Shown one piece after another: positions 1 to 64,000 of a DNA stretch of 64,000 bases (positions are counted from its first letter, which is position 1; every line of letters begins with the position of its first letter). Source of the DNA: Gigantopelta aegis (taxonomy: Eukaryota > Mollusca > Gastropoda > Neomphalida > Peltospiridae). The notes under the pieces are model-generated. The model was not told where the DNA came from. It searched no databases and was given only the letters and a program-made list of their open reading frames with translations. The stretch is taken from positions 49,757,866 to 49,821,865 of the forward strand of contig NC_054712.1 of assembly GCF_016097555.1 (NCBI RefSeq), in the 5' to 3' direction. Made by a program: the position numbers and the translations under genes.

Positions 1-305
1 GTGTCCGCCTGTGAAGCGGTCGATCACTGGATCGATTCTTCTCAGTTGACCCATTTGTAGTTTCTGCTATTTTCTGTTCCAACCAGTGGTCCACAACTGG
101 TTCATCAAAAGCCGTGGTATGTGCTGTCCTGTCTGTGGGAAAGTGCATATAAAAGACCCCTTGCTGCTTATCGGAAAGAGTAGTCTATGTGGCGGCAACG
201 GGTTTCCTCTAAAGAAATATGTCAGAATAACCATATGTTTGACGTCCCAATAGCCGACGATAAGATAAAAATCAATGTGCTCTTAGAGGCGTCGTTGAAT
301 AAAAC
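1..305 (+). repeat. SINE, 5' cut by window, tail type c
   Basis: Body phrases CCAACCAGTGGTCCACAACT and CCGTGGTATGTGCTGTCCTG, then a tail ending in GGCGTCGTTGAATAAAAC. The same tail appears reversed at 8141-8405 and 11524-11903. Confidence 0.8.
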
Positions 306-345
306 AATGTTGTATTATTACCAATCAGAGCCGCATCTGTTTTTA

Positions 346-571
346 CTCGGTGGTGTTGTGGTTAAGCCATCGGACTACAGGCTGGTAGTTACTGGGTTCG
401 CAGCGCGGTACCGACTCTCACCCAGAGCGAGTTATAACGACAAAGCGGGTAGGTGTAACACCACTACACCTTCTTTTCTCTTAGTAACCACTAACCCACT
501 GTCCTGGACAGACAGCCCAGATAGCTGTGGTGTGTGTGCCCAGGACAGCGTGCTTGAACCTTAATTGGATA
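346..571 (+). repeat. SINE, tRNA-like head type II, short form
   Basis: Head GTGGTTAAGCCATCGG with a B-box-like GGGTTCGCAGC; 3' part CCAGATAGCTGTGGTGTGTG ... CAGCGTGCTTGAACCTTAAT. The open frame at 187-564 is made of this and the previous SINE. Another copy lies at 6536-6777 and a reversed 3' fragment at 3714-3839. Confidence 0.8.
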
Positions 572-1178
572 TAAGCACAAAATCTGGAAAACGAATGTTT
601 GTATCTCCATATTTCCAAGGGCTATAACTCCGTCACAACCGCCATATAAGTCAAACTTGATCTGGAACAGAACGTGATAAAGCTATAAACAAAATCTCAG
701 CATAATATCGCGAGGCATTCAAAAACAATTTTTATTTTTTTAATAAAATCAAAACAAATCCAGAAACCAAATGTTCGTATCTCTTAAGTTCAAGGGCCCT
801 CACTGTTAAAAAGGGTAAATCGCCATGAAAGTCAAACTTGACCTGTAACAGTACATGATGAAGCTATACACAAAAGTTTATCTCGAGGAATTCTGAAAGA
901 AAAAAAGAAATGTTTTATTTAAAGACGTACTCAACACATTGTATTTACGGTTATATGGCGTCAGACATAAGGACCACCATCTATATGTGGGACAAACCCG
1001 ACGGTCAGACAAACAGACAGACAGAAGGATGGAGATAAAATCTATATGTGGGACAGACCAGACGGTCAGACAGACAGACAGACAGACAGAGGGACGGAGA
1101 TGAAATCTATATGTGGGACAGACCCGACGGTCAGACAGACAGACAGACAGAAGGACGGAGATGAAATCTATTGTCCCC
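572..1178. repeat. dispersed 'ggccataactc' repeat and 61-65 bp minisatellite
   Basis: Two imperfect copies of a roughly 180-base repeat (phrases GTCAAACTTGAYCTG, ACAGTACATGATGAAGCTAT) are followed by three tandem units starting ATCTATATGTGGGACA at 979, 1040 and 1105, each with (CAGA)n. The same repeat recurs at 63270-63630. I remember this repeat from mollusc genomes. Confidence 0.75.
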
Positions 1179-2105
1179 TCGATTTGGATCGGTATGAGTC
1201 TAATAATAAAAACAAAAACAAAACAACAATATCACCCTACCCCAACTTAAATGTAACATTAGCAAAAACACAACAACAAAAAACAAACCCGTAAGATTTA
1301 ATTATTTGAACAATAGTTACCAATATGTGCACATACAATACTGAATGGGATAATTGTAGCATTTGGGTTAAATCCCTCAAATCAGAAAGACAACAATGCT
1401 GGGTAGGATTCGGTTTATTTGGCAACCGTCAAATAAAGGTCCTTGGCTGTGGGCTATGGACCGAACTGGTTGCCGAGTATTAATGACAATTCCTCATCCT
1501 GTGTAACCGTCGCAGAAAAGATGAAAAAATAATCAAGAAATAGTTGAGAATTATGTCGTGTGTTGATGGCTTGCTGTTCAATGTGAATGTGGCACGGACT
1601 AGCCGTGACCAATGTCACATGACACCAGAATAAAATATCATTGGCTAAACTCCAATTTGTCTAATAGGGTATTCTCTACGACGAATATCCTAAAAACAAA
1701 CGAAATAACCCATTAATAAAATATTATAAAATAAGTAGCAAATAAAATAAAACATATATACATACAGTGTTATATATTTTTACCCCGTTACATAATGGCT
1801 TACGCTTCTATAGTTCGTCCCATTCTCCTACAAAAATGTTTTTTCAGTTTTGTTTGATGTTAGAAGAAAAGTAAAAGTGCTTTGGAAATAACAAAGAAAT
1901 ACTATTTTGTGTCCAATTTAGAAAACAATCAGCTCAGACAAATACTTTGTAGTAGATTCCAAAGCTATAGAAACACGCGTCGTCATGATTGAGAATACGA
2001 ACAAAACTAATCATAAATGTATAGCAATCCTAACTAAGTATTCCTCTCGATGATCGATTTCTCTTTTTATCTTCCTAAAAGTCTCAAGGCTTTGTTTGTA
2101 TTGTT

Positions 2106-2140
2106 TGTCATGTCATGTCATGTCATGTCATGTCACGTCA
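2106..2140. repeat. (TGTCA)n microsatellite
   Basis: About six tandem TGTCA pentamers with one variant. The rest of 1180-2760 shows no gene or clear repeat except a segment near 2150-2200 (GTGCACATTCAGAACAAGCT) that recurs at 16955-16990. Confidence 0.85.
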
Positions 2141-2762
2141 TGGGGTTTTACGTGCACATTCAGAACAAGCTGTTGTAGCGCACGCCTATTCTTTGTTTTC
2201 CCTTCCGGCAATTTATCGATTTTTTCCTTCTCATTAAAGCTGCAGAGTCTGGAATATTTTTATTATTTAAGCATTTAGGATAGATGATCCAGTTCTGTTT
2301 GGTACATAAAAGGCCCACCACATCGCTACAGTTTCGCAATGCTCGCTTATCTACATTATCTAGGTCAACTGCAAACCCAATGGCCAGCTTGTTTTTCTTC
2401 AATTAGCGGGACGCCAGTACATCTGGGAATTTATGCGATTTGCGCAGGCGCTGAGCTTCTCACGTGATTTTGAACAAATTTAACTGTCTTGATTGAGGGG
2501 TCGTCTCATACCTCCAAAATATATTTATATCTATAGAGGTATGGTACAATACCTTTCTAGGGGTCGGTGGGGGATTTCCCTTGAAATTTTGACAGTGACC
2601 AGCTGTTGGCATACGCGTTACATGTAAGGGGGGTGTTAATAATTACGTAACGCTCTAGGGGTAGATGAAGAGGGCGGTATGTTCGATATACGTAACATTT
2701 ATGAAGACTATATGTTATTTCTATTCATTACTTAGACCTAAAAATGTGGTGGGTTTTTTTAA

Positions 2763-2950
2763 ATACGCGGTCGGTCTAGGATCGATCCCCATCGGCGGGA
2801 TTGTTCCAGCCAGTGCGTCATGACTGGTATATAAAAGGCCATGTTATGTGATATCCTGTCTGTGGGATAGTACATATAAATGATCCCTTGCTAAAAAAAA
2901 AAAAGAAGGTTAGTGTTAGGGTTGGGGTTGGGGTTGGGGTTGGGTTATAG
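2763..2950 (+). repeat. SINE fragment followed by telomere-like (GGGGTT)n
   Basis: A 5'-truncated SINE (B-box-like GGATCGATCCCC) runs to CCCTTGCT, then poly-A, then GTTAGGGTTGGGGTTGGGGT. The telomere-like run sits exactly at the SINE's A-rich end. Confidence 0.7.
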
Positions 2951-3713
2951 TCCTAACCCGAACCCTGAAAACTGTCATTTTCTACTTTAGTATATTTTAT
3001 TAAAAATATATACATGATCAATGTGTTATACAAACTAAACTTTGAAAGTTCTACTAACACTTTATAAAATATTAATTCTTAAATAGGAAGGTACGATTGT
3101 CGATAGTACGTTGTCAAGATCAAAACCGGTTTTAACGAAATAATAGTACGTATCCTCAACCGAACGTTCTTTGTACAGCGAAAGAATTCTCATTTCATTT
3201 TTTGAGACGAACCCTACAATTTCAAATCCGCAAACGCACCTGTTAACTGAAACTGACAACAGGCTGTCGTTTGTGGTTTGCCGAGCAATGGCCGCACAGG
3301 CGACAAATCGAGCGTATACTTTTGACGTTCTCCGTTCATAGCGAACACACACACGACTTTTTTAAAAGTGCAGTTGAACTTGTATTTCATATTTGTGCAT
3401 GATATTATTATATGGTAACCAGACACTGTAACTTTAACTGATGAACATTTGCTACTACTGCCTGTGCCAATGGTGGGTAAACCGGAAGTGTGGATTACGC
3501 AGACTCATCGCTGCCGTGAACCGAGTACTCTGTCATTCGAGAGCTAGACGGAAAATATTATCATATATTTAGCAGCCTATTGCACATCTTTTGAATAAAG
3601 AATAACAACACTTTTTAAAATGAAAGAGACATTTATGGGTTACGAAAAACAAACAAAATAGCATATATGTCAAAGACTCATTTACGTCTATTGATTCATT
3701 TCAACTTCTTTTT

Positions 3714-3839
3714 GTGCTTATGTCCAATTAAGGTCCAAGCACGCTATCCTGGGAACACACCTCAGTTATCTGGGCTGTCTGTCCACGACAGTGGATTAGT
3801 TATTAGTGGTTTGTGAGAGAGAAGAGGATGTAGTGGTCT
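3714..3839 (-). repeat. SINE type II 3' fragment
   Basis: Reverse complement of the 3' half of the 346-571 and 6536-6777 family (AGCACGCTATCCTGGG, CTATCTGGGCTGTCTGTCC). Confidence 0.75.
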
Positions 3840-3987
3840 TTATTGTATTTATTTATTTTATTTTGTTTGTTTTTGGTCGGGGTTTTTTTTGGGGGGCGGG
3901 GTGTGTGTGTAAGACTATCGCCTGGTGATTCTAAAAATGCACGATAGCAGTGGGAATATCACAGCTGTTTATACAAATGACGTCATT

Positions 3988-4236
3988 TACCCATTGGGCT
4001 ATTTCTCGTTCCTGCCAGTGCTCCACAACTGGTGTAACAAATACCGTGGTATGTACTATCCTGTCTGTGGGATGATGCATATAAAAGATCCCTTGCTGCT
4101 AATCGAAAAGAGTAGCCCATGAAGTGGCGACAGCGGGGTTCCTCTCTCCATGTCTGTGTGGTCCTTAACCATATAACCGTAAATAAAATGTGTTGAGTGC
4201 GTCGTTAAATAAAAACATTTCCTTTCTTTCTTTCAT
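3988..4236 (+). repeat. SINE, 5'-truncated, tail type a
   Basis: Body CCATTGGGCTATTTCTCG to tail GTGTTGAGTGCGTCGTTAAA, then (CTTT)n. Confidence 0.85.
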
Positions 4237-4272
4237 TTACTTCCACCACTGCTCAATATTCAATGAATGGAT

Positions 4273-4601
4273 GGGACGAGACATAGCCCAGTGGTAAAGC
4301 CTCGCTTGATGCGTGGTCGGTGTGGGATTGATCCCCGTCGGTGGGCCTATTGCGCTATTTCTCGTTCCGGCCAGTGCATCACGACTGGTATATCAAAGGC
4401 AGTGGTATGTACTACCCTGTCTGTGGGATGGTGCACATAAAAGATCCCTTACTGCTAATCGGAAAGAGTAGCCCATGAAGTGGCGAAAGAGGGTTTCCTC
4501 TCTCAGTATCAATATCTGTGTGGTCCTTAACCATATGTCTGACGCCATATAACCGTAAATAAAATATGTTGAGTGCGTCGTTAAGTAAAACATGTCTTTC
4601 T
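4273..4601 (+). repeat. SINE, head type I, tail type a
   Basis: tRNA-like head with A-box-like TAGCCCAGTGGTAAAG and B-box-like GGGATTGATCCCC, full body, and tail with TTTCTTTC end. Flanked by ATTCAATGAATGGAT (4258-4272) and TTCAATGAATGGAT (4602-4615). Confidence 0.9.
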
Positions 4602-4615
4602 TTCAATGAATGGAT

Positions 4616-4891
4616 GGGACGAGACATAGCCCAGTGGTAAAGCCTCGCTTGATGCGCGGTCGGTTTGGGATTGATCCCCGTCGGTGGGCCTATTGCGCTA
4701 TTTCTCGTTCCGGCCTGTGCACCACGACTGGTATATCAAAGGCAGTGGTATGTCTTATCCTCTCTGTGGGATGGTACATATAAAAGATCCCTTGTCAAAA
4801 ATGACTAAATGTTTTACATCCAATAGCCGATGCTTAATAATCAATGTGCTCTAGTGGTGTCGTTAAACAAAACAAACTTCTTCATAATAGT
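4616..4891 (+). repeat. SINE, head type I, tail type b, same target as neighbour
   Basis: Head type I as in the previous copy, but the tail is type b (CTCTAGTGGTGTCGTTAAAC). A third copy of the target sequence, ATTCAATGAATGGAT, follows at 4892-4906. Confidence 0.9.
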
Positions 4892-4917
4892 ATTCAATGA
4901 ATGGATCAACTAACTTC

Positions 4918-5612
4918 TAAAGTTTATTTTGTTTAACGACACCACTAGAGTGCATTGATTAATTAATCGTTGGAAATTGGATGTCCAATATTTGGTAATT
5001 CTGACTCGTCATCAGAGAAAATCCGCTAATACATGATGTCGCTGTTCATTACTTAGTAGTTGGATTTTGATCTAACCTCAAATTTATTACGTAGATTTTC
5101 TCAGATCAATGTAGCCATTCACCCTACTTTACGAGGTAACTGGGTTTTTCTGTAAAGTGAAAGTTTATTTTGTTTAACGACACCACTAGAGCACATTGAT
5201 TTTATTAATAGTTCCGAAGAGGAAACCCGCTACATTTTGGTTTTTATTACTAGCAAAGGATCTTTTATATGCTCAAATGTTTGACATCCAATAGTCGATG
5301 ATTAATAAATCAATGTGCTCTAGTGGTGTCGGTAAACAGAGCAAACTAAAAAACTATTTTATGTGCACCATCGCAAAGACAGGATAACACATACTCATCG
5401 GCGGGCACATTGGGCTATTTCTCGTTCCAGTGCAAATGCCGTGGTATGTGCTGTACTGTCTGTCTGATGGTGCATATAAAAGATCCCTTGCTACTACTGG
5501 AAAATTGTAGTGGGTTTCCTCTCTAAGATTATCTGTCAAAATTACCAAATGTTTCACACCCAATAGCCGACGATTAATAAATCAATTGTTGTGCAGGGGA
5601 GTCGTTAAACAT
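4918..5612. repeat. cluster of SINE fragments in both orientations
   Basis: Tail-b fragments on the minus strand at 4918-5036 and 5161-5272, then plus-strand pieces at 5273-5346 and 5380-5612. The 5161-5346 pair forms a large imperfect foldback. Confidence 0.75.
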
Positions 5613-6038
5613 TCACTTATCCATTCATTGTCTCTACTACCACGGTATTGCATGCTTGGTAAATGTTAAAGGTGCTATGTCAAAGTTGCAATAATGGGAT
5701 TCCCGCAAAACCCCCCAACAAAAACACACAATAAAATATGTTTTGTTTTGAAATATAAAGTTTATACTTTCAGCTATATGCCTATACAACCATATAATTC
5801 CATTTACTAGTAGAAACATAATTATTTTAGGAGGAATCTTGAGAATGTCTCACGCGCATTAACTAGTGACGTCACTATTTTATACCTATGCATTCATCAC
5901 ACTACGTTTACCCAGAATTATTTGCGATCAACTGACAAAAGAAACAAATATGATGGTCATGCAACATTTAGCCAAAAACATTTCGGAAAACCTCTCTAGT
6001 CGTCTGATGCAATAGTTTTTAAAACTATTATTCTAGAG

Positions 6039-6250
6039 TTAAAGGGGCATACCCTAGTTTCAACCCGTAAAAATTAACATTAAGTTTAGTTAAATCTACA
6101 AACCTGAAACACATTTGGATAAAGTTAAAGTTGATTGAAACATGAGCCTGTGACTTTGAAATGGTGAAATACCCTCTGAAAACGGACTAAAACTCGACTC
6201 GATAGCTGTTACTTCTCAGACGCACATGCACGATTCAGTTGAAAGGAGCT
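6039..6250. repeat. TTAA-flanked MITE, left part
   Basis: Starts TTAAAGGGGCATACCCTAGT and follows the element at 52946-53325 (GTGACTTTGAAATGGTGAAA, CTGTTACTTCTCAGACGC). The right end is not seen. The rest of 5613-6535 holds nothing I can name. Confidence 0.7.
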
Positions 6251-6535
6251 TACCACGATACATATATTTATGACATGCGGAATGAAAACACACAATGGTA
6301 GGCCTATCTTATTTAACAAATTAGCTGATCCGAACTATGACGAGCGCATGCAGGTCACGCTCGTGGGTAGTTACAATTTTGTTTTAAAACAAATCCTGTA
6401 AAGACTGAGCCATCAGGCAATCGCCTGTATCTCACCATAACTAAATTAGTGTTACCTATGACATAAATGCATTTAAAAACTAGGTATTTAATTGAGTATT
6501 TAAGCTTTGTTCCGCTTATGTTATAAAGTGAACCA

Positions 6536-6777
6536 GCCTCTGTGGTGTCGTCGTTAAGCCATCGGACATAAGGCTGGCAGGTACAGGGTTCGCAGCCCGG
6601 TACCGGCTCCCACCCAGAATGAGTTTAAACGACTCAGTGGGTATGTGTAAAGCTACTACACCCTCTTCTCACTCAGTAACCACAAACAATGAACAACTAA
6701 CCTACTGCCCTAGACAGACAGTCCAGATAGCTGAGGTGTGTGCCCAGGACAGCGTGCTGGAACCTTAATTGGATAAA
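6536..6777 (+). repeat. SINE, head type II, short form
   Basis: GTCGTCGTTAAGCCATCGG head, B-box-like GGGTTCGCAGCCC, and the CCAGATAGCTGAGG ... CAGCGTGCTGGAACCTTAAT end. Confidence 0.85.
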
Positions 6778-6839
6778 ATGCTTCATTCGCGTAATATAGG
6801 AGCTCAGTCTGTATAATTCTTTTAGACTCGTTATAAGAG

Positions 6840-6990
6840 TTAAAGTTTGTTTTGTTTAACGACACTACTAGAGGACATTGATTTATTAATCATCAGCTAT
6901 TGGATGTCAGACATTTTATGATTTTGACATATACTAGTAGTTATAGAGAAGAAACTCGCTACATGTTTCCATTAGTAGCAAGTGATCTGT
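6840..6990 (-). repeat. SINE tail-b fragment broken by microsatellite
   Basis: Reverse tail b (GTTTAACGACACTACTAGAG) runs into the body and is replaced by (TG)n/(GA)n at about 6988. Confidence 0.75.
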
Positions 6991-7104
6991 GTGTGTGTGT
7001 GTGTGAGAGAGAGAGACAGAGACAGAGAGACAGACAGACAAAGAAAGACAGAAAAGAGAGACAGAGAGAAAGAAAGAGAGACAGCGAGTGTGTGAGAGAG
7101 AGAG

Positions 7105-7185
<81 letters not shown>

Positions 7186-7203
7186 GAGACAGAGAGAGGG
7201 AGG
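6988..7203. repeat. (TG)n-(GA)n microsatellite
   Basis: TG run, then GA-rich DNA with interruptions, then about 30 pure GA units. Open frames on either strand here are artefacts of the dinucleotide. Confidence 0.95.
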
Positions 7204-7389
7204 GGGAATGAAAGAAAAAAGAAATGAATGAATCCTTAGTGGTAACATTGTCAGAAACCATAGCCGTAAAGGGGGCGGGGTTTAGCTCAGTAGATAGATG
7301 CTTGGGTAGGACGAGTACCCCGTGACTGGTATATCAAAGGTTGTGGTATGTGCTATCTGTTTGTCTTAGAGAAAGTGTATATATAACAT

Positions 7390-7687
7390 GTCCCTCGTTG
7401 TGCTCGCTTGAGATGCTTGCATCCAAGGATCGAACTACCTCGGTGGATCCATTCAGCTGATTGTTTTTTCCCCCGATCTAATCAGTACACCACAACTGGA
7501 CAAAGGCCGTGGTGTGTGCTTTCCTGTCTGTGAGAAAGTACATATAAAAGATCCCTGGCTGCATTAGGAAAAAATGTAGCGGGTTTCCTCTGGTGACTAC
7601 GAGTCATAATTACCAAATGTTTGACATGCAATAGCCGATGATTAATTAATCAATGTGCTCTAGTGGTGCCGTTAAACAAAACAAACT
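7390..7687 (+). repeat. SINE, head type III, tail type b
   Basis: Head with GGATCGAACTACC B-box-like motif, GTGGATCC, and tail CTCTAGTGGTGCCGTTAAAC. A related head fragment (TTTAGCTCAGTAGATAG) lies just upstream at 7278-7300. Other type III copies: 51108-51397 and 61490-61806. Confidence 0.8.
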
Positions 7688-7742
7688 GTCATGGCGCACT
7701 GGCTGGAACGAGAAATAGGGTTTTCAATACTCACACGGTAGC

Positions 7743-8017
7743 TCGAGCAAGAGAAAGAGTAGAGAGGGTTGGACAGAGAAGGAAGGAAGAAAGAGAGGGG
7801 TGAGAGAGAAAGAGGGTGAGAGAGATGGTGAACGAGAAAGAGGGTGAGAGAGATGGGGTGAGAGAGAAAGAGGGTGAGAGAGATGGTCAGAGAGAAAGAG
7901 GGTGAGAGAGGGAAAGAGCTGAGCGAGAGAGGGTGAGAGAGAGGGGTTGAGGGAGAGAGGTGAGAGAGAAAGAGGGGTGAGAGAGAAAGAAGGTGTGAGA
8001 GAGGGTGTGTGAGACAG

Positions 8018-8094
<77 letters not shown>

Positions 8095-8131
8095 GGGGGG
8101 GGGGGGGAGAGAGAGAAAGAGGGTGATCGAG
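7743..8131. repeat. GA-rich minisatellite with pure (GA)n and G-run
   Basis: Irregular repeats of GAGAGAGAAAGAGGGTGA lead into pure (GA)n at 8027-8080 and a G-run near 8093-8107. Confidence 0.9.
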
Positions 8132-8140
8132 ATAGGAGAG

Positions 8141-8405
8141 TTAAAGTTTGTTTTTTATTTAACGAAGCCTCCAGAGCAAATTGATTTTTATCTTATCATT
8201 GGCTATTGGACGTCAAACATATGGTCATTCTCACATATTTCTTTAGAGGACAGCACATACCACGGCCTTTGATGAACCAGTTGTGGACCACTGGTTGGAA
8301 CGGAAAATAGCCCAAACTGCAAATGGGTCTGCTGAGAAAGATCGATCCGATGACCAACCGCTTCACAGGCGGACACGCTATCGCTTGAGCTACATCCCGC
8401 TCCAG
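8141..8405 (-). repeat. SINE, tail type c
   Basis: Reverse tail c to the head end (GCTTGAGCTACATCCCGCT). It is bracketed on both sides by GA tracts. Confidence 0.8.
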
Positions 8406-8441
8406 AGAGGAGAGAGATAGAGGGTGAGAGAGAAAGAGGGT

Positions 8442-8535
<94 letters not shown>

Positions 8536-8778
8536 ATAGTAACAAAGTATATTTATATAAACCATCCCACGTACAAGGTAGTACATACCACGGCCTTTGA
8601 TATACCAATCGCCGTGCACTGGGTGGAACGAGAAATAGCCCAATGGGCCCACCGACGGGGATCGATCCTATAACGTGAGCTACATCCTGCACCAGAGAGG
8701 AGAGAGACAGGGTGAGAGAGAGAGATAGAGGGTGAGAGAGAAAGAGGGTGAGAGAGAAACAGAGGTGGGGGGGGGGGG
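8398..8778. repeat. (GA)n tracts around a SINE fragment
   Basis: GA tract 8398-8533, minus-strand SINE body 8540-8693, GA tract 8692-8768 and G-run 8767-8778. The SINE body plus its GA flank is then repeated at 8779-8930. Confidence 0.85.
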
Positions 8779-8783
8779 ATAGT

Positions 8784-8930
8784 AATAAAGGATATTTTAT
8801 ATAAACCATCCCACGTACGAGGTAGTACGTACCACGGCCTTTGATATACCAATCGCCGTGCACTGGGTGGAACGAGAAATGGCCCAATGGGCCCACCGAC
8901 GGGGATCGATCCTATATCGACCGTGTATCA
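8784..8930 (-). repeat. SINE fragment, duplicate of 8540-8693
   Basis: Almost the same sequence as 8540-8693 (CATCCCACGTACRAGGTAGT, CAATCGCCGTGCACTGGGTG), so this is a local segmental duplication rather than independent insertion. 8931-9600 shows no feature I can support. Confidence 0.8.
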
Positions 8931-9608
8931 GGCGACCACTGTAACACTGGAATACGCCCCCTCCACACACCGCCCGCATTATACATTCGTTAACCACTGT
9001 ATTTTCTTGGCACATCAGCGGAGGGTTGTCCACATTATTATATACTAAGTATACGTTCTTGATCATCACTTAAAGAATCCACCCCACCTACCCAATTGCA
9101 AAGTTCACACCATGCCATAATTTCTAGAATTAGCTCTAAATAAAAACACATGAAAATGAAATAAATGAAATTAAAACAAACAATACATGCAATAACATTT
9201 TTTAAAAAGGACAACTATAAATAAATAGATTTTCAAAGAATTTTAATTACGCTTAGAACAAGAGTTTGAGCATCACATAAAACGCAAACAAAACACCAAC
9301 AACAACAAGGTTGGAACAATGTTCGTCCTCAGTTTTCTCCATTAGCAAGAACCACCATTTAGAGTGGATGACAAGAGTTCCTTTCTACAAGAATAAAACT
9401 TCCAGAGATCTTTGATGGTCTCGAGTGTTCGAATCATAGCATGTTCAGGGTGTGCTCGCACAGCTAGAAGTCGCAATCAGCGACGTCAAAGATATGTCCC
9501 GATAATACATCAGTATTCATTACTTAGTTCTTCAACAACTCGATTCTTTTTCGTTTTTGTCCAACAAAAAAATTTGTCCGCTTTTAGAAGTTCAAAAACT
9601 TGCTCGGT

Positions 9609-9732
<124 letters not shown>

Positions 9733-10454
9733 GACCGTTATATGCCAGTGGTGTAACGATTCCTCTCCAAAATTGGCTTGTTGGAGAAGTAACAGTGTTC
9801 AGCATTCGGAAACAGCACAATGCCATGCATTTTTCGCTCATCCTTTTGGAAGCTGTGGGAAAATTCCCGCTCAGTGAAAAACTCCATCAGCTTGCTTGTT
9901 GGTAGTACAATTGACATTGTGAGTTGATTGTTGTCGTCTTACTGTCTTGTCACAAAGTGAGACACTGGCACATATTGCTTACCTTTAAAGCAACGCCTGA
10001 TGCTCTGTTCTAATTTGACATTTTCGTCCATTGGTCAAATTCTAACTAACAGATGCCGGAAAAGGCGTCTTAGAATAACTACACGTGTTTCCATTGGTAA
10101 AATATTTAACTGACAACTGAACATATATATATATATATACACACATATATATCGGGTCTCCCTACCCTCCCCATAAAAACGATAACCCTACTGAATTACT
10201 TTAAATATACATGGGGACTGAAACCATTACTATAGGAATTTTAGGCACATAGGTCAAATATTGTTAAAACAACAACACATTCAAAATTATTGTAGGCCCA
10301 TAGGTCAAATATTGTTAAAATAGCAACAAATTCAAAATTGTAAGTAGAAATAAATGTGACACTAAAAGGTAAGTGGCTGCCCCCCCCCCCCCCCAAAAAA
10401 AAAACGAACAAAAAAAAACCCCGACAACCCTATTGAATATGGAATTATATAAAA

Positions 10455-10625
10455 TGTATTAAGCTTGTAATTTTAATATTTCACACTCATTACTATGTGG
10501 ACATTTGCCACATTCAGTGACAGTTGTAGGCCCATAGGTGAAATATTGTTAAAATAGCAACATATTCAAAATTGTAAGTAAAAATGCGACGTCAAAAGCT
10601 AAGTGAAGTTTTATCTAAGGTATAA
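10455..10625. repeat. left arm of a 2-kb-spaced inverted repeat
   Basis: Contains TGTAGGCCCATAGGTGAAAT and GCGACGTCAAAAGCTAAGTG; the reverse complement lies at 12525-12690. Shorter direct relatives (TAGGTCAAATATTGTTAAAA) occur at 10240-10370. The remainder of 9732-11000 is AT-rich with C and T runs and no recognised gene. Confidence 0.8.
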
Positions 10626-11004
10626 CCTTGATGTAACGCTTACTGTGGTACCAACGTGATTTCGGCGATATATCGAGTTGGCGTTAAAGTGAGGGTGCCA
10701 AGAATGCGCCACCAAACATATTTTCATTTGATACATCTACGTGTACTAAATGTGATATAGTTTGTTTAAAACGACAATAAACAAACAAACAAACAAAAAA
10801 CAAAAACAAAAAAACAACATCAACAACAGGGTAAACACGTTAAATATTAATTTCAATTTGTCAATCGTCAATGAACATTGGAAATATAAAAGCGTGTACG
10901 GTAAAAACGTGTACGGTAAATTTGAATAGCACGGTGTCAAAGTCAATCCTTTTTTAAAAACAAAAAAAGTTTTGGGGTTTTTTGCTGTGTGCTCAGAAGA
11001 AAAA

Positions 11005-11903
11005 AGTTTGTTTTATTTAACGACGCCACTAGAGCACATTGCTTCTTTTTTTTATCTTATCATCGGCTATTGGACGTCAAACATATGGTCATTCTGACAC
11101 TGTTTTTATCTTATCATCGGCTATTGGTTGATGATGATGATAACTAGTTTAACGTGCCCATACACCACTAGGGTTTCGAACACGCCCATCTCGAGTCCGA
11201 CCTCCGATAAGATCGGTGGCCTGACTCGGATGGAGGGGGGGGGGGGGGGGGTGGTGGTTGAAAATGGGCAGAATTTTGAAAATAGCAATTAGTAAAAAAG
11301 TTAATAGAATAAATAAAAAATAAAAAAAAGGTTACAAGCCAAAAATAAAAAGAATTGACTGCTCGGCCGAATATTTATATAATTTGGAGCATTTTAGAAG
11401 GACAGTCCAAAATTAAATAAGAGAAAGAAGAGAGGATCGGACTATTTAATAATATTTTTAAAAAAAGAAGTAATTTTGACATAAAATTTTGAACGCAGAT
11501 CTAAACGTTTAAAGTCCGATCGATCGGCTATTGGACGTCAAACATATGGTCATTCTGACACTGTTTTTTATCTTATCATCGGCTATTGGACGTCAAATAT
11601 GGTCATTCTGACACTGTTTTTAGAGGAAACCCGCTGTCGCCACATAGGCTACTCTTTTACGACAAGCAGCAAGGGATCTTTTATTTGCACTTGCCACAGC
11701 CAGGATAGCACAAACCATGGCCTTCGTTGAAACATTTATGGATCACTTGTCGGTGCAAGTGGTTTACACCTACCCATTGAGCCTTGCGGAGCACTCACTG
11801 GAGTCGGTATCTGGATTAAAAATCCCATGCCTCGACTGGGATCCGAACCCAGTACCTACCAGCCTGTAAACCGATGGCCTAACCACGACGCCACCGAGGC
11901 CAG
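11005..11903 (-). repeat. SINE tail-c pieces and composite SINE
   Basis: Reverse tail-c fragments at 11005-11130, then a composite SINE at 11524-11903: tail c, body, and a type II head ending in AACCACGACGCCACCGAGGC. The phrase ATCGGCTATTGGACGTCAAA occurs several times, a sign of local duplication. Confidence 0.75.
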
Positions 11904-12524
11904 TATGTGCTCAGAAAAATTAACTCGTTAGACTCAACTAAATGTAGATTACCTTCTATAAACCGTTTGTAACTTTTATTTTACTTGAAAATGTGGTCAA
12001 TGTGTCCATCGTCTTGGTCGTAGACGGCCCTCTCAAAGGTTTTTTTTTCCATGAGGAAATCGATTTTTTTTCTTCCAAAGTGATTTCTTCCCTCTTCTCT
12101 CCTATTTTGTCCTTTACTTCAATACCGCCGTGCCGTAAACAAAGTTTAAGGTAGTTGACGAGTTCATATTTCAGTTGTATAATGTAGGGAAAGGTCTTTA
12201 AATAATGCTATGCCTGTTGACCAATCCCATCGGTTAATATAAACAGAAATAATCAAGTGGCGGATCCAAAAAATCAATTTACATGAGGAACTTTTTAATA
12301 ATGGAACTTTTTTTTTTTTTTTTTTTTTTTTAAATATTCATTTTCCTCAGTCCATTCTGACCATGTCAATGGAACTTTGGGGGAGGTTTGGAAGGGATCA
12401 TAAAAAAAAAAAAAATGAAAATTAATATATATTAAAATTATAACTGTTGCAAAAAAAAAAAAAAATTGTGGGGGGGGGGGGGGGCGGGCCCCTTCTCCAG
12501 ATCCACCTCTGTAAATATTTTTTA

Positions 12525-12690
12525 AATCAAGGTAGATAAAACTTCACTTAGCTTTTGACGTCGCATTTTCACTTACAATTTTGAATCTGTTGTTATTTTA
12601 ACAATATTTTACCTATGGGCCTACAACTTTCACTGAATGTGGCAAATGTCCATACTGTAATGAGTGTGAAATATTAAAGTTATAATCCAC
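12525..12690. repeat. right arm of inverted repeat paired with 10455-10625
   Basis: Reverse complement of the left arm with few changes (CACTTAGCTTTTGACGTCGC, TACCTATGGGCCTACAA). Confidence 0.8.
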
Positions 12691-12895
12691 ATAGTATTAC
12701 TTTGCAGCCAATTCCATTTTCAATAGGTTTATAATATTTTGGGTGCCACCGATATATGTATGACTTCATGTATTTTGCAAGTATTGAATCTGATCAACAA
12801 AACCGTAATACATGGTCAGGGCCGTACCTCTGTACAATGCAGGGTCGAATAGGCATTTTGCAAAACAGTGGTTGACTCCATCAATATCAGGTGGT

Positions 12896-13125
12896 CCAGT
12901 GGTAAAGTGTTCGCTTGATGCGCGGTCGGTCTGGGATCGATCCCCGTTGATGGGCCCTTGCTGCTAATCAAAAAGAGTTAGCCCATGAAGTGGCGACAGC
13001 GGGTTTCCTCCCTCAATATCTGCGTGGTCCTTAACCATATATTTTATCCGACGCCATATAACCGTCAATATAAATGTGTTGAGTGCGTCGTTAAATAAAA
13101 CGTTTCCTTCCTTCCTTTCATCAAT
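12896..13125 (+). repeat. SINE, head type I, internally deleted, tail type a
   Basis: Head GTGGTCCAGTGGTAAAGTGT and GGGATCGATCCCC jump from GGGCCC straight to TTGCTGCTAATC, so about 100 bases of the usual body are missing. It ends with (CCTT)n. Confidence 0.85.
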
Positions 13126-13631
13126 CTCGAATTTTGTTATTTAAAGCTTTTAAAAAAAAAAAAAAATCATTATATAGGAATCTTCAGTTAGAAGTAGTCA
13201 CGTGATTATGGTAACACCGTTTTTCACAACGACTTAGTATAAACGTTTTATCCTATAGTTTTTCTCACAGGGAACACCTTTTTTCATACAATGGAATTTA
13301 CTAAAAGTTATTTCTCAGCGGATTGTTTTCTAAATATTTTCAAATATTATTTTCAAAACACTTTTACTTTTCTTCTTACGTCAAACCAAACTGAAATTAT
13401 TTACAAAAATAACATTGTTGTACGAAAACGAAACGTAGGCCTACTATAAGTAATTTGATAAATACGAAATTACGTTTTTGTCTTGGTAAGTTAAGTTACT
13501 TTCAGAAACATAAGCAAATATTCATATTCTTTGGTAAATACGGCCCCTGGTACTTGGCATCCTTATCTTTTAAGTCGTACAACCCTGGAAATAATTACAT
13601 GGGCCATGATGGTCAAAATGTGTGCCTGTCA

Positions 13632-13938
13632 CAATCTAATTAAAATTAGCTCCACTGGTTAATTACTATTACCTGTGGATCTAACAGCACCCCGTTGGAG
13701 TTCATGTCCGGTTGACCTTTCATTCGAACAATCAAAACCTTACTTGCAAAATCATGCCAGTAATTTGAATAGAATTTAAAAACATTCGGGATTATGCCGA
13801 GGCAATCTAATTAAAATTAGCTCCACTATTACATGTGGATCTAACAGCACCCCGTTAGAGCTCATGTCCAGTTGACCTTTCATTCGACCAATCAAAACCT
13901 TACTTTGCAAAATCATGCCATTGATTTGAGTGCGAGTG
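13632..13938. repeat. direct duplication carrying a transposon-like terminus
   Basis: Two copies (13632- and 13803-) begin CAATCTAATTAAAATTAGCT and continue through CTAACAGCACCCCGTT and GTTGACCTTTCATTCGA. The same terminus forms the perfect palindrome at 15157-15218. 13126-13631 holds nothing I can name. Confidence 0.8.
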
Positions 13939-14420
13939 CGAATAATTTTTACATGTTAATATACCACTAGAGTTTCAAGCATGTCCATCCCGGTGCCTGT
14001 CTCTGGATAGCCAGAATGTCCCGGGACAGAAAAAAATTAAGCGGACAATTTTGAAATTTACATCCAAAAATTAAATAGTGGGCCTTTAAAATTTTGATGC
14101 GCATCTCTAATTAATAAAGAAAATTCTACTCATTAAATTTGAGAATGCAGAATGGCCGTCATACGAGTCACGAAAAAAAACAAGTCAACATAGTCAGACG
14201 GAAAAATGACGTGGGGGCAAGGAATCTCGCTAAAAAAATCCAACCTGGTGGTGCAGACTGTCGAAACGAGAAGCGTTCCAGCGTTCAATCAGTTCCAATG
14301 GCCGCATACATCCCAATAGAAAACTTCACTTCGCTGACAAAAACAACGAAATGAAGGATCCCCAAGTTCGAGCACACGAAAGCACGTGTAGTGTGCACAA
14401 GCGAAACAAACACGTCTTAC

Positions 14421-14516
14421 CGCGTCGAGCTCCAGACTGGGAATGCATTTAGTGGAATCTTGTAATTGAGATAAAAATTCCTGCTGCCGCTGATCTATAA
14501 TTCTTTGCCATATAGA
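14421..14516 (-). CDS. candidate isolated exon, unknown protein
   Basis: On the minus strand a 96-base open segment sits between a good acceptor (CTGTTTGCAG) and a strong donor (GTAAGA). It reads SIWQRIIDQRQQEFLSQL, then QDSTKCIPSLELDA, phase 0 to 0, with a hydrophilic Gln-rich composition. I do not recognise the protein and see no companion exon nearby. It could belong to a minus-strand gene whose other exons lie outside or are missed, to an old pseudogene, or be chance. The 5' neighbour TMEM231 starts 1.1 kb away on the opposite strand. Confidence 0.3.
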
Positions 14517-14885
14517 CTGCAAACAGAGCTTTACATTAATTATTGAATCTTGATGAAGACATAAATCAGGGCCGTACCCTGACCAAAATCCATGGGGGGG
14601 GGGGCACTAAATTTTATAAATAATATTTAACATACTATAAAGATTAAACATTTCTATGCTATTACTGGAGATATATAAAAATAAAAAAAGGACAAGATTC
14701 TTAATTATGTGAATGCAGTATGCAGTATGTATACAGTTTTTTGTTTCCAAGAGTTTATGCCAATATTTCAACATTCGATATTTTTTAATATACATGAGTG
14801 GATATTGTCCTAATTCAAAATATATCATGTTTGTGGCATGCAGTTTATTGGCCAAATTTTGGCGGAGTCTAGAGCCGACGAAAAC

Positions 14886-14886
14886 A

Positions 14887-14939
<53 letters not shown>
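14886..14939. repeat. (CA)n microsatellite
   Basis: About 25 CA units. Flanking 14517-14885 is AT-rich without a supported gene. Confidence 0.95.
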
Positions 14940-14941
<2 letters not shown>

Positions 14942-15156
14942 ATATATATAGCCTATATATAATTTTAAAATGTTTAAAACATTTTGATTTCAATACAAAG
15001 TTTTAAAATATACTTACGTTAATTTTTGTATTGCATTGTACTTTTCCCTCCACAACTCTTTATACTGTTGTTTTATATAATTATATACTCATATTAATTA
15101 ATGTGTTTACGTTCGTTTTGGCACCCAATGTGTGTTTTTGCGTGCCGTTAAACATT

Positions 15157-15218
15157 CAATCTAATTAAAATTAGCTCCACTATTACATGTAATAGTGGAG
15201 CTAATTTTAATTAGATTG
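15157..15218. mobile_element. 62-bp perfect palindrome with 9-bp target duplication
   Basis: Every base pairs, centre CATG at 15186-15189. The ends are CAATCTAATT and its complement, the same terminus as at 13632 and 13803. TTAAACATT occurs immediately on both sides (15148-15156 and 15219-15227). It looks like a minimal inverted-repeat transposon relic. Confidence 0.8.
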
Positions 15219-15639
15219 TTAAACATTCATCATTCATTCATTCATTGAGCCATTCAATCATTCATTGAGCCAGTCATATGTATCCATTCATCCACTCATC
15301 CATTTATGCATTTATGCATTCAGTTTGCGCGAGACGCCTTTCAATAGCGTTTTTGTGCTGAAGTGTCGTTAAAGATTCACTCAATCATTTAGTAATTTAT
15401 TTATCCATCCATCTATCCATTCAATCATTCATTCCCCGCGAGAAGCCTTTCGTCGAACAAGTTTTAAGGTCAAAAACAGAAACGCTCTGCAATAACTCGC
15501 GTTAAGGGTGGGTGTGTGTGTGTGTGAGAGAGAAAAAACTACTTGGACTGGGTTTTGATATGTTGATCCTCTGTTCGTTTTAAAATATCGTAACAACAGC
15601 CGACGCAGAACCAGTCAACAAAAAAGCATTTGTTTAGAT

Positions 15640-15778
15640 ATGGCGACCTACGAGATATTTGCTCAGCCTGAGTTAAGGCGGTACAGAAGTAACGTATTTA
15701 CGAAGGCTACGTTACTCATGCTAGTGATTTTTGTGCTAACATTTATACCCCCTTTATTTGTGGTGTACAGAAGTTACG
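15640..15778 (+). CDS. TMEM231: TMEM231 exon 1 (start codon, first membrane helix)
   Basis: The exon encodes residues 1-46, beginning MATYEIFAQPELRRYRSNVF, plus the first base of Gly47. The hydrophobic stretch ATLLMLVIFVLTFIPPLFVV is the first membrane helix, and the IPPL turn and YRSYG end are typical of the family. The ATG is chosen because the family N-terminus (M-A-x-Y-E-x-F) starts exactly here. Donor is GTGCGT. No TATA box is evident upstream. Confidence 0.93.
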
Positions 15779-18700
15779 GTGCGTATTTCTAATATTTGTA
15801 TTTAGTGCAGGAAAGGAGAGGGGTGAGAGTTCAGGAAGGAAAATCGTGTCGCTGCTTGTTTGACGGCATCGCAATATTTGTATTTTTATTATTTAGCACA
15901 TGTAAAGCCATCTGGTAATTAGTTTAATTATTCAAATTTGGGCGTGAGTTCGACCCGTATCCCCCCCCCCCCCCCTTTCAATGGTTAGGGTTAGTTTTAA
16001 GCTTAGGATTGGTATAATATCCGCCCGGTCACCCCGTTATTATTTTTTGTTATGGGGAGGGAGAGGACCGGGTGGATATTTTTCCAACTGCGACTTTCAC
16101 CAATTTCCAAATTTTGGAGTTAACAGCAAAGGTATACTGAGCTAGAACCCACCAAACTACCTGCCAAAAAAACAAACAAAAACCAAACCCCCAAAACAAT
16201 CCCTAATAATTCAACATTTGTTTTCAGGATTTTGGTTAAAGGAAGCATATTACCGAGAATGGCCTGATGTAACATTTAAGAGAGAGATGATTGTGATTCT
16301 CGAGCTACAGGATCCCGGAGAATACGTCACCTACAGCACTTACCAGAAATACAACAAACTGCAAGAGGACCGACTTCGAGTTCCCGTCATTAAGGCAAAT
16401 AATTCATTATGAATTACAGGGACCGAGGGATGGCCCTTGGAGAGGAGAAAATGTTGCCAAATTGTCTAACCAAAACCACTGTTATTTTCAATCAAATTAT
16501 CAATCATGGCATGAAAATATTTTGAATTAATTTAGAAACATGTACTAAATTGCAAACACTAATAAACACATAATTGAATGTCTTGCCCACCATTAACCTA
16601 TTCGGGGTTGCTGAAAGTTGCAACAAATTTTACCTGAATGCATGTTACAAAATTTGTTTTAATTAAACTTTAAATTTAAAAAAAATAAAAAAATAAAATA
16701 ATTTTCAAACATTGCAGAATATGGCTGATGCCGAGTTGCAGATTTGATGCAGTAAAAAAATAATAAAACATAAAGTAATAATAACAGTCATTCAGAAAAA
16801 GACAACTTGCCTGTCGGACCTGTTGCATTTTTGACCTCATCTGTCAGAATTTGGCAAGCAGGCAAGTACTTTCTGCACCCCTGTGAATTTGGGCCAGTGG
16901 TTTAACTTGGTGGGTTGGTGAAAATCTCAACGTCCAAGTCCAAAGTGTTCAACATGCACATTCAAAGCAAGCTGTTGTAGTGCACGTCTGTCCTGGGCAC
17001 GTGCCAGCCTCGGCCGGCTCCTCCGTCCAGGACAGGAAAGGTAGGGTGGGTTGGAGGGGGGGGGGGTTGGAGGGGGGGTGGACTGCCTACATTGGCTGGT
17101 GCAAGGGAGCACCAGCAGTCCGACCGTAGCTGGTAACAGGTGGTATGGTGAGCACTATCGAATTTGGAATGTCCCGTAGGATTAAGCCAAAGAGAATGGG
17201 TGCACATTTTTGATGAAGGAATTTAGGTGCAATTTTGAACAGTCTGTCTCAGTGGAAAGGTAGGGAGGAGCTACGTATAGGTTTCGAAGTTAGTAGGCCA
17301 AGAGTAGCTCGTTTATTGGACCCATGTGGTGCTGATATGTCTCCCTAGGTTGCCCATAGCTAGGGGCCCTTAAAAGGGCCCGAACTGTTCAGCTCAAACC
17401 ACAGGTCCTGACTAGAGGCTTTATAAGACATTTTGTCAAAACACTGACTATTTGTATAATGACAGCTTAATGTTTTATGTCCACAGGCACGGGAAGTAGA
17501 CATCAATGGTGATGGACGCTATGACAAACTATTGCTGGATATTGAAATGCCTCTGCAGGACAGTGAAAATGTGATTGGCGTAAAACTACTCACTGTTTAT
17601 TACTACAGACTAAAGGTATGAATATACATGTATCTCGACCAGGGTTTGAAGTAAAATAGCATGATTCTGTGCTTCAACGAAATCCCAGGTTTTTTGTGTT
17701 GGAAATGTAAGATTACGGGACGGAATCCCAAACTATCTTTGTTAAATCATGTTTATGATTCTAGTGGAATCCAGGGCTGGCTCTGGCAATTGCCAAATTC
17801 GTCAATTGCGAATTTTGAAAACAATTGCTGAATTTTATTTTTATTGGTGAAATTATTTTACTAGAAAATAACTGCTTTTCTGTCATTTTTGAAGTTTAAT
17901 AAATAATTTGGCGAAACTTTGTGTTCACCGAGAGCTGGCCCTGGAATCCTAAAAACAAATCCACAAATTCAGTGCATCAGGGCTTCTAGATTGTGGTAGC
18001 CCAGTGTTCGAGATTAAAAATTTTGGCCAGTATCCCAGTTGGATACTAACATTTCAAAATCTGGTATCCCACCTGAGAATTTAGTATTATATGGTATCCC
18101 GGTGGGATACTGGGTTCTTGAAGTCTGGTATCCAAAATTAAATTCTGGTATCCCCGGGATATCGGAATACCGTTAATCTCGAACACTGTAGCCCCACTCC
18201 CATGGCTAGTGATATTCAGTGTTGGGCTACATATGAATATCCTGCCCCTACCACGACCACTCAGTGTTATTGTTTTTAAGCTCTATCTCCCTCTTTGGAT
18301 GACATATCCGATTATTACTATTAATTAGTAAAATTATATTAACTTAAAGAAAAGTAGGGCTAGTGAATTTTTATTCATGGCTAATCAATTTGTAAAATCA
18401 CTGATCCCATGGCTAGTGGATTTTATAAAAATTCTAGAAACCCTGATCTACATGTATGTTAAATCATGTTTATGATTCCAGGGCTAGCTCTGGCAATCGC
18501 CAAATTCGTCAGTTGCAAATTTTGAAAAGAATTGGCGAATTTGATTTGGTGAAATAATTTTTACTATATTTGATTAGAAAATAACTGCTTTTCTGTAATT
18601 TTTTAAGTTTAATAAATAATTTGGCAAAACTTTGTGTTCACCCAGGGCTAGCCCCAGGTGGAATCTTAAACAAAAATCCACAAATTCAATACCTCAGGGC

Positions 18701-21700
18701 TTCTAGATTATGGTAGCCCCATGGCTAGTGATATTCAATGTTGGGCTAGTAAATAACTACCCGAGGGCTATTGAAAAAAACAATTGTCAAATGTTGCAGT
18801 TAAGTCTATTTTGTAAATATGAATATCCTACTGACATCCCAACCCCCCAATGTTAGTATTTTTAAGCTCTATCTTCCCCTTTAGGTGACATATCTGATTA
18901 TTACTATTATTTAGTAAAATTGTATTAAAAGTAAAGTAGGGCTAGTGAATTTTTAATTGTGGCTAGTACATTTTTAAATTCACTGATCCCATGGCTATTG
19001 GATTTAAAAAAAATTCTAGACGCCTTGAATGCATGCATATACGTTTACATGTCATCAGGATCACAATGAGAACCAACAAGCAGAACCTGCTACGTCCAAA
19101 GTTGTAGGGTTTTTCTCTTTTTAAAAGAGCGAAAGAAAAAAAAATGGTTTTAAAGTTGCAGACCATAGACCAACCCGCGAAAATGGATGCTACGTTTGGG
19201 TAATCTACAGACCTGTAACACAGTTGGATAAAGTTACAATAGGCCTATAGTGAAACAAGAGTCTGTGACGTTGAAACAGGGAAATATTCTTAAAAATAGA
19301 CTAGAGCTCGTCTCTATAACTGTTGCTTCTTAGAAGTAATGTGTGCGTTTTTAAAAATATGAAAAAGCTTTTCGTGGTGTTAGAAACACGGTGGATGACA
19401 AGAAGTACTTCAGATGTATGGAAAAGGATTTATCGAAACAATAACAACTAAGTAATGTCTTATGTTAATGACAAATATGGCTCAAATAATGAAAATTACT
19501 AGTATGCCATAGTGTTTTACAACTAGGATATGTTACTTTAATGTTTACAAATTTGCAAAAGAAAATCTGAAAATGAAACTTTGTTGTTTAATTGTGAAGA
19601 AAAGAGAAACAAGATAGGGGACAGGCCTCTTTTGTATAGTACCAGTCTGACTACTAGCTCTGCCAATTGGCAATTGCAAATTTTAAAAACAATTTGTGAA
19701 TTTTATTTTAATTTGGCGTAACAGATTTCTTATTTTGTTGGAAAATTACTGGGTTTCAAAAAAATAAATAAAAAATTGATGTTCTGGAAATATAGGAGGA
19801 CAGCAAAGTGTGATAATGGGGAAACAAAGACACATGCTACAGGCCCTGCAGATCCTTAAACCGACTCTGTCAGCAAGAAACATCACAGTAGTAAACAACA
19901 GGCCAAAACATTTATTTTAATAAACATGTTAGCGAGAGAACTGCGATTTGTCTATACAGTGATCTGTTTTCATTTTCAGAAATTTTCGTCTTTTTTTATG
20001 GAGTCACTTGGCTACATAGAGCATTTTTCACCACAAGCTGGCGCCAAACTTGAAATATTTGGAGACATTCAGCTACGACAGAAAGAACCGCTGGGACACA
20101 AGGGCGTTGATAAAAGATATAACGTACGTATAGCAAAAGGTTGTAACTTCTTTGCCATTTTTTTTTCCCCTTTTGTAAAATTGTTTAAAGGTTAAATTTA
20201 CAATATAAAGTAAAGTTAAAACCTGACCAAAAAAAAAAGTTTTGTCAAAGCAAAATATCATCATATGACATTAGGCATATTTTCATTTTCAATCAAGGCT
20301 TTTTGACTAAAAGGGGTAAAAACATGAGTTAATTAACTTAGTGACAAAAAACTGGTTGCAATGGCACCAGTTAGGCCACTTGTGTTGTCATAGCCCATGC
20401 TATAAAGATAGCATAAAATAATATGGTGTGGTAATTATGTAACGTTTATTGTAAACCAGGTTCCACTGCGAAATAAAACATTTTGTTTGCTAATACTGAA
20501 TTTATGCTTGACCAATGTCTGGATCTTTTAGAGGCCAAAGACCCAGCACCGATTTTGTTCTATATTTGTCAACTCTACCATACTCTCATTAACAGCCGAT
20601 CCCATGGAATAGGGTCATGACTGAAGTAGGTCATGTTTGACATCAGTGTCTGTCATGAATCGTGTCTTGACTCTCAACATACCGGTAGTTCAGTGTTTCC
20701 TGTTATGTTATATATCAAGTGAAACTTTCAAAGAATACAAATATGGTGGTGGTGTATGTGTGTGCAGCGCCCTCAATAGTTTAAGAAGTAGCAGGCTACA
20801 ACAGTGATGATAGCGGGGGGGGGGGTCTGGGGGCCCTCCCCGAGAAACATTTGAAAAATCGAACCTCTGAGATGCATTCTCATGGCCTCTGTTAGCGCAA
20901 ATCAGTCACCATCCATAAAATGCAGCAACTGAACAATTTTACTCGAAAAGTAGGCGGCAGCAAAAGCTGTTTCAGGCGGCGATTTGCCGCCGGAGACCGG
21001 GTACTTTTGAGGGCTCTGTGTGTGTGTTTCCATGTGTGTGTGTGTGTGTTAGAGATGGGGCAATTACTTGACAAAAGTAATCGATTACGATTACTTAAGA
21101 ATGTCCTGATTACAATTACAAGAAAATTGTAAGTAAATGATTACAATTGCAAATGCATTGTCCAGTAATCATGATTACATTTCAATATATATGCACAAGT
21201 AGTGAAATGATGTCACTAACATGATGTTCACTTCATTTTATTAACTATACTGATGGAAATAAATAAAGGATCACACAGATAGTAACAAAGAAAGAAAGAA
21301 ATGTTTTATTTAACGACACACTCAACACATTTTATTTACGGTTATATGGCATCAGACATATGGTTAAGGACCACACAGATTTTGAGACGAAACCCGCTGT
21401 CGCCACTACATGGGCTACGAAACCCGCTGTCGCCACTACATGGGCTACTCTACATATATAAAATTATGGTTGGAGATGTTTTATTTATTGAATAAGAATA
21501 AGAATTGTGTACGAAGCCAAAACAAGGGTCCAAAAAGTGACTGTTGTCGACCTTAACTATCGTGGATTAAAAGCTCGTTGGTTAGTAGTGTTCCTGTCTC
21601 AAGTTTTGGTATCGCGCTCATTAAATTGTAAATATTTGTCACCGTTTTCATCTGTTTTCAGTTCAAATTTTCCACAAAATAGCATTTTAAACAAACCAAG

Positions 21701-24700
21701 CAAAAACTTTGTTTACATATCGCAAAGGGAATTCCCGGTAACCATGTGCTATAAATAGTAGCGTTGAATACGGTATAGTTCCGGCAGTTGAGTTGAATAC
21801 GGAACAGTGTATTTCATTGCACTGAAAATGTAAGATATTATATGATAAAACATTTTATTTGCTAATACTGAATTTATGCTTGACCAATGTCCGGATCTTT
21901 TAGAGGCCAAAGACCCAGCACCGATTTTGTTCTATATTTGTCAACTCTACCATACTCTCATTAACAGCCGATCCCATGGAATAGGGTCATGACTGAAGTA
22001 GGTCATGTTTGACATCAGTGTCTAGTCATGACAAGTGTCTGTGAATCGTGTCTTGACTCTCAACATACCGGTAGTTCAGTGTTTCCTGTTATGTTATATA
22101 TCAAGTGAAACTTTCAAAGAATACAAATATGGTGGTGGTGTATGTGTGTGCAGCGCCCTCAATAGTTTAAGAAGTAGCAGGCTACAACAGTGATGATAGC
22201 GGGGGGGGGGGGTCTGGGGGCCCTCCCCGAGAAACATTTGAAAAATCGAACCTCTGAGATGCATTCTCATGGCCTCTGTTAGCGCAAATCAGTCACCATC
22301 CATAAAATGCAGCAACTGAACAATTTTACTCGAAAAGTAGGCGGCAGCAAAAGCTGTTTCAGGCGGCGATTTGCCGCCGGAGACCGGGTACTTTTGAGGG
22401 CTCTGTGTGTGTGTTTCCATGTGTGTGTGTGTGTGTTAGAGATGGGGCAATTACTTGACAAAAGTAATCGATTACGATTACTTAAGAATGTCCTGATTAC
22501 AATTACAAGAAAATTGTAAGTAAATGATTACAATTGCAAATGCATTGTCCAGTAATCATGATTACATTTCAATATATATGCACAAGTAGTGAAATGATGT
22601 CACTAACATGATGTTCACTTCATTTTATTAACTATACTGATGGAAATAAATAAAGGATCACACAGATAGTAACAAAGAAAGAAAGAAATGTTTTATTTAA
22701 CGACACACTCAACACATTTTATTTACGGTTATATGGCATCAGACATATGGTTAAGGACCACACAGATTTTGAGACGAAACCCGCTGTCGCCACTACATGG
22801 GCTACGAAACCCGCTGTCGCCACTACATACAGGTCAGTACTTTTTCTTTTTTTTCATAATTCTGGACAAAATATTAATTTGAAGTTTTGAAAGGCTACTC
22901 TACATATATATCAAATTATGGTTGGAGATGTTTTATTTATTGAATAAGAATAAGAATTGTGTACGAAGCCAAAACAAGGGTCCAAAAAGTGACTGTTGTC
23001 GACCTTAACTATCGTGGATTAAAAGCTCGTTGGTTAGTAGTGTTCCTGTCTCAAGTTTTGGTATCGCGCTCATTAAATTGTAAATATTTGTCACCGTTTT
23101 CATCTGTTTTCAGTTCAAATTTTCCACAAAATAGCATTTTAAACAAACCAAGCAAAAACTTTGTTTACATATCGCAAAGGGAATTCCCGGTAACCATGTG
23201 CTATAAATAGTAGCGTTGAATACGGTATAGTTCCGGCAGTTGAGTTGAATACGGAACAGTGTATTTCATTGCACTGAAAATGTAAGATATTATATGATAA
23301 AACATTTTATTTGCTAATACTGAATTTATGCTTGACCAATGTCCGGTTCTTTTAGAGGCCAAAGACCCAGCACCGATTTTGTTATATATTTGTCAACTCT
23401 ACCATACTCTCATTAACAGCCGATCCCATGGAATAGAGTCATGACTGAAGTAGGTCATGTTTGACATCAGTGTCTCCACGATGCCACCGAGGCCGGTAGA
23501 TAGCAACAAGAAATAATGACATGTTTGACATCAGTGTCTGTCATGAATCGTGTCTTGACTCTCAACATACCGGTAGTTCAGTGTTTCCTGTTATGTTATA
23601 TATCAAGTGAAACTTTCAAAGAATACAAATATGGTGGTGGTGTATGTGTGTGCAGCGCCCTCAATAGTTTAAGAAGTAGCAGGCTACAACAGTGATGATA
23701 GCGGGGGGGGGGGGGTCTGGGGGCCCTCCCCGAGAAACATTTGAAAAATCGAACCTCTGAGATGCATTCTCATGGCCTCTGTTAGCGCAAATCAGTCACC
23801 ATCCATAAAATGCAGCAACTGAACAATTTTACTCGAAAAGTAGGCGGCAGCAAAAGCTGTTTCAGGCGGCGATTTGCCGCCGGAGACCGGGTACTTTTGA
23901 GGGCTCTGTGTGTGTGTTTCCATGTGTGTGTGTGTGTTAGAGATGGGGCAATTACTTGACAAAAGTAATCGATTACGATTACTTAAGAATGTCCTGATTA
24001 CAATTACAAGAAAATTGTAAGTAAATGATTACAATTGCAAATGCATTGTCCAGTAATCATGATTACATTTCAATATATATGCACAAGTAGTGAAATGATG
24101 TCACTAACATGATGTTCACTTCATTTTATTAACTATACTGATGGAAATAAATAAAGGATCACACAGATAGTAACAAAGAAAGAAAGAAATGTTTTATTTA
24201 ACGACACACTCAACACATTTTATTTACGGTTATATGGCATCAGACATATGGTTAAGGACCACACAGATTTTGAGACGAAACCCGCTGTCGCCACTACATG
24301 GGCTACTCTTTCCAATTAGCAGCAAGGGATCTTTTATTTGCGCTTCCCACAGGCTGGATAGCACAAACCATGGCCTTTGTTGAACCAGTTATGGATCACT
24401 GGTCGGTGCAAGTGGTTTACACCTACCCATTGAGCCTTGTGGAGCACTCACTCAAGGTTTGGAGTCGGTATCTGGATTAAAATCCCATGCCTCGACTGGG
24501 ATCCGAACCCAGTACCTACCAGCCAATAAGTAAATTCAATAGCAATTTTACATTGGAATTTTTCCAAAAAGGAAACGTCATGTAGGCCTATTTTATGGTT
24601 ATTGTAAGGGAGATGCAAAGTGACGTCATTGGAATACTGACGTCATTTAAATTCAGAATTAGCTGTATTATTACAATGCTGCGCCACATAAAATAAAAAC

Positions 24701-27700
24701 TAGTCTACTAACCTTGACCCCTGTCAAATTCCTATAACAAACAGATAATGCTGTTTACAGGTCAGTACTTTTTCTTTTTTTTCATAATTCTGGACAAAAT
24801 ATTAATTTGAAGTTTTGAAAGATGAAATAACTAAAAGCTACCTTTTGTCAAATATATCATATCACAAAATTATGGTTGGAGATGTTTTATTTATTGAATA
24901 AGAATAAGAATTGTGTACGAAGCCAAAACAAGGGTCCAAAAAGTGACTGTTGTCGACCTTAACTATCGTGGATTAAAAGCTCGTTGGTTAGTAGTGTTCC
25001 TGTCTCAAGTTTTGGTATCGCGCTCATTAAATTGTAAATATTTGTCACCGTTTTCATCTGTTTTCAGTTCAAATTTTCCACAAAATAGCATTTTAAACAA
25101 ACCAAGCAAAAACTTTGTTTACATATCGCAAAGGGAATTCCCGGTAACCATGTGCTATAAATAGTAGCGTTGAATACGGTATAGTTCCGGCAGTTGAGTT
25201 GAATACGGAACAGTGTATTTCATTTTTGTATTCAGGGTTGTATTTATATAGTAAGATTTAATGGGTATGTAATAAATAAAGGTTATTACCAGAGTGTTTT
25301 TCGGTATCGTCAATATCATATATTAGGAATAAAAATTGTATTATGCGAGCCTCTGGCGAGCATAATACATTATTTTTATTCCTAATATACTAGTATGATA
25401 TTGACGATACCGAAATACACGAGGGTAATAATCTATCATATAAGCTCAAGCTTAATACAACGTGTTTTTGTAAACTGTACACGCAACTTTAATTCCAGTC
25501 CGCCATTACTAGATATTCAAATGACGTAAGAATATGTGGCGCAGTGTATTTTTTAATGGAAATGATGTCAAACTCGAATGATGTCATTTTGGATGTCCTT
25601 ACATCAAAATAAAGTTATGCCTAACATTTTTTGTTTTCCGAATGCTGGACAGCTTTCAGTGTCAAATTGCCATTGAAATGTTTTTATTTGATGATTATGA
25701 ATGCATACGTCAATCATGGAGTGTCACCCAGGTGCGTTTGCTTAAATGTCAATAAACCTAGTGCCGAGACCTCGACTAATTTACATCTAATTTGCAAAGT
25801 TATCAAATTCTTAAAGTATGTGATCTGAAAAATATCACATACTTTGATTGCACTGAAAATGTAAGATATTATATGATAAAACATTTTATTTGCTAATACT
25901 GAATTTATGCTTGACCAATGTCCGGTTCTTTTAGAGGCCAAAGACCCAGCACCGATTTTGTTATATATTTGTCAACTCTACCATACTCTCATTAACAGCC
26001 GATCCCATGGAATAGAGTCATGACTGAAGTAGGTCATGTTTGACATCAGTGTCTCCACGATGCCACCGAGGCCGGTAGATAGCAACAAGAAATAATGACA
26101 TGTTTGACATCAGTGTCTGTCATGAATCGTGTCTTGACTCTCAACATACCGGTAGTTCAGTGTTTCCTGTTATGTTATATATCAAGTGAAACTTTCAAAG
26201 AATACAAATATGGTGGTGGTGTATGTGTGTGCAGCGCCCTCAATAGTTTAAGAAGTAGCAGGCTACAACAGTGATGATAGCGGGGGGGGGGGGGGTCTGG
26301 GGGCCCTCCCCGAGAAACATTTGAAAAATCGAACCTCTGAGATGCATTCTCATGGCCTCTGTTAGCGCAAATCAGTCACCATCCATAAAATGCAGCAACT
26401 GAACAATTTTACTCGAAAAGTAGGCGGCAGCAAAAGCTGTTTCAGGCGGCGATTTGCCGCCGGAGACCGGGTACTTTTGAGGGCTCTGTGTGTGTGTTTC
26501 CATGTGTGTGTGTGTGTTAGAGATGGGGCAATTACTTGACAAAAGTAATCGATTACGATTACTTAAGAATGTCCTGATTACAATTACAAGAAAATTGTAA
26601 GTAAATGATTACAATTGCAAATGCATTGTCCAGTAATCATGATTACATTTCAATATATATGCACAAGTAGTGAAATGATGTCACTAACATGATGTTCACT
26701 TCATTTTATTAACTATACTGATGGAAATAAATAAAGGATCACACAGATAGTAACAAAGAAAGAAAGAAATGTTTTATTTAACGACACACTCAACACATTT
26801 TATTTACGGTTATATGGCATCAGACATATGGTTAAGGACCACACAGATTTTGAGACGAAACCCGCTGTCGCCACTACATGGGCTACTCTTTCCAATTAGC
26901 AGCAAGGGATCTTTTATTTGCGCTTCCCACAGGCTGGATAGCACAAACCATGGCCTTTGTTGAACCAGTTATGGATCACTGGTCGGTGCAAGTGGTTTAC
27001 ACCTACCCATTGAGCCTTGTGGAGCACTCACTCAAGGTTTGGAGTCGGTATCTGGATTAAAATCCCATGCCTCGACTGGGATCCGAACCCAGTACCTACC
27101 AGCCAATAAGTAAATTCAATAGCAATTTTACATTGGAATTTTTCCAAAAAGGAAACGTCATGTAGGCCTATTTTATGGTTATTGTAAGGGAGATGCAAAG
27201 TGACGTCATTGGAATACTGACGTCATTTAAATTCAGAATTAGCTGTATTATTACAATGCTGCGCCACATAAAATAAAAACTAGTCTACTAACCTTGACCC
27301 CTGTCAAATTCCTATAACAAACAGATAATGCTGTTTACAGGTCAGTACTTTTTCTTTTTTTTCATAATTCTGGACAAAATATTAATTTGAAGTTTTGAAA
27401 GATGAAATAACTAAAAGCTACCTTTTGTCAAATATATCATATCACAAAATTATGGTTGGAGATGTTTTATTTATTGAATAAGAATAAGAATTGTGTACGA
27501 AGCCAAAACAAGGGTCCAAAAAGTGACTGTTGTCGACCTTAACTATCGTGGATTAAAAGCTCGTTGGTTAGTAGTGTTCCTGTCTCAAGTTTTGGTATCG
27601 CGCTCATTAAATTGTAAATATTTGTCACCGTTTTCATCTGTTTTCAGTTCAAATTTTCCACAAAATAGCATTTTAAACAAACCAAGCAAAAACTTTGTTT

Positions 27701-30700
27701 ACATATCGCAAAGGGAATTCCCGGTAACCATGTGCTATAAATAGTAGCGTTGAATACGGTATAGTTCCGGCAGTTGAGTTGAATACGGAACAGTGTATTT
27801 CATTTTTGTATTCAGGGTTGTATTTATATAGTAAGATTTAATGGGTATGTAATAAATAAAGGTTATTACCAGAGTGTTTTTCGGTATCGTCAATATCATA
27901 TATTAGGAATAAAAATTGTATTATGCGAGCCTCTGGCGAGCATAATACATTATTTTTATTCCTAATATACTAGTATGATATTGACGATACCGAAATACAC
28001 GAGGGTAATAATCTATCATATAAGCTCAAGCTTAATACAACGTGTTTTTGTAAACTGTACACGCAACTTTAATTCCAGTCCGCCATTACTAGATATTCAA
28101 ATGACGTAAGAATATGTGGCGCAGTGTATTTTTTAATGGAAATGATGTCAAACTCGAATGATGTCATTTTGGATGTCCTTACATCAAAATAAAGTTATGC
28201 CTAACATTTTTTGTTTTCCGAATGCTGGACAGCTTTCAGTGTCAAATTGCCATTGAAATGTTTTTATTTGATGATTATGAATGCATACGTCAATCATGGA
28301 GTGTCACCCAGGTGCGTTTGCTTAAATGTCAATAAACCTAGTGCCGAGACCTCGACTAATTTACATCTAATTTGCAAAGTTATCAAATTCTTAAAGTATG
28401 TGATCTGAAAAATATCACATACTTTGATTGCACTGAAAATGTAAGATATTATATGATAAAACATTTTATTTGCTAATACTGAATTTATGCTTGACCAATG
28501 TCCGGTTCTTTTAGAGGCCAAAGACCCAGCACCGATTTTGTTATATATTTGTCAACTCTACCATACTCTCATTAACAGCCGATCCCATGGAATAGAGTCA
28601 TGACTGAAGTAGGTCATGTTTGACATCAGTGTCTCCACGATGCCACCGAGGCCGGTAGATAGCAACAAGAAATAATGACATGTTTGACATCAGTGTCTGT
28701 CATGAATCGTGTCTTGACTCTCAACATACCGGTAGTTCAGTGTTTCCTGTTATGTTATATATCAAGTGAAACTTTCAAAGAATACAAATATGGTGGTGGT
28801 GTATGTGTGTGCAGCGCCCTCAATAGTTTAAGAAGTAGCAGGCTACAACAGTGATGATAGCGGGGGGGGGGGGGTCTGGGGGCCCTCCCCGAGAAACATT
28901 TGAAAAATCGAACCTCTGAGATGCATTCTCATGGCCTCTGTTAGCGCAAATCAGTCACCATCCATAAAATGCAGCAACTGAACAATTTTACTCGAAAAGT
29001 AGGCGGCAGCAAAAGCTGTTTCAGGCGGCGATTTGCCGCCGGAGACCGGGTACTTTTGAGGGCTCTGTGTGTGTGTTTCCATGTGTGTGTGTGTGTTAGA
29101 GATGGGGCAATTACTTGACAAAAGTAATCGATTACGATTACTTAAGAATGTCCTGATTACAATTACAAGAAAATTGTAAGTAAATGATTACAATTGCAAA
29201 TGCATTGTCCAGTAATCATGATTACATTTCAATATATATGCACAAGTAGTGAAATGATGTCACTAACATGATGTTCACTTCATTTTATTAACTATACTGA
29301 TGGAAATAAATAAAGGATCACACAGATAGTAACAAAGAAAGAAAGAAATGTTTTATTTAACGACACACTCAACACATTTTATTTACGGTTATATGGCATC
29401 AGACATATGGTTAAGGACCACACAGATTTTGAGACGAAACCCGCTGTCGCCACTACATGGGCTACTCTTTCCAATTAGCAGCAAGGGATCTTTTATTTGC
29501 GCTTCCCACAGGCTGGATAGCACAAACCATGGCCTTTGTTGAACCAGTTATGGATCACTGGTCGGTGCAAGTGGTTTACACCTACCCATTGAGCCTTGTG
29601 GAGCACTCACTCAAGGTTTGGAGTCGGTATCTGGATTAAAATCCCATGCCTCGACTGGGATCCGAACCCAGTACCTACCAGCCAATAAGTAAATTCAATA
29701 GCAATTTTACATTGGAATTTTTCCAAAAAGGAAACGTCATGTAGGCCTATTTTATGGTTATTGTAAGGGAGATGCAAAGTGACGTCATTGGAATACTGAC
29801 GTCATTTAAATTCAGAATTAGCTGTATTATTACAATGCTGCGCCACATAAAATAAAAACTAGTCTACTAACCTTGACCCCTGTCAAATTCCTATAACAAA
29901 CAGATAATGCTGTTTACAGGTCAGTACTTTTTCTTTTTTTTCATAATTCTGGACAAAATATTAATTTGAAGTTTTGAAAGATGAAATAACTAAAAGCTAC
30001 CTTTTGTCAAATATATCATATCACAAAATTATGGTTGGAGATGTTTTATTTATTGAATAAGAATAAGAATTGTGTACGAAGCCAAAACAAGGGTCCAAAA
30101 AGTGACTGTTGTCGACCTTAACTATCGTGGATTAAAAGCTCGTTGGTTAGTAGTGTTCCTGTCTCAAGTTTTGGTATCGCGCTCATTAAATTGTAAATAT
30201 TTGTCACCGTTTTCATCTGTTTTCAGTTCAAATTTTCCACAAAATAGCATTTTAAACAAACCAAGCAAAAACTTTGTTTACATATCGCAAAGGGAATTCC
30301 CGGTAACCATGTGCTATAAATAGTAGCGTTGAATACGGTATAGTTCCGGCAGTTGAGTTGAATACGGAACAGTGTATTTCATTTTTGTATTCAGGGTTGT
30401 ATTTATATAGTAAGATTTAATGGGTATGTAATAAATAAAGGTTATTACCAGAGTGTTTTTCGGTATCGTCAATATCATATATTAGGAATAAAAATTGTAT
30501 TATGCGAGCCTCTGGCGAGCATAATACATTATTTTTATTCCTAATATACTAGTATGATATTGACGATACCGAAATACACGAGGGTAATAATCTATCATAT
30601 AAGCTCAAGCTTAATACAACGTGTTTTTGTAAACTGTACACGCAACTTTAATTCCAGTCCGCCATTACTAGATATTCAAATGACGTAAGAATATGTGGCG

Positions 30701-33700
30701 CAGTGTATTTTTTAATGGAAATGATGTCAAACTCGAATGATGTCATTTTGGATGTCCTTACATCAAAATAAAGTTATGCCTAACATTTTTTGTTTTCCGA
30801 ATGCTGGACAGCTTTCAGTGTCAAATTGCCATTGAAATGTTTTTATTTGATGATTATGAATGCATACGTCAATCATGGAGTGTCACCCAGGTGCGTTTGC
30901 TTAAATGTCAATAAACCTAGTGCCGAGACCTCGACTAATTTACATCTAATTTGCAAAGTTATCAAATTCTTAAAGTATGTGATCTGAAAAATATCACATA
31001 CTTTGATTGCACTGAAAATGTAAGATATTATATGATAAAACATTTTATTTGCTAATACTGAATTTATGCTTGACCAATGTCCGGTTCTTTTAGAGGCCAA
31101 AGACCCAGCACCGATTTTGTTATATATTTGTCAACTCTACCATACTCTCATTAACAGCCGATCCCATGGAATAGAGTCATGACTGAAGTAGGTCATGTTT
31201 GACATCAGTGTCTCCACGATGCCACCGAGGCCGGTAGATAGCAACAAGAAATAATGACATGTTTGACATCAGTGTCTGTCATGAATCGTGTCTTGACTCT
31301 CAACATACCGGTAGTTCAGTGTTTCCTGTTATGTTATATATCAAGTGAAACTTTCAAAGAATACAAATATGGTGGTGGTGTATGTGTGTGCAGCGCCCTC
31401 AATAGTTTAAGAAGTAGCAGGCTACAACAGTGATGATAGCGGGGGGGGGGGGGGGGGGTCTGGGGGCCCTCCCCGAGAAACATTTGAAAAATCGAACCTC
31501 TGAGATGCATTCTCATGGCCTCTGTTAGCGCAAATCAGTCACCATCCATAAAATGCAGCAACTGAACAATTTTACTCGAAAAGTAGGCGGCAGCAAAAGC
31601 TGTTTCAGGCGGCGATTTGCCGCCGGAGACCGGGTACTTTTGAGGGCTCTGTGTGTGTGTTTCCATGTGTGTGTGTGTGTTAGAGATGGGGCAATTACTT
31701 GACAAAAGTAATCGATTACGATTACTTAAGAATGTCCTGATTACAATTACAAGAAAATTGTAAGTAAATGATTACAATTGCAAATGCATTGTCCAGTAAT
31801 CATGATTACATTTCAATATATATGCACAAGTAGTGAAATGATGTCACTAACATGATGTTCACTTCATTTTATTAACTATACTGATGGAAATAAATAAAGG
31901 ATCACACAGATAGTAACAAAGAAAGAAAGAAATGTTTTATTTAACGACACACTCAACACATTTTATTTACGGTTATATGGCATCAGACATATGGTTAAGG
32001 ACCACACAGATTTTGAGACGAAACCCGCTGTCGCCACTACATGGGCTACTCTTTCCAATTAGCAGCAAGGGATCTTTTATTTGCGCTTCCCACAGGCTGG
32101 ATAGCACAAACCATGGCCTTTGTTGAACCAGTTATGGATCACTGGTCGGTGCAAGTGGTTTACACCTACCCATTGAGCCTTGTGGAGCACTCACTCAAGG
32201 TTTGGAGTCGGTATCTGGATTAAAATCCCATGCCTCGACTGGGATCCGAACCCAGTACCTACCAGCCAATAAGTAAATTCAATAGCAATTTTACATTGGA
32301 ATTTTTCCAAAAAGGAAACGTCATGTAGGCCTATTTTATGGTTATTGTAAGGGAGATGCAAAGTGACGTCATTGGAATACTGACGTCATTTAAATTCAGA
32401 ATTAGCTGTATTATTACAATGCTGCGCCACATAAAATAAAAACTAGTCTACTAACCTTGACCCCTGTCAAATTCCTATAACAAACAGATAATGCTGTTTA
32501 CAGGTCAGTACTTTTTCTTTTTTTTCATAATTCTGGACAAAATATTAATTTGAAGTTTTGAAAGATGAAATAACTAAAAGCTACCTTTTGTCAAATATAT
32601 CATATCACAAAATTATGGTTGGAGATGTTTTATTTATTGAATAAGAATAAGAATTGTGTACGAAGCCAAAACAAGGGTCCAAAAAGTGACTGTTGTCGAC
32701 CTTAACTATCGTGGATTAAAAGCTCGTTGGTTAGTAGTGTTCCTGTCTCAAGTTTTGGTATCGCGCTCATTAAATTGTAAATATTTGTCACCGTTTTCAT
32801 CTGTTTTCAGTTCAAATTTTCCACAAAATAGCATTTTAAACAAACCAAGCAAAAACTTTGTTTACATATCGCAAAGGGAATTCCCGGTAACCATGTGCTA
32901 TAAATAGTAGCGTTGAATACGGTATAGTTCCGGCAGTTGAGTTGAATACGGAACAGTGTATTTCATTTTTGTATTCAGGGTTGTATTTATATAGTAAGAT
33001 TTAATGGGTATGTAATAAATAAAGGTTATTACCAGAGTGTTTTTCGGTATCGTCAATATCATATATTAGGAATAAAAATTGTATTATGCGAGCCTCTGGC
33101 GAGCATAATACATTATTTTTATTCCTAATATACTAGTATGATATTGACGATACCGAAATACACGAGGGTAATAATCTATCATATAAGCTCAAGCTTAATA
33201 CAACGTGTTTTTGTAAACTGTACACGCAACTTTAATTCCAGTCCGCCATTACTAGATATTCAAATGACGTAAGAATATGTGGCGCAGTGTATTTTTTAAT
33301 GGAAATGATGTCAAACTCGAATGACGTCATTTTGGATGTCCTTACATCAAAATAAAGTTATGCCTAACATTTTTTGTTTTCCGAATGCTGGACAGCTTTC
33401 AGTGTCAAATTGCCATTGAAATGTTTTTATTTGATGATTATGAATGCATACGTCAATCATGGAGTGTCACCCAGGTGCGTTTGCTTAAATGTCAATAAAC
33501 CTAGTGCCGAGACCTCGACTAATTTACATCTAATTTGCAAAGTTATCAAATTCTTAAAGTATGTGATCTGAAAAATATCACATACTTTGATTGCACTGAA
33601 AATGTAAGATATTATATGATAAAACATTTTATTTGCTAATACTGAATTTATGCTTGACCAATGTCCGGTTCTTTTAGAGGCCAAAGACCCAGCACCGATT

Positions 33701-36700
33701 TTGTTATATATTTGTCAACTCTACCATACTCTCATTAACAGCCGATCCCATGGAATAGAGTCATGACTGAAGTAGGTCATGTTTGACATCAGTGTCTCCA
33801 CGATGCCACCGAGGCCGGTAGATAGCAACAAGAAATAATGACTGGATCAAAAATCAATTCATACTGTCCGAAGTTGACTAGGAACATATAGGCAGCACAT
33901 TCAACACTACAGACATTCAGTCCCACATTACAACTTGGTATGAAATACAGACATTACTACGCTAGTTGTGAATTAAATTTGGTCTACAATTCGATGTGTT
34001 CCCTTATTTCTTTCAATCAGTATATATCAATTTCATTCATTGAAAGCCATAATGGAGAATTTTGGATTATTTATTAAATCATTTCAGAAATTTATGAACG
34101 TATGTACATGGCACAAATTATTATTATTATTAGAATTTAATTTACTAACCTTTTTTCTTTCTGTTTGTTTTGCGGGTTGGATGGGTTGGGGTGGAAATCA
34201 GTTTGCAAAACTAGATTTATTATTTTTAAATTTAGATCATTGAAAAAAAAGGTACATCCATAACCATATTTATCCTATAACTTACCTATGATATCCATGT
34301 CATCAACCCATGTGATAATTTAGTGTATTAACCCGGTTAATAATGGTATGCAAATTTAAAGGTATATTATGCAAATTTGCAAGGTCTTTAGATAATAATG
34401 TGTAGCTGTTGGGTCATTTGTGTACAAGCCAAAAAGACCTGTATACCTTAGCGTAATGTTTTCATAAGATTTAGTTAAAATGCATGATGTGAAACTAATT
34501 TGTAGTAATCATGATAACATCATATTATGGATGGAGGGGACTTTAGTACTGTCATTTACTAAAAATCAGATTAAAATGTCAGTTTAGAAGTGTTACAGAA
34601 TAAATAGAATTTGCTACTCGTGTTTTATAATATGTAAAATATCAACCTCATCTAGTTAATATAGACTTGGTTGATATTTTCCATATTAAAAAATACTTGC
34701 GACGAATCCTCTATATATAATTATTGTATCATTACATAAAATATATTTTTAAAATATTGAACTGCATGTAAGCCTTAATTAATAATTATTTGTTTGATCA
34801 CTATTATTTTTTGTTTTGTATTTGTAATATTTATACCATTTAATACCATCCACAAATAAAAATAAAAATAAATGAAATAATTTTTAAAAATCAATTAATG
34901 AGGAAATAATGACCGAAAGAAAGCAACAAAGAAGTAAAGTAATAAATTGATATTTTTACATATATTTGCACAAGTTGCTGATTGCATTTTGCTTAATTAC
35001 ATGTAGTTCCCTGATTTGTGGCTGTTTTTGTGACAGTGTGAGGAGGACTCTCCATGGAATCAAGCTTGATACTACAGCTGCCTGCCCGTCTGCAGAACAT
35101 TGTAACAAACAAAAAAGGAGAAATTTGTCACAGTACCATAGGTGGACTTGCACACCTGTGACCAAACGATGTATTGTTAAGCGTTTGTTAATTATGAATT
35201 CAGACCTGGAATAACACTACATGCTTTGAGAGGAAAGCAAGATTTTAAATTATTTTATTTCAATTTATTACTATTTTTTTTGAAGAAGATAATTAAGTTA
35301 TTTTATTATTGTGTCACATGACGTAAATCATAGAATATTAATATATGTATATATACAAAGGTTAGAAAGTACATGTACAACATCTGGCCCACGAGGCACT
35401 ACAAACATTTAACATTCTAAAATAGTTAAAAACACATTGTGCTAACTTCTAAGTAAAACATAATTTATTATAAAATGCAATACTGATGTTAAATTTTACT
35501 GTCGGTATATACGGACAGTTCTACTATTAGAGTAGCAGACAATGGGATATCAGTTCTAGTGTCAACACTGATTGACCAGTGCTGCAGTTGATGCTAAATA
35601 TACCTATGGGGTTTAGTAAATTATGAGTAATTATGAAAGTAATCGCGGATTAGCAATGTAATCGATTACGATTGTGATTACATGAAAACATGTAATTGAT
35701 TAAAATTGATTATGATTACTGATGTGTATATATACTTTTTATACGATATATGTGTAGGAATTCATAATATTGTAGACTAAATGGAGGCAAATATTTAGTT
35801 TGTTTAGTAATTAATATAAAAAAAGACATGCCCCCAAAAAACAAAACAAAAACCCCCAAACCCTAACAAATATCATTGGGAGTTGCACTGTCATTGCTCA
35901 AACCAATTAATTCATTTGTTCATTTGTTCATTCATTCATTTCTTCATTCATTCATTCATTTCTCCATTCATTCATTTATTTAAACATTCTGATTCATTCT
36001 TTCGCTCTCCAATTCATATTGTTCATGTTAGCTTTTGTTTTGCTGTTTATTACATAACTTCTTTTATTTTTTACAAATTGTTTTTTAATTGAACGTCATA
36101 TTAACTACACTTTCTTAAATCTATTGACTTAACTAATGTTAAGAATCATACTTTGTGACAATCATGTGCAATATAAGAAAAAGATCACACATGTGTGTGA
36201 TACCGGAAACTTTTATCACACGGTTTGAAAATGTCTTTATCACTATAGTAAGATTGAATAGGTATGTAATAATAATAGTATCAATTATTCCAACCTCAAA
36301 ACTGAACCTATAAATTACTTAAAAAAAATTAAAATTTAGCCCCGGATAGTACCTAAAGAAGCAACTGAAATTTAAACAAATTAATTTTCATTTATTGTTT
36401 TATTAAAGTAATAATAAAACATCAAAATACAATTACTGCATGCATGTAGTTTAAATATATTTACATAATGCGGGTAGAAATATAATTATAGAATGTCGGT
36501 AGACAGGGCTTCTAGGTTATGGAAGCCCCACACCCATGGCTAGTGATATTCAATGTTGGGCTAGTAAATAATTACTATTGCCATGCCCGATGGCTTGTGA
36601 AAAACAGAGAGTCAAATGTTGCAGTTAAGTCTATTTTGTAAATATGAAATCTTGACCCCACCCCAACCCCAATGTTAGTGTTTTTAAGCTCTATCTCCCT

Positions 36701-39700
36701 CTTTTGGTGACATATCTTATTATTACTATTATTTAGTAAAATTGTATTAACGTAAAGTAAATAAAGTAGGGCTAGTGAATATTTAATTGTGGCTAGTACA
36801 TTTTTTAAATCATTAGTGGATTTTTAAAAATTTCTAGAAGCCCTGTGGTAGAAATACAATTACAGATGGCAGGTGGAAATATACTAGGTAATTACAGAAT
36901 GAGCTACCTACATTGTATACACTTTAAATCTGTTTTGCTGTATACATTGTACTTTGTGTTCCCAATAACGAGTAAAACGTATTCCTACTTTTGCTTTCAT
37001 GTAAGCATCACAAATCGTCATACAAAATACCTACACTAAACATCCTAAACGTTATTCGAAAACAAGGACAATATTGTTATTAATTACATGACGTCATTCA
37101 CGATTGGGGCGGGACGTAGCCCAGTGGTAAAGCGCTTGCTTGATGCGCAGTCGGTCTGGGATCGATCCCCATCGGTGGGCCCATTGGGCTATTTCTTGTC
37201 AAAGCCGTGGTATGTGCTATCCTGTCTGTGGGATGGTGCATATAAAAGATCCCTTGCTAGTAATGGAAAAATGTAGCGGGTTTCCTCTGACGGCATCAAA
37301 ATGACCAAATGTTTGACATCCAATAGCCGATGATTAATAAATCAATGTGCTCTAGTGGTGTCATTAAACAAAACAAACTATCATTCATGATCAGTTTTGT
37401 TATGTCATTACCCGGCTGCAGTAGGGGAAAATCGTCACAAATTACATCACTATTTTAGCATGGCTGTTTTTCCATTTCGCCAGAAAGCAATTTTAATGCA
37501 GGTTTTTCAATAAACTTTTATAAAACTGAAACAGCCTTTATTGGAATCAACTTCTGATATTTGACTATAACTTGGCAAAACATGTTTTTGTTGTCTGATG
37601 AAACAAATATATAAACATATAATAGTCCCTTGGAGTTTCTGTTGAAAATGTCAAATTATACACCTGTCACACATACGGCTGAATTTACAAAGCCTGTTCT
37701 TGTCTTACATGTGTGTAACTACTGGTACATACATTAACAAAGCTTAAACACCTGTCTTTAAGGAAAACAAGTTTTCTAAATTCAGACCATAATGTTAATA
37801 TTGATGAGGGTTTTTTTAGTTTTTTTTACCCCCACAAAACCCCCACAAAAAACCCGCCCCAAAACAACAACTTTGTAGTGGAAGCAAAAATATAACTGTT
37901 ACTGTAACAGTGATTGTAGGTTTTGTTTATCTCTCATCTTAGTTTATAGAATTGAATTTTGGTTTCTCAAAATGATCTGTAAACGTGACTAAAATAGAAA
38001 CTTATAGCAATACTGGTAATCCTAATAGTGTATAAATGGAGGATACTCACGAGTGTCTTGTCACGTTGTGATATCATAATTTATCACCACCAATTGATAA
38101 TGGTATGAAATTCGAGGCTTGCTAAGGATTTTTATACTTTTATCAACGAGTGCTGATAAATTATGATATATGGGGGGGGGGGGGGGGGGTATTCTTTTTA
38201 TCACACATTATCATTATTTTCATTTGCGACAGTTGTAAACAATGTCAGTAATGTGGGTTGAATGTCACTATATGTGGCAGTGGTAGACTTGTTAACTAGC
38301 AGGACAGCAGTGGCGTGACATCACTAATGATAGGCTTAGTGCTGAAACAAACACAGTGATGGAACCAAATATTGTCTTGTGATTAAAATTTGACCAATCA
38401 AGATTATAAGAAGGGATATCTCCTGCAGAGAATATCGCAGGAGATGTCGCAAATAAGAGTGCCAGCGATATCTCCTACAAAAACCTTTAATGGATGATAA
38501 AGTGGTTTATGTGTGTGAAGGTATTTTAAAGAAAAATGTAGCAGAGGTAATAACTCAATTGCTACTCGTCAATACCGTTTATCTTGCACGAGTGAATTGA
38601 TGTTGTCCTTCCTGAACCATATGGCAAGAAAATGACCACACCAATTCATGAGTGCAAGATAAATAGTATTGCCGAGTAGCGATTTGGGTATTCTGTTTAT
38701 TACCCATTTTCAATATTTATCATTTTATGGAAGATTTTCGAACGATACTGTTGAAAATAAGTTTACAAGTTGAGAACAAGAGGCAGCGTTGCGTCATAGC
38801 TGTGACGTACATATCACTGATGACGTAAGTTAGTTATTGACATGACTTCCACCATGGAAACAATTCTTACAATTAACCACCTATAGTGAAGCACTGTTTA
38901 TGACGTCAAAATGTAGGTTATCTAGGGGAAGAAATGTTTTTTCCACCCACTTCTCTCTGCCCATATGGGTAATAAATAAAATTACAAACTGTACTAGTTA
39001 TTATCAAAATTATGTCTCTTGTGAATATAATTTTCATTTGTCACTTGCTAAAAATTTATTTTATTTGGAACATAAATTTGATAACTGTAGTAACGTGTTT
39101 CTTATTCTCTATACAAAACTGTATTTATTATTCTCTATACAAAACTGTACTTATTATTCTCTATACAAAACTGTACTTATTATTCTCTATACAAAACTGT
39201 ATTTATTATTCTCTATACAAAACTGTATTCACAGGGTGTGTGAGTGAGGCTGTATAACTTTGGTAATATAATTACATTACAGGAGACACTGATTAATACC
39301 ACCAGCTCCTTTGTGGAAACATATGAACTGTCGACCATATTCAGTCGCTACTTAGAAAGAAATGGTAAGTCATGTGTTAATTTATTTTTGTTAAAGGTAT
39401 TTCACTCTCAAAATAATTTGAGCAGTATGTTTATAAAATATCTACAGTTCGTTACTTGAAATATTATTCTTTATAGTATACATGTATCTGTGAGCACCTT
39501 AAAGGGACAGACCCTAGTTTTTAAACACTAAGGTATATTTTTCACCTAAACCCTAGTTTCAACCTGTAACAATTGACACTAAGTTTGGTTAATTTACAAA
39601 CTTGTAACAAATTTGGATACAATAGAGTCTGTGATGTTGAAATACCCTTAAAAATAGACTAATTAAAACATGATTCAATAATCATTACTTCTCAGACAGC

Positions 39701-42700
39701 TATTATCTACAGTCTGCTTTAGGCCTTTCTAAGGTCTATGGAAAGGCCCTAATAAGGTGGGGCTAATAATGGTTTGCCATCATAGCGTGTATGGAAAGTG
39801 GGCCTAAGACTTTCCTTTTCTCAGAAGCTGTAGGAAGGTTTTAACTGACTGTACTGGTGCATGCCAATCCTACAAATGGAGTTGGAACCATATATAGTAA
39901 TAAAACACCTGACAACGAGCGATGGCTACACACTCTCATGACTCTATATCGTCTTTTGGAATCAGTCTTCAGCAGAGATGTGACTGGCGTCGTGGTTAGC
40001 CATCGGTCTACAGGCTGGTAGGTACTGGGTTCGGATCCCAGTCGAGGCATGGGGTTTTTAATCCAGATACCGACTCCAAACCCTGAGTGAGTACTCCGCA
40101 AGGCTCAATGGGTAGGTGTAAAACCACTTGCACCGACCAGTGATCCATAACTGGTTCAACAAAGGCCATGGTTTGTGCTATCCTGCCTGTGGGAAACGCA
40201 AATAAAAGATCCCTTGCTGCCTGTCATAAAAGAGTAGCCTATGTGGCGACAGCGGGTTTCCTCTCCAAATCTGTGTGGTCTTTAACCATATGTCTGACGC
40301 CATATAACCGTAAATAAAATGTGTTGAGTGCGTCGTTAAATAAAACATTTCTATCTTTCTTTCTTTCAACAGAGATGTGGTATTGAATGTGCTTATGGCA
40401 GATTTTTGTCATCATCATGTATGTTATGGCTCCTTATTACAGGACTCTTAATATTGAGAGAACAATAGCATGTTCAGTGTTCAAGATTAAAAAATTTGGG
40501 CAGTATCCCAGTTGGATACTAACATTTAAAAATCTGGTATCCCACCTGAAAATTTAATATTATATGGTATCCCTTTGGGATACTGGGTTCTTGAAGTCTG
40601 GTATCCAAAATTAAAGTCTGGTATCCCCGGGATATCGGGATACCGTTAATTTCGAACACTGCATGTTGCTCTTGAAAATCGACTTTTGTGTACCCAATTT
40701 TTATTCACGCATTGAATTTAGAACATCATTCAGAAGTCATGACAGGTTACGCAATTTAAACAAAATGGGTTACCTGAATTTGTTTTCTGAAAATTGTGAG
40801 AAGAATAGTTTTGTTCGCGTTTATGTGTACCCATTTTTTATTCACGCATTAAATTTAGGACATCATTTAGGAGTGATTACGGGTTACGCAGTTTAAACAA
40901 AATGGGTTACCATTTAATTTTAACTAGGATAGGGGCATTCAGAGCCCAAGCAGAAGCTTAAAAACAGAAATTATGAGAATCACAGTCTATCCCACGACTG
41001 CTAGTCGGCTACATGGTCCAGTAGCCCTCCACTAGGATAAATCAACTTTGATTGGTAAAATAATCGGGATATCAAATTAAAACAGAATTACTGGCCTCGG
41101 TGGTGTCATGGTTAAGCCATCGAACATACGGCTGGTAGGTATATGGACGACAGCCTGAAATTTTCAAGTCTCTTGCATCAATAAAAAGAAAGAAAGAAAG
41201 AAATGTTTTATTTAACGACACACTCAACACATTTTATTTACGGCTATATGGCGTCATGCAGACATATGGTTAAAGACCACACAGATATTGAGAGAGGAAA
41301 TCCACTGTCACCACTTCATGGGCTACTCTTTTCGATTAGCAGCAAGGGATCTTTTATATGCAACATCCCACATACAGGATAGCACATACCACAACCTTTG
41401 TTATACCAGTTGTGGAGCACTGGCTGGACGAGAAATAGCCCAATGGGTCCACTGACAGGGATTGATCCTGGACCGACCGCGCTGCAAGTGAACACTTTAC
41501 CACTGGGCAACATCCCACCCCCTCAATAATTTGAATAAAAAGATTATGCTTAGTGCTTCAAATAGATGGCAGCTATCACCTGTCCCCAACAACTTGCTAT
41601 GTAGGTGAAATTAGGGGTGGTCCAACTCACCATGTGACCCAACTTTCCATGTGGTCCAACTCTCCATGTGGCCCAACTTTCTATGTGACATAACTCTCCA
41701 TGTGGCCCAACTCTCCCAAGCTTCCCCTATGCTAGAATTAGCAAACAGTTATATCACAATATGTTATTCAGATTTTTTTATTTAATTAGTAGGCTAATTA
41801 ATATGTTTCTACATGTATGTTCATAATGCTGATTATTTTAATATACTTCTACCTTAGGTGGTTTCAGTGGAAACAATTCTTTTATAATTTTATATAGTAT
41901 GGTCTATAATTATGAAATTAGATTTTAACATTTTAAAAATTATATAATATATTTTTGCTTTTATATGTATACATGTACATATTACATTTTTTATATGAAT
42001 GATACTTCATATTTTATGTTTTAAGTGTCTCAAAAGCCTATGTAGGCTGGGTGACAATACATGATTGTATATAGTATGAATATTTTATGTGTATTGTCAT
42101 GTGACACTCTAATAAACAAGGGCAGGACGTAGACCAGTAGTAGAGCGCTCGCTCGATGCGCGGTCGGTTTTGGGATTGATCCCCATCGGTGGGCTTATTG
42201 GGCTATTTCTCGTTCCAGCCAGTGCACAACGACTGGTATATCAAAGGCCATGGTATGTACTACCCTGTCTGTGGGATGGTGCATATAAAAGATCCCTTGC
42301 TTCTAATTGAAAAGAGTAGCCCATGAAGTGGTGACAGCGGGTATCCTCTCTCAATGTCTGTGTGGTCCTTAACCATACATGTATGTCCGACGCCATATAA
42401 CCATAAATGAAAATGTGTTGAGTGCGTTGTTAAATAAAACATTTCTTTCTTCTCTAATAAACAAACAAACAAACATGTATTGTATAGAAATGACATAACA
42501 TTTAAAATTGCTCACTTCTTTTTCAATGTGAATTCATGTATGTGTCAGGGCGCTATAGTGATCACATGATTTTTTATTTTGCTCTATCCAAATATACTGA
42601 AGTATCTTTAATTATGTAATACATGCTGTTTCAGTAACGACCCAGATAGGTGATCAGTACAAGGTATGGATGAGTGGCCGAGCCCAGGGAAAACCGTTTG

Positions 42701-43759
42701 TTATAACAGCAACGGTCAACTACTCGGAACAAGTTATACTGTATCCTTGCATGGTCCGTCTTCAGGTTGGTCCTGTTCTTAAAACCGTGACAAACATCCC
42801 TACATGTGCAACACATTTTAGCTATTTTCAGACAAGACTGTCCTTCACATACATGAAGATCTGAGATGCACATTCAGGGGTCTGGGATCGATCCCCGTCG
42901 GTGGGCCCATTGGGTTATTTCTCATTCCAGCCAGTGCACCATGACTGGTATATCAAAGGCTGTGGTAGGTGCTATCCTGTCTGGGATGGTGCATGTAAAA
43001 GATCCCTTGCTAGTAATGGAAAAATGTAGCAGGTTTTATCTCCGAGTGTCAAAATTACCAAATGTTTGACATCCAATAGCTGAAGATTAATAAATCAATG
43101 TGCTCTAGTGGTGTCATTAAACAAAACAAAATTTATTTACATCCAGGGGCATCTTAATTTCATTAGAGATGGGACGCCACCTAGTGGTAAAGTGTTTGCT
43201 TGATATGCAGTTGGTCTCGGATTGATCTGTCAGTGGGCCCATTGGGCTGTTTCTCGTTTCAGCCAGTGCACCACGACTGGTATATCAAAGGCTGTGGTAT
43301 GTGCTATCCTGTGTGGGATGGTGCATATAAAAGATCCCTTGCTGCTAATCGAAAAGAGTAGCTCATGAAGTGGCGATAGCGGGTTTCTTCTCTGAATATT
43401 TGTGTGGTCTTTACCCATATGTCTGACGTCATATAACTGTAAATAAAATGTGTTGAGTGCGTTGTTAAATAAAACATTTCCTTCCTTCCAGCCGACTATC
43501 TGATTAATAAATCAGTGTGTTCTAGTGGTGTTGTTAAAACAAATAATAAAAACATTGTGCTTTGCCGTTTGCTGTTCCTTAACCCAGCGTCAGCTACACG
43601 CCCGGCTTCTGGTATCTCATCAAGTGGGGCTGGGTGCAGTACGTCTCGGTTCTCGTCCTCTTTGTGTTTGCCTTCGAGAGGATCAAAGTGTTCATCTTCC
43701 AGAACCAGCTCGTCTTGACCACAGTCGTCAGTCCGTACGACCAGAAGAAACTCGGTTGA
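15640..43759 (+). CDS. TMEM231: TMEM231, transition-zone membrane protein (7 coding exons, complete)
   Basis: Joined coding exons are 15640-15778, 16228-16394, 17487-17615, 19980-20123, 39283-39364, 42635-42740 and 43588-43759. All phases agree and give 312 residues; human TMEM231 is about 316. The family acts in the MKS/B9 complex of the ciliary transition zone, where it helps gate membrane proteins into the cilium. Seen: N-terminal membrane helix at about residues 24-43, a long extracytosolic domain, and a second helix at about 272-293 followed by a short basic tail. Family-matching stretches include GFWLK, DRLRVP, RYN, GFW and WVQYVSVL followed by FERIKVFIFQNQ. Sequons N193-E-T, N198-T-T and N251-Y-S fall in the extracytosolic part. 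The loop D107-I-N-G-D-G-R-Y-D115 resembles a calcium-binding loop. Recognition is from remembered family sequence. The gene converges on SACM1L. Intron 4 (19.2 kb) holds the large tandem array. Confidence 0.95.
16228..16394 (+). CDS. TMEM231: TMEM231 exon 2 (ends at a GC donor)
   Basis: The exon encodes residues 47-102, from GFWLKEAYYREWPDVTF to QEDRLRVPVIK. The acceptor is TTTTCAG. The reading frame continues into exon 3 only if the exon ends at AAG before GCAAAT, a GC-AG intron. The one in-frame GT alternative lies nine bases earlier (CCC|GTCATT); it is a poor donor and would remove VIK, which aligns with the vertebrate protein. Confidence 0.93.
17487..17615 (+). CDS. TMEM231: TMEM231 exon 3 (DxNxDGxxD loop)
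   Basis: Residues 103-145, phase 0 at both ends. It starts AREVDINGDGRYDKLLLDIE and ends VYYYRLK. Acceptor TCCACAG, donor GTATGA. It contains the D-x-N-x-D-G-x-x-D loop and the MPLQDSENVIGVKL segment matching the family's LPLQSTEHVLGVQL region. Confidence 0.94.
17735..18960. repeat. ~0.7-kb tandem duplication in TMEM231 intron 3
   Basis: The block with ATCATGTTTATGATTC, CTGGCAATYGCCAAATTCGT and GGCTTCTAGATT occurs at about 17735 and again at about 18455. The first copy is interrupted by the 185-bp MITE at 18003-18187. Related pieces lie near 19655-19760 and 36505-36845. Confidence 0.8.
18003..18187. mobile_element. 185-bp MITE with 15-bp perfect TIRs
   Basis: Starts AGTGTTCGAGATTAA and ends with the exact complement TTAATCTCGAACACT. 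Flanked by GTAGCCC on both sides. The tandem partner at about 18712 shows the uninterrupted site. The interior repeats TGGTATCC motifs. A second copy of exactly 185 bp is at 40476-40660. Confidence 0.88.
19150..19541. mobile_element. TTAA-flanked MITE
   Basis: Diverged copy of the 52946-53325 element: TTAAAG start, GAGTCTGTGACGTTGAAACA interior, and CTAGGATATGTTACTTTAA end. Confidence 0.7.
19980..20123 (+). CDS. TMEM231: TMEM231 exon 4
   Basis: Residues 146-193, phase 0 to 0: KFSSFFMESLGYIEHF, then GDIQLRQKEPLGHKGVDKRYN. Acceptor CATTTTCAG, donor GTACGT. The last codon, Asn193, forms a glycosylation sequon with the first two residues of exon 5. Confidence 0.94.
20472..21843. repeat. array unit 1 (short form)
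   Basis: Carries the older variants (AATAGGGTCATG, GTTCTATATT). It lacks the captured SINE head tip, most of the SINE, and the 0.6-kb segment with the palindrome. The deletion junction holds a 30-base local duplication around GAAACCCGCTGTCGCCACTA, then GGGCTACTCTACATATATA. G-run of 11. Confidence 0.9.
21844..23295. repeat. array unit 2 (short form with patched junction)
   Basis: Like unit 1 but keeps about 60 bases (ACAGGTCAGTACTTTTTC ... AAGTTTTGAAAG) found only in the long units. It then jumps to GCTACTCTACATATATA as in unit 1 and back to ATCAAATTATGG. G-run of 12. Structurally intermediate between units 1 and 3. Confidence 0.9.
23296..25874. repeat. array unit 3 (long form)
   Basis: Order: variant CCGGTTC/AATAGAG block; captured SINE head tip with flanking AGATAGCAACAA (about 23473-23519); G-run of 13 and TG-run; diverged repeats of TAATCGATTACGATTAC (about 23960-24065); reverse-oriented SINE 24177-24524; unique spacer; palindromic foldback 25283-25431; and a second small foldback near 25815-25846. 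Confidence 0.92.
25875..28454. repeat. array unit 4 (long form)
   Basis: Near-identical to unit 3 over the full length. SINE near 26757-27104, palindromic foldback 27863-28011, G-run of 14. Confidence 0.92.
28455..31033. repeat. array unit 5 (long form)
   Basis: Near-identical to unit 4. SINE near 29336-29683, foldback 30442-30590, G-run of 13. Confidence 0.92.
31034..33617. repeat. array unit 6 (long form)
   Basis: Near-identical to unit 5 but with an 18-base G-run, a longer TG-run and at least one private substitution (ATGACGTCATTTT where the others read ATGATGTCATTTT). SINE near 31920-32267, foldback 33026-33174. Confidence 0.92.
33618..33840. repeat. array unit 7 (partial, right edge)
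   Basis: The first 223 bases of the unit, ending just after the captured SINE head tip and AGATAGCAACAAGAAATAATGAC. It then passes into unrelated sequence (TGGATCAAAAATC), which is probably the native flank. Confidence 0.88.
33841..34260. other. array right flank, no gene seen
   Basis: AT-rich intronic sequence with no recognised repeat. The frame at 34040-34243 is not supported by splice sites or similarity. Confidence 0.5.
34261..34725 (+). mobile_element. non-autonomous element with terminal foldback, copy 1
   Basis: Its reverse complement lies at 62383-62866. Shared landmarks: TATCCTATAACTTAC, GATATCCATGTCAT, TTAACCCGGTTAATAATGG, CAAATTTGCAAGGT, and the foldback TAATATGTAAAATATCAACC ... 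GGTTGATATTTTCCATATTA. Both copies lie in introns. Confidence 0.8.
35630..35730. repeat. TAATCGATTAC-rich repeat
   Basis: Multiple ATTACGATT/TAATCGATT motifs like those inside each array unit (about 21075-21185 in unit 1). 34726-35629 shows no supported feature. Confidence 0.6.
36505..36845. repeat. dispersed repeat related to intron 3 duplication
   Basis: GGCTTCTAGGTTATGG, CCCATGGCTAGTGATATTCA and GTTGCAGTTAAGTCTATTTT match 18690-18960. 35731-36504 holds short (ATTC)n and nothing else I can name. Confidence 0.75.
37106..37380 (+). repeat. SINE, head type I, tail type b, with target duplication
   Basis: Complete tRNA-like head GGGACGTAGCCCAGTGG and GGGATCGATCCCC. The body lacks about 30 bases (TTTCTTGTCAAAGCCGTGG) and the tail ends AAACAAAACAAAC. 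Flanked by TCATTCACGAT and TCATTCATGAT. Confidence 0.9.
38547..38705. repeat. foldback element in intron 4
   Basis: Arms of about 60 bases pair imperfectly: GGTAATAACTCAATTGCTAC and CTTGCACGAGTGAATT against their complements at 38640-38705. Ends GGTAATAA/TTATTACC resemble those of the palindrome in the array units. 37381-38546 otherwise holds a short inverted motif around TCATAATTTATCA (38065-38165) and a G-run. Confidence 0.75.
39102..39231. repeat. 26-bp minisatellite x5 next to exon 5
   Basis: Five units starting TTATTCTCTATACAAAACTG at 39102, 39128, 39154, 39180 and 39206, with only C/T variants. It ends about 50 bases before the exon 5 acceptor and supplies pyrimidine-rich TTCTCT motifs. 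Confidence 0.95.
39283..39364 (+). CDS. TMEM231: TMEM231 exon 5
   Basis: Residues 194-220 plus one base: ETLINTTSSFVETYELSTIF, then SRYLERN. Acceptor CATTACAG, consensus donor GTAAGT. It lies 19 kb from exon 4 and only about 50 bases after a 26-bp minisatellite (39102-39231). It matches the family's N-G-T-S-P-F ... QERN segment. Confidence 0.93.
39499..39705. mobile_element. TTAA-type MITE, left part
   Basis: TTAAAGGGACAGACCCTAGT start with a second internal AACCCTAGTTTCAACCTG, then GTCTGTGATGTTGAAATA. The right end is missing. Confidence 0.65.
39986..40371 (+). repeat. SINE, head type II, long body, tail type a
   Basis: Head GTCGTGGTTAGCCATCGG, B-box-like GGGTTCGGATCCC, CAATGGGTAGGTGTAAAACC, body CAGTGATCCATAACTGGTTC and tail a with (TTTC)n. 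Flanked by CAGAGATGTG on both sides. Same structure as the reversed SINE in the array units. Confidence 0.9.
40476..40660. mobile_element. 185-bp MITE, second copy
   Basis: Same length and orientation as 18003-18187, with TIRs AGTGTTCAAGATTAA and TTAATTTCGAACACT (one change each) and GCATGTT duplicated on both sides. Confidence 0.88.
41093..41520. repeat. SINE type II head fragment and full minus-strand SINE
   Basis: 41093-41155 is a plus-strand head II fragment. 41188-41520 is a minus-strand SINE with (AAAG)n, tail a, body and head I (TTTACCACTGGGCAACATCC). 41521-42106 is AT-rich; a run of short repeats CAACTCTCCATGTGG lies at 41620-41720. Confidence 0.85.
42120..42451 (+). repeat. SINE, head type I, tail type a, with target duplication
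   Basis: Head GGCAGGACGTAGACCAGTAG, GGGATTGATCCCC, full body and tail a. CTCTAATAAACAA flanks both sides (42107-42119 and 42452-42464). It sits about 180 bases before exon 6. Confidence 0.92.
42635..42740 (+). CDS. TMEM231: TMEM231 exon 6
   Basis: Residues 221-255 plus two bases: VTTQIGDQYKVWMSGRAQGK, then PFVITATVNYSEQVIL. Acceptor TGTTTCAG, donor GTATCC (weak at +5/+6). It corresponds to the conserved W-x-x-G-R-A-x-x-x-P-F-V-I region. Confidence 0.92.
42745..42865. repeat. ~120-bp repeat directly after exon 6
   Basis: GGTCCTGTTCTTAAAACCGT, CATCCCTACATGTGCAACAC and GTCCTTCACATACATG recur at 54014-54137 in a SACM1L intron. Both copies are followed by a 5'-truncated SINE. Confidence 0.85.
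42877..43553 (+). repeat. two SINEs and a SINE tail in intron 6
   Basis: 42877-43133: truncated head, tail b. 43167-43489: head I, tail a. 43490-43553: tail b remnant. Intron 6 is almost entirely SINE, and the last tail ends about 35 bases before exon 7. Confidence 0.85.
43588..43759 (+). CDS. TMEM231: TMEM231 exon 7 (second membrane helix, stop codon)
   Basis: One base completes Leu256, then residues 257-312 and TGA. SYTPGFWYLIKWGWVQY leads into the second membrane helix, and FERIKVFIFQNQ is nearly identical to the vertebrate tail. Acceptor TTAACCCAG. A SINE tail fragment ends only about 35 bases upstream of this exon. Confidence 0.95.
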
Positions 43760-44434
43760 TGAGCCACCATAATGAGATCTTCACACTCAGGGATGTGATG
43801 TGTTAAAAAAAAATATTCAATTTCAGGTGTTTTTTTTGTTTTTTTTTATATAAAGCCGACCTACTATAACCTTATTTTTTCGGCACTTTTATGGAAACAA
43901 TTTTTTATTATCTTTTTTTAATTGTCTAAACATAAAATAATGTTTATAGACAGGATCTGAAATGCTGAAAAATGACTAATGGTATAGAGGTGTCAGCTTT
44001 TTAAAAATCAGTTAAGTGTGTTTATTTTTAAAGATTGATATCGCATCCCTGCAAAATCCGTCCATTTTATTGTACAGTATGTAACTCGTCAAAATATTCA
44101 TTATTTATTAACTTCTCCACATCTACATAAATCCATGAATGTTATATAGATTTTAAATTGTGAAATAATTGTATTGTCAGGTCCCCCAACCCAACTACCA
44201 CCATATACAAATTTTCAGATATCATTCCTATACGACGTTTTTACAAACCTGGCTAATAATAGTGACATATTGCACGTTGTTACTGTATTATTCAAACACT
44301 GCCGTATTGTATTACAAGACAACACACATCATTTGGAAGATATTTTATTGAACACAATGAAGCCATGATGATGGGTTAACTCTGACATTCTGATGTGCAG
44401 TTTGTTCATATGAAACAAACATCCATTAACAGCG

Positions 44435-44440
44435 ATAATA
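44435..44440 (+). promoter_or_regulatory. possible poly(A) signal of TMEM231
   Basis: AATAAA about 680 bases after the TMEM231 stop codon. In such AT-rich DNA the hexamer is common, so this is only a candidate end of the 3' UTR. Confidence 0.25.
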
Positions 44441-45356
44441 AAAAAAGAAAGTAAAAAATCACTTTTTGGCCAGTATTTCAATACAGTATATTTAAGATGG
44501 CAACGATACATTTTATTGGCTAATTGTTTGTCTTGTTTCATTATTGTAGACATCTCTCCATCTTAGTGTTACGAATGTGTGACAGGGTCTTATGAGAATT
44601 TAGTTTAAAATTAAACATCTTATATAGTTACTGCATTGTCTGTCTCTGGCATAGTTTGTTTTAATACTACATACTTATCCCCAAAATATATATATCTATC
44701 TATCTATCTACCAGACTGAGTGGGGTTTTTTTAAAACAGTATTTAAATATAGAATAGTGTATACTGGTGTATGAACAGGAAAGCTTACCTTTTCCAGTGC
44801 CTGTATATGTAACTGTATCAATAAGCATACAATTCTTTCTTTTTTATCAATCAGTTATGTAGTATCGTTAATATTGCATGTACTATATACATAGTTATGT
44901 ACAATATCTCTAGACATTATACAATTACAACATTCAGTATGAATTACATTCTAATAATGTTCACGTGTACATTATTATTACATTACATACTATATATATT
45001 CTTCATCTTGCTGTAAATGTTTCATAATACATGTACATTGTATAGTGGAGTGTTCATACATGTTATGAATTACAATCATCTAGCATTGTTATTACATTTA
45101 TGATCTTCATAAGAAGTAAAAGCTATATTTTTAGATGTAAATACTTTGTTGTGTTTTAACTGGGTGGGGATCTAAAAAGAGGTTAAAAGGTTAAAAGTGG
45201 GACAGTGGAGTCTGCTCAGATACCAATCATTGAATCGGTGTTTCAGCCTTTCTAAACTAATTTCCTACAGCATCATGTCTTATGTAGCCTTCTCGCCAAT
45301 TAGTTTAGTTGGTTTAACATTGGAATTTTTATATTGATGTTGATCATCAATTCATT

Positions 45357-45490
45357 ATGGTCCGACAAATCTACAAGCCCTGGGTCCCGGCTAGTGGAAC
45401 TTTCCAACTATATTACAATAATACATAGAATACTAGCCACAGCTTCTGTGAGGGCTAGTGACTTTCTTAACCATTTGTCGAACACTGAAT
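45357..45490. mobile_element. MITE-like dispersed repeat, copy 1
   Basis: GACAAATCTACAAGCCCTGG ... GTGAGGGCTAGTGACTTTCT ... GTCGAACACTG. Other copies are at 54530-54690 and, split by a SINE, at 61845-62345. The open frame at 45334-45609 runs through it and is not a gene. Confidence 0.75.
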
Positions 45491-45663
45491 TCATTCATAT
45501 TTTTATCACCGATACCCAACAGCCTATTTATTATTTTTCCTCAGCTGTCGTTAAAACATTAATTCATGTTTTACTGTGTTATGACACCTATCAAGATGTA
45601 CCATCATAATGTTATTTCTTCTTTTTTATAATGTTTTGAATTTATAATCAAGCTTAATTGTTT

Positions 45664-45792
45664 CTCGTCCTTTTGTTGATATTTTTTCTGACTGGAGTCT
45701 CAAAAAAATCAATCCTTAGAGAAAGCTTTAGCAAGCTCCAAGGATTGATTTTCTTGAGATGTGTCAGAAAAAAACATCTACAAAAGGATGAG
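45664..45792. repeat. ~53-bp-arm foldback in the intergenic region
   Basis: CTCGTCCTTTTGTTGATATT ... AAATCAATCCTT pairs with AAGGATTGATTT ... ACATCTACAAAAGGATGAG, with a loop of about 20 bases. 43760-45356 holds the TMEM231 3' UTR and AT-rich DNA. Confidence 0.85.
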
Positions 45793-46548
45793 TGCCAGAA
45801 ATATTTTCTAGTTCAACGATTCTTTTAATTTTAGTATAATTATTGCAAAATTCACTGCATTTTATTTTTGTACTGCAAAATTACTCCTCTCAGCTGATAT
45901 ATATTACGTCACTAAGAGGAATGCATGCAGCATTACATATTACGTGATTTCAGGTAATACCTGTGCTAAGAGAATGACATAATCAACAGGTAGCACTGGT
46001 CGTCTATCTCCTAAATGACAAAACCAACTGACCAATGAAAAGACATTACCATCTAGGGCACGTGTGCAAGACCGTTTTTGTAGCACAGCTTTCTGACATC
46101 ATTCTACTGTCATTTTTCCCCCAATGTAAAATTAAAATAAACCTTTTAAAATGCCATGATGCTATAGTAATACAAACATGGCATCTAATGATATGTACAT
46201 ATTTATATAATTATTTACATTTCTTTATTTATTAACAATACAGTACACATTTCACTGGATCCAGTATTTATTTTTATTACACACTAGATCCAATATTTTT
46301 ATGACTGTACATCACATTTAATATTATTTATCATTTAATTTAGTATTTGTTTTCCCTGCTAAGACACTGGAATATTAGTTAGGATTAATTAGGTTAATGC
46401 ATCCTTCAAGAACACACAATAAATAAAAATGGATCGATAACATTCCTGATGAATGTTTGAAGCAAAAGATATTACAAAATGTATTGGCATTTAAGCACGG
46501 ATGGAAACCTTGTTAAATGTGGAAAAATCTTATTACATACAGCTACAG

Positions 46549-46636
46549 CTCTATAGTCCGAAGGTTCAACACTAACCCTAACCCTAACCCTAGGTTCAGT
46601 AGTAACCCCAGACTATTAAACCTTCGGACTATAGAG
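46549..46636. repeat. foldback enclosing telomere-like (CCCTAA)n
   Basis: Arms CTCTATAGTCCGAAGGTT (46549-46566) and the exact complement AACCTTCGGACTATAGAG (46619-46636) enclose ACTAACCCTAACCCTAACCC. 46637-47371 is AT-rich with a faint right half of the TTAA-type MITE (ATGTCCCTTTAAT near 47067). Confidence 0.85.
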
Positions 46637-48018
46637 TGGTCCCCATCACATACAACGTACAAAGCTGACTGTCTGACCCTAAACTTCTATTAAAGAAACA
46701 TTTCTGACTTTGCTGCAATTTTTAAGATGTTATCGACTAACAGACTTTTTAACGATTGTAATTACATATCAAATATATTTTCCTGCATAAAATATTAGTG
46801 GCTGTTTATTAAGTGTTTCTGATCGTTCTAATATTTATACTAGGTTAAATTTCATTTTATTTCCTAAAATATGTTTTTTTCGTATGTACGAAATTAGTTG
46901 AAGACAAAATCCAGTTTGGGCTTCTTACAAATATTAAGACGACCAGAAACACATTGAATATACAGACACTAATATTCTAAACAAGAAAATATATTTAATA
47001 TGTAAGTTTAATTCTAGAAATATTTTTATTAGTTGGAAACATCTTACAATGCAACAAACTCAGGAATGTCCCTTTAATACAAACATCAGTGCATTGAACA
47101 TCATAAACAAAATCTGGATAATAAATAAATATTAAATGTGAAGTAGAGTAATAAATATCTGATGTACACATTACACAGTATACTGGAGGAGGGTCTCTAC
47201 AAAACCAGATGTATTGCATGTCAAATTATTTCTATTTGGTCCCGGAGTTCTTCAGTTTTGTATTGAACAATATCGGCTGTCATTTCAGGGCGTCAGATTC
47301 ACAACACTGTAGTCATTACAGTTAATTCTGGCAACAAGACATCTTAAGTACAGTTAATCTTGTTAAAAAGTAAAGTTTGTTTTATTTAATGATGCCACTA
47401 GAGCACATTGAATCTTGTTAAAATGACAAGCCTTAAGCTGCTTTTACATGGTATTGCTGAAAATAGTATCAACGTTCATAGCTTTAAAGACCAAACAAAT
47501 TCAAGGACTTTTACCTATTTTCAAAGACTTACACAGCGGTTAAAAATACCACATAAGTTTGGCAAAAAATTGAGCTTTTTTACATGCATGACAGATTAAA
47601 CCTTATAACTGGAAAATATCAAGTGCATGCAGCTGTAAAAAATATTGCTTTGGCTATGATTTGTGATAATTTAAAGACTAAATATTCAAAGACCTAAATA
47701 TAATTTTGTTAAATTCAAAGCCTTTCAAGGAACTTAAAGACCGTTACGAACCCTGCAGTATAGACAGTATAGACAGTATAGACATTTGATCGCTCTAGGC
47801 TATTTTCTGTTATTTGTTTACAGGCACATGGTATGCAGCATACTTCTAGCTTATCACTCCAGCCAGAGATCCATTCTATTAGAAATAGATTCTGCTACAG
47901 AACATGTATAACGTTTTTAATTCTGCCACTTTCCCCCAGAAAATGCTGCTCAGTACAACATTCAAACATAACCACGTTCTCTCTACTAAAAACACTGCAC
48001 TGACGCTGTAGTTCACAC

Positions 48019-48312
48019 ACGCTCGCTTGCTATGCGGTCGGTCTAGGATCGATCCCCGTCGGTGGGCACATTGGGCTATTTCTTGTTCCAGCCAGTGCAC
48101 CACGACTGGTATATCAAAGGCCGTGGTATGTGCTATCCTGTCTGTGGAATGGTGCATATAAAAGATCCCTTGCTGTTAATCGAAAAGAGTAGTCCATGAA
48201 GTGGCGACAGTGGGTTTCCTCTCGATATCTGTGTGGTCCTTGACCTTATGTCCGATGCCATATAACCGTAAATAAAATGTGTTGAGTGCATTGTTAAACA
48301 AAACATTTCCTA
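48019..48312 (+). repeat. SINE, 5'-truncated, tail type a, with target duplication
   Basis: GCTCGCTTGC start, GGATCGATCCCC, body and tail a. TAGTTCACAC flanks at 48009-48018 and 48313-48322. A lone tail-b fragment (minus) lies at 47372-47411. 48323-49301 holds no other feature I can support and should contain the SACM1L 3' UTR. Confidence 0.9.
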
Positions 48313-49301
48313 TAGTTCACACAATTGTTTACCGCATTCCGGCCAGTGCTTTCTGCATTCAGCTAACAGCAGCTTTATCCTACATCAGCTATAATTGCAG
48401 GATATAATGAGACAAATTAGAGAAGAAACCATTACCACTGCTTTTCTTTGTGCTAGGGCAATATTATAATGAGGAAGTAACAGTACAAGGCAGCTAAGAG
48501 AAATACATAGAGATTATTTCATGACCTTGTGTCGTACTGATTTGACAAAACAAGTGGCAGGATGTTTGTATTGCCTGAGCGAGTGAGGGTAGTACATGAA
48601 TCCTGACAAGTTTCGTAAAATCAGTATGATTCACACGCGAGTGTAATAATTTTTTAATATGAATAACAAGGACCATGTCAAAACGTTTCAAAAGTAAAGA
48701 CCGTTTTGGTAAGCGATAACACACAGCTAAGACTGGAGAAGCCGCATTAAGTTATGATGTCGCTTCCCAAAATTATGTCATTCGTTATGCACGTGAAATC
48801 GTTATGTGTGTCCTACTGTTTATATTTCCCTGTATATCTTGAACTACATGTATGTGGATAATAAAACAGAAACCATTACCTCTTGTCAAGCTGGTTTTCA
48901 TTTTGCCAACAGTTCGTTCCTTTGTTGTAGTATCAATATTGTTTTTGGAATATCCAAAAATAGTGTTGAGATTTCCAAAAATAATATTGCAATTTTCAGA
49001 AATAGTGTTAAAATGAAACAAAATATAATTTTCAAAAAATGCATCCCAATAAATTTTTGGAAATTAGAAAAATAGTGTTTCGATTGTTGGAAATAATGTC
49101 GGATTTTGTTAGGATTTTCAAAAATAGTGTTGGAAGTTTCACAAACAGTGGAAATTCAAAAAAAAAGAAAAGAAGAAGAAAAAGCCTGCAACACAATCTT
49201 AGGAAAGATAATTTCCAGAAATAAACAGCGTCACAATTGTCACAGTTTTGGTAACGGACAACATCTCGTTGTTACACAATAAAAGTTCCCCGTTCATATA
49301 G

Positions 49302-49438
49302 CTAATCCATTTTGACCTTGGCCTGTGCGAGTCGCGGCTGATCGACAAATTCCTGTCCATACGTGACTATAACAGCCAGGGTGATCGCCGAGGCTGTCCC
49401 CCAGAACAATATGTACATCAGGTTCTCTGTAAAGTGTT
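49302..49438 (-). CDS. SACM1L: SACM1L exon H (second helix, ER-retrieval tail, stop)
   Basis: Completes Glu, then [38 protein letters not shown] and AKVKMD, stop TAG. Acceptor TTTCAG. The second membrane helix is [20 protein letters not shown]; the last five residues KVKMD fit KXKXX. Confidence 0.94.
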
Positions 49439-52400
49439 CTGAAACAATAGTTAAAATAAAACGTTAAAATAACATTCGTTACAAAGCAGTATATATGAAG
49501 TTTCATCACAAAACTCGATATACACACCCAATCCTAGAAACATTTTATTCCAAACCACCATAAACACTACGCTAGTTTCTCTGTAATCTGCGATATATCC
49601 TTAGACAATCGTATCGCGTTTTGCTGAAAACTGAATTTGAACTTGTGTTTGTCTACGCGTGAACAGTGTCTGAGTGGTGTTTGCACAATGGTTTTTAGTA
49701 TGGCGTTTATCGTGTTTTGCGATGAAACTCTTCATATGTAAAATGACAGTTTATATTGGACAATTGGTGAAAAGATCATTTACGATATAAAATTTAAATA
49801 TATTTCAACTGAAACGAGTACCGGTTAGGTACATTATATACCCATCAAAAGTAGGTCGCAGTGACATAGTTATGGTACTCGACACACTGACATCCCAAGT
49901 TGTACTTTGATGCAAGGTTTGATGATCCTAGATGAATTGATGAGGAAAATATTATGGCTCTGACAAGGATTTCTGTTAATGTGCAGTAATGTGCGAAAAG
50001 TAGGTCGCAGTGACCTACATCTAGTGGTATGTGACACACCCACCATACCAAGTTGTACTTGCATACAAGGTTTGATAATCCTATATAAATTTATAAATAT
50101 GCTTCAGAAACAAAAAGTTTACAGACAGACAACACTATACCATAATACTACCTGTCAAAGACGAATGTATAAAAACTGAAATAATATGGATGTATACAAA
50201 ATGGTGCACAAGAAAAGGAATTTGTCTAATAACACCTTGCCATATTTTCAACTATTTCATAGTTTGCTTATTTTGACATTTGGTTGAGAGAGGAGAAAAC
50301 TTGTTTTCACCACATATTTAATTTAACAAAACCGCAATGGATATTAGAGAAAACATCTCAACAGCCAATGGGATGGCCTAAAATTCTTCTACTGTATACT
50401 CCCTCTAGTTCCAGTCACGTAACTGTAACTTCCTTCTTTTTTCCTTCGCTGCTACTTGTTTGAGAACAGGTGATGTTGAAAAGAAATTAATATATATCAC
50501 AGCCTCTGATGTACAAGTTACTGGGTTCTGGTTGAGACAAAAAAAAATAAAGAGTCCACTGAAGGGGATTGATCTATAAACACCTCACACCCCAGCCAAG
50601 TATTTAACCACCAAGCTACATAACTCTCAAAGTATACACGATCAATGCTAGAAGCAGGAATATGGACCGCTTACCATTAACATGATTCCCCACACAATTT
50701 ATCTACATCTGAGTTTTCACAAGTGGATTATTACAAGGGTCTCGCTACATGTCATAAGCAATGACGGGGCCCTCCATCTCTTAAGACTAATTTCCAATAC
50801 GCCCGCCATCCATTGGCAGCTATAGTAATATCCGCCATCTGTTTATTTAGGCCGCCATCCAAAATCACAAGTCATGCCATCGTCTTGAACTACCAGAGTA
50901 ATCCGATTCATCGTCGTTTACAAGACATTTTCGAAGTACTTGTACCCTGCAAATCTTAGGTACCATACCTTCCTATAAGTGGAACCAACTCTACCGATTC
51001 CCTCCATCCCTTTCCTAAAATACTGGAGAGACTACTTTATTATACAGAATTTTGACGTCTGAGTGTATTTTTAAGCTGCAAGTAAATACTTTGCAGTATG
51101 AAGAAAAAGAAGTTCGTTTTCTTTAACGAAACCATTGGAGCACATCGATTAATTAATCATCAGCTATTGGATGTCAAACATTTGGAAACTGTGACTCATA
51201 GTCATCAGAGGAAACCTAATGCAGCAAGGGATCTTTTATATGCACTTTCCCACAGACAGGAAAGCACATACCACAGCCTTTGACCAGTTGTAGTGCACTG
51301 GTTGGAACGAGAAAAATTCCAATCAGCTGAATGGATCCACCGAAGTGGTTAGATCCTGCAACACGAGCACCTTAACCGACAGAGCTAAATCATGCCCTTT
51401 GCAGTATGATGTCACTGCACTAGAAAAAAACGAGCATAGAAAAATTGCTTATGGATTGGCTGAATGCCAGTGCGTAGAATCGTGTATATGAAAAAGGTGC
51501 TGTGTGTATGCACTGTATTGATAAACTCACTCGAAATCGTGATAATGAAAAGTGGGCTTTAGTTTTTTTTTTTAATCTCTTTTTCTTTAAAATACAAACG
51601 TTTACCATCTGGCAGCAATATGCTTATCACAAACATCGCCATGGCAACCAGAAATATCACAGGAACCTGCAAGAGATGAAAAGAAACTCTATGACATAAA
51701 TATTTTGGAAAAATAAACATCCAAAGTTATCTTCAATTCTGAACATATAGTGCACGGTTAACCTATAGCCATTTTCTAGAGCTGTGTGGTGTACCATATA
51801 TACTGTTCGGTATCGGTATCATGACAATACCAATTTATTGTACCAAGCATATTTCAAAATAACAAAATTTTGGTACTGAAAAATGTTTCACACCATTTAG
51901 TAAAAGTTACACACCATCATTAATTACTCCAGGTCCACATTCCACAAAGCGATTTTAGTCCTAAGATCACCTTAAGAGCATAGCTATCATATGCACTTAA
52001 GGTGATCTTAGGGCTACAATCGCTTCGTGGAATGGGGTCCAGGCAGTTCAATACAATTTCTAAGTCAAAATATATTCTGTGAAAAAATACAACACTGTTG
52101 AAAGGATCATGTGACTACTAATTTTAGGGAGTGCTCTCGACTGACATGTACCCTGTAAAAAATCAACATAGGTTGACCACAAAAAAATTCAATTAATGGC
52201 CTCTATGCCCAACCACCGCCTTGTGTTTCTGTTATACAAGTGGCACTATACCACTTGCACAGTTAGTACTATGTATCAGTTAGTACTATGTATCAGTTAG
52301 TACTATGTATCAGTTAGTACTATGTATATCAAGTTACTTCAAACCAATGGGTTATTCAAATACTACAGAGGTCAACTTATGTGTAATCATCAAAGCAAGA

Positions 52401-55400
52401 TTTCAAAAAGCACATCAGAATTTTGTAGTATTTTTTTCATGAACTATTTCTTAAACTGGTCTATATTAAGCTGCTACAGCAGTAATGACACGACAAATGG
52501 CGGTGTGGTGTCTAAAGCACTAACAATATATCTGACAAATGCAAAATGAGTTGGGTATAAATCAAACAAGAGCCTTGTGTATGGAATTTAATTTTATTTA
52601 GACGGAATTAGTGGGCAAGCCTTAACTCAGGTATACCGAAAATGCTCAATATCGGTATCAGTATCGTCTCAATACCGAATACGGTACCGATACCGAGGTA
52701 AATCACCCCAAAAATACGGATACCAAACCTGAAATTTCAATACTTTTCAGCTCTACAATTTTTCTAAAAAAACTATCAATTATTACACAAATGTTTTTGC
52801 CAAATTAAAATAAAATTCACCAACTGTTGTAACAGTTATAATCGGCAACTGGTGAATTTGGTGCACAGCAGAGCGAGCCCTGGTATAGCCAGGCAGTTAT
52901 TACGCTGTCTTTCAACTTGGGACGGGGACCACACGTTCTGGCTTCTTAAAGGACAGACTCTAGTTTCAGCCCATGAAATGCATACTTAAGTTTGGTTAAT
53001 CTACAAACCTGTAACTTAGTTGGATAAAGTTACAACTGAGTGAAACATGAGTCTGTGACTTTAAAATGGTGAAATATTCTCTAAAAATATACTAAAACTC
53101 GACTTCATAACTGTTACTTCTCAGACGCACGTGCGTTTTTAAAAATATGAGAAATGCATTTTGTGATATTAAAAACACCAGGATGACCAAAAACACTTCG
53201 AATGTACGGAACTTAATAATCTAAACAATAAAATCTAAGGAAAGTATGATTTCAGTTAACAAAAATGGCTCTAACAGTAAAAAAAATATGCCTTAGTATT
53301 TAAAAACTAGGGTATGTCCCTTTAATAACACATGTTCAGGCCACTCCCGTTTCAGAATTAGGGGTGTAGTGCCCACCATCCACCCAACCCTTAAACTCAC
53401 CTTTTAGCTTCCAATGCTGGAGTGGGAATGAGACTAGATATCAATCCAGCTGCAGTTTATTGAAATAAGTTTTAAACTGAAGCCTGATATTAACAAATAC
53501 AAGTAGATGAACTCGAAGTAGAAAAAGAAATATTTTTTCTTTGTCAGTTGTTGGGATTTTTCAAATGACAGAGCACTACTCACAGCGTAGTACTTCCAAT
53601 CCCGTTCTACTTTGAGTGGCGACGGTTCTGAGACCCCTTCAGTCTCCTCAACAATGTGGTTTCCAAGAAACAGGTCAATGGCATCCTGAAATAAATAAGT
53701 GTGTAAACAGACTACCAAAAAAAGGATTTAGCATAGTGGTAGAATTTCTTGTAATAGAGAAAAATTATTTTTCTGATTGATTCCCGGAGGGGTTTTTTCA
53801 AGGAGATTTGTTTCCCATTCCAACTAATGCTCTACAACTTCTATATAAAAGATAATGAAATGTGCTGTCCTAAAAGGACTCCTTGCTAAATAGATTCAGA
53901 TAATTCATGAGATCAATACCGAATAATAAAAAAAAATCCATGGAAGATTCTCAACCCTGCATGAATGTTACATTATTTAATTAAACCATAAACTATTTAA
54001 ACATCGCTGTCGGTCTGTATCCTTGGTCAGTCTTAAGGATGGTCCTGTTCTTAAAACCGTGACAAATATCCCTACATGTGCAACACGTTTTAGTTATTTT
54101 CAGGCAAACACTGTCCTTCACATACATGTAGATCTGAGGTGAACATCCCCGTGGTATGTGCTATCCTGTCTGGGATGGTGCATATAAAAGATCCCTTGCT
54201 GCTAATCAAAAAGAGTAGTCCATGAAGTGGTGACAGCGGGTTTCCTCTCTCAATATCTGTGTGGTCCGTAACCACATGTCTGATGCCATATAACCGTCAA
54301 TAAAATGTGTTGAGTGCATCATTAAATAAAACATTTCCTTCCTATTTAAAAATTTTGCCACGTGTGTTCTCACAATGACCAAACATACCCCCACCATCAC
54401 CGTCACTGTTTCTTGTAATTTAGTGTATATTACTGAAAACCCTTTATGCCAATAGTTTCCTCCACTAAACCATGCTTTAATCCAGTTAAGATGCAAATAC
54501 AGAATTTCAGCAAATATAACTTGTAATGCAGGGTTTGGACAAATCCACTATCCCTCAGTCCTGGCCAGTGACGTTTTTGGTCTGGTCTAGTAGAAATTAT
54601 CGGCTGTAATACTATAATACATCTATAGAGCAAAACAAAACTTCGGTGAGGGCTAGTGATTTTCTCAAACATCTGTCCAACACTGAAGAAGTTGTTTTGT
54701 TTAATAACACCACTAGAGCACATTGATTTATTAATCATCAGCTATTGGATGTCAAACATTTGGTACCATATTTTCTGGCTTATTACACGCACTGGTGTAT
54801 AAACCGTACCCCTTGTTTTTAGACCGAGTTCCAACCTTTGTTCGTACATAAACCACACCTTTTAATAAGCCACAGTTAAAATAAAGCCTCAGTCTTAGTT
54901 ATTTAATTATTGTTTGTATTTAATAATAATAAAGAGATCCATTCTCCCTTAAATTCAAACAATAAATAATTGTTGATTGTGTTGCTTTCAGTTTCATTTC
55001 ACATAATGGGAAGGTTTCGTAAACAAAACACTGTTGACAAACCCTGCTATTTTTACGAAAATATGAACAAGAACTTGATAATGCTAATTTCGTAATCTTG
55101 CATTAGTTGCAAAGAAAAAAAAAACCCATAATACTTTATTTGTCCCAGTATGATTACAAAGCGTGAACCAAAAAAACAAGAAGGGCACAAGTGAAAATTA
55201 CTAGTAGACTTATTCACTCGAATGCAAAACACGCATTTCTCTGTAACCTAACTAGCGTGCCGTATGCAAAAATTACATATTCAAATGAGGTCAGGTCAAG
55301 CTGGATATGTGGCAGTGAACCAAAACTAAGCACAGTCCTATCAATCTTTACAGTTTCAACATTGTTTTATAACTTTTAAACGACGGCCTTTAATATATAT

Positions 55401-58400
55401 ATATATATATATTTGCCGTCAATTATATATGTATAATTACATGTAATATAACGAAATACATTACAACAACGTTATGCTCTGTATAAATTAGCGGGCTAAT
55501 TAGACTGGAAATGTCGACATTTACCCGGTAATAGAAACATTACAAGTACTCCGATTATGTGATTTTAATTTGCAAGCTTCGTACTAAACTTAAATTTTGA
55601 TATACATCCGTTGGATTTTGTATTGTCATAATGGCAAATGGTTCCGTGCAGGACAAACATATTCAAATATCCAAAATATACAATAATCCGACATCCAATT
55701 AAGTGGATTTGACTGTATTAATTAAAAACATTACAAACTGGTTAGAAACAGTGGCGTTAAAGATATCAAGAAACTGTTTTGATGTCATTGTTAAGGTCCG
55801 GCTTTTGCAATTGGCCACAAATGGCCATGACATTGTAATAGTATCACGTGACATTGTTCAGGCTGCCACTGGCTTTTTATCTGCAATATTGAACATGCAT
55901 GTTGGGTGTGTTTACTACAAAGTATAACATCACTACTTTGTATAATATGAGGAAAGTTACTTCATTTTAGAACATCTGACAAACACATCTGATGCACTAC
56001 TAACAATAAAAGTTACAGAAATCAAACTAAGAAAGTTCGCAGACGAGTCCATTTTTGAAACTGTCAGTATAACAATACACAAGTGATGTATTGTTTCTAG
56101 CCTGACTAGACTATTAATAAAGAGCCATTCCACTAATACTTCAGTCCCAGTCATTTGGTATGCTATATTATTATGAGAATGAAAAAAAAAAGTTTTGGTT
56201 TATATGCACAGTGGTTACCATAAAATTCATAAATAAAGTGCACCATTTTATAAACCGCACCTTGCAATTCACAGTAAAAAAGTAGCGGGTTTATATGCCG
56301 AAAAATACAGTAATTTTGAAATTTAGTCGCAGAGAGGAAACCCGCTACATTTTTTCCATTAATAGGAAGGTATTTTTTATATGCACCATCCAACAGATGG
56401 GACTGCAAATACCACAGCCTTTGATATACCAGTTGTGGTGCACTGGCAGGAACGAGAAATAGCCCAATGGTCCGACAGACAGGGATCAATCCTAGACCGA
56501 CCGCACATCAAGTAAGCACCTTTACCACTGGGCTACATACCACCCCTTTGTCAAACACCGAATGTACCTAGTGTTTTCCCTAGCTTGTGTTAGCATGGTG
56601 CAGCACCATGCCTCAATAGTCTAGCACCATATTGCCTTAATCAGCACCATGCTGCCCTGAGATTAAACAAGCCTTTTTCACTAATTAATTCTAAAATTGC
56701 CTTTATAAAACAACCAAATGGTATTATTAATTAATAAAATATGCCTTTTATATCTTTTGCCATTCATTTATTAAAACAAGCATATAAATTACATTAATTT
56801 TTATTTCAATTAATTTTTGTGTATTTTTAATGAAAAACTAGTGTCCCGATAATGGTGAGAATGCCCCAAAACTGTTTGGTCTACCATGCCTTGCCAAATT
56901 TCTAGGATGGAATAGCACATACACATGTACCACAGCCTTTGATTCACCAGTTGTGGTGCACTGCCAGGAATGAGAAATAGCCCAATGGTCCCACAGATAG
57001 GGATCGATCCCAAACCAACTGCACATCGAGCGAGCGCCTTTACCACTGGGCTACATACTACCCCTTTGTCAAACACTGAATGTACCGACCTGTCTGAATC
57101 CATCCTGGAAGTTGTTCTTGAAATACCTAACAGCCGAGTTCAGTCCATCCATAATCAAACCAAGACCGGTTCTTTTGCCCGTTCTGAAAGTAGGTTAATG
57201 TTATCACATCAAAGCAAACGAATGTACAACAACACAACAGAGATCAAACATAACATTGACACCGACAGCAACTGCTGTAGCTGCACTACGAATTGCCATA
57301 CAGGGCCGTTCAAATATTATCTAACACTATTATGGTCAAAATTGAACACCCTCTTTCCCCCATAATGCTCCCTAACACTAGACCATACACCCGCCAAAAA
57401 TATTACATACCACTTGGAGACTCCCACCACACCTCCTATTCACAAACAAGTCATGCAAAAGATTTAATATAATTTTAACGTACTGATTTGCTATTTGGGA
57501 AAGTGCAGATAAGCATTTCGACTCGATTTATAATCCTTATTGTGTGTATGTCTAGTATTAAAAAATTAAAACGTGCATTACATAATACACCCACCCACCC
57601 TCTGTATGTTTCAAATTGTATTATTTGTACTGTTTGTAAGTATAACGTTTCTGAAGTTGTAAATTAGCATGTATTTTACCGTGTGAAATCAGTTTTCAAC
57701 GCTCCTGTTCCCGCATATTGCTTAGAAATCACATCGGCGTGGTCAGCCCACACTGAAAAATAATAGAAATACGTCAAATCTGTCATCAGCATCTTTAGTT
57801 TCATGACAGCAATTTAATTTTTTTTTTTTCATCACAGAATATACAGTATACTGAGTTAGCGTTTTTCCTAGAAATTTGGCACAGCATGGTAGATTAAACT
57901 CTTTTTGAGGCATTTTCAACATTTTGAGGGCACTTTGTTTTCATTAAAGACAAAACATTAATTAAAATTAAAATACATGTAATTAATGCGCTTGCTTTAA
58001 TAAATGAGTGGCAATGTATACAACAGGGATACTGTATTAATTAATAACGCATTTTTTAAAGTCAGTTTTTGAATGAATTGTTAAAAAAGGCTTCTTTAAT
58101 CTCAGGACAGATGGTGCTAAACTATTGAGGCATGGTGCTGCACCATGCTAAAACGAGCTAGGGAAAAACTCTAAAAAGCACAATACATGTAGATTTATCG
58201 TGATGTAAGATTCATACATGAACATATCAATATGTTATGGACAGGCAACTTACCATTAAGAAATATGCAATGATCTTTATTCATAAATTATTAAGTCAGC
58301 ATTATCTAAACAACTTCTATTTGTCAAAAAGATAATTATTAGATTTAACTTTTGTTAAATGATTACTTTGAAATGGGTGAAAGAGTTTTACCATTTTTGT

Positions 58401-61400
58401 AGATCAGGTCAAACACACTGCCATCAGTTATTGTTTGTTCCGATTCCATGACACCAAACCTCTGGAAAAATAAACCAAATTGTCATCTTAACAAAAAGAT
58501 CTTTCCAGGCGATTATTTTAGATAAAACCTTTTTTATTCCATTAAAATTTCAAATTAATAAATTTGTAATTGTTTTACAATTTATTGAGATAAACATTCA
58601 AAATGTAACTATAAACCAAGTTTCATTATCTAGAATTTACAGTTTGTGAAAAAACAAATCTACACTTGAAATTTTAAAGCAAAAGTTGATGCTTCAATGA
58701 ATAAGATACTCAGTCTACTAAGTTTATTTGCTTTAGCATATTCCTTTAAAAGACTGAAAATTTAGATTTCTAGATAATCTGCCAGTCCTCAAATTTGTCT
58801 ATGTGTACAAGTTGTAAGTGTGTAGAACTGACATGTACATAGAGGATAATAAATGAATTACCAGTTATTATAAAATCTATGTCCCGAGTGAAACAATTTT
58901 CAGTTGTCACAAGCTTTATTTCAGGAGGGACATAAATTTGTTAATCACTGGTACTGAGTTTGTTATTCTATTTACTACCTCAGTCACTTTTGTTCTTTAA
59001 GAACCTTCTATTGTTTTTCTGACTACATTTATATAGAAACGATGTGAACAACTTTACACACTATTATGAGTATTGCTATGAATTTGTATTTAATTCACAT
59101 GAATTACTAATCATGGCCTGTTGGATGTCAAACATTTGGTTATTTTGACTTAAGGGCCCACCAACGGGAATCGATCCTAGACCGACCAGGCATCAGACGG
59201 ACGCTTTACCTCTGGACTACCCGCAAAAGCTTTAAAGTATGTGATGTCATTGAGTATGTCTGCCAAATCATAACAACGTCATATTTAGTACCCGCAAAGT
59301 CATTGGTTTGTAAGCATCAAATCGTCCAGTAATATGGTATATTACACCAATGCATACTAATTTTTCAGTGAGAAATTATGATTTTTATTTCCCAAGTTAT
59401 GAGTCCCCGCTAGGTTAATATAATATCCTAGGGACAGACCTTAACATAGGCATTGCCTGTTGATCAATCCCCAACGTTAACACAAGCATCAATAAATATT
59501 GTTTTTAAAAAAAGAAGAGAAAATATCCTATATCATTTGTTACTATGGAAGCAGTAAAAACTATTATGGTAAGTGTATTTTGTTTTAAACCAAGCCTTGG
59601 TTTCACCAATTAGAATATTTACAAGAAAACCTTAATCTAGACCGGAGTATACCATTTGATTAAGGAAGCAAATGTTTTATTTAACGACACACTCAACATA
59701 TTTTATGTATGGTTATATGGTGTCAGACATACAGTCAAGGACAACACAGATATTAAGAGAGGAAACCCGCTGTTGCCACTTCATGGGCTACTCTTTTTTC
59801 GATTAGCAGCAAGGGATCTTTTATATGCACCATCCCACAGACAGGGTAGTACAAACCACAGCCTTTGATATACCAGTCGTGGTGTACTGGCTGGAACGAG
59901 AAATAGCCCAAAAGGCCTACCGACGGGGAACGATCCCAGACTGACCGCGCATCGAGCGGGCACTCTACCACTGGGCTACGTCCCGCCCCTACCATGTGAC
60001 TGACATTAACAGCTGTAAGTGGTCACCGCTAACTGCTCCTGCAGCACTTCTTTAGCCAGCATTCCCTGCACGACGTTCGTTCGGTCCAGACAGTCCATGC
60101 AGTTCGTCCTAAACACACCCAGCTGCTGACTCACAACATGGCCATCCTTCTGAACAAAGAAATAACTGAAAACAAGAAGAAAAAAAGTTAAAGTTTGTTT
60201 TATTTCATGACACAACTAGAGCACACTAATTTATTAATTATAGGTTATAGTCTTAGAAAGGAAACCTGCTACATTTTTTTTCATTAGTAGCAAGGGATCT
60301 TTTATATGCACCATCCCACAGACAGGATAGCACATACCACAGCCTTTGATATACTAGTCATGGTGCACTGCTAACTCCAGCCAGTGCACCATGACTGGTA
60401 CACCAAAGGCTGTGGTATGTGCTATTCTGTCTATAGGATGGTGTATATAAAAGATCCCTTGCTGCTAATCGAAAGAGTAGCCCATGAAGTGGTGACAGTG
60501 GGTTTTCTCCCTTAATACATGTATCTATGCACCATCCCACAGACAGGATAACATGTACCACAGCCTTTGATATACCAGTCGTGGTGCATTGGCTGGAATG
60601 AGAGATAGCCCAGTGGGCCCTTCCAACAGGGATCAATCCTAGACAGACTGCGCATCAAGCAAACACTTTACCTCTCGGCTACATCCCACCCACTAACTGA
60701 AAACAAGCAAACAATTCTACATTAATAGTTTATTCTGAGTTTGCTGTCATTGTAAAATTAAACATTAAATTGATTTTCTTGTTTACAATACCAGTGTCTG
60801 TGTTTCAGTTTGTCGAGTTAATTCAAATTTACTTTCTAATTAATATATATATATTTAATGTACAAAATTAATGGGATGTAAAATCTAGTCTCCGCTTCTG
60901 GAAACATTCAGGCGATGAGTATAAAGATAAAATATAAACATGAAAATGCATTTAATATGTAACTTTACTCGTCCAATTTGCACAATTTAATTCTTTAAAA
61001 AAACAAATTGTGTTGATTTTTTCCCCCACTCAAGCAGAAGATAGTGATTTTTTACAATTACTGCTACTGGCAGGACTTACCCTGTCCATTGCTAAATTGG
61101 CCAACTGCTAATTTTTATACAAGATGGTTACAACATTTGGTTTTTGGCTCATAAAATATTCCTCATTTTAATAATGTTCAAGGAAAGACTCTACCGATCT
61201 GAAAACTGACTGAAACAAAATCCCCGTGGCAGGAAGGAAGAAAATGTTTTATTTAACAATGCACTCAACACATTTTATTTGTGGTTATATGGCTAAGGAC
61301 CACACAGATATTGAGAGAGGAAACCCGCTGTCGCCACTTCATGGGCTACTCTTTTTGATTAGCAGCAAGGGATCGTTTATGCACCATCCCACAGACAGGA

Positions 61401-63158
61401 TAGTACATACCATGGTCTTTGTTACACCAGTTGTGGAGCACTGGCCCCTTGTGACTGGTGCCACCTTTTTGTGCTTTCAGTTATACAATGGGGTGGGATT
61501 TAGCTCAGTCGGTTGAGTGCTTGCTTGAGGTGCTTGCGTCGCAGGATCGAACCATGTCAGTGGATCCAATCCACTGTTGTTGTTTTTTTATCATTCCAAC
61601 CAGTGCACCACAACTGGACAAAGGCCATGGTATGTATTTTCCTGTCTGTGGGATGGTGCTTATTAAAGATACCTTGATGCTAATGAAAAAATTTAGCGGG
61701 TTTCCTCTGATGACTACGTGTCAGAATTACCAAATGTTTGACATCCAATAGCCGATAATTAATTAATCAATGTGCTCCAGTGGTGTCGTTAAACAAAACA
61801 AAAAAACTTCAGTTACACACCTCACAGCTCTCAACAGATATAATACACAGTTTGAAAAATCCACTACCCCTCAGTCCCAGCTAGTGAATTTTTTGTAAGG
61901 ACTAGTGAAAATTATCAACCTTATTACTATATTTTACATAGAACACTAGCAAAAGCTTCTGTGGGAGCGGGACATAGCCTAGTGGTACAGCGCTCACTCA
62001 ATGCGCGGTCAGTATGGGATCAATCCCCATCAGTTGGCCCAATGGTCTATTTCTCGTTCCAGCCAGTGCACCACAACTGGTATATCAAAGACCATGGTAT
62101 GTACTACCCTGTCTATGGGATGGTGCATATAAATGATCCACTGCTGCTAATCGAAAAGAGTAGTCCATGAAGTGGCGTCAGCGGGTTTCCTCTCTTAATA
62201 TCTGTGTGGTCCTTAACCATATGTCTGACGCCATATAACCGTAAATAAAATGTGTTGAGTGTGTCCTTAAATAAAACATTTCTTTCTTTTTTTCCAAAGC
62301 TCCTGTGATGACTAGTGACTTTCTCAAACTGTCGTCAAACACTGATATAGCCACCAATGTTTCTCAAAGAGCCTCGTACTTTCAAAGATAATATATAGGA
62401 TTCGTCATGAGTGTTTTCTAATATGGAAAATATCAACAGAGTCTATGTTAATCGGTATTTCTCAAGGCTCTGCCAAGACAAATACCGATTAACTAGACGA
62501 GGTTGATATTTTACATATTAAAAAAACACGAGTAGCAAATTCTATTTATCCTATATCACTTCTAAAATAACGTTTTAATTAATTTTTTAGTAAATCACAG
62601 TACTAAAGTCGCCGCCATCGATAATATGACGTTATCACGATTAGCACAGATTAGTTTGACGTCACGCATTTGAACTAAATCTTTGAAAACGTTACGCTCA
62701 GGTACACAGGTCTGATTGGCTTGTAAGCAAATGACCCATCCACAGCAACATATTACCTAGAACCTTGCAAATTTGCATACCATTATTAACCGGGTTAATA
62801 AAGTAAATTATCACATGGGTTTATGACATGGATATCATGAGTAAGTTGTAGGATAAATAGGCCTACACTGTATAAACATCACAAAGCAAAGCTTTTTTAA
62901 ATCAATGGTTCCCCAATTTGCTTCTTGTGATTCTAATAGTTTGAAAAACTTATAACACCAGACCAGTTATATCTTCTTATTTTTCGTGTATTTGTCAAAG
63001 TATATATTTTCCTTGCTGTTTTGAAAGTACAGCCAGGTTGTACTACTGAATAGTCGTACCCAAACTGTTTTCGTTCCTCCTGTAATCTGTTGATGAGAAG
63101 TGACAGTCGATCCCACCTCAACTGGCTGCACTCTTTGTGGAAGTCAAACGCTTCGTAC
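49302..63158 (-). CDS. SACM1L: SACM1L (SAC1) phosphoinositide phosphatase, 3' part (8 coding exons)
   Basis: Exons in transcript order: 63158-63060, 60165-60027, 58461-58392, 57752-57680, 57183-57090, 53685-53584, 51666-51606 and 49438-49302. All phases fit and give 257 residues to a TAG stop. SAC1 removes the 4-phosphate of PI4P in the ER and Golgi. Seen: [10 protein letters not shown] and WDRLSLLI of the SAC domain; the catalytic CMDCLDRT (CX5R) with DRTNVVQ at fragment residues 55-66; [26 protein letters not shown]; two C-terminal membrane helices; and the terminal KVKMD, which fits the KXKXX ER-retrieval pattern (KEKID in vertebrates). About 330 N-terminal residues are missing because the gene runs off the right edge. 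Identification is from remembered family sequence. Confidence 0.95.
49849..50100. repeat. ~150-bp imperfect tandem duplication
   Basis: AAGTAGGTCGCAGTGAC, CAAGTTGTACTT and CAAGGTTTGATRATCCTA occur twice about 150 bases apart. It lies in the last SACM1L intron; the rest of 50101-51100 has no supported feature. Confidence 0.8.
51108..51397 (-). repeat. SINE, head type III, tail type b
   Basis: Reverse tail b (TTTAACGAAACCATTGGAGC) to head III, whose complement reads ATTTAGCTCTGTCGGTTAAG with GGATCTAACCAC. It sits in the SACM1L intron about 210 bases downstream of exon G. Confidence 0.8.
51606..51666 (-). CDS. SACM1L: SACM1L exon G (first membrane helix)
   Basis: Encodes [20 protein letters not shown] plus one base. 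The whole exon is hydrophobic and corresponds to the first SAC1 C-terminal helix. Acceptor TCTTGCAG, donor GTAAAC. Confidence 0.88.
51938..52034. mobile_element. 97-bp foldback MITE
   Basis: CATTCCACAAAGCGATTTTA, GTCCTAAGATCACCTTAAG and their complements CTTAAGGTGATCTTAGGGC, ...CGCTTCGTGGAATG form arms of about 42 bases around a short loop. Confidence 0.85.
52266..52328. repeat. 17-bp minisatellite x ~3.7
   Basis: Unit AGTACTATGTATCAGTT repeats from about 52266 without change until TATGTATATC. Confidence 0.9.
52946..53325. mobile_element. 380-bp MITE with TTAA ends (best copy)
   Basis: Begins TTAAAGGACAGACTCTAGTT and ends AAACTAGGGTATGTCCCTTTAA: about 20-bp imperfect TIRs inside TTAA. TTAA target sites are characteristic of piggyBac-type transposases; the assignment is inference. 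Relatives: 6039, 19150-19541, 39499 and about 47080. Confidence 0.82.
53584..53685 (-). CDS. SACM1L: SACM1L exon F
   Basis: Encodes [18 protein letters not shown], then [16 protein letters not shown], phase 0 to 0. Acceptor TTTCAG, consensus donor GTGAGT. It ends just before the first membrane helix. Confidence 0.93.
54014..54342. repeat. repeat shared with intron 6 plus truncated SINE
   Basis: 54014-54137 repeats 42745-42865; 54150-54342 is a plus-strand SINE body with tail a ending TTCCTTCCT. Confidence 0.82.
54530..54765. repeat. MITE-like repeat copy 2 and SINE tail-b fragment
   Basis: 54530-54690: CAGGGTTTGGACAAATCCAC ... GGGCTAGTGATTTTCTC ... GTCCAACACTG. 54685-54765: minus-strand tail b. 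54766-56330 shows (TA)n near 55395 and no supported gene. Confidence 0.75.
56331..57064. repeat. two minus-strand SINE bodies and a dispersed repeat
   Basis: SINE pieces 56331-56547 and 56905-57064 both end at the head I complement (TTTACCACTGGGCTACATAC) followed by CCCCTTTGTCAAACAC. Between them, 56573-56830 carries the GGTGCAGCACCATG repeat whose reverse copy is at 57855-58178. Confidence 0.8.
57090..57183 (-). CDS. SACM1L: SACM1L exon E
   Basis: Completes Arg, then [20 protein letters not shown] and [11 protein letters not shown]. Acceptor CTTTCAG, donor GTCGGT. The start of the following intron (down to about 57060) is repeated about 520 bases further into that intron, at 56540-56570. 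Confidence 0.93.
57680..57752 (-). CDS. SACM1L: SACM1L exon D
   Basis: Completes Val, then [20 protein letters not shown] and DFT, and leaves with two bases of Arg. Acceptor TTTTTCAG, donor [21 protein letters not shown] is a near-invariant SAC1 stretch. Confidence 0.93.
57855..58178 (-). mobile_element. MITE-like element with GGTGCTGCACCATG hairpin
   Basis: Ends GAGTTAGCGTTTTTCCTAG and CTAGGGAAAAACTCT are imperfect inverted repeats. The interior CTATTGAGGCATGGTGCTGC matches 56573-56690 in reverse. Lies in the SACM1L intron between exons C and D. Confidence 0.75.
58392..58461 (-). CDS. SACM1L: SACM1L exon C
   Basis: Encodes [14 protein letters not shown], then SVFDLIYKN, plus one base of the next codon. 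Acceptor TTTTTCCAG, donor GTAAAA. It matches the family's R-L-G-V ... F-E-K-I-Y-K-N segment. Confidence 0.88.
59112..59227 (-). repeat. SINE fragment (tail b and head I, body lost)
   Basis: GGATGTCAAACATTTGGTTA jumps to GGGCCCACCAACGGGAATCG, GGACTACCCGC. 58462-59111 and 59228-59665 show nothing I can name. Confidence 0.7.
59666..59993 (-). repeat. SINE, head type I, tail type a
   Basis: Reverse of a full-length copy: tail a (TTTAACGACACACTCAACAT), body, and head (CACTGGGCTACGTCCCGCCC). It ends about 35 bases from exon B. Confidence 0.9.
60027..60165 (-). CDS. SACM1L: SACM1L exon B (catalytic CX5R motif)
   Basis: Encodes [18 protein letters not shown], then [20 protein letters not shown] and EVLQEQLA. 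The catalytic cysteine codon is 60101-60099. Acceptor TTTTCAG; donor GTGACC after GCG, phase 0, chosen because exon C then continues the family alignment (QL-x-R-x-GV). The retained reading frame past the donor stops soon after, which supports the splice. Confidence 0.94.
60187..60692. repeat. three SINE pieces in alternating orientation
   Basis: 60187-60370 minus (tail b and body), 60371-60526 plus (body), 60527-60692 minus (body and head I). Adjacent inverted bodies can form stems of about 150 bases in the SACM1L pre-mRNA. Confidence 0.85.
61234..61806. repeat. minus-strand SINE then plus-strand type III SINE
   Basis: 61234-61445: reverse tail a and body, head lost. 61490-61806: head III (ATTTAGCTCAGTCGGTTGAG, GGATCGAACC), GTGGATCC, body, tail b. 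60693-61233 has no supported feature. Confidence 0.88.
61964..62295 (+). repeat. SINE, head type I, tail type a, nested in a MITE-like repeat
   Basis: Full-length copy flanked by AAAGCTTCTGTG (61952-61963) and AAAGCTCCTGTG (62296-62307). The halves of the host repeat lie at 61845-61963 and 62296-62345. Confidence 0.92.
62383..62866 (-). mobile_element. non-autonomous element with foldback, copy 2
   Basis: Reverse complement of 34261-34725, with a longer internal foldback (GTTAATCGGTATTT ... AAATACCGATTAAC), the CATTATTAACCGGGTTAATA motif, and the end GTAAGTTGTAGGATAAATAG. Confidence 0.82.
63060..63158 (-). CDS. SACM1L: SACM1L exon A (first in window)
   Basis: Encodes [20 protein letters not shown], then [12 protein letters not shown], entering with one base of a split codon and leaving with two (GG). 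Donor GTACGA. The acceptor AG is the last unit of an (ATT)n microsatellite when read on this strand, so the normal pyrimidine tract is replaced by repeat DNA. Confidence 0.9.
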
Positions 63159-63160
63159 CT

Positions 63161-63187
63161 AATAATAATAATAATAATAATAATAAC

Positions 63188-63219
<32 letters not shown>

Positions 63220-63220
63220 G
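63161..63220. repeat. (ATT/AAT)n microsatellite abutting SACM1L exon A
   Basis: About 19 trinucleotide units with two AAC interruptions. On the gene strand it reads (ATT)n ending ATTAG, immediately before the exon. Confidence 0.95.
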
Positions 63221-63269
63221 AAGCATTCTGAGAGTACTGCTAAAGCAATACATGTCTCCTACCGAACCC

Positions 63270-63630
63270 AACAATTTCTGGTATCTGCTAAATTCAAGGG
63301 CCATAACTCTGTGAAAATGGGTAAATCACCCAAATTTGATCTGTAACAGTACATGATAAAGCTATATACAAAATGTCAGCTCAATATTTTGAGGCATCGC
63401 AAAAAAAGAAAGTTCAGAAAACACATATTAAGTTCAAGGGCCATAACTCAAAAATAGGTAAATCACCATGGAAGTGGAATTTGATCTGTAAAGCCATATA
63501 AAATAGTTCAGCTCACTATCTCAAGACATTGTGAAAATATAATCTAGAAAACTATAATTGGGACAGACGGACATGAAACCTACAGTTCCCTCCGCTCTGG
63601 TTGGGCCGGTAGGGGACAAAAAATAACAAA
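63270..63630. repeat. 'ggccataactc' dispersed repeat, two units
   Basis: Two imperfect units with TTCAAGGGCCATAACTC, TTTGATCTGTAACAG and TGATAAAGCTATATACAAAA, related to 572-950. 63631-64000 shows no exon or named repeat. Confidence 0.75.
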
Positions 63631-64000
63631 CAATACCTATTAATACCAATCATAAACAATTAAAAGTAATCAGCTGTTATAAAAACCAAACTGATTCAGA
63701 AACACAACTATAAACCAGGGATGGGGAAAAATAAAATTGTCAATCGGTCCCATGTGAAGTCATCACTAGGTTAACCCCAGAGAGAGTGGTGCAAAAAAAG
63801 AATTAAAAAGTATGAGTATTCAGTAATTTCAATTCAATTTATTGTACGAAACACTCACAATCAGCAGGTATGACACCGTTAGGCTTTTGACAGCTTGATG
63901 TAGCATTTGTTTAGACTAAATGATTACTAATGACGTCGCTGATTGGATGGCCTATCACTTGACCTCTACCGGCTCAAGTAATAACTAGTGCTCATAACAA

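Follow-up and report, generated by a model that had tools for sequence, protein, structure and literature searches.

A transposon-containing tandem array in intron 4 of TMEM231 in the vent snail Gigantopelta aegis, probably a megasatellite grown by unequal exchange

Intron 4 of the TMEM231 gene of Gigantopelta aegis holds a 13.4-kb array of direct tandem copies at 20473-33842 of the window, by which we mean the whole 64,000-nucleotide stretch of DNA that was analysed and to which all coordinates refer unless a contig is named. We propose that this array is probably an intronic, transposon-containing megasatellite without evident function, in which an older duplication of a 179-bp segment (D) at the end of a transposon was followed by recent amplification through unequal exchange. 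The array has the structural features tested for a kind already described in human, as that kind is set out in the part of PMC2588610 drawn on here. It consists of head-to-tail copies of a unit of at least ~1 kb (six units of 1372-2584 bp and a remnant), and the unit contains interspersed elements, which bear no repeat-library names, and no gene. The locus is compact, and the birth of a megasatellite may be read from it: an older short duplication, then recent amplification of the sequence between.

Self-BLAST and alignment of the window resolve the array into two short units, four long units and a terminal remnant, with the following boundaries and lengths.

20473..33842, plus strand: whole tandem array, six units and a 224-bp remnant (self-BLAST, alignment)
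20473..21844, plus strand: unit 1, short, 1372 bp (alignment)
21845..23296, plus strand: unit 2, short, 1452 bp, with large deletions in common with unit 1 (alignment)
23297..25875, plus strand: unit 3, long, 2579 bp (alignment)
25876..28455, plus strand: unit 4, long, 2580 bp (alignment)
28456..31034, plus strand: unit 5, long, 2579 bp (alignment)
31035..33618, plus strand: unit 6, long, 2584 bp, holding an 18-G run (alignment)
33619..33842, plus strand: terminal remnant, made of D (179 bp) and a 45-bp stretch, followed by the right flank (alignment)

An earlier note on this DNA had placed the array at 20472..33840, which starts one base early and stops two bases short, and had described seven near-identical copies. 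Seven direct copies are indeed present, but only the four long ones are near-identical: units 1 and 2 have both undergone the same large deletions relative to the long units, and the seventh copy is the 224-bp remnant. The range of 2579-2584 bases that the note gave for the long units agrees with our measurements, and its G-run lengths for units 1-6 (11, 12, 13, 14, 13 and 18) are exact. When units 3-5 were compared with units 4-6 by self-BLAST, they were 99.89% identical over 8001 bp, with 2 mismatches and 3 gaps opened, and in the alignment a single substitution (in unit 6) and the length of the G run account for all differences among units 3-6. Sequence identity of such length across the array is no chance match. 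The short units and the long units form two separate blocks. Within the first block, unit 2 has extra letters amounting to a net 14 bp after D and 65 bp in the core, the latter (22829-22893) being absent from unit 1. Of the two flanks, the left one (20124-20472) does not match the array at all, and the right one (33843-39282) does so only in two pieces of repeat that are short and diverged (29 and 77 bp; 81-93%); the last 45 bp preceding the right flank recur in units 3-6. The larger deletion of units 1 and 2 (joins at 21819 and 23271, versus 25225-25842 of unit 3) takes out the fold-back of a dispersed repeat described below as repeat iv, and ATT stands at each of its ends; the smaller one has a 30-bp local duplication as filler at its join.

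The identification of the host gene as TMEM231, made in the earlier note, is borne out. A PF10149 profile search of the window matched four exons, and three further exons were located with two probe sequences, of which the match for exon 5 is weak when taken alone (E = 0.004 to 0.010). Joined together, the seven exons give a protein of 312 aa that aligns to profile positions 1-300 of 301 with E = 2.3e-101, the splice sites having been picked by eye. The profile thus runs over the whole protein, and the exons, splice sites and frame of TMEM231 are intact. The two exons that enclose the array are as follows.

19980..20123, plus strand: TMEM231 exon 4, donor GTACGT (profile match, gene model)
39283..39364, plus strand: TMEM231 exon 5 (probe match, weak alone; gene model)

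Intron 4 accordingly extends from 20124 to 39282 (19,159 bp), and the array fills 69.8% of it, in keeping with the earlier figure of about 70 percent of a 19-kb intron. The array begins 349 bp past the exon 4 donor and stops 5,440 bp short of the exon 5 acceptor. This donor and this acceptor are normal in appearance. Nothing shown here matters for TMEM231 itself, and since the organism is a deep-sea snail, the earlier remark on ciliopathy concerns homology only. Five of the introns are GT-AG. Intron 2 (16395-17486) apparently has a GC-AG pair (GCAAAT...CCACAG; site picked by eye). A 26-bp minisatellite of 5.1 copies is present at 39098-39229, upstream of exon 5, with 53 bp between the two.

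The comparison of D with the remainder of the unit bears on the history of the array. Two segments at the start of the units are needed for this comparison.

20473..20651, plus strand: D of unit 1, 179 bp, which matches this array alone (genome search, alignment)
23476..23520, plus strand: 45-bp stretch between D and the remainder of the unit, unit 3 copy (alignment)

D of unit 1 differs at 5 sites from D of units 3-7 and at 2 from D of unit 2. The latter is intermediate, with its first two variable sites as in unit 3 and its last three as in unit 1. The 45-bp stretch is identical in units 3-6 and at 33798-33842, beside the right flank, and is missing from units 1-2; in unit 1, D joins the core directly. 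The core itself, 1,118 bp common to all six units, has 0 substitutions in any pair and differs in length only. Between unit 1 and unit 3, D therefore carries 5 substitutions in 179 positions versus 0 in 1,118 for the core (Fisher p = 4.8e-5, for a split that was picked after the data had been seen). Recent expansion or homogenisation, as the earlier note had it, is the natural reading of such a core, with the reservation that the identity may be inflated by polishing. An identical core next to a divergent D fits growth by unequal crossing over, and it might also have come about by gene conversion or by technical evening-out. Likewise, the pattern of letters in the D of unit 2 is what would be expected if copies of D had undergone exchange, and it is also consistent with stepwise mutation, given that 2 of the 10 choices of two from five sites cluster at one end.

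The unit is a mosaic, and much of its length is made up of dispersed repeats. Their positions in unit 3 are given below.

23649..23916, plus strand: dispersed repeat with the G run, about 265 bp (genome search)
24175..24524, minus strand: SINE-like dispersed repeat (self-BLAST); the SINE label and the strand are presumptive and do not come from a repeat library
24525..25278, plus strand: dispersed repeat iii (genome search)
25272..25880, plus strand: dispersed repeat iv, with a fold-back on its 5' side and the 3' end ...TATATGATAAA (genome search)
25283..25430, plus strand: fold-back (imperfect palindrome) within repeat iv (DNA folding)

The genome that holds the window comprises 1,149,253,464 bases in 5,216 contigs, and the counts of dispersed copies in it are lower bounds, scoring having been limited to the best 40 candidates per search. 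With 22029-22805 as the query, 46 matches were obtained, 40 of them outside the array (38 in the G-run element and 2 in the SINE-like element; best 40 candidates scored). Part of repeat iii had 34 of 40 matches elsewhere in the genome, at 95-97%, and repeat iv had 36 near-full-length places elsewhere, at 94-96%, among 84 matches, again with the best 40 candidates scored in each case. Relatives of the SINE-like element were found across the window by self-BLAST, and the element is truncated by deletion in units 1-2. The fold-back belongs to repeat iv and is present in its other copies; as DNA it reaches -52.7 kcal/mol versus a mean of -10.0 (sd 2.4) for 200 shuffles. The other copies of repeat iv begin at their own 5' end after varied flanks. 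The query 20200-20760, which covers the left flank and the beginning of unit 1, gave 44 matches when the best 40 of 85 candidates were scored in the genome of 5,216 contigs: 11 were in this locus, and 33 lay only within the first 113 query bases, before the array. In that search, nothing outside this array matched either D or the beginning of the core. One repeat iv copy elsewhere (L048, 2759-4376) ends early and runs directly into a minisatellite of ~63 bp that is ~1.6 kb long, and further tandem repeats are found near repeat iv copies in L046 and L048.

All six internal boundaries of the array are the same junction, at which the 3' end of repeat iv is joined to D, and the bases around it are identical at all six for 29 positions before and 12 after. 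Of 26 copies of repeat iv, 16 have GATAAA no more than 50 bases past the searched part, followed by varied letters (one of these, L028, has different letters next to it), and the other 10 copies are without it there. The GATAAA and the varied letters that follow place the unit junction at the end of repeat iv or close to it. The end of repeat iv has ATAAA in common with the start of D at the left boundary of the array, where these letters follow a different sequence.

We propose that the array was built in four steps. In the first and older one, a 179-bp copy of D would have been added to the 3' end of repeat iv, where the five letters ATAAA are shared with the start of D; a five-letter overlap at an A/T-rich junction is weak support for this step. 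The two copies of D would then have formed direct repeats ~2.4 kb apart, on which sister chromatids or homologues could pair out of register, and through such mispairing the segment between them would have been duplicated by unequal crossing over. In the third step, two internal pieces might have been lost in the lineage of units 1-2. Since the SINE-like element is cut short in these units, the short form would be derived from the long form. A second round of amplification, taking in 45 bp of the right flank, would finally have given rise to units 3-6. We infer the order of the last steps (the deletions in units 1-2 and the second round) from sequence comparison, and the order of events as a whole is read from one assembly. 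Gene conversion restricted to the core could take the place of the two-step timing. The resulting array would be passively carried and spliced out with intron 4. A more specific version of the first step, which we consider doubtful, is that the array was seeded by one templated copy of upstream intron sequence (D) at a broken transposon 3' end, primed by the five common letters, and that the direct-repeat pair so formed was later used by unequal exchange. If this were true, transposon ends may recurrently be a source of new megasatellites in this genome.

It is possible, although on the unlikely side, that the array is partly a product of assembly, that is, that a real array was altered when short-unit and long-unit alleles were chained or the number of long units was mis-set, and that its copies were evened by polishing. 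The genome of this vent snail is 1.15 Gb in 15 pseudo-chromosomes, in the part of PMC7895826 drawn on here, and the assembly described there, the likely source of the window, was made from Canu-corrected PacBio subreads with wtdbg2, two rounds of Racon, and Pilon with short reads (PMC7895826). The two blocks of units are what chained alleles would give, and the near-absence of substitutions among units 3-6 points the same way. With assembly and polishing of this kind, the number of repeat copies can come out wrong and the differences between them can be smoothed away. In a wtdbg2, Racon and Pilon assembly, copy number, identity and G-run lengths may therefore be partly technical; the identity of the units may be inflated by polishing, and the G-run lengths are weak evidence. 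Against this explanation, the left flank is free of array matches and the right flank has only its two diverged pieces, apart from the recurring 45 bp before it, and no second left flank joined to unit 1 was found in the 5,216 contigs among the best 40 of 85 candidates scored. Moreover, polishing alone should not keep D different while leaving the core identical. The library fragments were size-selected at 8-50 kb, as the same part of PMC7895826 states, so that some reads could span 13.4 kb. The reading of the array as a megasatellite grown by unequal exchange comes with a caution of wider use: near-identity and copy number in polished long-read assemblies are not to be taken at face value.

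It is highly improbable that the array has a function, for instance in the regulation or splicing of TMEM231 or in giving rise to small RNA. The array occupies most of a large intron and repeat iv has a strong fold-back, but the units are mostly dispersed repeats, and the fold-back is the dispersed element's own, found in its other copies. No stop-to-stop frame of at least 100 codons is present within 20473-33842, and the window has 0 matches to Rfam families at gathering scores, by which a known RNA family in the units was rejected.

Rolling-circle (Helitron-like) amplification, with repeat iv and D as the two ends of an element replicating head to tail, has hardly any credibility: all of the six internal boundaries do combine the repeat iv end with D, and a hairpin with a 12-bp stem ends 35 bp short of where the folded stretch stops, at the 3' end of repeat iv, but the genome search, with the best 40 of 85 candidates scored, found D and the core next to it at no other locus, which makes D unlike the end of a mobile element, other repeat iv copies start at their own 5' end after varied flanks, and the 3' end is not CTRR, the hallmark of Helitrons. 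A Helitron tandem array, in which the ends of the unit are those of a dispersed rolling-circle element, was likewise rejected, the D end being found at this locus only in that search.

The RNU2 macrosatellite has a unit size of about 3 kb or more. DXZ4 and the 3.3-kb 4q35 array (D4Z4) are macrosatellites of variable copy number (PMC2588610, in the part drawn on here). The TMEM231 array is like DXZ4, D4Z4 and RNU2 in its tandem units, which in those arrays are about 3 kb or more; variation in copy number, so far as the sources drawn on describe it, is a feature of theirs. They carry genes or have proposed chromatin roles, and nothing comparable was seen in this array. Closer in make-up are the human megasatellites with interspersed transposable elements in their units, whose expansion was presumed in 2008 to have occurred by unequal crossing over, and other human arrays in the same paper sit wholly inside an intron (PMC2588610, same part). 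The present array shares with the human megasatellites of that account the kilobase-long tandem units and the transposable-element pattern, an intronic location being known there as well; unlike them, it lies in a mollusc gene, is small (13.4 kb) and has a junction that maps to the end of a transposon or close to it. Satellite DNA related to transposons in bivalves offers a further parallel, as tandem repeats tied to transposable elements, molluscan or general, are treated in PMC11136912 and PMC5139131; in the parts drawn on here these papers deal with families of satellite DNA and the way these are dispersed through a genome, whereas the whole unit described here was found at one locus. Among the papers listed on TMEM231 intron tandem repeats, macrosatellites, and mollusc tandem repeats and transposons, the titles and abstract openings contain no report of this array.

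A second, diverged match to the TM231 profile is located on the unplaced 64-kb contig C1080 (6568-6762; profile positions 233-300). The 3,195 bp around this match are similar to the window in simple repeat only, and when low-complexity sequence was filtered out, its first 10 kb did not match the window at E 1e-8, by which C1080 was rejected as an alternative TMEM231 allele. It is therefore unusable for a comparison of copy number. The profile match has two TAA in frame, and G+C makes up 31.5% of those first 10 kb; the match may represent a paralogue or foreign DNA.
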